This document shows, piece after piece, positions 1 through 37,705 of a stretch of DNA of 37,705 bases. Each line of letters opens with the position of its first letter. The stretch's first letter is position 1. The notes beneath the pieces are model-generated. The model ran no database searches and was not told the origin of the DNA. It saw only the letters and a program-made list of their open reading frames with translations. The position numbers and the translations under genes were made by a program. The stretch is from Lachnospiraceae bacterium (GTDB taxonomy: Bacteria; Bacillota; Clostridia; Lachnospirales; Lachnospiraceae), in contig JAJQIL010000128.1 of NCBI GenBank assembly GCA_021199235.1, positions 1 to 37,705 of the forward strand, written 5' to 3'.

Positions 1-4
1 TTTG

Positions 5-60
5 GGACATTTTCTCTTGTGGTATATAAGGACATTATCATAAATGGCCCATAAGGACAT
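5..60. repeat. GGACAT direct repeats, 25-bp period
   Basis: GGACAT occurs at 5, 30 and 55, exactly 25 bp apart; the last two lie in a longer ATAAGGACAT match. The array may continue left of the window. No coding frame explains it. Function unknown; it lies just upstream of the feo promoter. Confidence 0.4.
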
Positions 61-79
61 ATTTTGTGCAAAAAACAGC

Positions 80-108
80 TTGACGTACACAAAACGTTAG
101 AGTATACT
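80..108 (+). promoter_or_regulatory. SigA-type promoter of the feo locus
   Basis: TTGACG at 80-85 and TATACT at 103-108 are separated by 17 bp. This is the only good promoter ahead of the first feoA. Its -10 box lies inside the DtxR-like operator at 97-115, so repressor binding would block RNA polymerase. Confidence 0.7.
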
Positions 109-115
109 AACCTAA
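97..115 (+). promoter_or_regulatory. DtxR/IdeR-like iron box over feoA -10
   Basis: TTAGAGTATACTAACCTAA matches the classical DtxR/IdeR operator TTAGGTTAGGCTAACCTAA at 15 of 19 positions by eye. It covers the -10 hexamer of the feo promoter. By the known logic of this family, an Fe(II)-loaded DtxR-type repressor would shut off ferrous iron import when iron is plentiful. The regulator gene is not in this window. Confidence 0.6.
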
Positions 116-162
116 GGTTGACAGAAGAAACAATGATTTGTTTTGTGAAAGGGGACGATGAT

Positions 163-372
163 ATGCCGCTTAGCATGGCAGCGACCGGAGAAGAGAATGT
201 GATCAGGAGGATTGGCGGAAAAGAGGAGACGCGGCTTTTCCTGGAGAAGCTGGGATTTGTCGTGGGAAGTGTGGTCACCGTGATCTCTGAGGCCAGCGGG
301 AACCTGATCGTGAACATCAAGGACTCCCGGGTCGCCATCGGCAAAGAGATGGCCAACCATATTCTGGTATAG
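163..372 (+). CDS. feoA: FeoA, ferrous iron transport accessory protein
   Basis: This 69-residue protein has the size and SH3-like pattern of FeoA: a short N-terminal helix, the Gly-Phe-Val-Val-Gly strand turn, and the closing strand Val-Ala-Ile-Gly-Lys-Glu-Met-Ala. FeoA is cytosolic and is thought to act on FeoB, the iron(II) permease, probably by contacting its G domain. The ATG at 163 is chosen because AGGGG sits about 8 bp upstream; the frame stays open back to a TTG at 64, but that stretch contains the promoter and iron box. It is the first of two feoA copies ahead of feoB, an arrangement common in Clostridia. Regulation by iron through the box at 97-115 is inferred. Confidence 0.85.
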   Translation: MPLSMAATGEENVIRRIGGKEETRLFLEKLGFVVGSVVTVISEASGNLIVNIKDSRVAIGKEMANHILV

Positions 373-459
373 TGTATATCAGATCCGGCAATCTGCTGCA
401 TTTGCATTATATGGAGCATTAATTGTAAATATTCAGTGGGAAGAAAAAAGGAGGACATT

Positions 460-681
460 ATGAAAACATTGAGAGATGTTACGGTAGGGGAGACTGTCAC
501 AGTCCAGAAGCTTACCGGCGACGGCCCGATCAAAAGACGGATCATGGACATGGGCATTACAAAGGGTGTGGAGATATTTGTCCGTAAGGTAGCGCCTTTG
601 GGAGATCCGGTTGAAGTTACGGTGCGGGGATATGAGCTGTCTCTTCGCAAAGAGGACGCGCAGATGATACAGGTTTCCTGA
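460..681 (+). CDS. feoA: FeoA, second copy
   Basis: This 73-residue FeoA paralogue is the more canonical of the two: it contains the family-typical Arg-Arg-Ile-Met-Asp-Met-Gly-Ile-Thr-Lys-Gly and ends with Gly-Tyr-Glu-Leu-Ser-Leu-Arg. FeoA domains are small SH3-like cytosolic partners of the FeoB iron permease. The start at 460 has AGGAGG five bases upstream; an open frame from 436 has no such site. It follows the first feoA by 87 bp with no clear promoter between, so both are probably in one transcript. The two copies are divergent in sequence, which argues for separate roles or a heteromeric complex with FeoB, but this is inference. Confidence 0.9.
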   Translation: MKTLRDVTVGETVTVQKLTGDGPIKRRIMDMGITKGVEIFVRKVAPLGDPVEVTVRGYELSLRKEDAQMIQVS

Positions 682-758
682 TGCGTGCCGCGCGGCAGAT
701 GGAAGGTTTTTTATATCACATTCAGTAACAGAAGGATATTTTTTTACATAATGGTTAG

Positions 759-858
759 AGACATCGTACTGATATCAGAAACGTAAAACTTATGACAGGA
801 TATTATAACTATTAACAGAATACCATAACCTCTGGCAGAATATTAAAACCTCTGGTAG
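759..858 (+). repeat. Degenerate 20-bp tandem repeats before feoB
   Basis: Five successive 20-bp units end in CAG or TAG at 778, 798, 818, 838 and 858. The last two are closest: both carry AACCTCTGG with the next three bases varying little. They fill most of the 237-bp gap between the second feoA and feoB. A repeat with a near two-turn period could be a protein-binding array or an RNA leader; neither can be decided here. Confidence 0.5.
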
Positions 859-918
859 CAGTTTCGAACAAAACCGGTTACAGCATGGTTCTATCAATCA
901 GGAAAGAAGGAGAAAGAC

Positions 919-3447
919 ATGGCGATCAAAATTGCACTTGCGGGCAACCCGAACTGCGGCAAAACGACACTGTTTAATGCGCTGACGGGTTCCAACCAGT
1001 ACGTCGGCAACTGGCCGGGCGTGACAGTTGAAAAAAAAGGCGGTAAGCTGAAAGGGCAGAAGGACGTGGAGATCATGGACCTTCCGGGCATTTATTCCCT
1101 CTCCCCGTACACGCTGGAAGAAGTCGTGGCAAGAAACTATATCATCAGTGAGCATCCGGATGCGATCATCAATATCATCGATGGTACAAATATCGAGCGT
1201 AACCTGTATCTGACTACGCAGGTGATCGAGCTTGGCATCCCGGTGGTGCTGGCCGTCAACATGATGGACCTGGTGGAGAAGAGCGGCGATAAGATCAATA
1301 CAAAAGCGCTCTCAAAGAGTCTGGGCTGCGATGTGGTAGAGATTTCCGCCATGAAGGGCACCGGGATCGACGAGCTGTCAAAGAAGGCGGTAGCTGCCGC
1401 CAACTCGAAAAAAGCGGTGAGCCGTGTACATAAGTTTGCCGATGAGGTAGAGGATGCGATTGAAAAAGTTGAGGCTAAGCTGGGCAACAGCAGCGTCGCG
1501 GACGCGCAGAAGCGTTTCTTCGCGATCAAGCTTCTGGAGAAGGATGACAAGATCGCGGAGCAGATGAAGAGCGCACCGGATGTATCTGCGGAGATCAAAG
1601 CGCTGGAAGAGGCGTTTGACGACGACACCGAGAGCATCATCACAAGTGAACGTTACGCTTATATTTCTTCTATTATCGGTTCCTGCGTGAAAAAAACCGC
1701 GGCGAAGGAAAAACTGACGACTTCGGATAAGATCGACCGGATCGTGACCAACCGGATCCTGGCCCTGCCGATTTTTGCGCTGGTCATGTTCCTGGTATAT
1801 TATATCGCGATGTCGACCATCGGTGCGGCAGCGACAGACTGGACGAATGACAATCTCTTCGGCGACGGCTTCCATCTCTTTGGTATCGGCACATCGGCAT
1901 GGTCGGAGGCGGACGAAGAATACGCGGGAGCGGCTGAGGTCGTGACCGGTTTTATTGATTACGCGTCAGAGCAGGGCATGGATGCGGACGCGATCGCTGA
2001 GGCGCTCGATGAGGAGTCAGACGAGTACGACGCAGACGCGGCTGCTGAAGCGCTTACTGAACTGATCGCGATGTTTGACGAAGACTCTGTTGCGGAGTAT
2101 ACTGTAGAAGATGAAGAAACATTGGAGGTCTCTGACGCGGAAGCTTCTTATGAAGATCTGACCGCGGCGGCTGAGGTGTATGCGGCATATGAATACACCG
2201 CTCCGGAGATGGGAGACTACGGCATTTATATCCCGAGTATCCCGATGCTCTTTGAGAGTGCGCTGAACGCGCTGAACTGTGCAGACTGGCTCTCCGGTCT
2301 GGTGCTTGACGGTATTGTGGCAGGTATCGGCGCGGTGCTCGGCTTCGTTCCACAGATGCTGGTGCTGTTCATCCTGCTGGCGTTTCTTGAGTACTGCGGC
2401 TACATGGCACGTATCGCGTTTATCCTGGACCGTATCTTCCGCAGATTCGGCCTTTCCGGAAAATCCTTCATTCCGATGCTGGTCAGCATGGGCTGCGGTG
2501 TTCCGGGCGTTATGGCAAGCCGTACGATTGAAAATGAAAAAGACCGCCGGATGACGATCATGACGACGACGTTCATCCCCTGCGGCGCCAAGGTTCCGTT
2601 TATTGCGATGGTGGCAGGTGCTCTGCTTGGCGGCAATCCGCTGGTAGCTACTGCGGCTTACTTCATCGGTGTGGCGGCTGTCATCTGCTCCGGTATTATT
2701 CTGAAAAAGACAAAGATGTTCGCCGGCGATCCGGCTCCGTTTGTCATGGAACTTCCGGCATATCACTGGCCGAAGGTCAGCGCAGTGCTCCGCAGCATGT
2801 GGGAGCGCGGCTGGTCATTCATTAAGAAAGCCGGTACGATCATCCTGCTCTCTACGATCGTCATCTGGTTTACGACTTACTTTGGATTTACGGAGGACGG
2901 ATTCCGCATGCTGGCGGAGGACGAGATTGACCACAGCATTCTGGCTGCAATCGGCGGCGCGATCGCCTGGATCTTTATCCCGCAGGGCTGGGGCAACTGG
3001 CAGGCGGCTGTGGCTTCCATTACCGGTCTCGTGGCAAAGGAAAATATTGTAGGTACAATGGGAATCCTTTATGCGAATGGTGATGGCACCGTATGGCAGA
3101 ATATGCAGACCGCGTTCACTGCGGGCGGTTCCTCAGTAGCTGCTGGGCTCTCCTTCCTGCTCTTTAACCTGCTGTGCGCACCGTGCTTCGCAGCGATGGG
3201 TGCAATCAAACGGGAAATGAACAATATCAAATGGTTCTGGTTCGCAATCGGCTATCAGTGCGGTTTTGCCTATCTGGTATCTCTGGTGGTATATCAGCTG
3301 GTAGGCCTGACGACCGGAGAGTGCAGCTTCGGCATCTTCACGATCGTGGCGCTTGTTATCGTCGTGCTGTTCCTCTATATGCTGTTCCGTCCGGATCCGA
3401 ATAAGGAGACCGGGAAAGCCGGAAAGGCTGTGAGAGCAACGATCTGA
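919..3447 (+). CDS. feoB: FeoB, Fe(II) transporter with acidic insert
   Basis: FeoB is the inner-membrane GTP-gated ferrous iron permease. The cytosolic G domain is complete: G1 GNPNCGKTT at residues 9-17, G3 DLPG at 54-57, G4 NMMD at 114-117, followed by the helical guanine-dissociation domain. The membrane part shows the gate motifs Gly-Cys-Gly-Val-Pro-Gly and, near the C terminus, Leu-Cys-Ala-Pro-Cys-Phe-Ala-Ala-Met. At 842 residues it is longer than usual (about 650-780). The excess lies between the first and second membrane segments, roughly residues 330-435, a run rich in Asp, Glu and Ala that should face outside. The ATG has GAAGGAGAAAG just upstream. It lies downstream of the two feoA genes, with the 20-bp repeats in the gap, and is followed by the Cys-rich partner peptide. 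Confidence 0.97.
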   Translation: MAIKIALAGNPNCGKTTLFNALTGSNQYVGNWPGVTVEKKGGKLKGQKDVEIMDLPGIYSLSPYTLEEVVARNYIISEHPDAIINIIDGTNIERNLYLTTQVIELGIPVVLAVNMMDLVEKSGDKINTKALSKSLGCDVVEISAMKGTGIDELSKKAVAAANSKKAVSRVHKFADEVEDAIEKVEAKLGNSSVADAQKRFFAIKLLEKDDKIAEQMKSAPDVSAEIKALEEAFDDDTESIITSERYAYISSIIGSCVKKTAAKEKLTTSDKIDRIVTNRILALPIFALVMFLVYYIAMSTIGAAATDWTNDNLFGDGFHLFGIGTSAWSEADEEYAGAAEVVTGFIDYASEQGMDADAIAEALDEESDEYDADAAAEALTELIAMFDEDSVAEYTVEDEETLEVSDAEASYEDLTAAAEVYAAYEYTAPEMGDYGIYIPSIPMLFESALNALNCADWLSGLVLDGIVAGIGAVLGFVPQMLVLFILLAFLEYCGYMARIAFILDRIFRRFGLSGKSFIPMLVSMGCGVPGVMASRTIENEKDRRMTIMTTTFIPCGAKVPFIAMVAGALLGGNPLVATAAYFIGVAAVICSGIILKKTKMFAGDPAPFVMELPAYHWPKVSAVLRSMWERGWSFIKKAGTIILLSTIVIWFTTYFGFTEDGFRMLAEDEIDHSILAAIGGAIAWIFIPQGWGNWQAAVASITGLVAKENIVGTMGILYANGDGTVWQNMQTAFTAGGSSVAAGLSFLLFNLLCAPCFAAMGAIKREMNNIKWFWFAIGYQCGFAYLVSLVVYQLVGLTTGECSFGIFTIVALVIVVLFLYMLFRPDPNKETGKAGKAVRATI

Positions 3448-3511
3448 AAATAGAATTGTGAAAGTATAGAACGGCTAACGTATTCGCAAAACAGGAGAAA
3501 GGAGTCAGAGC

Positions 3512-3649
3512 ATGGGAACAGTGATCGTAGGAGGAATCCTTGTTGTTGTCGTAGCGCTCATCATCCGCAGTATGATCAAAGATAAAAAAGCCGGGAAATC
3601 CCTGCAGTGCGGCGGCGACTGCAGCCACTGTAAAGGGCATTGTGAATGA
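3512..3649 (+). CDS. FeoB-associated Cys-rich membrane peptide
   Basis: This 45-residue ORF is too short for most gene callers. It has an N-terminal membrane helix (residues 3-18, Val/Ile/Leu-rich), a basic stretch, and a C-terminal Cys cluster: Cys-Gly-Gly-Asp-Cys-Ser-His-Cys-Lys-Gly-His-Cys. That is the layout of the FeoB-associated Cys-rich membrane protein family found directly after feoB in many Firmicutes. The four cysteines and two histidines could bind iron on the cytosolic side. The ATG at 3512 follows AGGAGAAAGGAG. It starts 64 bp after feoB in the same direction, so co-transcription is likely. Its molecular role is not established for the family. Confidence 0.9.
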   Translation: MGTVIVGGILVVVVALIIRSMIKDKKAGKSLQCGGDCSHCKGHCE

Positions 3650-3760
3650 TATTTTGCAGAATGGTATGTATGAAAAGCGCTGCCATAAAGCTTTGCTAAA
3701 TATGCTGTGCCGGAAATATTCTGACTGAAAATGTTTTTGCCGGGATTTATAAATTCCCTC

Positions 3761-3788
3761 TTGTAATTTTGTGAAAAACGTGTATAAT
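3761..3788 (+). promoter_or_regulatory. tRNA promoter
   Basis: TTGTAA at 3761-3766 and TATAAT at 3783-3788 with a 16-bp spacer precede the tRNA pair. The start point would fall inside the left arm of the 15-bp inverted repeat described next. Confidence 0.6.
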
Positions 3789-3829
3789 AAATTCTGTTCG
3801 ACAGAAATATCTCTCGAACAGAATTTATT
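3786..3829. repeat. Perfect 15-bp inverted repeat at tRNA promoter
   Basis: The arms 3786-3800 and 3815-3829 are perfect reverse complements (AATAAATTCTGTTCG and its complement) with a 14-bp loop. The left arm also can pair with ACAGAA in the loop, giving a competing small hairpin. It overlaps the -10 box and ends 2 bp before the tRNA-Val, so it may be an operator or a processing hairpin in the leader. Confidence 0.65.
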
Positions 3830-3831
3830 CA

Positions 3832-3905
3832 GGAAGTATAGCTCAGCTGGGATGAGCGTTCGCCTCACACGCGAGAGGTCAGGAGTTCGAGCCTCCTTAC
3901 TTCCA
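3832..3905 (+). tRNA. tRNA-Val (anticodon CAC)
   Basis: The 7-bp acceptor stem GGAAGTA pairs fully with TACTTCC, followed by discriminator A. The D-loop GCTCAGCTGGG, anticodon stem-loop with CAC in the 34-36 position, and T-loop GTTCGAG are all present. The anticodon reads GUG valine codons. CCA is not encoded. Confidence 0.9.
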
Positions 3906-3961
3906 TCGCAATACTTCCGTTTGATATTCAGTCTGAGAAGTGTTGCAGTACAATTACATAT

Positions 3962-4034
3962 GGGCTTGTAGCTCAGTTGGGAGAGCGTTCGGTTCGCATC
4001 CGAGAGGTCGAGGGTTCGAATCCCTTCAGGTCCA
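3962..4034 (+). tRNA. tRNA-Ala (anticodon CGC)
   Basis: The acceptor stem GGGCTTG/CAGGTCC contains the G3-U70 wobble pair, the identity mark of alanine tRNA. The anticodon loop TTCGCAT gives CGC, reading GCG. D-loop and T-loop (GTTCGAA) are canonical. It lies 56 bp after tRNA-Val and is probably co-transcribed. Confidence 0.92.
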
Positions 4035-4039
4035 TGTTA

Positions 4040-4077
4040 AAAAGAGTTCTGGTCATGAAGATCAGAACTTTTTTTAT
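4040..4077. terminator. Bidirectional terminator
   Basis: GTTCTGGTC and GATCAGAAC form a 9-bp stem (one G-T pair) followed by seven T on the plus strand. The complementary strand also ends in a T-rich run, so the hairpin can stop both the tRNA transcript and the leftward MFS transcript that ends at 4082. Confidence 0.8.
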
Positions 4078-4081
4078 CCCC

Positions 4082-5464
4082 TTATTCCCTGTTCAGCTTT
4101 GCAGCCTTGCCGAACAGCAGAAAACCGATGATGAAGAGGACAGCGAGAACGGCGACTCCCGCGTTTGCAAGGCCGGTAATCTGCGCGACAACACCGACCA
4201 GAAATGTGCCCATGAAAGAGGCACCCTTGCCAAAAATATCGTAGATGCCGAAATATTCGCCGGATTTTTCAGGCGGAATGATCTTTGCAAAATAGGAACG
4301 GGACAGTGCCTGAATGGCGCCCTGGAACATACCGACACAGACGGCGAGAAGCCAGAATTCCCATTGACGGTCCAGCTGGATCGCAAAAAGAGCGATAAGT
4401 GTGTAGGCACCAATGCAGAACCGGATGAGCTGGTCTGTACGGAAGCTTTTGGAAAGGCGGCCAAAGATCAGCGCAAACGGAAAGGCAACGATCTGAGTCA
4501 CAAGCAGGGCAAGCAGAAGACCTGTGCTGTCGAGCCCCAGTGCACTTCCGTAGGCGGTTGCCATATCGATGATGGTGTACACGCCGTCGATAAAGAAAAA
4601 GAATGCAAGCAAATAATAAAAGATATTTTTCTGTCTGAAGATTTCCGCGAAGGTATGACCGAGACGGGAAAAGCTGTCCCGTACCAGTGAGGCTTTCCGG
4701 GTTGTATTACTGTCCATGCCGGCTGCATGGTTCCCCTGACCGGAAAAATTTTCACTGCCGGACTGTCCGAATGCATGATCGGTGACAAAATGTGTCTGCT
4801 TATAATTTTTCAGAAGCGGCAGTGTGACAAGCAGCCACCAGGCGGCATTTAAGAAAAATGCGATCGTCATAGCTGTCCGAAACGTAATTCCGATCGAATC
4901 ATAGAGCAGCACGAAGACGAGCGAGATCACGAACGGAATGCAGCTTCCGATATATCCCCAGGCATAACCGCTGGAAGAGACGGAGTCGAATCGTTCTTCT
5001 GTTGTGATATCCGTGAGCATCGAGTCATAGAAGATCAGGCTGGCGTTGAATCCGATCTTTGCGACTACGAAGACAGCCAGAAAGATGATCCATGAAGTCG
5101 GTACAGAAAGTGCGGCGCAGCCGATTATGCCGACCATCATGCAGATCGTAAACAGCGGTTTTTTGTAATTCTGCGTGTCCGCGATGCTTCCGAGCACCGG
5201 ACCGATCAGCGCGACTGCAATGGTTGCAACTGACGCCGCGTAGCCCCAGTATGCGAGATAATCCACTTCACTGATGCCGGCCGAGTCTGCCAGATAATTA
5301 AAGTAGATCGGCAAAATTGTCGCGACGAGCAGCACAAAAGCGGAATTGCCCACGTCGTAGAGGATCCAGTAGATTTCAAGCCGGGTCAGATGCTCTTTAT
5401 TTGCGCTGCCGGCATTGATTTTTCTGTTGTGTCTGCTGCCGGTGCTGTTCTTATTCTCACTCAT
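4082..5464 (-). CDS. MFS transporter, UMF1/Atg22-like
   Basis: This 460-residue protein has about twelve predicted membrane segments. The start of the first segment reads Tyr-Asp-Val-Gly-Asn-Ser-Ala-Phe, the hallmark of the UMF1 (unknown major facilitator 1) group related to yeast Atg22 effluxers; a later Tyr-Ala-Trp-Gly-Tyr-Ile-Gly-Ser motif also fits. The substrate of bacterial members is not known. A hydrophilic loop between the sixth and seventh helices, around residues 222-255, is longer than usual. It begins 81 bp after the phospholipase-like gene, with GGGAG as ribosome site, so the two probably form an operon read leftward. The stop is five bases from the bidirectional terminator. Confidence 0.85.
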   Translation of the reverse strand: MSENKNSTGSRHNRKINAGSANKEHLTRLEIYWILYDVGNSAFVLLVATILPIYFNYLADSAGISEVDYLAYWGYAASVATIAVALIGPVLGSIADTQNYKKPLFTICMMVGIIGCAALSVPTSWIIFLAVFVVAKIGFNASLIFYDSMLTDITTEERFDSVSSSGYAWGYIGSCIPFVISLVFVLLYDSIGITFRTAMTIAFFLNAAWWLLVTLPLLKNYKQTHFVTDHAFGQSGSENFSGQGNHAAGMDSNTTRKASLVRDSFSRLGHTFAEIFRQKNIFYYLLAFFFFIDGVYTIIDMATAYGSALGLDSTGLLLALLVTQIVAFPFALIFGRLSKSFRTDQLIRFCIGAYTLIALFAIQLDRQWEFWLLAVCVGMFQGAIQALSRSYFAKIIPPEKSGEYFGIYDIFGKGASFMGTFLVGVVAQITGLANAGVAVLAVLFIIGFLLFGKAAKLNRE

Positions 5465-5545
5465 ATTTTTGTACTCCCTGTTTTTTCTTTTTCCGGTTAC
5501 GGTTCCTTCACATACGTTCGATTGTTTATGGTAATTGTTTCATGA

Positions 5546-5698
5546 TCATTCAAAATTCCGGTGAAAGCGTTCAGGCAGCTTTTTCCCGCTGCGCAGACAT
5601 TCGTCAAACTGTTCCTGCAGTGAGACAGCCAACGGGACCGCGTTTTCATAAAGTTCCCGCAGCTTTCGGTTGCTTTCATCACAGAGCGGATTGTCTTT
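5546..5698 (-). other. Readable tail of the phospholipase gene past an in-frame TGA
   Basis: Beyond the TGA at 5699-5701 the same frame stays open for 50 codons to a second TGA at 5546-5548. The encoded segment is not random: it reads Cys-Asp-Glu-Ser-Asn-Arg-Lys-Leu, a helix with Leu-Tyr-Glu-Asn-Ala-Val-Pro-Leu-Ala, and a final Phe-His-Arg-Asn-Phe-Glu, as expected for the C-terminal helices of zinc-dependent phospholipase C-like proteins. It therefore appears to be the original end of the gene. Confidence 0.65.
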
Positions 5699-6337
5699 TC
5701 ACTGGTTCATCAGCCCGTTCATCTCATGGTATTGTCCGATGAGCTTCATAATGGAGTTGATCGTGCCCTGCTTTAGCGGATTCGGTGCACGGAAAAGATC
5801 CTTTATAAAGCGCATTCCGCGCAGCGAGGACTGCACTTTTCTGATATCCATCGAAGGGAAAAACGGCGCGATCGCTTCCGCTGTATCTGAATCTGTATAA
5901 ATGAGGTTTGCCGAATGAAAGCCTGCCGGGTCTTCATTGTCTTCACGGAGCAGATATTTTTCAAATTCCGCCTCAATCTCCAGGTGCGCGACACCACTGC
6001 GTGAAATCTGCTGTTCAATATATGGGTGGCATTCACTGTCCAGAGTGAAGTGGCAGATATAGCCGAGCAGGTAGGCGTACTGGCTGCTGTCACGTCCGTA
6101 TTTGCGGATGACTGAGAGAGCGTGGCGAAAAAAAGGGGCAGCTCCCGCTTCATGAAGATGTGTGCCGTACCGCTGTACCTGATTTCTGCACCACGGGTGA
6201 TAGAAAAAGAAAATGTCCGGCCCCTGAAGCCCTTCCCGGTAGGCCGCGTTGAAGCAGCTGGTAAGCGCGTTTAAAGAGTCATTCATGTGATTGCGGACGT
6301 CAGTGCCAAAACGATCATGGGCGTATATTGCGGGCAT
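5699..6337 (-). CDS. Zinc-dependent phospholipase C-like protein, cut by TGA
   Basis: The product resembles the zinc-dependent phospholipase C family (PF00882): it starts Met-Pro-Ala-Ile-Tyr-Ala-His-Asp-Arg-Phe-Gly and carries the metal-site histidines in Phe-Tyr-His-Pro-Trp, Gly-Thr-His-Leu-His-Glu, and Tyr-Ile-Cys-His-Phe-Thr-Leu-Asp-Ser-Glu-Cys-His-Pro-Tyr. These cytosolic-looking clostridial members have no signal peptide; their substrate is unknown. The ATG at 6337 is preferred to the open frame up to 6418 because AGGAGG lies 8 bases upstream. The frame meets TGA at 5699-5701 after 212 codons, but the family-like C terminus continues in the same frame to 5546. Either this is a recent nonsense mutation (TGG to TGA is one step) or readthrough occurs. 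All metal ligands precede the stop, so activity may survive. Confidence 0.75.
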   Translation of the reverse strand: MPAIYAHDRFGTDVRNHMNDSLNALTSCFNAAYREGLQGPDIFFFYHPWCRNQVQRYGTHLHEAGAAPFFRHALSVIRKYGRDSSQYAYLLGYICHFTLDSECHPYIEQQISRSGVAHLEIEAEFEKYLLREDNEDPAGFHSANLIYTDSDTAEAIAPFFPSMDIRKVQSSLRGMRFIKDLFRAPNPLKQGTINSIMKLIGQYHEMNGLMNQ

Positions 6338-6685
6338 AGAAGCTTCCTCCTGTATACTTTTCTTTTTGCTGCTGTTATTATTTCCCGAACGGCAGGCCAC
6401 AGACTGCCTGTTGTTCATGACTATGAAATATATTTTACCACGAAATTGAGAAAATCACAGGTATTTTATGTAAAATAAAAAGCACACCTGATTTTACAAA
6501 AAATTCAGGAAATTTTTTATAAAAGAAAACAGTGAAACACTGAAGAATGGGGAAATATATCACAGATGATAAGAATAAAATCACAAAAACGCTTGCACTA
6601 TTAAAAGTACTGTGATATAGTATTTCTGTGATTGATCCCGCTGATCGTATCATAAAATAGCGAGAGTGCGAAAGGAGACGAGATA
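6338..6685. other. Divergent intergenic region with ATCACA/TGTGAT sites
   Basis: This 348-bp gap separates the leftward phospholipase gene from the rightward small gene. ATCACAG occurs at 6454 and 6559, ATCACAA at 6580, and the complement CTGTGAT at 6610 and 6626, flanking and touching the promoter at 6593-6621. An imperfect inverted repeat (AAAATCA...AGGT against ACCTGATTTT) lies around 6451-6497. No gene is visible inside. Confidence 0.45.
6593..6621 (+). promoter_or_regulatory. Promoter of the DUF6809-like gene
   Basis: TTGCAC at 6593-6598 and TATAGT at 6616-6621 with a 17-bp spacer. CTGTGAT copies at 6610 and 6626 bracket the -10 box and could be operator half-sites. Confidence 0.6.
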
Positions 6686-6985
6686 ATGAGCATAATGAAT
6701 TCGCTTTTTGATGGCAAAATCTATCCGGGAGAGCAGATTGTGCCAGCCAATCCGGAGTATGATAAGACCAATCGGGAGATAGACGCCCTGATGAAGAAGC
6801 TGGAAGAACGGCTTGACAAAGAAGAGTACGATATGGTAGAGGAGCTTTGTGATCTGCTTTCCGTCTCTGAGGATATTCAGAATAAGGAAATATTCAGATA
6901 CGGAATGTCTATGGGACTGCGTCTCATGCGGGAAGCATATGAATCTCCCTGGCTGCGTGAGGAAAAAGAGCAGGAGAATGCTTAA
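6686..6985 (+). CDS. Small DUF6809-like protein
   Basis: This 99-residue acidic, helical protein has no signal or membrane segment. The central helix pattern (Glu-Ile-Asp-Ala-Leu-Met-Lys-Lys-Leu-Glu-Glu-Arg-Leu) followed by a second helix and the ending Phe-Arg-Tyr-Gly-Met-Ser-Met-Gly-Leu-Arg-Leu-Met matches my recollection of DUF6809, a family of unknown function common in Lachnospiraceae. The ATG follows AAAGGAGACGAG. A second protein of similar size and helix layout is encoded at 25046. It has its own promoter at 6593 and possible operator sites. A function cannot be assigned. Confidence 0.75.
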   Translation: MSIMNSLFDGKIYPGEQIVPANPEYDKTNREIDALMKKLEERLDKEEYDMVEELCDLLSVSEDIQNKEIFRYGMSMGLRLMREAYESPWLREEKEQENA

Positions 6986-7137
6986 GTGAATTTCGCCGGA
7001 TAGGGGAGAAGCGCGTTCCCCTGTCCGATCATTACCTGTGAAAAACGTGACACAAATAAGAGCCACTGGTAAATGTGACCATATGGCTGAAGAACAGCTC
7101 GTATGGAGGATCCCCTCACAGTTGGATCAGGAAATCC

Positions 7138-7488
7138 TTATGTATTTGAATCATCACAGCTCTCCAAAGCGGCTTTTATCATCGCGACTGCAAGACTCTG
7201 CTTTGAGGGCGGAAGACTTTTCCAGAGAGTATCCAGTTCCTGGATTTCAGTTATCTCGTTGTTGACAAGCAGATCGCGCAGCAGATAATCCGGGGAGACC
7301 CGAAGAGTGTTACAGATATCGATCAGCAGCGGCAGGCTTGGAGCCTTGCTGGATTTTTCAGATTCAATCTGCCGCTCGTAGACAGGTGTGATATTTACCA
7401 GTTCCGCGAACTGTTCACCGCTGTAGCCGCGGTCCCTCCTTACTTCACCGATTCTTTTACCTATTGAGTTCTGATTCATTTTTATCAT
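7138..7488 (-). CDS. XRE-family transcriptional regulator
   Basis: This 116-residue protein has an N-terminal lambda-Cro/C1 type helix-turn-helix at about residues 8-65: Ile-Gly-Lys-Arg-Ile-Gly-Glu-Val-Arg, then Tyr-Ser-Gly-Glu-Gln-Phe-Ala-Glu-Leu-Val-Asn-Ile-Thr, then Tyr-Glu-Arg-Gln-Ile-Glu-Ser-Glu-Lys, and Asn-Thr-Leu-Arg-Val-Ser-Pro-Asp-Tyr-Leu-Leu. The remainder is a short helical tail. The start at 7488 has GAGG seven bases upstream. It faces away from the unknown gene at 7666 across a 177-bp gap containing repeated ACATGTAA sites, which are plausible operators for autoregulation and control of the neighbour. Confidence 0.88.
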   Translation of the reverse strand: MIKMNQNSIGKRIGEVRRDRGYSGEQFAELVNITPVYERQIESEKSSKAPSLPLLIDICNTLRVSPDYLLRDLLVNNEITEIQELDTLWKSLPPSKQSLAVAMIKAALESCDDSNT

Positions 7489-7573
7489 TTGTACCTCGTA
7501 AACAGTCAGACAGTTTTTTGTTCGTTTTCAGCATACATTAGGATTGTGGTTTTTGACAGATTCTGGTAGACTA

Positions 7574-7629
7574 TTACATGTAAGCCTGTAGAATACACAT
7601 GTAACTGTGATGGTACTGAACAGTTACAT
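7574..7629. promoter_or_regulatory. TTACATGTAA-type repeats, possible XRE operators
   Basis: TTACATGTAA at 7574-7583 is a perfect palindrome; ACATGTAA recurs at 7597-7604, and GTTACAT at 7623-7629 is the inverted half of ATGTAAC at 7599-7605. The three sites lie about 23-25 bp apart in the divergent region between the XRE gene and the gene at 7666. TTGACA at 7553-7558 lies just upstream. Confidence 0.5.
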
Positions 7630-7665
7630 ACAAACTATGTTCGAAATGGGCGGAAAGGGAAGAGT

Positions 7666-8145
7666 ATGAGAGTAGAAAAAAAGTTTTATACGGAAGAAGC
7701 CCTGCTGTGGCAAAGGGCGGAGCAGATGGCTGCGGAAGAAACGGCAAATTGTTCTGAAGATGAATTGGGCGAAGACAAGCGGCCTCTTTCACAGAAAGAA
7801 CAGGAATCCATGGATGAGGTTTTGAACGATCGGAAGAATCTCCTTCAGGTGATTCAGAGCGACCGGCTTGATTTTTTTGAAACAATATGCCAAAATGCCA
7901 TGGAACTGGCAGAGGCGGCACCGCTTGATATTGTGGCGGAGACAGAGTCTTCTTTTGGAAAAATATCATTTCGCGCGGATCGGCTGATGATTCTTTCGTC
8001 CGCGCCGTCAAAGCTGAAAGAAATCCTTGTGATGCTGATCAGGGAAGCGGACAGTTCGGATTTTGCCGTGGGAGACGGCGGACTTCTGGAAATGACATTT
8101 GTGTTTTCATTTACTACGAAAAAATCCGGCAGAACCTCCAGATGA
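7666..8145 (+). CDS. Unknown 159-residue protein
   Basis: I do not recognise this protein. It is soluble and acidic in its first half (Glu/Asp-rich, residues 1-60, likely helical). The second half has alternating hydrophobic segments (Ile-Val-Ala-Glu-Thr, Ile-Ser-Phe-Arg-Ala, Met-Ile-Leu-Ser) and ends with a beta-like Leu-Glu-Met-Thr-Phe-Val-Phe-Ser-Phe and a basic tail. GGAAAGGGAAGAG precedes the ATG. It is divergent from the XRE regulator and shares its operator-like repeats, so it may be that regulator's target. The next gene downstream is spoIIID, but a sporulation role is only a guess from position. Confidence 0.65.
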   Translation: MRVEKKFYTEEALLWQRAEQMAAEETANCSEDELGEDKRPLSQKEQESMDEVLNDRKNLLQVIQSDRLDFFETICQNAMELAEAAPLDIVAETESSFGKISFRADRLMILSSAPSKLKEILVMLIREADSSDFAVGDGGLLEMTFVFSFTTKKSGRTSR

Positions 8146-8185
8146 CAGAAATACTTATGATTGCCGGAAGGTCTGATTTACGACT

Positions 8186-8222
8186 CCCCCGAATAGACTT
8201 TGTTAAGAAGTCGTTTCGGGGG
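8186..8222 (+). promoter_or_regulatory. Hairpin sequestering the spoIIID ribosome site
   Basis: CCCCCGAA at 8186-8193 is the exact complement of TTCGGGGG at 8215-8222. The G run is the only Shine-Dalgarno for the spoIIID TTG start at 8230. In RNA the site would be paired, suggesting translational control. GACT/AGTC in the loop may extend the fold. Confidence 0.6.
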
Positions 8223-8229
8223 AATTTCC

Positions 8230-8493
8230 TTGAAAGAGTACATAGAAGAACGGGTACTTACAATAGCGGAGTATATCATTGAGAGCAGGGCGACCGTGAG
8301 GGAGGCCGCAAAGCGGTTTGGGGTCAGCAAGAGCACAGTGCATATGGACATGACAAAACGCCTGACAGAGATTAATTCTTCCCTGTCGCAGGATGTGCGC
8401 AGAGTGTTGGACGTGAATAAGCAGGAGCGGCATCTGCGCGGAGGAATGGCTACGCGGGAAAAGTATCTTCACATGAAGGGCAATGAAGAATGA
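8230..8493 (+). CDS. spoIIID: SpoIIID sporulation transcription regulator
   Basis: The 87-residue product begins Met-Lys-Glu-Tyr-Ile-Glu-Glu-Arg-Val-Leu and contains a helix-turn-helix at about residues 20-50 (Ala-Thr-Val-Arg-Glu-Ala-Ala-Lys-Arg-Phe-Gly-Val-Ser-Lys-Ser-Thr-Val-His) and the family-specific His-Leu-Arg-Gly-Gly-Met-Ala-Thr. This is SpoIIID, the mother-cell DNA-binding regulator that reshapes the SigE regulon during sporulation. The start is a TTG at 8230 with GGGGGAA seven bases upstream; the frame is open to 8200 but that part is the 5' hairpin. The unusual start codon and the sequestered ribosome site both point to tight translational control. Its presence says the organism is, or descends from, a spore former. 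Confidence 0.95.
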   Translation: MKEYIEERVLTIAEYIIESRATVREAAKRFGVSKSTVHMDMTKRLTEINSSLSQDVRRVLDVNKQERHLRGGMATREKYLHMKGNEE

Positions 8494-8524
8494 AGGGCTG
8501 AAAGAATGAACACAGTTTTTTTGC

Positions 8525-8552
8525 TTGACAAAAGACGTGGGAACTTTATAAT
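8525..8552 (+). promoter_or_regulatory. Consensus promoter for the TauE/SafE gene
   Basis: TTGACA at 8525-8530 and TATAAT at 8547-8552, both perfect, with a 16-bp spacer. The predicted leader is about 135 nt, AT-rich, and includes TTCGA repeats with an ATTCGAAT palindrome near 8590. Confidence 0.75.
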
Positions 8553-8695
8553 AACTGATGGAAAACTTAAGGGAATATTTCGAGTTTATTCGAATTTTAT
8601 TCAGTTTTTATATTTTTTTAATTCTATTTTTCTTGTTATTACATGCTGATTGTATTACTATGACTATCAGGTTTACTGTTGAAGGATAAAATTTT

Positions 8696-9466
8696 ATGTA
8701 CAGGTTACTTATGGTTTGCGTGTCAGCCGGTATTGCGGCGGGACTGGGTACCGGATTCGCCGGGATGTCAGCGACGACGGCGATCGTGCCGATGCTGGTG
8801 ACATTTCTCGGAGTCCCGTGGTATGAGGCGGTAGGCATCGGGCTGGCTTCCGATGTGCTTGCCTCTGCGTGCTCCGCTTATGTTTATAAGAAGAATGACA
8901 ATCTGGATATTAAGCACGGAATGATGATGGTAGCGGCGGTGCTGCTCATGACCATTCTGGGAAGTTATTTTTCACAATATATGCCGGATCTGGAGATGGG
9001 ACGTCTGTCCGTCGTATTTACGACTTTTCTGGGGCTTCGTTTTATTCTCTTTCCTGCAACAAAGCAGGCAGAGCTTGGTCTCTTTATTCCAGAGAAATAT
9101 CGCCCGCGGCTCTCTGTGATCTGCGGAGTTGTGATCGGATTTTACTGCGGATTTATGGGGCTGGGCGGCGGAATGATGATGCTGTTTATCCTGACGACGA
9201 TTCTCCGCTATGATCTGAAGACAGCGGTCGGGACAAGCGTTTTTGTAATGACTTTCATTGCGTTTACCGGTGCCGTCTCGCATTTTTATTTCGGAGATGT
9301 TGTAAATTATATTCCGGCATTGGTGATCTGCGTTGTGTCTACTCTGATTGCCGCACTGGTCTCCGCGGCAATATCGAACCATCTGAAAGACAAGACGACG
9401 AACCGTGTGACTGGAGTCGTGCTGTTTGGGCTGGGGCTGATGATGCTGTGGGAGTCGTTCCTGTAG
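8696..9466 (+). CDS. TauE/SafE-family sulfite/anion exporter
   Basis: This 256-residue membrane protein has about eight helices in two similar halves, the layout of the TauE/SafE family (PF01925). Diagnostic parts are the N-terminal Gly-Leu-Gly-Thr-Gly-Phe-Ala-Gly-Met-Ser and the mid-protein Gly-Phe-Met-Gly-Leu-Gly-Gly-Gly-Met-Met. Members export sulfite, sulfoacetate or other organic sulfur anions. GAAGGATAAAATTTT precedes the ATG at 8696. The TAG stop at 9464-9466 is the first base triplet of the palindromic element that follows, so the gene end may have been rewritten by that insertion. Sulfotransferase and sulfate-activation genes lie close by, which supports a link to sulfur anions, but its substrate is not visible. 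Confidence 0.9.
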   Translation: MYRLLMVCVSAGIAAGLGTGFAGMSATTAIVPMLVTFLGVPWYEAVGIGLASDVLASACSAYVYKKNDNLDIKHGMMMVAAVLLMTILGSYFSQYMPDLEMGRLSVVFTTFLGLRFILFPATKQAELGLFIPEKYRPRLSVICGVVIGFYCGFMGLGGGMMMLFILTTILRYDLKTAVGTSVFVMTFIAFTGAVSHFYFGDVVNYIPALVICVVSTLIAALVSAAISNHLKDKTTNRVTGVVLFGLGLMMLWESFL

Positions 9467-9507
9467 CGCCGATGAAACGCGAAGCGTTTTTTACATCATC
9501 GGCGCTA
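9464..9507. repeat. Nested palindromic element, intergenic copy
   Basis: TAGCGCCGATGA at 9464-9475 and TCATCGGCGCTA at 9496-9507 are perfect 12-bp arms. Touching the left arm is the inner hairpin AACGC-GAA-GCGTT (9476-9488), then a T-rich spacer. The core is nearly identical to 11484-11525 inside the HD gene. The following bases to about 9543 match the rest of that element, including CTGCCG and GGCGTTT. Confidence 0.85.
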
Positions 9508-9727
9508 ACTGCCGCCGGTGCTGCCTGCCAGTGGCAGGCGTTTAGCACCGACCGGAGCGGTAGCGGAGACGGAGCGAGGGCGCTGATCGTCCAGTGGACG
9601 GTGCTGAACATCCAGTGGATGTTCGCTTAGCACCGACCGTAGCGAAGCGGAGACGTTTAGCGCCGACCGAAGCGGAGCGGAGAGTGCTTCCATTAGCGCC
9701 GAGTGAAGCGGAGAGCGCTTTTAGAAT
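9508..9727. repeat. Cluster of nested hairpin modules
   Basis: The block holds two units with the same outer arms CGGTGCT/AGCACCG (9516-9522/9544-9550 and 9599-9605/9629-9635) enclosing different inner palindromes around CCAGTGG: GCCTGCCAGTGGCAGGC at 9523-9539 and GAACATCCAGTGGATGTTC at 9606-9624. A third, CGTCCAGTGGACG, is at 9588-9600. Four degenerate copies of TTAGCRCCGA followed by AGCGGAG start near 9542, 9627, 9657 and 9693. Stem sequences differ but always pair. Open frames on either strand here are by-products. Confidence 0.8.
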
Positions 9728-9752
9728 ATGACGCGGAACCGGAGGAACAGAA

Positions 9753-10826
9753 ATGGATGCGATAGACAGAAAGAACGGGAAGGCACGTGGCCGGAATCCG
9801 GAATTTCTCTGCATGGGATTTCAGAAATGCGGTACGACGACCCTCTTTGAGATTCTAAAGCAGCATAAGGATATCGTGCTTTGCCGTGATGTAAAAGAGC
9901 CGATGTATTACCGTGTAGAAGGTCTGTGGTTTTTTGGACGGAAATGGTATTATAAGCGGCGTTATTACGGTCATATCGCAGTGGATGATCCGCGAAGATG
10001 CGGGGAAGTGAACGCCGGGCTGACATTTACCGGTTGTGCGAAAAAAATCTGCCATGATTTTTCATCTGATACAAAACTGATATTTATGATGCGCAATCCG
10101 GTGGATCGCGCATATTCTGCGTATAAATATTTTCTGGCACGCGGTTTTCTTCCGAAGGGCGCTGTGCATGAGGATCAGAAATACGGGCACGCAGAGGCGT
10201 TTGATCGTTATGTGCATTCGGTACTGGATGATCCTGCGCAGGAAAAGCAGATCATGCGGAAACGACTGAAATACCTTGTGTTTTCACAGAGTCGGTATTA
10301 TTCCTGCATTCAGGAATATCTGGGAACTTTTCCGAAGGAGAATATCCATCTGGTCTTTTTTGAAGAATTTGTGCGCGATGAGAAGTCTGCCTGCCGGGAA
10401 TTGTTTGACTTTATCGGGATCGAAGAGGATGAGAATGTCGACTGTTCGATTCGTGCCAACGAGGGGAATGAACGGGCTACTTCGGACGACGCGGCGAAAA
10501 AGTTCCAGATCATCAAAGGCTTCCATTATGGTTTCTACGAGTTTGTGGCGTTGACCTATTGGCTCCCTGACGCTTATAAGAAATTTAGAGGATATTATGA
10601 CAGGAAACGAGAGGAGACTCTTCTGCCGGATGAGGATAAGAGCGTGATGCTTCCGCAGACAAGGGAATATCTGGAGGCATATTTTGCCGGGGAAGTACGT
10701 CAGATTGAGCGGCTTTCCGGCAGAAGCCTTGATAAACTCTGGTATCCGGCGGGGCCGTATCCTGATAAGACACAGGCCGCCGGGAGTACAGCCTGCTCCG
10801 GAAGACGCCCGGAAGATGCTGCTTAG
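9753..10826 (+). CDS. PAPS-dependent sulfotransferase
   Basis: This 357-residue cytosolic protein has the sulfotransferase fold (PF00685-like). The 5'-phosphosulfate loop is Gly-Phe-Gln-Lys-Cys-Gly-Thr-Thr-Thr-Leu at residues 22-31, and the 3'-phosphate site is Arg-Asn-Pro-Val-Asp-Arg-Ala-Tyr-Ser-Ala-Tyr at 114-124. Such enzymes move sulfate from PAPS to a hydroxyl or amino group; the overall pattern recalls heparan sulfate N-sulfotransferase relatives, but the acceptor is unknown. ACCGGAGGAACAG gives a strong ribosome site. Genes for PAPS synthesis (cysD and the CysN-CysC fusion) lie 2.3 kb downstream on the other strand, so donor supply and transfer are encoded together. The last 20 residues are Gly/Ala/Arg-rich and probably not part of the fold. 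Confidence 0.88.
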   Translation: MDAIDRKNGKARGRNPEFLCMGFQKCGTTTLFEILKQHKDIVLCRDVKEPMYYRVEGLWFFGRKWYYKRRYYGHIAVDDPRRCGEVNAGLTFTGCAKKICHDFSSDTKLIFMMRNPVDRAYSAYKYFLARGFLPKGAVHEDQKYGHAEAFDRYVHSVLDDPAQEKQIMRKRLKYLVFSQSRYYSCIQEYLGTFPKENIHLVFFEEFVRDEKSACRELFDFIGIEEDENVDCSIRANEGNERATSDDAAKKFQIIKGFHYGFYEFVALTYWLPDAYKKFRGYYDRKREETLLPDEDKSVMLPQTREYLEAYFAGEVRQIERLSGRSLDKLWYPAGPYPDKTQAAGSTACSGRRPEDAA

Positions 10827-10895
10827 AGACTTTTGTGATCTGCATTCGTGCGTCAGGCGGAGCAGGACAGGTGTAAGTCTCTTTGAGACAGCTTC

Positions 10896-11570
10896 TTAAT
10901 CCGGCCGGATGTTTCCGGCTTCCACATTCGGCTCGATAAAATGTTCCCGCGAATAGTTCCAGAGCGTTTCGGAACCTTTCGCGGTATTTTTATTCCGGTT
11001 CAGTATCTGGCTAAGATGCACACCTTTTTCACTCCAGGATTTTCCGCCTGCTGCCGCGTTCAGCATGGCGGGTTGGATGTTGTCCATTGTACGGGCAAAT
11101 TTCGCTTCCGCGGTTTCTTCTGCCTCGAATTCATCCCAGAGCGCGCGCATTTTTGCACCCTGATCCGGCGGAAGCAGGCCAAACAGACGTTCGGCAGCTG
11201 CAAGTTCCCGCTGCCGCTGCGTTTTTTTCCCTTCTTCGTCGTAGGCGTATGTATCCCCCGCGTCAATCTCCACGACATCGTGGATTAGCAGCATACTGAT
11301 GGTCTTAAGCACATCAATTTTTTCGTTGGCGTATTCACTCAGGATCAGAGTCATGACCGCCATATGCCAGGCATGCTCCGCGTCATTTTCTTTTCTTGCG
11401 CCGTCAGACAGATACGTCTGACGCCCGATATTTTTTTCTTTATCCATTTCGAGGCAGAAGTCAAACTGCTGTTGGATTCTATTAGCGCCGATGAAACGCA
11501 AAGCGTTTTTAGCATCATCGGCGCGATCTGCCGACGAGCCAAGCGAGGGGGCGTTTCTATTGCTTTCCAT
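10896..11570 (-). CDS. HD-domain phosphohydrolase with palindromic insert
   Basis: The 224-residue protein carries an HD metal site: His66 and His69 in Glu-His-Ala-Trp-His-Met, then His97-Asp98 in Leu-Leu-Ile-His-Asp-Val-Val-Glu-Ile-Asp-Ala-Gly-Asp-Thr. This matches the HD_3/YfbR-like group, some members of which are 5'-deoxynucleotidases. The N terminus is anomalous: residues about 6-31 (Asn-Ala-Pro-Ser ... Phe-Ile-Gly-Ala-Asn-Arg) are encoded by a 71-bp palindromic element plus a 7-bp duplicated target. Removing 78 bp gives Met-Glu-Ser-Asn-Arg-Ile-Gln-Gln-Gln-Phe, a normal start for this family. AAAGGA lies about 10 bases before the ATG. The 5' region holds another structured block. Confidence 0.88.
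   Translation of the reverse strand: MESNRNAPSLGSSADRADDAKNALRFIGANRIQQQFDFCLEMDKEKNIGRQTYLSDGARKENDAEHAWHMAVMTLILSEYANEKIDVLKTISMLLIHDVVEIDAGDTYAYDEEGKKTQRQRELAAAERLFGLLPPDQGAKMRALWDEFEAEETAEAKFARTMDNIQPAMLNAAAGGKSWSEKGVHLSQILNRNKNTAKGSETLWNYSREHFIEPNVEAGNIRPD
11477..11561 (-). mobile_element. In-frame palindromic element with 7-bp target repeats
   Basis: The 71-bp element at 11484-11554 is flanked by TTCTATT at 11477-11483 and 11555-11561 (AATAGAA in the reading direction), exactly 78 bp apart. Its core is the nested palindrome GCGCCGATGA ... TCATCGGCGC with inner hairpin AACGC-AAA-GCGTT; the remainder has CTGCCGACGAGCC and GAGGGGGCG. It encodes 26 extra residues without breaking the frame. 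Confidence 0.8.
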
Positions 11571-11591
11571 AATAAATGTTCCTTTCTGTTA

Positions 11592-11734
11592 TACTGCGTA
11601 AAACAACTTACTCCAGAATCCAGCTGTGCTGACGCACATCTGTCGCTGCTTCGCAGCTATATGATTCTGTCGTTGACTTATCAGGAAAAGCCCGCGAGCG
11701 CGCTTTTCTTTTGATAAGTCATATTGTACTGCGT
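11592..11734. repeat. Structured block flanked by TACTGCGT direct repeats
   Basis: TACTGCGT occurs at 11592-11599 and 11727-11734. Between them are two folded parts: arms CAGAATC/GATTCTG (11614-11620/11663-11669) enclosing GTGC-TGAC-GCAC and GCTGC-TTC-GCAGC, and arms TGACTTATCA/TGATAAGTCA (11674-11683/11712-11721) enclosing GAAAAGC/GCTTTTC. The flanking repeats look like a target duplication. The block sits in the HD gene's leader; removing it with one repeat restores a TTTACT-N17-TATAAC promoter on the minus strand. Confidence 0.6.
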
Positions 11735-11766
11735 TTTATTTTTCAAGTAAAGAGAGCAAATATAAA

Positions 11767-11795
11767 TTGCATGCTGCGCGGCTCTATGTTATGAT
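11767..11795 (+). promoter_or_regulatory. Promoter of the LD-carboxypeptidase gene
   Basis: TTGCAT at 11767-11772 and TATGAT at 11790-11795 with a 17-bp spacer, giving a leader of about 100 nt before the ATG at 11904. Confidence 0.6.
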
Positions 11796-11903
11796 GCAGG
11801 TATCGTAACAATTCCGTATTTTTTCAGCTGCGAACAAACAATTACAGGAAATGACAAAATTTTTTTGCCTTTCGCTATAAAAAAGTTCAGGGAGGATTAC
11901 AGG

Positions 11904-13040
11904 ATGAAGTATGGAGAATTTTTGCCGGAGAAGGGGACGATCGGCTTTGTGGCGCCTTCTTTCGGGGTGAATATTGAACCTTATAAAAGCGCGTTTGAGA
12001 ACGCGCAGCGGCGCTGGAAACGGCAGGGCTACCGGCTGGATCCGGGGCCGAACTGCTATGCGGGGGAAGGAGTCGGCATCAGCAATACACCGGAAAAATG
12101 CGGGAAAGAGCTGACGGAATATTATCTGTCTGAGAAAAATGACTGCCTGATCTCCTGCGGAGGCGGCGAGTTGATGTGCGAGATTCTGGACTATATGGAC
12201 TGGGATGCGATCGCCGGGGCGGCGCCGAAGTGGTATATGGGTTTTTCAGATAATACGAATATGACGTATCTGCTGGCGACGATCTGTGATACGGCTTCCG
12301 TCTATGGGCCCAATGCGGCTTCTTTTGGCATGAAGCCTCAGCATAAATCACTGAAGGACGCATTCTCGATTCTGACAGGGACAGGTCGGCAGGGAGACCC
12401 GGAACGGCAGGTGGGTCAGGATCTGCGGGCGGGTCTGGAAAAGGCAGGCAAACCAGGCAATGTTCCGGTTTTCCGGGTACAGGGGTATCCGAAGTGGGAG
12501 CGGGAAGGAAAGAAGGATGAGGAGAATCCGCTTGCCGGATATCATCTGACAGAGCGCAGGGTGCTGAAATTTTATGATGGCTGGACAATCGTATCGGGCG
12601 CCGGCATTCCGGAGACGGTGTTTGAAGGACGGCTGCTGGGCGGCTGCATGGACTGTCTGGTGAATCTGCTCGGGACCTGTTATGACCGGACCGGCGATTT
12701 TCTGGAAAAATACAAAGAGGATGGGATCATCTGGTTTCTGGAGGCCTGTGATCTGAATGTGTTTGCAATTCGACGCGCAATGTGGCAGATGGAACACGCA
12801 GGATGGTTCCGGTATGTGAAAGGATTCCTGATCGGCCGGCCGCTTAGCGGTCTGGATCCGATGATGAACCTTGACCGGTATCAGGCAGTGCTTGACGTAG
12901 CCGGACGAAAGGGAGTGCCGGTCGTTATGGACGTGGATCTGGGGCATCTGCCGCCGATGATGCCGATGATCACAGGCAGCTATGCTGCTGTGCGCGTGAG
13001 CGGAAATGATATTTGTGTGGATATGGAACTGCGGCCGTAA
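11904..13040 (+). CDS. S66-family LD-carboxypeptidase / MccF-like
   Basis: The 378-residue cytosolic protein belongs to serine peptidase family S66. It shows the N-terminal Ile-Gly-Phe-Val-Ala-Pro-Ser, the Ser-Cys-Gly-Gly-Gly-Glu oxyanion strand, and the nucleophile Ser115 in Gly-Phe-Ser-Asp-Asn-Thr. Glu in Phe-Leu-Glu-Ala-Cys-Asp and His in Gly-His-Leu-Pro-Pro-Met complete the expected Ser-Glu-His triad. S66 enzymes trim the terminal D-alanine from murein tetrapeptides (LdcA) or inactivate microcin C-type antibiotics (MccF); the sequence cannot decide between them, although a MccF-like role fits the Asp-Glu-Glu-Asn-Pro-Leu segment. GGGAGGATTACAGG precedes the ATG at 11904; a frame open to 11865 lacks such a site. 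Confidence 0.9.
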   Translation: MKYGEFLPEKGTIGFVAPSFGVNIEPYKSAFENAQRRWKRQGYRLDPGPNCYAGEGVGISNTPEKCGKELTEYYLSEKNDCLISCGGGELMCEILDYMDWDAIAGAAPKWYMGFSDNTNMTYLLATICDTASVYGPNAASFGMKPQHKSLKDAFSILTGTGRQGDPERQVGQDLRAGLEKAGKPGNVPVFRVQGYPKWEREGKKDEENPLAGYHLTERRVLKFYDGWTIVSGAGIPETVFEGRLLGGCMDCLVNLLGTCYDRTGDFLEKYKEDGIIWFLEACDLNVFAIRRAMWQMEHAGWFRYVKGFLIGRPLSGLDPMMNLDRYQAVLDVAGRKGVPVVMDVDLGHLPPMMPMITGSYAAVRVSGNDICVDMELRP

Positions 13041-13044
13041 AAAC

Positions 13045-13080
13045 AAAGAAGCCCCTGTAGCTGTTACAAGGGCTTCTTTC
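13045..13080 (+). terminator. Terminator after the LD-carboxypeptidase gene
   Basis: AAAGAAGCCC and GGGCTTCTTT form a 10-bp stem, with inner GT/AC pairs, ending in TTTC. The complementary strand ends in T-rich sequence too, so it may also act on the leftward cys transcript that stops at 13157. Confidence 0.75.
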
Positions 13081-13156
13081 ATCTTATTACGATTCAGAGC
13101 AGTTACGATATTTTATATCGGAGAAAAGAATCTGCTGCGTAAGGCCGGGCATCTGA

Positions 13157-14980
13157 TTACAGCCGCGGTTTTAAATATTCCATCAGAAGATCTACGCATT
13201 CCTCCACGGTATGGTTTGTCGTGTCAATCCGCACATCCGGGTGCTCCGGCTTCTCGTAAGGGCTGGTGATGCCGGTAAAGTTTTCAATCTTTCCCTCACG
13301 GGCAGCCGCATACAGACCCTTTACATCGCGCCGCTCACATTCTTCGATCGGGGTATCGATATAGACTTCGATAAAGCTGTCCCCGATGATCTCTTTCGCC
13401 TTTCTCCGGTCATGGACAAAGGGGGAGATGAAAGAGGTCAGGACGATCAGCCCGGCATCGTTCATCAATTTGGAAACCTCAGCGATCCGGCGGATATTTT
13501 CAATACGGTCCGCTTCGGTGAAACCGAGATTCTTATTCAGACCAAGACGTACGTTGTCGCCGTCGAGCAGCATGGTGTGCTTGCCCAGAGAGACCAGACG
13601 TTTCTCAAGAGCGTTGGCAAGGGTGGACTTACCTGAGCCGGAAAGACCGGTGAACCAGATGGTGCAGGCCTTCTGGTCGAGCTGGTGTTCACGGAACTCT
13701 CTGGTGATGTCCATGGTATGCCAGGTAAGGTCGCGGCTGCGGCTGATGGACTGAGTGATGACGCCGCAGGCCGAGGTTGCGTGGCTGATGCGGTCAATCA
13801 GGATCAGAGAGCCGAGAGCCTTGTTATTTTCAAAAAGATCAAACACAAGGTTGGACGATACAGAGATGTCGCACTGTGTGATCTCGTTTTTGTAGATTTC
13901 TTTTGCGGGAACTTCGCGGCCGGTGTTGACATCTATCTTATGTCGGATGCGAAGAACCGTCGCCGGTATTTTCTGGGTTCCGGATTTGAGCAGATAATTC
14001 TTCCCTTCTACAAGCTTGGTGTCATCCATCCACAGCAGGGTGGCGGAAAACATGGTATTTACATGCAGATCCGGGTCCTTTGTGAGGACGCAGCCGCGGG
14101 AAACATCGATCTCCGTATCGAGCTGGATCGTGACCGGATGCCCGATACCGGACGTTTCGACAGAGCGGTCGCCTTCCAGAATGGCCTTTACCGTAGACGT
14201 TTCGCGGCTGGGAAGCACCGTCACGGCATCCCCTACCGAGATGCTGCCGCTTTCAATTTCTCCCTGAAATCCGCGGAAGCTGCGGTTCGGCCGGCAGACG
14301 CGCTGCACCGGCATGGAGAATTCTGCGTCGGTCGGCTTTTCACTGACATCGACGGTCTCCAGATAGTGCAGAAGGGTCGGGCCTTTGTACCAGGGCATTT
14401 TCCGTGATTTTTTCGTAATGTTATCGCCGTTGGTAGCGGAGACCGGGATGATCTGTACGCTGTGATAGTCAAATTCGGCCAGAAGGATCCGGATCTCTTT
14501 CTTAATCTTCTTAAAGCGCTCCTGACTGTAATTGATCAGATCCATTTTGTTGATGGCGAATACGACATGACGGATGCCCATCAGAGAGCAGATCCGGGTG
14601 TGACGCCGGGTCTGTGTGAGAACGCCCTGACTGGCGTCCACGAGGATCACGGCAAGATCGGCAAAGGATGCGCCGACCGCCATATTGCGGGTATACTCTT
14701 CATGTCCCGGTGTGTCCGCAACGATAAATGAGCGGTGTTCGGTCGTAAAGTAGCGGTACGCCACGTCAATAGTGATGCCCTGTTCGCGTTCCGCCATCAG
14801 CCCGTCCAGAAGGAGGCTGTAGTCGATATTGCCGTCATTGGAACCCACTTTTGATTCCAGCTCGAGCGCGTCCTTCTGATCGGCAAACAGAAGCTTGGCG
14901 TCATAAAGCATATGCCCGATCAGGGTGGATTTTCCGTCGTCCACGCTTCCGCATGTGATAAATTTTAACAAGGAATCCAT
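13157..14980 (-). CDS. cysNC: CysN-CysC fusion: ATP sulfurylase GTPase / APS kinase
   Basis: This 607-residue bifunctional protein makes PAPS from sulfate together with CysD. Residues 1-430 are the CysN GTPase: G1 GSVDDGKST at 11-19, DTPGH at 89-93, NKMD at 144-147. Residues 436-607 are adenylylsulfate kinase: P-loop GLSGSGKS at 445-452, Asp-Gly-Asp-Asn-Val-Arg at 473-478. CysN drives adenylylation of sulfate; CysC phosphorylates APS at the 3' position. The start codon overlaps the cysD stop by one base (TAATG), with GGAGGG as ribosome site, so translation is coupled. No PAPS or APS reductase is in the window, which suggests that PAPS is made for sulfation (see the sulfotransferase at 9753) at least as much as for reduction. 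Confidence 0.96.
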   Translation of the reverse strand: MDSLLKFITCGSVDDGKSTLIGHMLYDAKLLFADQKDALELESKVGSNDGNIDYSLLLDGLMAEREQGITIDVAYRYFTTEHRSFIVADTPGHEEYTRNMAVGASFADLAVILVDASQGVLTQTRRHTRICSLMGIRHVVFAINKMDLINYSQERFKKIKKEIRILLAEFDYHSVQIIPVSATNGDNITKKSRKMPWYKGPTLLHYLETVDVSEKPTDAEFSMPVQRVCRPNRSFRGFQGEIESGSISVGDAVTVLPSRETSTVKAILEGDRSVETSGIGHPVTIQLDTEIDVSRGCVLTKDPDLHVNTMFSATLLWMDDTKLVEGKNYLLKSGTQKIPATVLRIRHKIDVNTGREVPAKEIYKNEITQCDISVSSNLVFDLFENNKALGSLILIDRISHATSACGVITQSISRSRDLTWHTMDITREFREHQLDQKACTIWFTGLSGSGKSTLANALEKRLVSLGKHTMLLDGDNVRLGLNKNLGFTEADRIENIRRIAEVSKLMNDAGLIVLTSFISPFVHDRRKAKEIIGDSFIEVYIDTPIEECERRDVKGLYAAAREGKIENFTGITSPYEKPEHPDVRIDTTNHTVEECVDLLMEYLKPRL

Positions 14981-15873
14981 TAAAAATATCCCTCCCGTTT
15001 CCGTTTTTCCATGCTGGCCGCGCCGCCGTCTTTGTCGATTACCCGGCTTGTCCGCTCAGAGGACACGGCGCTTAAGGTCTCTTCAATGATCCCGTCGATC
15101 GTATCAGCCTCAGACTCCACACCGCCGGAGAGCGGATAACAGCCCAGCGTGCGGAAGCGCACCTTCTTCATCATCGGTTTTTCACCGGGAAGCAGCCGCA
15201 TGCGGTCGTCGTCCACCATGATCAGATTTCCGTCGCGTTCGACAACCGGCCGTACCGCAGCATAGTAGAGCGGCACGATTTCGATATTTTCACGCTTGAT
15301 ATACTGCCAGATGTCCTTTTCTGTCCAGTTCGAGATCGGGAAGACGCGAATGCTTTCGCCTTTGTTGATCTCCGTATTGAACAGCTTCCACATCTCCGGC
15401 CGCTGATTCTTCGGATCCCAGACGTGATCCGCGTTGCGGAAGGAAAAAATACGCTCTTTCGCGCGGCTCTTTTCCTCGTCGCGCCGTCCGCCGCCGAAGG
15501 CAGCAGTGAAGCCGTATTTGTTGAGCGCCTGCTTGAGGGCCTGCGTCTTCATGATGTCCGTATAGGCGGCGCCATGGTCAAACGGATTGATTCCCTGCGC
15601 CACGCCTTCCTGATTGATGTATTCCAGCATCTCGATGCCGTACTTTTCCGCAACCTTATCGCGGAATTCAATCATTTCATGGAATTTCCAGGTGGTGTTT
15701 ACATGCAGAAACGGAAAAGGCGGCTTTTCCGGATAAAAAGCTTTGAGTGCGAGATGCAGCATTACGGAGGAGTCCTTGCCGATGGAATACAGCATGACCG
15801 GCTTTTCACACTCCGCGACGACCTCGCGCATGATGTAGATGGATTCCGCCTCAAGTTTGTCTAAATGATTCAT
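14980..15873 (-). CDS. cysD: CysD, sulfate adenylyltransferase subunit 2
   Basis: The 297-residue protein is the catalytic PP-loop subunit of ATP sulfurylase. The ATP-pyrophosphatase loop is Tyr-Ser-Ile-Gly-Lys-Asp-Ser-Ser at residues 29-36; further family marks are [12 protein letters not shown] and the C-terminal Arg-Lys-Arg-Glu-Gly-Tyr-Phe. With CysN it forms adenosine 5'-phosphosulfate from ATP and sulfate, using GTP hydrolysis. It is the first gene of a two-gene operon with the CysN-CysC fusion, overlapping it by one base. GGAG lies 10 bases before the ATG. The leader region contains ATGTG-ACG-CACAT, a possible regulatory palindrome around 15940-15955. Confidence 0.96.
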
Positions 15874-16047
15874 AGTTCATGGTCTCCGGGTAAAATAGTT
15901 CTTTTCGTTTTAATACGGTTTGAAACTTGTTTAATATGTTACATGTGCGTCACATTTTTGTAATCATATCACTTTTTCGACGCTCTGCCAAGGTGTTTCA
16001 TGAGAGAATTATTGAAGATTTTGTGATACTCAGTTGAAATAGAGCAT

Positions 16048-16080
16048 GAAAAAGGCAGCGCGGGAGTGCACTGCCTTCAT
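16048..16080 (-). terminator. Terminator of the GH3 gene
   Basis: On the minus strand AAGGCAGTG pairs with CGCTGCCTT around an 8-base loop, followed by TTTTTC. It lies 83 bp after the GH3 stop. It also separates the GH3 transcript from cysD. Confidence 0.75.
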
Positions 16081-16091
16081 ATGAGTCGTCA

Positions 16092-16120
16092 GGCAGGAGA
16101 GATTCAGACCGCCTCCTGCC
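16092..16120. repeat. Hairpin between GH3 stop and terminator
   Basis: GGCAGGAG at 16092-16099 and CTCCTGCC at 16113-16120 are perfect 8-bp arms around a 13-base loop. There is no T run, so it is more likely an mRNA-stabilising 3' hairpin than a second terminator. Confidence 0.5.
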
Positions 16121-16162
16121 CGATCATATGGAAAAATTGCACCGACTGATCCGGATATGGGT

Positions 16163-18439
16163 TTACAGGCGGTTCAGTTCCTCAACCAGCTTCTCCAGCT
16201 CCGCCGTAGAGCAGGTGCCGAAGGTCACCAGATTCCGCAGCGGCATGGAGATCATCATAGCGTCGTTCATCTCATCGGAGACAGCTTCCGCTGACGCGGA
16301 TGCTTCATCCTTTGGCGCATCCTCCGGGGCAGCGAATACGGAAAGCATCTTTGCCTGCCACTCTCTGAGGAAAGGCGCAGTGCGCGGGTCCTTTAAGAGC
16401 TCGCCCATGGTAGTGTTCTTTGTCACATGAAGCGGCAGCAGCGTGCTGTTTTTCAGGGGGAGCGTCTCCGTCAGGCGAAGATCGCGGGAGGAAGCCCCGA
16501 TGAGGATCTCATACTCGCCGGAAGCCGCGTACCAGTCATGAAGCTCTGTGCTGTACCAGGCCAGAGAACGGTAGTCGATGGTCATCGTGACTGTTTTTGT
16601 CTCTCCCGGTTCAAGGGCAACCTTCTCATAGCCCTTTAACTCCCGAAGCGGACGGCGTGCCGCGTTCGTCTTGTCGGAAACATAGAGCTGAACGACTTCT
16701 TTTCCGAAACGGTCGCCGGTATTTGTGATGTCCACGGAGACCTTGACGGTATCTTTTTCTGTCATTTCTTTTCTGTCAAGACGCAGATTGCTGTATGCAA
16801 ATGTCGTGTAGGAGAGCCCGTAGCCAAACGGATAAGCGACTTCCATGTGCTTTGCGTCATAATAGCGGTAGCCAACGTAGATGCCCTCTGTGTAATCGAC
16901 GCCGACCGGGTCGCCGAACGCGAGGTAGGAGGGGTTGTCCTCCAGCCGGTACGGGAAAGTCTCCGCCAGCTTGCCGGACGGGTTTACCTTTCCGAAGAGG
17001 ATGTCGGCAACTGCGCCGCCGACCGCCTGGCCGCCTAAGTAGGCTTCCAGGATTCCTTTCACATCATCAGCCCAGGGCAGCTCGACCGGAGAGCCGTTGT
17101 GGAGCACGACGATCACGTTTTTCTGTACCTTTAAGACTTCCTCTATCAGCCGGTTCTGGCAGTCAGGAAGACGCATATGGCTGCGGTCATAGCCTTCGGA
17201 CTCGAAGCTGTCCGGGAGACCAAGAAACAGAACGGCCTTGTCCGCGGCTTTTGCGGCTTCGATGGCTTCTGCGGCCAGTGCTTCTTCGTAGACGTCGGTG
17301 TCCGCGGCAAAACCCTTCGCGTAAGTGATCATCGGGTTGTCCTTTACTTCATCGAGGATGTTATCGATGCGGAAGCAGTTGATATGGGAGCTTCCGCCTC
17401 CCTGGAAGCGCGGTTTTTCAGCAAAGCCGCCGATGAACGCGATCTTTTCTGATTCCTTTAAGGGAAGGATATTGTCTTCATTTTTCAGAAGCACCATGGA
17501 TTCCGCCGCAATGTGGCGCGCGAGCTCATGATCCTGCTCCATGGTGAATTTCTGCTCCTCGCGGTTATCCGCATAGGTAAACAGGATCTTCAGAATTCGT
17601 TCCACCGCCTGATCAAGAATGGCTTCATCCAGTGTGCCGTCCTGAACGGCTTTCACGATTTCTTTATCTGACATGCCGTCGGAAGCAGGCATCTCCAGGT
17701 CCAGACCGGCTTTCAGACCCGGTACCCGGTCGTTGACAGCGCCCCAGTCGGACATCACATAGCCCTCAAAACCCCATTCTTTGCGCAGTACATCGGTGAG
17801 CAGCCACGGGTGCTCGGAAGCGTAGGTGCCGTTTAAGCGGTTGTACGAGCACATCACCGTGTAGGGCTGCGCCTTTTTTACGGCTGTCTCGAAAGCCGGG
17901 AAATAGATCTCGCGCAGGGTACGCTCATCGACATTGGAGGAAGCGCTCATGCGGTTGAATTCCTGGCTGTTTGCAGCAAAATGTTTGATCGAGGTTCCGA
18001 CATGGTGCTCCTGCACGCCGTTGATAAACGCGGCCGCCGTCTCACCGGCCACATACGGATCCTCTGAATAATATTCAAAATTGCGTCCGCAGAGCGGGGA
18101 ACGCTTGATGTTGACCGCCGGTCCCAGCACAACAGAGAGATCGTTGGCCTGCGCCTCCTTGCCGATCGCGTCGCCAAAAGTGTGCAGAAGCTCGCGGTCA
18201 AATGAGCAGGCGCTCAGCACTCCTGCCGGGAAGCAGACAGCCTTGATGCTTTCATTGATGCCGAGGTGATCCGCGTTCTCATCCTGCTTGCGCAGACCGT
18301 GAGGGCCGTCGCTCACCATTACACTGGGAACGCCGAGGCGCTCAACGCTTTTCAGATGCCAGAAATCCGCGCCGGAGCACATGCCGGCTTTCTCCTCAAG
18401 GGTCATCTGGCTGACAATGGATTTCACGTCACGATTCAT
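16163..18439 (-). CDS. GH3 beta-glycosidase
   Basis: This 758-residue protein has the standard GH3 order: a (beta/alpha)8 domain with substrate-binding Lys-His-Phe at 152-154 and nucleophile Asp231 in Val-Met-Ser-Asp-Trp-Gly-Ala-Val, an alpha/beta sandwich with Gly-Gly-Gly-Ser-Ser-His, and a fibronectin III-like domain (Val-Gln-Leu-Tyr-Val-Ser-Asp). It lacks a signal peptide, so it should act on imported oligosaccharides, as a beta-glucosidase, beta-xylosidase or similar; the GH43 nearby favours xylan or arabinoxylan-derived sugars. The last 100 residues after the Fn3 domain are an unusual extension with an Ala/Glu/Asp-rich linker. GGGAGGACTACTCGT precedes the ATG. Its neighbour, the esterase-like hydrolase, is divergent. 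Confidence 0.95.
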   Translation of the reverse strand: MNRDVKSIVSQMTLEEKAGMCSGADFWHLKSVERLGVPSVMVSDGPHGLRKQDENADHLGINESIKAVCFPAGVLSACSFDRELLHTFGDAIGKEAQANDLSVVLGPAVNIKRSPLCGRNFEYYSEDPYVAGETAAAFINGVQEHHVGTSIKHFAANSQEFNRMSASSNVDERTLREIYFPAFETAVKKAQPYTVMCSYNRLNGTYASEHPWLLTDVLRKEWGFEGYVMSDWGAVNDRVPGLKAGLDLEMPASDGMSDKEIVKAVQDGTLDEAILDQAVERILKILFTYADNREEQKFTMEQDHELARHIAAESMVLLKNEDNILPLKESEKIAFIGGFAEKPRFQGGGSSHINCFRIDNILDEVKDNPMITYAKGFAADTDVYEEALAAEAIEAAKAADKAVLFLGLPDSFESEGYDRSHMRLPDCQNRLIEEVLKVQKNVIVVLHNGSPVELPWADDVKGILEAYLGGQAVGGAVADILFGKVNPSGKLAETFPYRLEDNPSYLAFGDPVGVDYTEGIYVGYRYYDAKHMEVAYPFGYGLSYTTFAYSNLRLDRKEMTEKDTVKVSVDITNTGDRFGKEVVQLYVSDKTNAARRPLRELKGYEKVALEPGETKTVTMTIDYRSLAWYSTELHDWYAASGEYEILIGASSRDLRLTETLPLKNSTLLPLHVTKNTTMGELLKDPRTAPFLREWQAKMLSVFAAPEDAPKDEASASAEAVSDEMNDAMMISMPLRNLVTFGTCSTAELEKLVEELNRL

Positions 18440-18543
18440 ACGAGTAGTCCTCCCATTATTAAAGAATAAAATCCTGCCGGAACGCCGGGAACGGAATGTA
18501 AATCCGGCTTTCTGGCAGACATCGCTTTCGCTGAAGATAAAGT

Positions 18544-18572
18544 ATCATATTTTCTGCTGAGATGGTAGTAAA
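18544..18572 (-). promoter_or_regulatory. Candidate promoter of the GH3 gene
   Basis: On the minus strand TTTACT (18567-18572) and TATGAT (18544-18549) are 17 bp apart, about 105 bp upstream of the GH3 start. The -35 box is weak. Confidence 0.45.
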
Positions 18573-18721
18573 ATTTTATAAATCATGCTAAAATATGGAA
18601 AAAATGAGGGCTGGATGAGCCATAAAGCGAACGTAACGGTTTCATGTGATGAACGGCCTGTCATTGAATACGTATGGGATTGAGGCCACAGCATGGCGCA
18701 GGGGAAAGGAGCGGGAATTCT

Positions 18722-19684
18722 ATGTCACAGGCAAGTGATACGGTAAGAAGAGAGTTTAAAAGGGGTGATGATATCCGGGACGCGGGGCTGACCACACCGG
18801 AGGATGTGCAGCGCTTTGACGACATCTGCTATGGAGACGATGCCAGCTGGCAGGTGCTGGATGTCTATCGGCCGAAAGAAAAAGCAGGAGAAGTCCTGCC
18901 GGTGATCATCAGCGTCCACGGCGGCGGCTGGGTATACGGAGACAAGGAGAGGTATCAGTATTACTGCATGAGTCTGGCCCAGAGAGGATTTGCGGTGGTG
19001 AATTTTACGTACCGCCTCGCGCCGGAGTTCAAGTTCCCGGCAAGCCAGGAAGACACCAATCTGGTGGTGAGCTGGGTGCTTTCTCATGCGGAAGAATATG
19101 GGATGGATGCGGAGCATGTATTTATGGTAGGAGACTCTGCGGGAGCACATGGGACCGGCCTTTATGCCGCCATCTGCACAAATCCGGAGTATGCCGCTCA
19201 GTTTCCGTTTACAGTGCCGGAAGGATTCCGTCCCACAGCGATCGCTCTGAATTGCGGCACGTACTCGATAGCGGACAGGTCGGCTTCTGATGGAAATGCC
19301 CCCTCACATACGTTCGGCGGCAGGACGAAGCCGCCGATGAAATCGCTTCGCGATGAGGCGGCTTCTGACGGCCTGACCATGACGCTGATGGAGGATCTGT
19401 TTGAGGACGGAGCCACAGAGGAAAATCTGGAAAAGATCTGTGTCCTGAACTACATCACGGAGAATTATGTGCCGACTTATTTCATGACCTGCACCGGAGA
19501 TTTTCTCAAGCCGCAGGCGCCGCTTCTTTTCAATAAGCTTATGGAATGCAATGTACCCTGCGAGTTCCAGTTTTACGGGGACAGGGATCATGAACTGGGG
19601 CATGTCTTCCATTGCAATATGAAGCTGGAGATCGCCGCGAAATGCAATGACGCGCAGTGTGAGTTTTTCCGGAAGTTTCTGTAA
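18722..19684 (+). CDS. Alpha/beta hydrolase (esterase-like) with palindromic insert
   Basis: The 320-residue protein has the alpha/beta hydrolase fold of the hormone-sensitive lipase type: oxyanion His66-Gly-Gly-Gly69 and nucleophile Ser139 in Gly-Asp-Ser-Ala-Gly; Asp-His near the C terminus (Asp-Arg-Asp-His-Glu) supplies the histidine. No signal peptide. Lying between a GH3 and a GH43 gene it may remove acetyl or other ester groups from plant glycans, by inference. The start at 18722 is backed by AAAGGAG. Residues about 192-217 (Asn-Ala-Pro-Ser ... Ala-Ser-Asp-Gly) come from a 71-bp palindromic element with a 7-bp near-duplication, in a surface-like region after the fifth strand. It probably forms an operon with the GH43 gene 56 bp downstream. 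Confidence 0.88.
   Translation: MSQASDTVRREFKRGDDIRDAGLTTPEDVQRFDDICYGDDASWQVLDVYRPKEKAGEVLPVIISVHGGGWVYGDKERYQYYCMSLAQRGFAVVNFTYRLAPEFKFPASQEDTNLVVSWVLSHAEEYGMDAEHVFMVGDSAGAHGTGLYAAICTNPEYAAQFPFTVPEGFRPTAIALNCGTYSIADRSASDGNAPSHTFGGRTKPPMKSLRDEAASDGLTMTLMEDLFEDGATEENLEKICVLNYITENYVPTYFMTCTGDFLKPQAPLLFNKLMECNVPCEFQFYGDRDHELGHVFHCNMKLEIAAKCNDAQCEFFRKFL
19287..19371 (+). mobile_element. In-frame palindromic element, second coding copy
   Basis: The 71-bp element at 19294-19364 lies between CTGATGG (19287-19293) and CTGACGG (19365-19371), again exactly 78 bp apart. Like the HD copy it opens with AATGCCCCCTC, has CGGCAG near the middle, and ends in a nested palindrome: outer GAAGCCGCC/GGCGGCTTC, inner ATCGC-TTC-GCGAT. 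Arm sequences differ from the HD copy yet still pair. Confidence 0.7.
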
Positions 19685-19740
19685 AAAGTCAGCTGATGGA
19701 ATGAGAATTCAGATATGGATGAACCGTATGGAGGAAGGCT

Positions 19741-21450
19741 ATGAAAAAAACAATCCGGGGCGCGAACCCTTACATGCCCCTTTGGGAGCATGTGCCGGAC
19801 GGGGAGCCGCGCGTGTTTGAATACAATGGAGAGACGAGAGTTTATGTCTACGGCTCGCATGACACGATGCGGACGGAATACTGCGGAAAGGACTATGTCG
19901 TCTGGAGCGCACCGGTGGATGACCTGACCGACTGGCGGTGCGACGGTGTCTGCTATGAGTCGAGCAACGGCAGCGTCCTCTACGCGCCGGATGTGGTGAA
20001 AAAAGGCGATACGTATTATCTGTACTCCGCGGAAAATAAGGGCTCGAAGATCTTTGTCTCCAGATCGAAAAGTCCGATTGGCCCGTTTACCGATCCAGTC
20101 CTGACAGACCTCGGCTTTGATCCCGGCATCCTCGTGGATGATGACGGGAGAGCCTATGCCTACTGGGGATTCTGTGCCTGCTATTGCGCGGAGCTGAATG
20201 AGGATATGGCGACGATCCGGCCGGGGACGCTGCATCCGCATCCGATGAAACACGCGTTCGCACCGTGGATTACAGAGAGCGCGGAGAGCCACGCCATTGA
20301 GAGTTGCGCTGATGCGCAGGGGCGTGGCCTGCATCCTGCATCAAAAGACGATGCAGGACAGGAGAGTGACGGACAGTTCGGTGCGGAGGACGCTTTTTTT
20401 GAGGCATCATCCCCCCGAAAGCTGTTTGGAAAATACGTGTACATTTATTCGAAGCGTTATTCCACGCCTGTGCCGGAGCTTGGCGTATACGGCGAGAACA
20501 ACGGCTTTTTGTCCTATAAATACAGCGACAGGCCGCTGGATGGCTTTCTGCCGGGCGGCGATATCAGCTTCAACGGCGGTGAGATTCTGAAGAATCCGGA
20601 TGGAACCGGCATAATGACCTTCCGCTGGGGAAATAACCATGGCAGCATCATGGAGATCAACGGGAAGTGGTATGTATTTTATCACCGCCAGACAGGCACG
20701 GACGAATTTTCCAGACAGGCAATGCTGGAGCCCATCGACGTCGCGATGGATAAAAACGGAAAGATTTTCATCGGAGAGATTACTTATGAGGATGGCGAGC
20801 CGGTCGCGTCAAAACCGGTCGAGATGACCTCGCAGGGAGCACACGTGAATGGTCTGGATGCGTACAGCCTGATTTCCGCCGGATATGCGTGCCATTTGTC
20901 GGAACGTTTGGCAAGTTCAGATAAATGCTCTGCCGCAGAGGACGAAAAAGCAGAAATGAGACCGGCAGCGGCATACATCAAACCGGTTTACAGCAAAAAT
21001 CCGGACATCTCTGCGCCAATCGTCGGCATCACAAACGGTGTCACCGCCGGTTACCGTTATCTGCAGTTCGGTCAGAATCCGCCGAAGAGCGTAACCGCGT
21101 GGATCCGGGTGACTGCGGCAGAATCCTGCGATGCCATTTTGGCTTCTGCGGAAAATCATGTATCGTGCGCAGAAAACAAAGCAGAATTGGCGAAGTTCAC
21201 CGTGAACGTCCGGCTGGACGATTACCGGGGAAAGATCTGTGCAGTGCTGCCCACACCGGAGTTATGCCGTACGGCTTCAGAAAAAACCGGCGCGGCAGAA
21301 AATGCCGATGCTTTGGAAAACGGCACATTCGTTCCTGTGACCGCACCTCTCACCTGCGGTGTAGTCGGCAGGCATGCGGTTTATTTTGAATTCCGGTCGG
21401 AATGCGAAGGCATCGCCGCCGAATTTGACCGCTTTACATTTGATCTTTAA
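19741..21450 (+). CDS. GH43-family glycosidase with palindromic insert
   Basis: The 569-residue protein has a five-bladed beta-propeller of GH43 type: Ala-Asn-Pro-Tyr-Met-Pro at the start, Tyr-Ala-Pro-Asp-Val with the pKa-modulating Asp, Phe-Asp-Pro-Gly-Ile-Leu-Val-Asp-Asp-Asp-Gly, and the general acid Glu221 in Phe-Phe-Glu-Ala-Ser-Ser. A C-terminal beta-sandwich-like part follows after about residue 390. GH43 enzymes include arabinofuranosidases and xylosidases; no signal peptide is visible, so substrates would be short and internal. Just before Glu221, about 34 residues (Ser-His-Ala-Ile-Glu ... Phe-Gly-Ala-Glu) are encoded by hairpin DNA flanked by GCGGAG repeats 102 bp apart. Whether the enzyme tolerates this next to its catalytic acid is unknown. 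GGAGGAAGGCT precedes the ATG. Confidence 0.9.
   Translation: MKKTIRGANPYMPLWEHVPDGEPRVFEYNGETRVYVYGSHDTMRTEYCGKDYVVWSAPVDDLTDWRCDGVCYESSNGSVLYAPDVVKKGDTYYLYSAENKGSKIFVSRSKSPIGPFTDPVLTDLGFDPGILVDDDGRAYAYWGFCACYCAELNEDMATIRPGTLHPHPMKHAFAPWITESAESHAIESCADAQGRGLHPASKDDAGQESDGQFGAEDAFFEASSPRKLFGKYVYIYSKRYSTPVPELGVYGENNGFLSYKYSDRPLDGFLPGGDISFNGGEILKNPDGTGIMTFRWGNNHGSIMEINGKWYVFYHRQTGTDEFSRQAMLEPIDVAMDKNGKIFIGEITYEDGEPVASKPVEMTSQGAHVNGLDAYSLISAGYACHLSERLASSDKCSAAEDEKAEMRPAAAYIKPVYSKNPDISAPIVGITNGVTAGYRYLQFGQNPPKSVTAWIRVTAAESCDAILASAENHVSCAENKAELAKFTVNVRLDDYRGKICAVLPTPELCRTASEKTGAAENADALENGTFVPVTAPLTCGVVGRHAVYFEFRSECEGIAAEFDRFTFDL
20281..20388 (+). mobile_element. Palindromic element, subtype B, inside GH43
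   Basis: GCGGAG at 20281-20286 and 20383-20388 flank 102 bp (34 codons). Inside is a nested palindrome, outer GCCACGCC/GGCGTGGC (20288-20295/20321-20328) with inner TGCGC-TGAT-GCGCA, then a separate hairpin TCCTGCATC/GATGCAGGA (20334-20342/20350-20358). The order and shape match the PD-(D/E)XK copy read on the other strand. Confidence 0.65.
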
Positions 21451-21481
21451 ATGACCTGCGTTCGACATAAGCACTTGCTTC

Positions 21482-21510
21482 TTGACATGGTTTTCAATAA
21501 GCGTTATAAC
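21482..21510 (+). promoter_or_regulatory. Promoter of the acyltransferase-GT8 operon
   Basis: TTGACA at 21482-21487 and TATAAC at 21505-21510 with a 17-bp spacer, 94 bp before the ATG at 21604. Confidence 0.7.
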
Positions 21511-21603
21511 ACGAATATGGCAAAATTGATTTTCCATAGTTATTGTATCATAGAGAAAAATATGGTTATAAAGCTGCAGGAATGAGCAGGGAGCATCAGG
21601 CAG

Positions 21604-22386
21604 ATGAGTGGGAAGAAGAGCAAAATAACGTACTGCTATCGGAATTATACGGATGATTTTGTGAAAAGTGCCGGTCAGGATGAAACGCTGCCGGAGGATT
21701 ATCGCTGGATACACAAAAACTTTTTTTATCGTCTGATCTCTGCCGCACTTTATGGTGCGGCACTGGTATTTGCTCTGATTTATGACAGGCTTGTGCTGCA
21801 TATCCGCGTGGAAAACCGGAAAGTACTAAAAGAAGCTGCAAAGACGGGATGTTTTCTGTATGGAAATCACACGCAGCCCATGGGGGATGTATTCGGCCCG
21901 GCGCTGTATTGCTTTCCCATGCGGATGAGTGCGATTGCCAGCCCGTCAAATATGGGGATTCCGGTAATTGGAAAGCTGCTCCCCATGCTGGGCGGTCTGT
22001 TTATTCCGGATTCCATGGGACAGATGAAGCAATTTATGGAAGCAGTACGGTATCATGTGGAGAAAAAACGCTGCATTGTCATTTATCCGGAGGCTCATGT
22101 CTGGCCATGGTGTACATTTATCCGTCCCTTTCAGGCTACGGCATTTCGTTTTCCGGTGCAATTTCAGGTGCCTGCTTTTTGCATGACAACCACTTATCAG
22201 CAGCGGAAGCACGGAAGAAAACCGAAACCGGTTGTTTATATTGACGGTCCGTTTTATGCCGAACCAGGCAGGAACAAACGAGAACAGCAGATGGAGCTGC
22301 ATGACAGAATTTACGCCTGTATGGAGTCGCGCAGCCTTGCAAGCACCTGCGAATACATTCACTATCAAAAGGAGGCGGATGCATGA
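21604..22386 (+). CDS. PlsC-like acyltransferase
   Basis: This 260-residue protein has a membrane-proximal hydrophobic helix (residues 41-66) and PlsC-type motifs: Gly-Asn-His-Thr-Gln-Pro-Met-Gly-Asp at 87-95 as a variant of the HX4D motif (here His and Asp are six apart) and Ile-Tyr-Pro-Glu-Ala-His at 160-165 in place of the usual Phe-Pro-Glu-Gly-Thr. Such enzymes acylate lysophosphatidate or other lipid and glycan acceptors at the membrane. The altered spacing makes the exact acceptor uncertain. It overlaps the GT8 gene by four bases (ATGA), so the two are translationally coupled and may build one glycolipid or modified surface glycan. Confidence 0.75.
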   Translation: MSGKKSKITYCYRNYTDDFVKSAGQDETLPEDYRWIHKNFFYRLISAALYGAALVFALIYDRLVLHIRVENRKVLKEAAKTGCFLYGNHTQPMGDVFGPALYCFPMRMSAIASPSNMGIPVIGKLLPMLGGLFIPDSMGQMKQFMEAVRYHVEKKRCIVIYPEAHVWPWCTFIRPFQATAFRFPVQFQVPAFCMTTTYQQRKHGRKPKPVVYIDGPFYAEPGRNKREQQMELHDRIYACMESRSLASTCEYIHYQKEADA

Positions 22387-23210
22387 ATGTCCTGTATTGC
22401 GGAGATAAAAATATAGAAGACGGACTGGTGATTTCTGTTCTGTCCTTGCTGAAGCATACAGCGGAACCCCTGCATATTTTTGTGATGACGATGGATCTGG
22501 TACTTAAGACCGGGAGGATCCGGCCTGTTTCTCAGGAGACCATCGGCTATCTGGATAATCTTCTCAAAAAACAGAATGAGGGAAATTCGGCTGTCCGAAT
22601 TGATGCCACGGAACTGTTTCGCGCCGCGCCGCCGCTGGCAAATATGGAAACACGCTTCACACCCTGCTGCATGCTGCGGCTGTATGCGGACCTGATACCG
22701 GATATGCCGGATCGTATTCTGTATCTGGATAATGACGTTGTCTGCAGGAAGGGTTTTGAAGGCTTTTACCATCAGGAAATGTCGGATTTTGAACTGGCCG
22801 GTGTCCCTGATTATTATGGGAAATGGTTCTTTCGGAAGAACCTGTTTCATATGGATTATATAAATTCCGGTGTTTTGCTGCTGAATCTGGCCCGCATTCG
22901 GGAAACAGGACTGTTTGCGCAGTGCCGTGCCCTTTGCAGTGAGAAAAAGATGTTTATGCCGGATCAGTCTGCCATTAATAAACTTGCTGCTCAGAAAAAG
23001 CTTTGCTGCAGAATTTATAACGAGCAGCGCAGGCTCCATGAAAAAACGGTATTTCAACATTTTACAACGAGCTTCCGCTTTTTTCCATGGGTGCACACTT
23101 TGACTGTAAAACCCTGGCAGATAAAACAGGTACATGAAAAGCTGAAGCTGCACGAATATGATGATATTTTGCAGGAATATACTGCTGTTATGGCAGAATT
23201 GAAAGGATAA
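22383..23210 (+). CDS. Glycosyltransferase family 8 protein
   Basis: The 275-residue protein is a GT-A fold, GT8-type enzyme: the N-terminal strand Met-Asn-Val-Leu-Tyr-Cys-Gly-Asp, the metal- and nucleotide-sugar-binding Asp116-Asn-Asp118 in Leu-Tyr-Leu-Asp-Asn-Asp-Val, and Tyr-Ile-Asn-Ser-Gly-Val-Leu-Leu-Leu-Asn. The second half contains Pro-Asp-Gln-Ser-Ala-Ile-Asn, typical of LPS galactosyl/glucosyltransferase-like bacterial GT8. The C terminus has the Gln-His-Phe and Lys-Pro-Trp found in the family. Its start overlaps the acyltransferase stop as ATGA, with AAAGGAGGC upstream. Acceptor and sugar are unknown. Confidence 0.9.
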   Translation: MNVLYCGDKNIEDGLVISVLSLLKHTAEPLHIFVMTMDLVLKTGRIRPVSQETIGYLDNLLKKQNEGNSAVRIDATELFRAAPPLANMETRFTPCCMLRLYADLIPDMPDRILYLDNDVVCRKGFEGFYHQEMSDFELAGVPDYYGKWFFRKNLFHMDYINSGVLLLNLARIRETGLFAQCRALCSEKKMFMPDQSAINKLAAQKKLCCRIYNEQRRLHEKTVFQHFTTSFRFFPWVHTLTVKPWQIKQVHEKLKLHEYDDILQEYTAVMAELKG

Positions 23211-23522
23211 TTGTCCAGATTTGCCGTCAAAATAAACAACCGTTTCCCACCGATTTTTTGTGAAATACGTCTGTTGCTTTTTAAGATAAAAATCAGTAGA
23301 ATACTTGGCAGCGTTCAAAAGTATAATTGAATAATAAACACATGAATGACACAAGTAGTGCTATGCACGTAAATCTGATCACGGAATTATGTAATAACTG
23401 ATCTGGTTGCGTGATAGATGCTTGTGTTTTTTGTTGTTTTATTGGACAGTGCTCAGTCATTTGAGACTCCTGTTATGCTTTTAAGAATGGTTACACAGAT
23501 TAAAAAAGAAGGAGAAAAAGAG
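23211..23522. other. Intergenic region before DUF2798 gene
   Basis: This 312-bp AT-rich gap holds no convincing gene. ATCACG at about 23376 and CGTGAT at about 23409 form a loose inverted repeat, and the ribosome site GAAGGAG lies at its right end. I see no strong promoter; the frame open from 23418 is not supported before the ATG at 23523. Confidence 0.4.
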
Positions 23523-24059
23523 ATGCCCAAGAATCAGTTTCAGCGAATGATTTTCGCACTTATCACTGTCATTATTACCGTACATGGATATGTATTCTAC
23601 AGCCTGTATGTTATTAACGGAGCGACACTCATGGAAGTGACCGGCGCCGATAGCGTCCTTCATGCCATCCAGGCGCAGGGCGGTGTGTACATGTTCGGTC
23701 GGATGCTGCCCATCTGGGCGCTGATCCTGATTGAGTTTTGCTTTGCCTATGCGCTGGAGTGTATGCTCGGAAGTCCGTGCTCGTTCAAGCTCGCCTGCAT
23801 GAACTTCGACCCGAAGGAGACTCATCCGGTAATTTTTGAAAGCGCTGTCATATGCGCAACGGTCGGCTTGATGGTTCCCACGATGAGCTTTCTGGCTGCT
23901 CTGTTTTACTATCCGTATTACAATGGCTTCCATATCCTGACATTCCTGGCGAACTGGCTGAAGCTGGTATGCTATAATTTCCCATTTGCATTTTTCAGCC
24001 AGCTGTTCTTCATCCAGCCGTTGGTAAGAACCATTTTTAAAAAGATCTTTCGTCAGTAA
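23523..24059 (+). CDS. DUF2798 membrane protein
   Basis: This 178-residue protein has four predicted membrane helices arranged as two related halves, each with a polar motif; the first begins Phe-Ala-Leu-Ile-Thr-Val-Ile-Ile-Thr-Val-His-Gly-Tyr-Val-Phe and the second Ile-Cys-Ala-Thr-Val-Gly-Leu-Met-Val-Pro-Thr-Met-Ser. That duplicated two-helix pattern with Asn-Trp and Pro-Phe-Ala-Phe near the second pair fits DUF2798. The function is unknown. The ATG at 23523 follows AAGAAGGAGAAAAAG; the frame is open to 23418 but without a ribosome site. A strong hairpin follows the stop. It stands alone between unrelated genes. Confidence 0.8.
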   Translation: MPKNQFQRMIFALITVIITVHGYVFYSLYVINGATLMEVTGADSVLHAIQAQGGVYMFGRMLPIWALILIEFCFAYALECMLGSPCSFKLACMNFDPKETHPVIFESAVICATVGLMVPTMSFLAALFYYPYYNGFHILTFLANWLKLVCYNFPFAFFSQLFFIQPLVRTIFKKIFRQ

Positions 24060-24084
24060 AAAAACTGACTATATGGTAAAACAA

Positions 24085-24112
24085 CAGGCCGGATAGCTTC
24101 TTATCCGGCCTG
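24085..24112 (+). terminator. Strong hairpin after DUF2798 gene
   Basis: CAGGCCGGATA and TATCCGGCCTG form a perfect 11-bp stem with a short loop. Only a weak T run follows, so termination is probable but not certain. It marks the left border of the accessory region. Confidence 0.6.
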
Positions 24113-24228
24113 AAGATCGTTTAGTGCGTGATTCTGTTATTATTTTGTCTGCTCAAACAGCCATTCCCTTTTACGCAAGGCCAGAGACATCGGATTGCTG
24201 CGGGATGCGTTCAGAGGCTGCTACGGCT

Positions 24229-24909
24229 ATGCATTTGAGTACGAGGGATGAAATTTTTTCCGCAATGGTTGTATATGGTTTCCTGAACTACGAGGATGGA
24301 AAGGTTCATATCCCGAATAAGGAATTGATGGATGAGTTCGCTAAGACCATCCGCAGGGAGAAGAAGCTGGGCTATATCTATGATCTGGCTAATGCGTCAG
24401 GTCGAATGCTTCAGGCAACATTAGCCGGTGATACGAAGACTATGGAAGAAATTCTGCAATTTGCTCACGAATTGTCCTTAGTCCCGCGAGGGACTGAGGA
24501 CGCAGGCCGCACCATCGCGCAAAGCGCGATTCTACATGGTGCGGCTCTCCTGTATACCGAGGCCCCTCTCCTGAATTATAATAATGAGACAGAATTGACA
24601 GCGATTGTGAACCTTGTTTATCTGGCTGCGAGGGATAACTATTATGTAGAGAGGGAGAATAAGGCCGGTGAAGGATATGCAGATTTTATTTTCTATCCTG
24701 AAAGACAAGGCGATGATGGAATTATTCTGGAACTGAAAGTTGATGATACTCCCGAAGCTGCTATCCGGCAGATTAAAGAAAAGAAGTATATGCTGAAATT
24801 TCAGGGTAAGCTGGCAGAAAAGAAACGGCATACAGGCCGAATATTAATGGTAGGAATCGGCTACGATAAGAAGCGCAAGGACCACCATTGTAAGATTGAA
24901 ATATTCTGA
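24229..24909 (+). pseudogene. C-terminal fragment of AAA-ATPase-like/PD-(D/E)XK protein
   Basis: Residues from Arg-Asp-Glu-Ile-Phe-Ser-Ala-Met-Val-Val-Tyr-Gly-Phe-Leu onward match the C-terminal half of the large family with an N-terminal AAA-ATPase-like domain and a C-terminal PD-(D/E)XK nuclease domain (Tyr-Ala-Asp-Phe-Ile-Phe-Tyr-Pro, then Ile-Leu-Glu-Leu-Lys-Val). The whole ATPase part, about 300 residues, is missing; upstream to 24124 the frame is open but unrelated. The middle is further changed by about 28 extra residues between Phe-Ala-His and Thr-Glu-Ala-Pro-Leu-Leu-Asn-Tyr, encoded by paired hairpins. The nuclease core is intact, so a short product could be made, but a decayed remnant is more likely. 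Confidence 0.75.
24470..24553 (-). mobile_element. Palindromic element, subtype B, in nuclease fragment
   Basis: GTCCTTAGTCCC/GGGACTGAGGAC (24474-24485/24490-24501) forms a 12-bp hairpin with one G-T pair. Next to it GCCGCACCAT/ATGGTGCGGC (24506-24515/24536-24545) is the outer stem of a nested palindrome with inner CGCGC-AAA-GCGCG and spacer ATTCTAC. Read on the minus strand, order and spacing match the GH43 copy, with different stem sequences. About 84 bp are added in frame; clear flanking repeats are not seen. Confidence 0.65.
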
Positions 24910-24969
24910 CATACTTGAGGTTTCCCGATGTTCTGCTAATATATCAAATGTATATAGATGAACAAGGTT

Positions 24970-25025
24970 AACATACTGTTTCAGATGATGATTCTGTTTT
25001 AGGAACAGGTGCTAACCTTGAAGCA
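24970..25025. repeat. 8-bp inverted repeat before the small gene at 25046
   Basis: CAAGGTTA near 24962 and TAACCTTG near 25013 are perfect complements about 40 bases apart in the leader of the gene at 25046. It may be an operator pair or long-range RNA stem. Confidence 0.4.
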
Positions 25026-25045
25026 GGATAAAGGAGGGAATGTTC

Positions 25046-25318
25046 ATGAATCGACAGTTTATGGCAGAATATTTTGATAAGGTTTACGATGAACCTGTTT
25101 CTGCTGCGGTAGAAGATGACGAGGAGTATCGGAAACTCAATGAAGAATTTTATCAGAAAGAACAGGAATTTGAGAAGATGCTTGGGGGTCCGAACAGTAA
25201 AGAATATGGACTCTTTGATGAACTGATGACAAAATCCGATGAATTGTGGGAGCACGTTGTGAAAGGGGCATATCTGATGGGAGCAAGAGATCGGGAGAGA
25301 ATGCTTCGGTTAATGTAA
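25046..25318 (+). CDS. Small DUF6809-like protein
   Basis: The 90-residue acidic, fully helical protein resembles the one at 6686 in size and layout: two amphipathic helices with Leu-Asn-Glu-Glu-Phe and Phe-Glu-Lys-Met-Leu, then a final helix with Gly-Ala-Tyr-Leu-Met-Gly-Ala-Arg. I place it tentatively in DUF6809. The ATG at 25046 is preferred over one at 25040 because AAGGAGGGA is then properly spaced. It follows the nuclease fragment by 136 bp and is followed by an unrelated secreted protein with its own promoter. Confidence 0.7.
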   Translation: MNRQFMAEYFDKVYDEPVSAAVEDDEEYRKLNEEFYQKEQEFEKMLGGPNSKEYGLFDELMTKSDELWEHVVKGAYLMGARDRERMLRLM

Positions 25319-25398
25319 ATTTGATCAGCGATAGATGGCTAACGGCCTTCAGCTAATGAAAATCTCAGTATTTTCTCAAGCTGCAGGCTGTTTTCTTA

Positions 25399-25427
25399 TT
25401 GAAAAAGAAGGCCGAACGGTATATATT
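25399..25427 (+). promoter_or_regulatory. Promoter of the secreted transglutaminase-like gene
   Basis: TTGAAA at 25399-25404 and TATATT at 25422-25427 with a 17-bp spacer. GGCCTTC near 25341 and GAAGGCC near 25407 are complementary, the latter inside the spacer. Confidence 0.6.
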
Positions 25428-25465
25428 TTAAACTGTAAATACCATGGAGGAAGGGAAAAACAGGT

Positions 25466-26287
25466 ATGAAAAAGGAAAATAATGTAAAGGCTTATTTACT
25501 GAATTTATTTATTCCAGTTGCTTTTCTGTTAGGGACAATTTTTTTGGCTTCTTTGATAGCAATGCCACAGGCATCTGTTGTGAGAGCAGAAGAGGCGGAG
25601 ACTCAGGAGACAGAAGCTGCATATACTGGATGGAAGACTGTTGATAATTACAAGTATTACTACGTGAATGGGAAAAAGACGACCGGATGGAAGAAAATTT
25701 CCGGAAAGTATTACTATTTCAGTAGTGCAGGCAGACTGCAGACAAATAAAATTGTTGGCAGTAAGAAGAAAGGCTATTATTATGTAGATAAAACGGGAGT
25801 TCGAGTAACAACATCCCAGATTAAATATGCGGTCGCATTTGTTGTAAAAAATTCTAAAAGCAGTCAGACCAGACAGCAACGTTTGAAATCCTGTTTTAAA
25901 GCATTATGCAAGTATCCATATTCGCGTATGTATGATGGAGCGCCTACCGCAAAAACAGCTGCGTCTTATGCTTCATATATGTTCAAAAACAAAACAGGGA
26001 ACTGCTATAGATACGCAGCGGCTATGGTTTACATAGCCAGAGTATTGGGATATGATAGCCGACTTGCTGTCGGAGGCGTTACTTCTTCTTCAACGAGATC
26101 GCTTAGTGCACATGGGTGGTGTGAGGTAAAGATTGGCTCTACATGGAAAATGATTGACTGCAGTATGCAAAGGGCTTATACGAGTAAAAACCTGTTTTTG
26201 GTGAAACGTTCTTCTTATCCATTCCGTTTGCGTTGTGATAAGGTTTATACAATGACGGTCAGCAATGGAAAAGTGAAATGGAAATAA
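25466..26287 (+). CDS. Secreted wall-binding transglutaminase-like protein
   Basis: The 273-residue protein starts with a basic N terminus and a hydrophobic signal helix (residues 9-33, cleavage likely after Val-Val-Arg-Ala near 41). Residues 53-112 form about three choline/wall-binding-type repeats with Gly-Trp-Lys and Tyr-Tyr-Tyr-Val patterns. The C-terminal domain has the transglutaminase-like triad: Cys180 in Gly-Asn-Cys-Tyr-Arg-Tyr, His216 in Ala-His-Gly-Trp-Cys-Glu-Val, Asp231 in Met-Ile-Asp-Cys. Such proteins act outside the cell on wall or protein substrates, as proteases or cross-linkers; the reaction is not known here. GAGGAAGGGAAAAACAGGT precedes the ATG. Confidence 0.85.
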   Translation: MKKENNVKAYLLNLFIPVAFLLGTIFLASLIAMPQASVVRAEEAETQETEAAYTGWKTVDNYKYYYVNGKKTTGWKKISGKYYYFSSAGRLQTNKIVGSKKKGYYYVDKTGVRVTTSQIKYAVAFVVKNSKSSQTRQQRLKSCFKALCKYPYSRMYDGAPTAKTAASYASYMFKNKTGNCYRYAAAMVYIARVLGYDSRLAVGGVTSSSTRSLSAHGWCEVKIGSTWKMIDCSMQRAYTSKNLFLVKRSSYPFRLRCDKVYTMTVSNGKVKWK

Positions 26288-26457
26288 TCTGGATGATTAA
26301 TTTTGAGATGTGCCAACGGATTCCATAAGGTAGCAAAGTTGACCTAACGAAAGTTTCATCATAAGATGAATTCACTTTTTATCAAGCCGACGTAGTGGTT
26401 AATCGACCGGATATACGTTTTGATAGATAAGAAGAATTAAATCAAAGGAGTGGTATG

Positions 26458-26799
26458 ATGAAACAGGACTTGAAAATCCAGACTTTTTTTGATAAGTTCG
26501 GCTCGGAATTTTTAGGGTATTTGGATTCCGCAGGAAAGGTAGACAGCAGTGATGTCAGATATCGAGAATATCTGAATGAGACTGCTGCAATCTACGAGAA
26601 ATATCCGAATGTCAGAAACGTGTTGGATCTGAAAGAACCGCAGTGTCTGACTGCGGAAGAATGTGAAAAACTGCTTACTGTTATTGATGACCGGGAAGCA
26701 ATGGAGAGCATGGAAAGAGAGAACATTTATTTCCAGGGATGTGCAGACAGTATCGCGTATCTACGGAAAATGAAAATGCTGAAAGGCCAACCGGATTAA
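26458..26799 (+). CDS. Hypothetical protein
   Basis: I do not recognise this 113-residue soluble protein. It is mostly helical, with Phe-Phe-Asp-Lys-Phe-Gly-Ser-Glu-Phe at the start and a central segment Leu-Thr-Ala-Glu-Glu-Cys-Glu-Lys-Leu-Leu followed by a helix that contains two Cys. The second ATG (26458) is chosen over 26455 because AAAGGAG then has a spacing of 7. No partner is evident; the neighbours are two secreted proteins. Confidence 0.6.
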   Translation: MKQDLKIQTFFDKFGSEFLGYLDSAGKVDSSDVRYREYLNETAAIYEKYPNVRNVLDLKEPQCLTAEECEKLLTVIDDREAMESMERENIYFQGCADSIAYLRKMKMLKGQPD

Positions 26800-26912
26800 A
26801 GCATCATAAATATGAGTAAGGAGAGAATTTTAGAGAAAAAAAGAGAACCAAAGAGAATGAATATGTGCTATACTTTAAATTGTCAGAAATAGGATGATAG
26901 AAAAAGAGCTGG

Positions 26913-26951
26913 AGCAACCGTCGTAAACGAAAAGTCTGCGGCGGTTTTTCT
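26913..26951 (+). terminator. Terminator before the Big2 gene
   Basis: ACCGTCG pairs with CGGCGGT (one G-T) and is followed by TTTTTC. It lies 120 bp after the hypothetical gene; the 26800-27060 gap contains nothing else clear. Confidence 0.6.
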
Positions 26952-27060
26952 ATATATTGTATGCTGATTGCTCATAATACGGAATGGGTGACAGGCGACA
27001 AAATTGTAATTAAGCGCAGAACAGATTAATATATGGAAAAAGCATTAGGAGGTACGATCG

Positions 27061-27915
27061 ATGGAACGAAATATCCGTAAAGATAAAAACCATGTCGGCT
27101 CTGCACTGCGCTTAGTAATCGCGATTATTATGATGATTCTCTGTTTTCATATGCCGGCGAGCAGTACGATCACGGCGGAAGCCGCTTCGACAAGTGTAAA
27201 AGCACTGACTGTCGGAAAATCGTATACTGTGAGCGGTTATGCAAAGGTGAAGTCTTCCAAAACCTCTGTTGCGACAGCGAAAAAGAAATCGACTAAAAAA
27301 TATAAGGTGACCGCGAAGAAAAAAGGAACTGCCGTGGTGAAGTGCTACAGTGCGTCCGGTAAGCTGGTAAAGAAGATTTATCTGATTGCGACGAATTCTG
27401 CATCATTCAAATACGATACTTCTGCAGTTACATTATCAAAGGGCAGTTCAAAGACGGTCAAGGCAACCGTCCAGAGTGGCTGTACAGTGAAGTACAGTTC
27501 TTCAAAAAAGAGTGTTGCGACGGTAAACAGTAAGGGTAAGATCACGGCGAAAAGCACCGGTACGGCAACTTTATCAGCAAAAGTGTTTTATAAAGGAAAG
27601 CTGCTTAAGACATTTAAGAAAAAAGTGACGGTCACAAACGCTGCTGCCGCCACAGTCACGGCTTCATCTGCGTCAGGCAGCGGCAGTTCTGACAGCAATA
27701 GTTCCGGCAACAGTAGTTCCAGCAGCAGTACTTCGAATAACACAAATGGCACTACTTCTTCATCTGGTTCTGCCGGAACAACATCGACTGCACCGACTCT
27801 TTCCGTATCCTATGATACTTCTGCCTTGACAATCTCGCCGGGAAAGTCGGTAACAGCGAAAGCTACCGTGACAAGCGGTTATAAGGTAGCATATAGTTCG
27901 TCCGATCACTTATAG
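27061..27915 (+). CDS. Secreted Big2-type Ig-like protein, C-terminally cut
   Basis: The 284-residue product begins with a signal peptide (hydrophobic core about residues 16-34, Ala-Glu-Ala-Ala near 42). Two bacterial Ig-like (Big2) units follow, with repeated Ser-Val-Ala-Thr-(Ala/Val) and Gly-Thr-Ala; then a Ser/Gly/Asn/Thr linker of about 50 residues; then the start of another Big2 unit. That unit stops abruptly at Tyr-Ser-Ser-Ser-Asp-His-Leu, where the next residues should be Ser-Val-Ala-Thr. The break coincides with the start of a conjugation-protein fragment in another frame. The gene has therefore lost its 3' part by rearrangement. AGGAGGTACGATCG precedes the ATG. Confidence 0.75.
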   Translation: MERNIRKDKNHVGSALRLVIAIIMMILCFHMPASSTITAEAASTSVKALTVGKSYTVSGYAKVKSSKTSVATAKKKSTKKYKVTAKKKGTAVVKCYSASGKLVKKIYLIATNSASFKYDTSAVTLSKGSSKTVKATVQSGCTVKYSSSKKSVATVNSKGKITAKSTGTATLSAKVFYKGKLLKTFKKKVTVTNAAAATVTASSASGSGSSDSNSSGNSSSSSSTSNNTNGTTSSSGSAGTTSTAPTLSVSYDTSALTISPGKSVTAKATVTSGYKVAYSSSDHL

Positions 27916-28475
27916 TAAACTCGCTTACACTGGCAACAGGGATTGCCCGGTGCGGCGCGGCACTGGTTACAACAGTATCTGCAGAAGTGACTGCGGATTC
28001 GCCCGACGATGTTTTTGACAGCATCAAGGAAGATCTGGATGATTCCAGCGCGGATGGCGGTACATGGGTAGCGTGCGGACTGATCGCGATGATTGGCGGT
28101 ATCATAGGAGGTCTGGTGATCATTGTCTGCGGCGTGGAGATTATCGTTGCCGCCATGTCCCGGCTTTTTAAGCTGCTGCTGTGTATTCCTTTTGCCCCTG
28201 TGGCGTTTTCCGGTTTTGCAGGCGGCAGGGATTTTTCCCAGTCCGGAATTGCATGGATCAGGACATTTACCGGATATTGTCTGGAGGCACTTGTAATCGT
28301 GCTGGCACTTGCTATCAGCTGTGGATTGTTTGCGGATGCGCCGTCACTTGGCACGGCAGACGGGGCTGTCGGAACCATCCTTCAGATATGCAATTACTGT
28401 CTGCCTATGATTACGGCAGCTGCCTGCGTAAAGGGTGCGGATACGATCGTGCGGCGATGTCTGGGGCTGGGGTGA
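27897..28475 (+). pseudogene. 3' fragment of a TrbL/VirB6-like conjugation gene
   Basis: From the junction near 27897-27905 an open frame without its own start gives about 190 residues of membrane protein: an Ala/Thr-rich stretch, an acidic loop (Asp-Asp-Val-Phe-Asp-Ser-Ile-Lys-Glu-Asp-Leu), then four hydrophobic helices with Phe-Lys-Leu-Leu-Leu-Cys-Ile-Pro-Phe-Ala-Pro-Val-Ala-Phe and the final Arg-Arg-Cys-Leu-Gly-Leu-Gly. This is the C-terminal pattern of the VirB6/TrbL mating-channel protein of Tn1549-type conjugative elements. The 5' part is absent. A GTG at 27987 could start a shorter product but has no good ribosome site. Confidence 0.7.
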
Positions 28476-28522
28476 TGCGTGTAGTAATTCAAATTTCCCA
28501 TAGGAAATCATCAATCAACTGA

Positions 28523-28551
28523 TTGCAGATGATGACAATATATGATACAAT
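28523..28551 (+). promoter_or_regulatory. Promoter of the RelB-PIN module
   Basis: TTGCAG at 28523-28528 and TACAAT at 28546-28551, spacer 17 bp, 73 bp before the antitoxin ATG. Confidence 0.6.
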
Positions 28552-28624
28552 ACATTCACAAAAAAAATTTTGGCATGGTATCTTTCTCTGATTGTCACAG
28601 AATCTGCAGCAGGAGGTGTCGGTA

Positions 28625-28915
28625 ATGGCAAACACATTAGTCCAATTTCGCACGGATGAAAATACAAGGTTAAAAGCGGTTAATATCTGCGAGAAAATAG
28701 GAATTGATCTGCCAACCTATATGCGCATATGTATCTCAAGGCTTGTCCGGGAAAATGGTATTCCTTTCAGCATGAATCTCAATGACAGTAACGACAGTAA
28801 TGCTGTGAAGGCCATGAAAGAGGCAAGTCGCATTGCCGAAGAAAACGGCATATCAGATATGACCCTGGACGAGATTAACGCAGAAATAGCAGACGCGAGG
28901 AAGCAGATGAAATGA
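28625..28915 (+). CDS. RelB/DinJ-family antitoxin
   Basis: This 96-residue protein has the ribbon-helix-helix N terminus of RelB/DinJ antitoxins: Leu-Val-Gln-Phe-Arg-Thr-Asp-Glu (strand), then helices with Ile-Gly-Ile-Asp-Leu-Pro-Thr-Tyr-Met-Arg-Ile, and the typical Gly-Ile-Pro-Phe. The C-terminal half (Asp-Met-Thr-Leu-Asp-Glu-Ile-Asn-Ala-Glu-Ile) is the toxin-binding tail. It would bind its own promoter and neutralise the toxin. The ATG at 28625 follows CAGGAGGTGTCGGTA; the longer frame from 28592 lacks this. Its stop overlaps the next start (ATGA), so the pair is translationally coupled. Confidence 0.9.
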   Translation: MANTLVQFRTDENTRLKAVNICEKIGIDLPTYMRICISRLVRENGIPFSMNLNDSNDSNAVKAMKEASRIAEENGISDMTLDEINAEIADARKQMK

Positions 28916-29334
28916 AAAAATATTATGCGGTCATAGACACGAATGTTTTGGTCTCTGCAATGCTAAAATGGAATTCAGTTCCTGGCAGTGTCATGGAATT
29001 GGCATTTGACGGCCCGATTGTTCCAGTTTTGAATTCGGATATTTTACGGGAATACCGCGAAGTGCTGATGCGCCCCAAATTTCATCTGACAGAAACGATT
29101 GTCAGCAGAGTGCTTGGAAATATAGAGTCTAAAGGAATTTTTGTAGATGCAAAGACACTTGACATAGAATTGCCCGATCCGAAAGACCGGGTGTTTTACG
29201 AGGTTGTGATGGATGAGCGAGAGAAGGAGGATGCCTATCTCATCACAGGTAATACGAAGCATTTTCCTGTTGAACCATTCATCGTGACTCCGAGGCAGAT
29301 GCTGGATATAGTTTTTAGCAATGAGTCAGAATAG
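28912..29334 (+). CDS. PIN-domain toxin (COG1569-like)
   Basis: The 140-residue protein is a PIN-domain RNase of the putative toxin group COG1569: Val-Ile-Asp9-Thr-Asn-Val-Leu-Val at the start, Asp-Ile-Leu-Arg-Glu-Tyr with the second acid, Leu-Pro-Asp-Pro-Lys-Asp-Arg, and Ala-Tyr-Leu-Ile-Thr-Gly-Asn-Thr-Lys-His-Phe. The acidic cluster binds Mg for RNA cleavage; VapC relatives cut tRNA or rRNA. It overlaps the RelB-type antitoxin by four bases. A PIN toxin with a RelB/DinJ antitoxin, rather than VapB, is a known but poorly studied pairing. Confidence 0.9.
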   Translation: MKKYYAVIDTNVLVSAMLKWNSVPGSVMELAFDGPIVPVLNSDILREYREVLMRPKFHLTETIVSRVLGNIESKGIFVDAKTLDIELPDPKDRVFYEVVMDEREKEDAYLITGNTKHFPVEPFIVTPRQMLDIVFSNESE

Positions 29335-29392
29335 GCAGTGTTGATGGTTATTTTCACATGAATAAGCAAGTGCAGTAAATGCCTGGCTGATA

Positions 29393-29430
29393 GAGCAGTG
29401 AGAACATTTTTGTTTTCTCTGCTTTTTTTA
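29393..29430 (+). terminator. Terminator after the PIN toxin
   Basis: AGCAG-GAGAACA and TGTTTTCTC-TGCT form a long stem with a TTTT loop, followed by seven T. A second hairpin, CGAGCAGGA/TCCTGCTCG, lies at about 29438-29471. Confidence 0.75.
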
Positions 29431-29531
29431 TGTGCAGGCGAGCAGGAGCCGTTAAACCGCTTCCTGCTCGATTAAAAAAATACGGAGGATGAATATACAG
29501 TTTTTCCGGTTTATGATAATGGAGGTACAAT

Positions 29532-30821
29532 ATGCGTAAGAATAAAAATAAGGGCGGGAAGAAGCCTGTGAAAAAAGAGAATGAAGTAAAAATGGATATT
29601 TCCAAAGCCTCCGAACCGGAAATGGATGAAAATGCAGACATGCCGGAGACGATGATGGAGACCGATGTCGATGGTGATGGCGAAATAAACCTGGATTCTC
29701 AGATTACGGCAGAATCGGAAGAAGATGAATATTATCTGGACAGTGAGAACACCGTACAGGAAGAACCCGACAATGACGGAAAGAGATTTGTGATAAAAAA
29801 AGAAGATGTTCCGCGATTTATTACAGCCGATATTGCATTAGCGTTTGCGATAATTCTGGTAATCCTCTATGCGGTCTGCTTTTCCGGGAGCAATTCAGAT
29901 GATGGATTGGATGGGAATACTGTTGAGACAGAAGAAACGCAAATGATCGAGACAGAGCCGGAGACGGAAACGGCCGTGAAGACCGTGTCGGTGATCGGCG
30001 TAGATGATTCGGATGAAACAGAGGATTCGGAGAATAAGATGGAAACAGCGGCGGAAACAGGGATGGAGAACTGGCAGGAAACGGTTTTCGGAAGTTCTGA
30101 GGGTTCCGTCATTCGGTCCGTGGAAGTGTCCGGACTGACCAGATCACAGAAAGAGAAGGCTGGCTATCGGGAGTCCGATTTCATCACAACATTATCCGCT
30201 TTTTTATCAGAGAATGGACTGGATGAGGTTACCGAAGTAACTTTTATCGATGAGGTCAGCTGTTCATCAGACAGCGCCTATGCTTTTATCGCGACTATGG
30301 ATGCGGAAAGCGATGAGCTGCTTACTGCGATCATGTATCCGGACTATCCCGGATATTATATCCTGATGCTGCAGGACGCTGCGGAGATAGCAGACACAAT
30401 CGGGACAGAAGCAGACACAGAGGAAGATACAGGCGAGACTGAAACAGTGACAGAGGCAGCAGCGGAACAGGAGATACAGGTGGAAACCGAAGCTGGTCAG
30501 ACCGGACAACAGCAGACTGCAGCATCCACTGAAACTCAAGTGTCGATTTCCGGTACACAGGGCGATTACAATGCGAATAATCTTTCTGTCACGAATATTC
30601 CCGCGGTGCTGGCAAACTACCTTTCGAATAAGTATGAACTGCAGTATACTCTGTATGACTATCTTTACGAGAGTGGACGTACGGATATCACATCGGCATC
30701 GGTGTCATCTTATGAGATTGACCCGGATACAAGGGTTGCTACGATATCGTTCCGTCTTTCGAATGGAAGCAGCATAACCGGCACATATGACTGGAACAGC
30801 AACACTTATTCGTATCACTGA
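29532..30821 (+). CDS. Acidic membrane-anchored protein, unknown
   Basis: I do not recognise this 429-residue protein. Residues 1-15 are Lys-rich, 20-90 are strongly acidic, and one membrane helix lies at about 98-117 (Ala-Asp-Ile-Ala-Leu-Ala-Phe-Ala-Ile-Ile). The remaining 310 residues should lie outside: a Glu/Thr-rich linker, a small folded region around 190-285, another Glu/Thr linker, and a C-terminal beta-rich part with Asp-Thr-Arg-Val-Ala-Thr-Ile-Ser-Phe-Arg and Thr-Gly-Thr-Tyr-Asp-Trp. The architecture suggests a cell-surface or conjugation-associated factor. GGAGGTACAAT precedes the ATG. It may belong to the same decayed mobile element as the TrbL fragment. Confidence 0.7.
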   Translation: MRKNKNKGGKKPVKKENEVKMDISKASEPEMDENADMPETMMETDVDGDGEINLDSQITAESEEDEYYLDSENTVQEEPDNDGKRFVIKKEDVPRFITADIALAFAIILVILYAVCFSGSNSDDGLDGNTVETEETQMIETEPETETAVKTVSVIGVDDSDETEDSENKMETAAETGMENWQETVFGSSEGSVIRSVEVSGLTRSQKEKAGYRESDFITTLSAFLSENGLDEVTEVTFIDEVSCSSDSAYAFIATMDAESDELLTAIMYPDYPGYYILMLQDAAEIADTIGTEADTEEDTGETETVTEAAAEQEIQVETEAGQTGQQQTAASTETQVSISGTQGDYNANNLSVTNIPAVLANYLSNKYELQYTLYDYLYESGRTDITSASVSSYEIDPDTRVATISFRLSNGSSITGTYDWNSNTYSYH

Positions 30822-30837
30822 TCTACTGGGAAAATGT

Positions 30838-30869
30838 GAACTGCAGGCGTGGGTCTGCGCTTGCAGTTC
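30838..30869 (+). terminator. Hairpin after the membrane-anchored gene
   Basis: GAACTGCA and TGCAGTTC are perfect arms enclosing GCG/CGC pairs. There is no T run; the right arm also overlaps the -35 box of the next promoter. Confidence 0.45.
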
Positions 30870-30888
30870 AATGAAATCCTGTTATAAT
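30861..30888 (+). promoter_or_regulatory. Candidate toxin promoter, locus 1
   Basis: TTGCAG at 30861-30866 and TATAAT at 30883-30888, spacer 16 bp. It would yield a leader of about 165 nt with stacked hairpins (GATTCTC ... GAGAATC, GCAGCA-GATG-TGCTGC). Confidence 0.6.
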
Positions 30889-31027
30889 GTGAGCTGAAGG
30901 GATTCTCGCTGCTTGCAGCAGAGAATCACAAGGCTCAACGAGCAGCAGATGTGCTGCGAGTAGGAATGGGGTGAAGCCTGATTAAAAACTGAATAATGCA
31001 TTTAACCGGGGAGCCGGGGGACGTGCT

Positions 31028-31059
31028 GCACCCGTTCCGAGCCTGTTCGGAGGTGGTGC
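31028..31059 (+). promoter_or_regulatory. Anti-SD hairpin of toxin locus 1
   Basis: GCACC at 31028-31032 pairs with GGTGC at 31055-31059, and TCCGA at 31036-31040 with TCGGA at 31047-31051. The Shine-Dalgarno GGAGGTGG (31049-31056) is thereby mostly buried, as in full-length type I toxin mRNAs. Confidence 0.6.
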
Positions 31060-31061
31060 TA

Positions 31062-31145
31062 ATGAGTACATATGAGGAATTTATGATTATCTTAGCAATA
31101 GCTGAATTAATTGTATCAATTCTGAACTATACGCATAAAAAATAG
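31062..31145 (+). CDS. Putative holin-like (Hol_Tox) type I toxin
   Basis: This 27-residue ORF encodes Met-Ser-Thr-Tyr-Glu-Glu-Phe, a hydrophobic helix rich in Ile/Leu/Ala, and a His-Lys-Lys end. The Met-x-x-Tyr-Glu start plus a single helix plus a Lys-rich tail is the pattern of the putative holin-like toxin family (Hol_Tox) of Firmicutes, thought to insert in the membrane. The SD GGAGGTGG is 8 bases away but buried in an anti-SD hairpin. The stop lies in the left arm of a hairpin that a convergent antisense RNA would also use. A paralogous locus is at 35175. Confidence 0.75.
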   Translation: MSTYEEFMIILAIAELIVSILNYTHKK

Positions 31146-31179
31146 CCGTCCTGCCCTGGCAAAGCTGACGACTATTTTT
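31138..31179. terminator. Shared bidirectional terminator of toxin locus 1
   Basis: AAAAATAG-CGTC and GACG-CTATTTTT, each with one bulged base, flank a 16-base loop. T runs follow on both strands, so toxin mRNA and antisense RNA can both end here. Confidence 0.65.
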
Positions 31180-31232
31180 GTTGAAGTTTCGCCGGGACGG
31201 GTGAGCTGCATTCACCTTCCGGCTTTCCTGTT
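31140..31232 (-). ncRNA. Candidate antisense antitoxin RNA, locus 1
   Basis: A transcript from the minus-strand promoter at 31239-31268 would start near 31232, fold a 5' hairpin (GCCGG ... CCGGC with inner GGTGA/TCACC) and stop at the shared hairpin, about 95 nt in all. It would overlap the 3' end of the toxin mRNA, the layout of RatA- and RNAII-type antitoxins. Confidence 0.5.
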
Positions 31233-31238
31233 AAATGC

Positions 31239-31268
31239 ATTATAGCGCCGGAACAGTGTAATTGTCAA
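31239..31268 (-). promoter_or_regulatory. Antisense promoter, locus 1
   Basis: On the minus strand TTGACA (31263-31268) and TATAAT (31239-31244) are both perfect with an 18-bp spacer. A rightward promoter for the next gene (TTGTCA at 31262, TATAAA at 31286) overlaps it. Confidence 0.7.
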
Positions 31269-31305
31269 CAAAACTTTGATGATATTATAAAAGAGGGAGC
31301 GGCCG

Positions 31306-31653
31306 ATGGAACAGATCATTTCCGCAGGAGGAAAGGGCGTTCGTGTTGAAAACAATGATTCCGCGCTCGCACTGTCCAGAATGAAGAACATCGTTGTTCT
31401 TGAAAAATATCTCGGCGATAAAATACCAGGTACACAGTTTGAGGCTGGTAAAATCAACTGTACGAAAAAAGAGAAGAACAGGTTAATAAAGGAAATCAAA
31501 GCCATCCGAGGCTGGATACGGTTTTTACAGATCGGCGAAGAAGAAATCATTCTGACACCATCATTAAAAGCTGTAGACGATATGGTGAAGGTTGAAAAGC
31601 TTACGCAGGAGGATATGGAGCGATACGCGAGGCAGATCAATATTGATCAATGA
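31306..31653 (+). CDS. Hypothetical protein
   Basis: I do not recognise this 115-residue soluble, basic protein. The first half has Ser-Ala-Leu-Ala-Leu-Ser-Arg-Met-Lys-Asn-Ile and Gly-Thr-Gln-Phe-Glu-Ala-Gly-Lys; the second is helical and Lys/Glu-rich (Lys-Lys-Glu-Lys-Asn-Arg-Leu-Ile-Lys-Glu-Ile-Lys). GAGGGAGCGGCCG gives the ATG at 31306. Its promoter overlaps that of the antisense RNA of toxin locus 1, so the two start sites may interfere. A link to the toxin module is only positional. Confidence 0.6.
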   Translation: MEQIISAGGKGVRVENNDSALALSRMKNIVVLEKYLGDKIPGTQFEAGKINCTKKEKNRLIKEIKAIRGWIRFLQIGEEEIILTPSLKAVDDMVKVEKLTQEDMERYARQINIDQ

Positions 31654-31713
31654 TTCGATAGTTGTTTCTTCCACAAGCGGAAAGACGTACTGATAATTAA
31701 AACGGGTGAAGTT

Positions 31714-32289
31714 ATGATATCAGATAACGATACAGGGACAATTATGGAAGATGTAAGAATCCGGGATGCACAGCTGTCAGATGCAGAACGCATCCTGGAG
31801 ATATATGCATATTATGTGGAAAAAACCGCCATTTCATTTGAATATGATGTTCCTTCACTGACGGACTTTCAGAATCGAATGAAAGCTATAATGGAAAAAT
31901 ATCCATACCTCGTGATTGAGAAAAATGGTATTGTTCAGGGTTATGCATATGCAGGGGGCTTTGTCGGACGCGCTGCATATAGCTGGTCCAGCGAGCTGAG
32001 CATTTATGTAGACCATACGTTACTGAAATGTGGTTGTGGAAAGAAGCTTTATAGTGAACTGGAGAACAGACTTCGGGAAAAGGGAATACTCAACCTTTAC
32101 GCCTGCATTGGCTACGCACAGAAAGAAGACGAGTATCTGAATAATAATAGTGCTCAGTTCCATGCGCATATGGGATTTACGCAAGTGGGGTACTTTCAAA
32201 AATGCGGATTTAAATTTGGCCGCTGGTATGACATGATATGGATGGAAAAAATAATAGGCAATCATACTGATCAGCCAGTTGTGAGGTGA
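31714..32289 (+). CDS. GNAT N-acetyltransferase
   Basis: The 191-residue protein has the GNAT fold of the phosphinothricin/methionine-sulfoximine acetyltransferase branch: Val-Arg-Ile-Arg-Asp-Ala near residue 15, Ile-Tyr-Ala-Tyr-Tyr-Val, Ile-Ser-Phe-Glu-Tyr-Asp, Gly-Tyr-Ala-Tyr-Ala-Gly, and Tyr-Val-Asp-His. The acetyl-CoA loop is Leu-Lys-Cys-Gly-Cys-Gly-Lys-Lys-Leu, a variant of the usual Arg-Gly-x-Gly. The end has Gly-Phe-Lys-Phe-Gly-Arg-Trp-Tyr-Asp-Met. It probably acetylates a small amine or amino-acid analogue. The start at 31714 is uncertain: an ATG at 31744 begins nearer the conserved domain, and neither has a strong ribosome site. Confidence 0.85.
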   Translation: MISDNDTGTIMEDVRIRDAQLSDAERILEIYAYYVEKTAISFEYDVPSLTDFQNRMKAIMEKYPYLVIEKNGIVQGYAYAGGFVGRAAYSWSSELSIYVDHTLLKCGCGKKLYSELENRLREKGILNLYACIGYAQKEDEYLNNNSAQFHAHMGFTQVGYFQKCGFKFGRWYDMIWMEKIIGNHTDQPVVR

Positions 32290-32383
32290 ATCATCATGAA
32301 GCAAATAATGATACTGGCACATAACTATTGGCATATAAAAGAAATGGTAAGAAAATAACAGAAATAGTAGTGGAGGTTTTGCG

Positions 32384-32940
32384 ATGAAAACAACGATAGT
32401 ATATGCCCACCCCTGGGAAGGCAGTTTTAACAGTGCAGTGCTAAAGGAAGCAGAAAAAGCAACGGGGGATTATGAACTGATTGATCTTTACGCGGATGAG
32501 TTTAATCCGGTGATGTCGAAGGAGGAACTGGCAGTATACGGCAGAGGAGAGTTTTTAGATCCGCTGGTGGCAAAATACAATCGGATTCTGGATGATACGG
32601 ACAGAATTATTTTTATTTTTCCTGGTGGTATGACATGCCAGCAATTATGCGGGGATTTCTGGACAAGGTGATGCTGGAAGGTTCAGCTTATACGACAGGT
32701 GCTGCTGGACTTACTCCGGTACGTGCTATTTCGCAGACGTATATTTTTACTACATCATCCACACCGACAGATGTGCTGGTAGATACTTTCGGAGATCCCA
32801 TACATAATGCTATGATTAGTGCAACATTTCAGATCGTGGGTTTTCAGAGCCCGGTGTGGAAGAATCTGGGAGGTATTGACGCAAGCACACCTCAGGAGCG
32901 GCAGGAATTTCTGGATGAAGTGAGGAGAATTCTGGAATAG
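32384..32940 (+). pseudogene. Frameshifted NAD(P)H dehydrogenase-like flavoprotein
   Basis: Two overlapping frames together encode one protein of the NAD(P)H quinone reductase/YwrO-MdaB flavodoxin-like family. The first (32384-32671) has Ile-Val-Tyr-Ala-His-Pro-Trp and Asp-Arg-Ile-Ile-Phe-Ile-Phe-Pro; the second (from about 32635) continues Met-Pro-Ala-Ile-Met-Arg-Gly-Phe-Leu-Asp-Lys-Val. The family motif Pro-Ile-Trp-Trp-Tyr is broken at CCTGGTGGTATG near 32619-32630, where four bases appear lost. The first frame then stops at 32671. The product would lack most of its flavin site, so it is probably inactive. Confidence 0.85.
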
Positions 32941-33016
32941 TAACCGGGCAAGGAAGATGATGAATCAGGAAATCAAATATAAGGCGTTGTTATGAGCAAG
33001 CAGAACACAAAAAGTA

Positions 33017-33045
33017 TTGCTTTTGTCCGCACAAATGTGTATAAT
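33017..33045 (+). promoter_or_regulatory. Promoter of the RelBE/ParDE-like module
   Basis: TTGCTT at 33017-33022 and TATAAT at 33040-33045 with a 17-bp spacer, 32 bp before the antitoxin ATG. Confidence 0.7.
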
Positions 33046-33076
33046 AATTCCATATAAAAGAAAAGAGGGGTTTGAT

Positions 33077-33385
33077 ATGGCATCAAAATCTGCAAATTTA
33101 TATGCTCGAATAGAGCCTGATGTAAAAGAGCAGGCAGAAGGAATCTTATCAGCATTGGGAATTCCTGCATCGAATGCGATTAATATGTTTTACAAACAGA
33201 TAATTCTTCAGAGAGGACTTCCGTTTGAAGTAAAATTACCAAATGCTCGTCCGGTGGATACCAGCGCATTATCTGAGACGCAAATGAATGCAGAACTGGA
33301 GAAAGGATATGCGGATATGCAGGAAGGGCATACCAGAGCTGCAAGTGATGTTTTTGCGGATATCCGCAAGGATTATAATTTATGA
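33077..33385 (+). CDS. RelB/DinJ-family antitoxin
   Basis: The 102-residue protein starts Met-Ala-Ser-Lys-Ser-Ala-Asn-Leu-Tyr-Ala-Arg-Ile-Glu-Pro-Asp-Val-Lys, the RelB/DinJ ribbon-helix-helix, with Leu-Gly-Ile-Pro-Ala-Ser-Asn-Ala-Ile-Asn-Met-Phe-Tyr and Gly-Leu-Pro-Phe-Glu-Val. The tail is the toxin-binding region. Start by GAGGGG at proper spacing (33077). It overlaps the toxin by four bases (ATGA). It is distinct from the RelB at 28625, so the island carries two such antitoxins with different toxin classes. Confidence 0.93.
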   Translation: MASKSANLYARIEPDVKEQAEGILSALGIPASNAINMFYKQIILQRGLPFEVKLPNARPVDTSALSETQMNAELEKGYADMQEGHTRAASDVFADIRKDYNL

Positions 33386-33708
33386 AGTATGCTGTAGAAA
33401 TTTCCAGACAGGCTGAGACTGATCTTAGAGAAATCTATGAGTATATTGCATTCGATCTTCAGGCACCGGAAAATGCAGGAGGTCAGATAGAAAGACTTGA
33501 AACGTGTATTTCAGGTCTGAGTTATATGCCACAGCGTTTTCGTGGATATGAAAAAGAACCATGGAAAAGCAGAGGATTACGAGTAGTCCCGGTAGATAAT
33601 TATCTTGTTTTCTATATCGCAGATGATAATACGGAAACAGTGACTATTATCCGAGTGATGTATGGTGGGCGGGATGTTGATTCACAGCTGAGTAAATATA
33701 CCAAATGA
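33382..33708 (+). CDS. RelE/ParE-family toxin
   Basis: The 108-residue protein is a RelE/ParE-superfamily toxin: Tyr-Ala-Val-Glu-Ile-Ser-Arg-Gln-Ala-Glu-Thr-Asp-Leu-Arg-Glu-Ile-Tyr, Pro-Gln-Arg-Phe, and near the end Val-Pro-Val-Asp-Asn-Tyr-Leu-Val-Phe-Tyr, then Val-Met-Tyr-Gly-Gly-Arg-Asp. RelE members cut mRNA on the ribosome; ParE members poison gyrase; the sequence does not decide. It forms a coupled operon with the antitoxin just upstream. Confidence 0.92.
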   Translation: MKYAVEISRQAETDLREIYEYIAFDLQAPENAGGQIERLETCISGLSYMPQRFRGYEKEPWKSRGLRVVPVDNYLVFYIADDNTETVTIIRVMYGGRDVDSQLSKYTK

Positions 33709-33760
33709 AGAAATTAGTCTGAACAAGAAGAAAGATTGTTTATTGTGATATTTGGAGACA

Positions 33761-33789
33761 GAGTCGGTTACAAAATCGGCTCTTTTTTC
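33761..33789 (+). terminator. Terminator after the RelE/ParE toxin
   Basis: AGAGTCG and CGGCTCT pair (one G-T) around a 10-base loop, followed by six T. Confidence 0.65.
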
Positions 33790-33884
33790 ATGTCGTTTTT
33801 TAAGAAACGGGCAGTGATTTGCCAGATGCAGAAAAATTTTTTGATTGTGAAAACAGGCCGCTTTATGCGGTCAACGCCGGGGTA

Positions 33885-33976
33885 TCAGGGGTGGCCCCTG
33901 ACAAGATGCCGTTGGATTACATTTGATATAGAGGGTACCGATATACAAATGTAATACAAAAGGCGTATCTTGCCAT
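33885..33976. repeat. Palindrome and long inverted repeat, candidate oriT
   Basis: TCAGGGG/CCCCTGA (33885-33901) is followed by an inverted repeat with perfect 10-bp arms ATTACATTTG (33916-33925) and CAAATGTAAT (33946-33955); outside these CAAGAT-GCC and GGC-GT-ATCTTG pair as well. Such paired arms are typical of relaxase recognition sites. Confidence 0.55.
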
Positions 33977-34090
33977 TTTCTCTGAATGCCTTTGCTTCTC
34001 TTATCGCTGATTTGAGCTGAAAATTGGAAAAATCGCCGCGATGCCGTCAGAAAATGTGAAAAAACGGTGAACTGTCACAAGAGAACGATG

Positions 34091-34183
34091 GAATACAACT
34101 TACTCTGTGAACAAAATGTGAAATGCCGCAGAAAACAGGCGAAAACAGCTCACAAAAATCAAAGAATGCAACGTACTCTGTGA
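34091..34183 (+). repeat. 20-bp direct repeats
   Basis: GAATACAACTTACTCTGTGA (34091-34110) and GAATGCAACGTACTCTGTGA (34164-34183) match at 18 of 20 positions, 73 bp apart. They may be binding sites for the MobC-like protein or iteron remnants. Confidence 0.6.
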
Positions 34184-34329
34184 TGAGTCTGTGAACTTTC
34201 GGAGCTGATGTGGAAGCTCCTTCAGTCAGACGAAAAATCGTCGAAAATGGCAGGATTTTAACCTGTGAAGAAACTGTGAACACGATATATCGGATAAAAA
34301 TGCCGATAATTCAGACAGAATCGAGGTGT

Positions 34330-34506
34330 ATGAAAATGGCAAACAGGACTGTTATAAAGATGTTTCGCTGCACACCGTCCGAGGCAGAGGAGATTGCACG
34401 GATGGCTGCGGAAAATAAAATTTCTGAATCGGATTTTATCAGAAAAAAAATATTCTGGCTGTCGCCGGACACGGATGAACTGCTTACAAAACTGGAGCAT
34501 ACGTGA
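34330..34506 (+). CDS. MobC-like ribbon-helix-helix protein
   Basis: The 58-residue protein has a short strand (Arg-Thr-Val-Ile-Lys-Met-Phe-Arg-Cys-Thr) and a helix pair with Glu-Ala-Glu-Glu-Ile-Ala-Arg-Met-Ala-Ala-Glu-Asn-Lys-Ile-Ser-Glu-Ser-Asp-Phe-Ile-Arg, the layout of small relaxosome accessory proteins such as MobC. These bind oriT and help the relaxase nick. The start could be 34330 or the ATG at 34336; GAGGTG is upstream. Downstream lie an acidic protein and TnpW, but no relaxase gene is in view, so the element is incomplete or has its relaxase elsewhere. Confidence 0.65.
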   Translation: MKMANRTVIKMFRCTPSEAEEIARMAAENKISESDFIRKKIFWLSPDTDELLTKLEHT

Positions 34507-34741
34507 TGAGCAGCCGGAAGATTCAGAGCCGCAGCAACAGTATGATATTCCGGACGTAATTGAGTGGGAAGATTGTGAGGGAATTAAATATCGTGTTCCA
34601 GTGCATCCGGACGGAACCATAGACAGGGAGCGTCTGGCAAAGTGGCAGGCGGAACAGGGATACGAACCACAGAAACCAGAAGAACCGGATGAACCTGAAG
34701 AAGATATAGAATTCTCACAGAACAGAGGAAGGAGCCGATAG
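34475..34741 (+). CDS. Acidic protein of the mobile element
   Basis: I do not recognise this protein of about 88 residues. Its C-terminal half is Glu/Pro-rich (Pro-Glu-Glu-Pro-Asp-Glu-Pro-Glu-Glu-Asp), and the middle has Ile-Lys-Tyr-Arg-Val-Pro-Val-His-Pro-Asp-Gly-Thr-Ile-Asp-Arg-Glu-Arg-Leu-Ala-Lys-Trp. The frame overlaps the end of the MobC-like gene; the ATG at 34475 is the only reasonable start after the frame opens, and it lacks a ribosome site, so translation may be coupled. Proteins of this shape sit between mobC-like and tnpW genes in related elements, I believe, but I cannot confirm that here. Confidence 0.5.
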   Translation: MNCLQNWSIRDEQPEDSEPQQQYDIPDVIEWEDCEGIKYRVPVHPDGTIDRERLAKWQAEQGYEPQKPEEPDEPEEDIEFSQNRGRSR

Positions 34742-34752
34742 GAGTGTGCAAA

Positions 34753-34989
34753 ATGAGTGGGGAACAGGAGCTTTTAAGGCAACAGTCGGAATCAGAGTTG
34801 GATGCAGAGAGCACATCAGAGGAGAATATGCAGCCAGAGCGGAGCTTTGAGATGCATGTTGGAGGAACGAACTACGTTGTTGGACTTTATCACAGCAGAA
34901 CCAGTCACGAGACTCTTGAGGACAAGGTGAAGAAGCTGATCGAGCGGGATATGCTTGAGGGAACTTTTGAAGCGGAAAAGAAAACATAA
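34753..34989 (+). CDS. TnpW-like transposon-encoded protein
   Basis: The 78-residue protein has an acidic Gln/Glu/Ser-rich N-terminal half and a conserved end: Phe-Glu-Met-His-Val-Gly-Gly-Thr-Asn-Tyr-Val-Val, then Ser-Arg-Thr-Ser-His-Glu-Thr-Leu-Glu-Asp-Lys-Val-Lys-Lys-Leu-Ile. That matches TnpW (PF14202), first named in the clostridial Tn4451 group. Its role is unknown; in Tn4451 it is dispensable for excision. The ATG at 34753 has AGGAG eight bases upstream. It marks the region as part of a mobilisable element. Confidence 0.85.
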   Translation: MSGEQELLRQQSESELDAESTSEENMQPERSFEMHVGGTNYVVGLYHSRTSHETLEDKVKKLIERDMLEGTFEAEKKT

Positions 34990-35023
34990 TCAATAATAAA
35001 TCCATGATACGCAAAATTAATGG

Positions 35024-35052
35024 TTGCAGATAAAAACGAATGGTGATATTAT
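35024..35052 (+). promoter_or_regulatory. Toxin promoter, locus 2
   Basis: TTGCAG at 35024-35029 and TATTAT at 35047-35052 with a 17-bp spacer. The leader would be about 115 nt. Confidence 0.65.
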
Positions 35053-35104
35053 TTAAAATGCGTGGCGAAAGCTGCGTGGAAAGTGCCCATGACAGGGTGT
35101 GGTA

Positions 35105-35166
35105 GCCTCCCGAGCCAATGTAACTGATGCATCAACCGGCTTGCCGGAATTACATAGGAAGGGAGG
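35105..35166 (+). promoter_or_regulatory. Anti-SD fold of toxin locus 2
   Basis: CCTCCC at 35106-35111 is the complement of the Shine-Dalgarno GGGAGG at 35161-35166. Between them ATGTAA/TTACAT (35118-35123/35150-35155) and CCGGC-TT-GCCGG (35136-35147) close a long arm that holds the two together. Confidence 0.65.
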
Positions 35167-35174
35167 TGGCGTGA

Positions 35175-35294
35175 ATGACAGCTTATGAGACCGTAATGGT
35201 CGTACTTGGGATACTGGGTTTACTGGTTTCCTTTGGAGGCTTGTTAATAGCGTTGCTTGTCTTTCTCGATAAGAGGAACAAGAGAAATAAATAA
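35175..35294 (+). CDS. Putative holin-like (Hol_Tox) type I toxin
   Basis: This 39-residue ORF encodes Met-Thr-Ala-Tyr-Glu-Thr-Val-Met-Val-Val, one long hydrophobic helix (residues 7-30), and the basic tail Asp-Lys-Arg-Asn-Lys-Arg-Asn-Lys. It is a typical member of the putative holin-like toxin family, which shares the Met-x-x-Tyr-Glu start with the 27-residue ORF at 31062. The SD GGGAGG is 8 bases upstream but complementary to CCTCCC 50 bases earlier. A convergent promoter downstream would make an antisense RNA. Expected action is membrane insertion when translation escapes control. Confidence 0.82.
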   Translation: MTAYETVMVVLGILGLLVSFGGLLIALLVFLDKRNKRNK

Positions 35295-35388
35295 TGCCCA
35301 TCCCGTCTGCCAACGAGATGGGCGCCTCTCAATGAGAGGTTTGTAATAGCCAATCGGGGGCATCCACCTTGGAGTGGGTGCTTTCCTT
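35290..35388 (-). ncRNA. Candidate antisense antitoxin RNA, locus 2
   Basis: A minus-strand transcript from the promoter at 35395-35423 would start near 35388, form the hairpin GCACCCACTCC/GGTGG region and a second hairpin CCTCTCATTGAGAGG, and end at GCCCATC ... GATGGGC (35296-35323) followed on that strand by ATTATTTATTT. About 95 nt, overlapping the toxin 3' end. Confidence 0.5.
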
Positions 35389-35394
35389 TTCAAT

Positions 35395-35423
35395 ACTATA
35401 TCATTAGATCGGATAAATTTCAA
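35395..35423 (-). promoter_or_regulatory. Antisense promoter, locus 2
   Basis: On the minus strand TTGAAA (35418-35423) and TATAGT (35395-35400) are 17 bp apart, convergent with the toxin gene. Confidence 0.65.
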
Positions 35424-35441
35424 TAAGTTTTTGCGATGATT

Positions 35442-35480
35442 AAGCAGAGAATAGCGTGAAGAGCTGTCTCTGCTTTTTTT
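35442..35480 (+). terminator. Terminator before the resolvase gene
   Basis: AAGCAGAGA and TCTCTGCTT form a 9-bp stem followed by a run of T on the plus strand. It would stop any rightward read-through from toxin locus 2. Confidence 0.8.
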
Positions 35481-35572
35481 TGCAACTATCTGACGGCAGG
35501 TTTAATATGCAAATTTTGTGTAGAAGAAAGAAAATAAATCTTTATGATATATTGAATGGGAGAAAATAGTAT

Positions 35573-36178
35573 ATGGAAATATATGGATATGTACGTGTGA
35601 GCACACGTGACCAGAATGAGGATCGACAGATGATTGCTTTGCAGCAGCTGTCCGTACCGGAAAAGAATATCTACATAGACAAGCAATCTGGAAAGGATTT
35701 TGAACGCCCTATGTATAAAAAAATGATGCGCCGATTAAAGCCAGACGATTTGCTTTATGTTAAAAGCATCGACCGACTAGGGCAAAATTATGAGGAGATT
35801 CAAAATCAGTGGCGAATTCTGACAAAAGAGAAGAAAGTGGACATCGTTGTGATTGATATGCCATTGTTGGATACCCGCCGGGGAAAGGACTTGATGGGAA
35901 CTTTCCTTTCCGACATTGTGTTGCAGGTCCTGTCGTTTGTGGCCGAAAATGAGCGGACGAATATTAAACAGAGACAGGCGGAGGGAATTGCTGCCGCAAA
36001 AGCAAAAGGAGTCCGTTTTGGTAGGTCCCCGGCTCCGCTGCCGGCAAATTTTCACTCGGTCTATCAGAGGTGGAAAGAGGGAGAAATTACTGGACTTGCG
36101 GCGGCAAAGGAATGCGGAATGCCGATGTCAACCTTTCGATACAGGGCAAAGATTTACGAAAATGCCAAATTATTGTAA
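35573..36178 (+). CDS. Small serine recombinase (resolvase/invertase)
   Basis: The 201-residue protein is a small serine recombinase: Tyr-Gly-Tyr-Val-Arg-Val-Ser10-Thr with the catalytic serine, Val-Lys-Ser-Ile-Asp-Arg-Leu-Gly-Gln-Asn-Tyr, and Gly-Lys-Asp-Leu-Met-Gly-Thr-Phe, then the long E helix (Ala-Glu-Asn-Glu-Arg-Thr-Asn-Ile-Lys-Gln-Arg) and a C-terminal helix-turn-helix. Such enzymes resolve transposon cointegrates or invert segments between short crossover sites. GGGAGAAAATAGTAT precedes the ATG. It is isolated by terminators on both sides, and probably belongs to the mobilisable element with TnpW; its crossover sites were not identified. Confidence 0.93.
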   Translation: MEIYGYVRVSTRDQNEDRQMIALQQLSVPEKNIYIDKQSGKDFERPMYKKMMRRLKPDDLLYVKSIDRLGQNYEEIQNQWRILTKEKKVDIVVIDMPLLDTRRGKDLMGTFLSDIVLQVLSFVAENERTNIKQRQAEGIAAAKAKGVRFGRSPAPLPANFHSVYQRWKEGEITGLAAAKECGMPMSTFRYRAKIYENAKLL

Positions 36179-36228
36179 GCGGGCAATTTTACAGGAATGT
36201 GTACGTTCCTGTAAATGCCTGCTTTTTA
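36179..36228 (+). terminator. Terminator of the resolvase gene
   Basis: GC-GGC and TTTACAGGAA pair with TTCCTGTAAA and GCC-GC around an 8-base loop, followed by TTTTTAAT. Confidence 0.8.
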
Positions 36229-36422
36229 ATATTATCGTCTATATTACCACACCAATTCGGGTTTTACCACTATAAATTCAGCAAAAATGACAGAATATTT
36301 CATGTATTTTTAACAAAAAAAGCATCTATCCAAAACGTACACATTTACGATAGTCGGTTAAGGTATAGGGAAACAAATTTATCATGTGTGCTTATTCTCA
36401 AACCAAAGGAGGTGTTAATTAA

Positions 36423-36872
36423 ATGGAAAAGATAGACTCAAATATACAAAAATATGAAAACTATAAGGAGCAGATGGGACGGCTGAAAAAAGCGTTACAT
36501 GCAGAGTTTTATCTGGAGGCGATTTTTATCGAATTCGCAATTTTGGAAGATCGAATAGAATCTGTGCTGAGACATAGCAACAAATTTAATCCAGAAAAGC
36601 ATAATACGTTGAATAAAAAGTTGGGACGTTTGAAAGAAATGCAGCGCCAGAAGAATGGTTTGGTCAGAAGATATTTTTCAGATGAACTGTTTGATGAGAT
36701 ATATGCGTGGAAAGATGAACGAAACGTTTTGATCCATTCGTTGATGAATCAAACACTTCACAAGGAAGATTTGAAAGAACTTGCAGAACGAGGTCAGAAA
36801 ATAATAAAGACGGTAAGCAGCAAGGCTTCACTGTACAATAGTTTTCTGGCACGACATGAAGGTCATTCTTGA
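36423..36872 (+). CDS. HEPN-motif protein
   Basis: The 149-residue all-helical protein has Arg100-Asn-Val-Leu-Ile-His105, the Rx4-6H signature (with Asn after Arg) of HEPN domains, many of which are RNases in toxins, CRISPR effectors and abortive-infection proteins. Upstream helices with Ile-Glu-Phe-Ala-Ile-Leu-Glu-Asp-Arg-Ile-Glu-Ser-Val-Leu fit the HEPN four-helix bundle. No partner such as a minimal nucleotidyltransferase is adjacent. AAAGGAGGTG lies 11 bases before the ATG, a rather long spacing. It stands alone between the resolvase and a decayed secreted protein, so it may be cargo of the mobile element, for example a defence or toxin gene. The assignment rests on one motif and helix content. 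Confidence 0.6.
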   Translation: MEKIDSNIQKYENYKEQMGRLKKALHAEFYLEAIFIEFAILEDRIESVLRHSNKFNPEKHNTLNKKLGRLKEMQRQKNGLVRRYFSDELFDEIYAWKDERNVLIHSLMNQTLHKEDLKELAERGQKIIKTVSSKASLYNSFLARHEGHS

Positions 36873-37054
36873 TTTTTAGTAATGATATAAAAAAAGATGA
36901 GGCTACTTTTTCCTGCGGACAGTCCTCGTGTAACATTCAGAAGACTAAATTGAAAATCCTGTACAAGTGGGTTTTAAAGGGAGGATAGAAAAAAATAGAG
37001 AACGAAAAGCATGGTAAAAGCGAGAATTATTATATGATTTTTTAGGAGGAAAAC

Positions 37055-37651
37055 ATGAAAAAGAAAGTATTCAGCTTACTACTTACTGCCACAATTATAA
37101 CCTGTTCCTGTGTTTATCCAGTGTGTGCTTCGGAAGAAGCGGCAGATGGCGAAAATGGTATTGAGACATCGGATTATTATCGACTTGGAGATTCTATATC
37201 GACGGATATTATGGATTTTACTTTGGATTCTGCCCAGTTTGCTATTGCATTAGAAAATACTTATGGGGATGATTATTTGTTGCCAAAGGAGTATGACGCT
37301 TCAGACGATGCTAAAAATCCATTTGTGGCTAGTATTGGACACACTCTTGTCTATTTTTCTATGATTATTACAAATAATAACAGAACAAGTCTGAATATCA
37401 ATGATACCTTTTCAGATTGGACATCTTCTTTTGTAAGTGTCATTTATGATGATGAATTCAACATCGCAAAATAATGATTCTTATCCATCAGATATGAGAG
37501 AAGTTGCTGATAATGTATATCTCTTTGTTTGCGAAGATACACCGTGGCTGTTGATTCAGATGAATGGCGCTCTGTAAAAAATCAGCAAATTCTAGAGATG
37601 TGTCGAGCCAAAATGAAGATTGGAGAATGCTTAACTATGAAAAAAAATTAG
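37055..37651 (+). pseudogene. Decayed secreted DUF4352-like protein
   Basis: The frame from 37055 encodes a signal peptide (Lys-Lys-Lys, hydrophobic core to about residue 24, Val-Cys-Ala) and a beta-rich domain with Ser-Met-Ile-Ile-Thr-Asn-Asn-Asn-Arg-Thr-Ser-Leu, like DUF4352 extracellular proteins. It stops at 37474. The text goes on in a second frame (Asp-Met-Arg-Glu-Val-Ala-Asp-Asn-Val-Tyr-Leu-Phe-Val-Cys-Glu-Asp-Thr-Pro-Trp) and then a third (Ala-Val-Asp-Ser-Asp-Glu-Trp-Arg), ending at 37651. At least two frameshifts are therefore present and the gene is most likely dead. AGGAGGAAAAC precedes the ATG. Confidence 0.75.
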
Positions 37652-37705
37652 TAATTATTCAGAACCCCTACTGAAAGATGCATCTTGGGTTCCCGGAAAG
37701 TGCCT

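What the first reader, a model, noticed from the sequence alone, without database searches (positions are those of the whole stretch)
11477..11561. Palindromic element inserted in frame into a housekeeping-type HD gene, with target duplication
A 71-bp nested palindrome sits between two copies of TTCTATT exactly 78 bp apart. The insertion adds 26 codons after Met-Glu-Ser-Asn-Arg and keeps the frame; deletion restores a normal family N terminus. Rickettsia palindromic elements are the known parallel for repeats that live inside proteins; I know of no described equivalent in Clostridia, though I cannot search. The element encodes no transposase, so it must move in trans.
Basis: partly seen in the sequence, partly recalled or inferred. 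Interest (0 to 1): 0.9.

Follow-up and report, generated by a model that had tools for sequence, protein, structure and literature searches.

The report
Mobile hairpin repeat inside bacterial proteins
A short hairpin-forming DNA repeat, catalogued until now as a small RNA, has inserted itself in frame into many ordinary protein genes of a Clostridia genome, typically adding about 26 amino acids.

Summary
11481-11562 is a copy of Rfam RF02987 (GA-cis, 43.3 bits). The genome holds 71 matches, 52 above cut-off. A relative at 91-93% DNA identity has the empty site (MESNRIRQQ); none of 102 HD-gene loci carries the insert. Sixteen further copies of 70 are missing or shorter in relatives; 15 of 17 net differences are multiples of 3. 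45 of 61 copies lie inside long open frames, with Pfam matches such as MutL, PriA and ALAD; by one looser criterion 51 of 63 here against 0 of 47 in other genera. The outer stem is hypervariable yet paired: 50 distinct 8-mers in 62 copies. Stems look inherited: the focal stem equals that of a copy 2 kb away, and same-contig stems are closer (p 0.0002-0.0006).

The 7-bp duplication is not a family trait. The mover is unknown; Y1 transposase and reverse transcriptase were not found in several copy-rich genomes.

Verdict: a REP/RPE-like mobile palindrome of Lachnospiraceae, filed so far as an RNA.

The parts
11481..11562 (+). Focal copy of the repeat (RF02987 GA-cis, full-length match, 43.3 bits), antisense to the HD gene
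11485..11524 (.). Outer stem GCGCCGATGA / TCATCGGCGC with inner hairpin AACGC-AAA-GCGTT (11495-11507)
   Evidence: covariation over 30 copies
11530..11552 (+). Second hairpin (GCC..GGC), conserved 3' half of the element, followed by the conserved end (TTTCC in most copies, TTTCT here)
   Evidence: position counted by hand
11477..11483 (.). Left copy of TTCTATT
11555..11561 (.). Right copy of TTCTATT; its TTC overlaps the conserved element end
10896..11570 (-). Host gene: HD-domain hydrolase (Pfam HD_3, weaker YfbR-like 5'-deoxynucleotidase match), 224 aa; the element encodes residues 5-30
9464..9517 (+). Truncated sister copy with the same 10-bp outer stem as the focal copy, at the 3' end of a TauE/SafE gene; a copy at the corresponding place is present in G008
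19288..19369 (-). Second full copy in the window, in frame inside an alpha/beta hydrolase (336 aa, insert at residues 206-231 within the domain match 62-276)

Best explanation
The 78-bp insert is a recent insertion of a small, non-autonomous, hairpin-forming mobile repeat (Rfam GA-cis) of the REP/RPE type, common in one Lachnospiraceae genus. SHOWN: copies are present or absent at orthologous sites; they add one unit of usually 75 or 78 bp (72-81; 114-117 with a nested 39-bp repeat), mostly a multiple of three; most lie in frame in ordinary genes; the focal copy shares its stem with a neighbour 2 kb away, and stems on one contig are more alike, which indicates local copying. INFERRED: the unit moves as DNA and is recognised by the shape of its hairpins rather than by stem sequence, so the stem can drift as long as both arms match. 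Insertion is supplied in trans by an unidentified enzyme or by host replication and repair. Genes tolerate it because the usual unit is a multiple of three and its GC-rich composition leaves most frames free of stops, so it adds a short peptide (often ETPPRCASAADR..ENASR..A) in a permissive loop, linker or terminus. In the HD gene it adds 26 residues right after MESN, ahead of the HD domain.
For: Copies. Focal empty site; 0 of 102 HD loci filled. Sixteen of 70 other copies absent or shorter, fifteen against G008 and one against G014, with matching flanks (copy 56 is an array contraction, not a clean empty site). Net lengths: 15 of 17 sites with the focal one are multiples of 3; the two exceptions are 76 bp. 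In-frame hosts: 45 of 61 copies; with a looser rule applied alike, 51 of 63 here and 0 of 47 in other genera. 27 of 30 host proteins scanned (of 45) have Pfam matches, and in some the match spans or is split at the insert, e.g. L038, L059, L065. Tandem in-frame units at 78-bp period in a G021 open frame. Stem: 479 Watson-Crick, 9 GU, 8 mismatched of 496 pairs; covariation 0.460 against 0.130 in shuffles, 14 of 21 pairs changed on both sides. Stem clustering on contigs: p 0.0002 with the hand-added neighbour, 0.0006 without it and 0.0002 for pairs 2 kb or more apart.
Against: No mover was found. Y1_Tnp occurs in 9 of 11 copy-rich (two of them only fragments) and 9 of 20 copy-free genomes of the genus sample, and in none of five with 1-8 copies; it was not found in copy-rich G013 and G031 or in G188, G201, G226, G238. 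RVT_1 was not found in G013, G021, G142, G188, G201, G226, but in 7 of 10 copy-free genomes. No general target-site duplication. Seven copies shared with G008 differ at 13 of 574 positions against 44 of 700 in the adjoining 50 bp, which could mean selection for a function. Frames not used by the gene are open as often as in shuffles (0.696 against 0.687). Gain rather than loss was shown with outgroups only for the focal site. All genomes are drafts, so absences are soft.
Confidence: 0.82

Rival explanations
1. GA-cis is what Rfam calls it, a functional structured small RNA or cis-regulatory RNA, and the intragenic copies are antisense or cis RNAs rather than mobile DNA.
For: Rfam entry and strand; strong covariation; in other genera 0 of 47 sampled copies lie inside a long open frame, 29 of 47 have a Shine-Dalgarno-like motif just downstream (0.196 in random windows) and 24 of 47 have one followed by a start codon (0.100 in random windows); copies shared with G008 are conserved above their flanks; in G000 33 of 45 genic copies are antisense.
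Against: Presence/absence at orthologous sites; tandem arrays; only 9 GU pairs among 496; no evident shared pathway among host genes; 12 of 45 genic copies are in the sense orientation.
Confidence: 0.1
2. Non-autonomous element of the IS200/IS605 / RAYT (Y1 HUH transposase) system, i.e. a true REP: single-stranded hairpin ends, no target duplication, insertion next to a short fixed target.
For: Hairpins towards both ends, no terminal inverted repeats, no general duplication; left flank prefers T-C (34 and 33 of 62), resembling the element's own end TTTCC; Y1 more frequent in copy-rich genomes of the genus (9 of 11 against 9 of 20).
Against: No Y1 found in copy-rich G013 (100% complete), G031, G188, G201, G226, G238; no element within any of the 20 Y1 loci scanned; GTAG at the 5' end in only 1 of 63 G000 and 3 of 47 other copies.
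Confidence: 0.2
3. The hairpin arms are taken from, or chosen to match, the target: the 5' arm is a target duplication and the 3' arm is copied from it, so each insertion acquires a new stem.
For: 11 of 63 G000 copies and 12 of 32 copies of other genera share 8 or more nt between their own 5' end and their own right flank, against 2.8% and 12% for mismatched pairs. Without the six array-like copies G000 still shows a small excess (mean 4.79 against 4.46, p 0.011, 5 of 57 with 8 or more).
Against: The focal copy shares its stem with the neighbour 2 kb away; six of the 11 G000 cases are matches of about 20 nt or more that look like truncated tandem units; most of the 16 polymorphic sites show no long match.
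Confidence: 0.1
4. Assembly or contamination artefact.
For: Host and relatives are draft, MAG-like assemblies.
Against: The family is above cut-off in 15 of 36 genomes of the genus sample and 14 of 200 of the family sample, own genome included in both; flanks align to relatives on both sides.
Confidence: 0.01

Closest known systems
Rickettsia palindromic elements (RPE)
   Same: Short palindromic repeats inserted in frame into many unrelated protein genes (from PMC10969869 and PMC3733652 passages); no transposase inside the element.
   Different: Sequences were not compared. This one is usually 75-78 bp with two hairpins and a hypervariable outer stem, in Lachnospiraceae. RPEs are given as about 150 bp in PMC10969869; the intragenic RPE-4/RPE-6 are placed among CGTC-tagged repeats, with A-T at the first two stem positions, in PMC3733652.
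GTAG- and CGTC-tagged REP elements (PMC3733652)
   Same: Palindromes in many copies, some inside DNA repair genes such as UvrD/Rep helicase and recBCD; stems with complementary changes; no dedicated transposase known for the CGTC group.
   Different: No GTAG tag; the CGTC motif is only partly there (its complement GACG in the stretch after the outer stem in 14 of 63 G000 copies and 34 of 47 of other genera); stem mostly starts G-C, not A-T; the phyla that the paper lists do not include Firmicutes.
Rfam RF02987 GA-cis RNA
   Same: Same sequence and structure family; focal copy full length above cut-off.
   Different: Rfam types it as an sRNA gene; here it behaves as mobile DNA inside coding sequence, mostly antisense.
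MITEs
   Same: Small, non-autonomous, multicopy, no gene of their own.
   Different: No terminal inverted repeats and no general target duplication.

Membership tests
Rfam RF02987 GA-cis | Full-length match above the curated gathering score | tested here: met
   43.3 against 34.7 bits, model 1-88 of 88
Rfam RF02987 GA-cis | Acts as a transcribed sRNA | not testable with these tools
   No transcriptome available
Rickettsia palindromic element (as a lifestyle) | Palindrome inserted in frame in several unrelated genes, empty in relatives | tested here: met
Rickettsia palindromic element (as a family) | Sequence kinship with a described RPE family | not tested
   RPE sequences were not compared; no kinship is claimed
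GTAG REP | GTAG tetranucleotide at one end of the palindrome | tested here: not met
   At the 5' end 1 of 63 (G000) and 3 of 47 (others); complement at the 3' end 4 of 63 and 2 of 47
CGTC REP | CGTC (or TGTC, CCTC) at one end, stem of 8-9 bp starting with A-T pairs, short tail, mostly CCA | tested here: inconclusive
   GACG after the stem in 14 of 63 (G000) and 34 of 47 (other genera) copies; first stem pair is G-C in 56 of 62 copies, so the A-T feature is not met; variants TGTC, CCTC and the tail were not tested
IS200/IS605 or RAYT-mobilised element | A Y1 transposase gene in carrying genomes | tested here: not met
   Not found in copy-rich G013 and G031 and G188, G201, G226, G238; draft genomes
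MITE | Terminal inverted repeats and target-site duplication | tested here: not met

The most novel reading that the evidence does not exclude
GA-cis is a DNA transposable hairpin, not an RNA gene: a lineage of Lachnospiraceae mobile elements recognised by hairpin shape, whose outer stem works as an inherited barcode that drifts while the two arms stay complementary. The same family has two lifestyles: outside genes, often beside Shine-Dalgarno-like sequences, in the other genera sampled, and in frame inside proteins in one genus. Its mobilisation route uses neither a Y1 transposase nor a reverse transcriptase, and joins an element junction of the form TTTCC-NN-AG to partly similar targets.
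Probability: 0.4. Interest if true: 0.82.

Novelty: new variant of a known kind. Interest (0 to 1): 0.7.

Why it matters
If right, a catalogued 'small RNA' family is really mobile DNA, so its covariation reflects palindrome maintenance and not RNA function; other orphan RNA families found by covariation may deserve the same check. It extends the RPE phenomenon (selfish DNA that builds itself into proteins) to Clostridia, with dozens of copies per genome, shared and empty sites between near relatives, tandem in-frame arrays, and a stem barcode that may let parent and daughter copies be traced. It makes an old question testable: how such repeats move without a transposase of their own, and how proteins like MutL or PriA tolerate them.

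Tried and rejected
Target-site duplication as a family rule: rejected. Stop-codon avoidance as an adaptation to coding: rejected, same as dinucleotide shuffles. Replication-strand targeting: in G000 43 of 63 copies lie on the C-rich strand, but in G008 17 of 30; inconsistent and confounded with gene direction, so not claimed. Preference for flanking hairpins: weak (perfect stem of 6 or more in 0.079 of left and of right flanks against 0.037 of controls), not pursued. Y1 transposase and reverse transcriptase as the mover: not found in several copy-rich genomes, though Y1 is somewhat commoner in copy-rich genomes of the genus. Virus carriage: one strict degenerate pattern gave 0 matches in viral contigs, weak evidence. 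A master element with an ORF inside: none noticed by eye in half-element scans of 1.49 Mb of G008, a bit over a third of that genome.

Rows dropped: 70 of the 71 matches were extracted; the partial match C125:3855-3884 was not extracted separately. Frame counts use 61 copies (25.5 bits or more, length up to 86). Stem counts use 62 of 63 copies of 25.5 bits or more (copy 42 not parsed). The flank test uses 62. The alignment uses 30 of 60 eligible copies, which I chose from the longer length class, not all of it. One search drops 15 of 47 copies of other genera that sit in shared larger repeats; its 'no arrays' line in fact dropped none, so I repeated it without six array-like copies. Shared-copy divergence uses 7 loci, leaving out pairs 24, 27, 50, 56, 65, 67 and loci of genomes other than G008. 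The neighbour copy was added by hand; one search repeats the test without it.

Full report
What was checked. The window is contig C34 of a 3.47 Mb, 161-contig genome. The closest loci with public titles are Lachnospiraceae or Clostridiales MAGs. The finding's features are present as described: direct repeat TTCTATT at 11477-11483 and 11555-11561, and perfect 10-nt arms 11485-11494 and 11515-11524. The strand folds better than most shuffles (z -2.44 as DNA; -2.09 for the other strand as RNA).

What it is. The stretch 11481-11562 is a full-length match to Rfam RF02987, GA-cis (43.3 bits, cut-off 34.7). Rfam types it as an sRNA gene. From memory, not from a call, the family came from a 2017 survey of intergenic structured RNAs; that paper was not held. 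The own genome has 71 matches at E up to 1, of which 52 are above cut-off; of 14 control genomes 4 ring weakly and none is above cut-off. The genus sample has it above cut-off in 15 of 36 genomes, the family sample in 14 of 200 and the class sample in 4 of 291, all four in the same family; each sample includes the own genome.

Empty sites. In G008 the HD gene reads ATGGAAAGCAATCGAATCCGGCAG; here the same start is followed by the insert. I take G008 to be MAG U.6_1 (JAJQHQ010000042.1), because contig length 47,255 and the printed start region agree. Flanking DNA is 91-93% identical. None of 102 HD loci, some of them duplicates, has an element within 150 nt of the HD core. Flanks of 70 copies were compared with 1.49 Mb of G008 and the other loci then held. 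Sixteen copies are absent or shorter in the relative: fifteen against G008, one (copy 16) against a G014 locus. Copy 56 is a contraction of an array rather than a clean empty site. Net differences, with the focal site, are 78 (x7), 75 (x4), 72, 81, 114, 117 and 76 (x2): 15 of 17 are multiples of three. Most other copies had no informative relative in the fetched sequence.

Inside proteins. 45 of 61 copies lie in an open frame of at least 200 codons that is at least 1.5 times longer than any alternative. Of these, 33 are antisense to the Rfam strand and 21 use one frame, giving peptides like VETPPRCASAADRS.DSENASR.AA. Of 30 of these 45 host proteins scanned, 27 match Pfam. Among them are MutL (DNA_mis_repair, MutL_C), PriA, a UvrD-type helicase, NAD_synthase, a PurL-like protein (AIRS_C, FGAR-AT linker), ALAD, a RibF-like protein (Flavokinase, FAD_syn), Peptidase_M32, an AsnC-type regulator and an SbcC-like protein. 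In G021 three near-identical 26-codon units stand in tandem in one open frame and two more, near-identical to each other, further on. Frames not used by genes are open as often as in shuffles, so there is no sign that the element is tuned for coding beyond its unit length.

The stem. Over 62 copies the outer stem has 50 distinct 8-mers, with 479 Watson-Crick, 9 GU and 8 mismatched pairs. On 30 aligned copies 14 of 21 pairs change on both sides, with covariation score 0.460 against 0.130 in shuffles and at most 0.071 when slid. The rarity of GU pairs suggests maintenance at DNA level; this is inference. In 37 of 60 copies the inner loop is C-GNA-G, which I recall, without a call, as an unusually stable DNA mini-hairpin. 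The focal stem GCGCCGATGA is shared with the truncated copy at 9464-9517, which has a counterpart in G008, and with C54:25578. Stems on the same contig differ at 3.31 of 9 positions against 4.60 on different contigs (p 0.0002; without the hand-added neighbour p 0.0006, and p 0.0002 for pairs at least 2 kb apart). The simplest reading is that the focal copy is a local daughter of the neighbour's ancestor.

The ends. Across copies the conserved unit runs from AG to TTTCC (76 bp in the usual class), and net insertions are most often 78. Two bases are either duplicated or belong to the element; the data do not decide. Left flanks prefer T-C. A minority of copies share 8 or more nt between their own start and their right flank (11 of 63; 12 of 32 in other genera). 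Six of the 11 look like truncated tandem units; without them a small excess remains (p 0.011).

Other genera. Of 47 copies read in nine other genomes of the family, none lies inside an open frame of 150 codons with 20 or more on each side, against 51 of 63 in G000 by the same rule with 700-bp flanks. 29 of 47 have a GAGG, AGGAG or GGAGG motif in the 34 nt from the element end (random windows 0.196), and 24 of 47 have such a motif followed 4-12 nt later by a start codon (random 0.100). Some of the 29, such as five G201 copies, share one larger repeat and are not independent.

What moves it. Unknown. Y1_Tnp is in 9 of 11 copy-rich (20 or more matches) and 9 of 20 copy-free genomes of the genus sample, and in none of the five with 1-8 copies; in G000 and G015 the match is a fragment. 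It was not found in copy-rich G013 and G031 or in G188, G201, G226 and G238; G142, G111, G165 and G173 have it. RVT_1 was not found in copy-rich G013, G021, G142, G188, G201 and G226, and was found in 7 of 10 copy-free genomes tested. No element lies in the 20 Y1 loci scanned.

Possible function. Seven copies shared with G008 differ at 13 of 574 positions against 44 of 700 in the adjoining 50 bp on each side. That hints at constraint, or at a lower or repair-corrected mutation rate in palindromes; seven loci are few.

Literature. Within the held library 'GA-cis' and 'RF02987' were found only in PMC11701678, where the passage read is a table row. RPEs are described in PMC10969869 and PMC3733652 (passages, plus section 15 and part 1 of section 4 of the latter). 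[quoted passage not shown] these may deserve the same test. Searches for an intragenic palindromic element in Clostridia or Firmicutes returned no such report in the listings seen; most subscription papers are not held, and PMC2996958 (coding palindromic amphipathic repeats) was seen in listings only.

Noticed in passing
window 9464-9640: Truncated GA-cis copy joined to a second repeat family (GTCCAGTGGACGGTGCTGAACATCCAGTGGATGTTCGCTTAGCACCGACC...), right at the stop of the TauE/SafE gene. A 10-nt core motif of it occurs 26 times in 1.49 Mb of G008; about 11 would be expected by equal-base chance (my arithmetic), so the count alone is weak, but similar sequence also joins several other GA-cis copies.
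   Followed up: partly
L267:9980-10150, L276:11060-11230 and about 20 other G008 places: A third repeat of about 140 bp whose central hairpin resembles the inner GA-cis hairpin with variable complementary arms. Its 26-nt 3' motif occurs 34 times in 1.49 Mb of G008 and not in the window.
   Followed up: partly
G000 C23:122845-122966, C59:11374-11492; L314:2396-2535: A 39-bp palindromic repeat (CTCGCCGGGTGGCATCC...GGGATATCC) nested inside the second hairpin of GA-cis copies; its length again keeps the frame.
   Followed up: partly
L348-L354 (G142) and L368-L373 (G201): GA-cis cores embedded in larger repeats with near-identical outer flanks, present in several copies.
   Followed up: no
L138, L359, L361-L364 (G188): These copies carry AGGAGGAACCATCATG, i.e. 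a ribosome-binding-like site and ATG with a very short frame, so they might act as upstream leaders.
   Followed up: no
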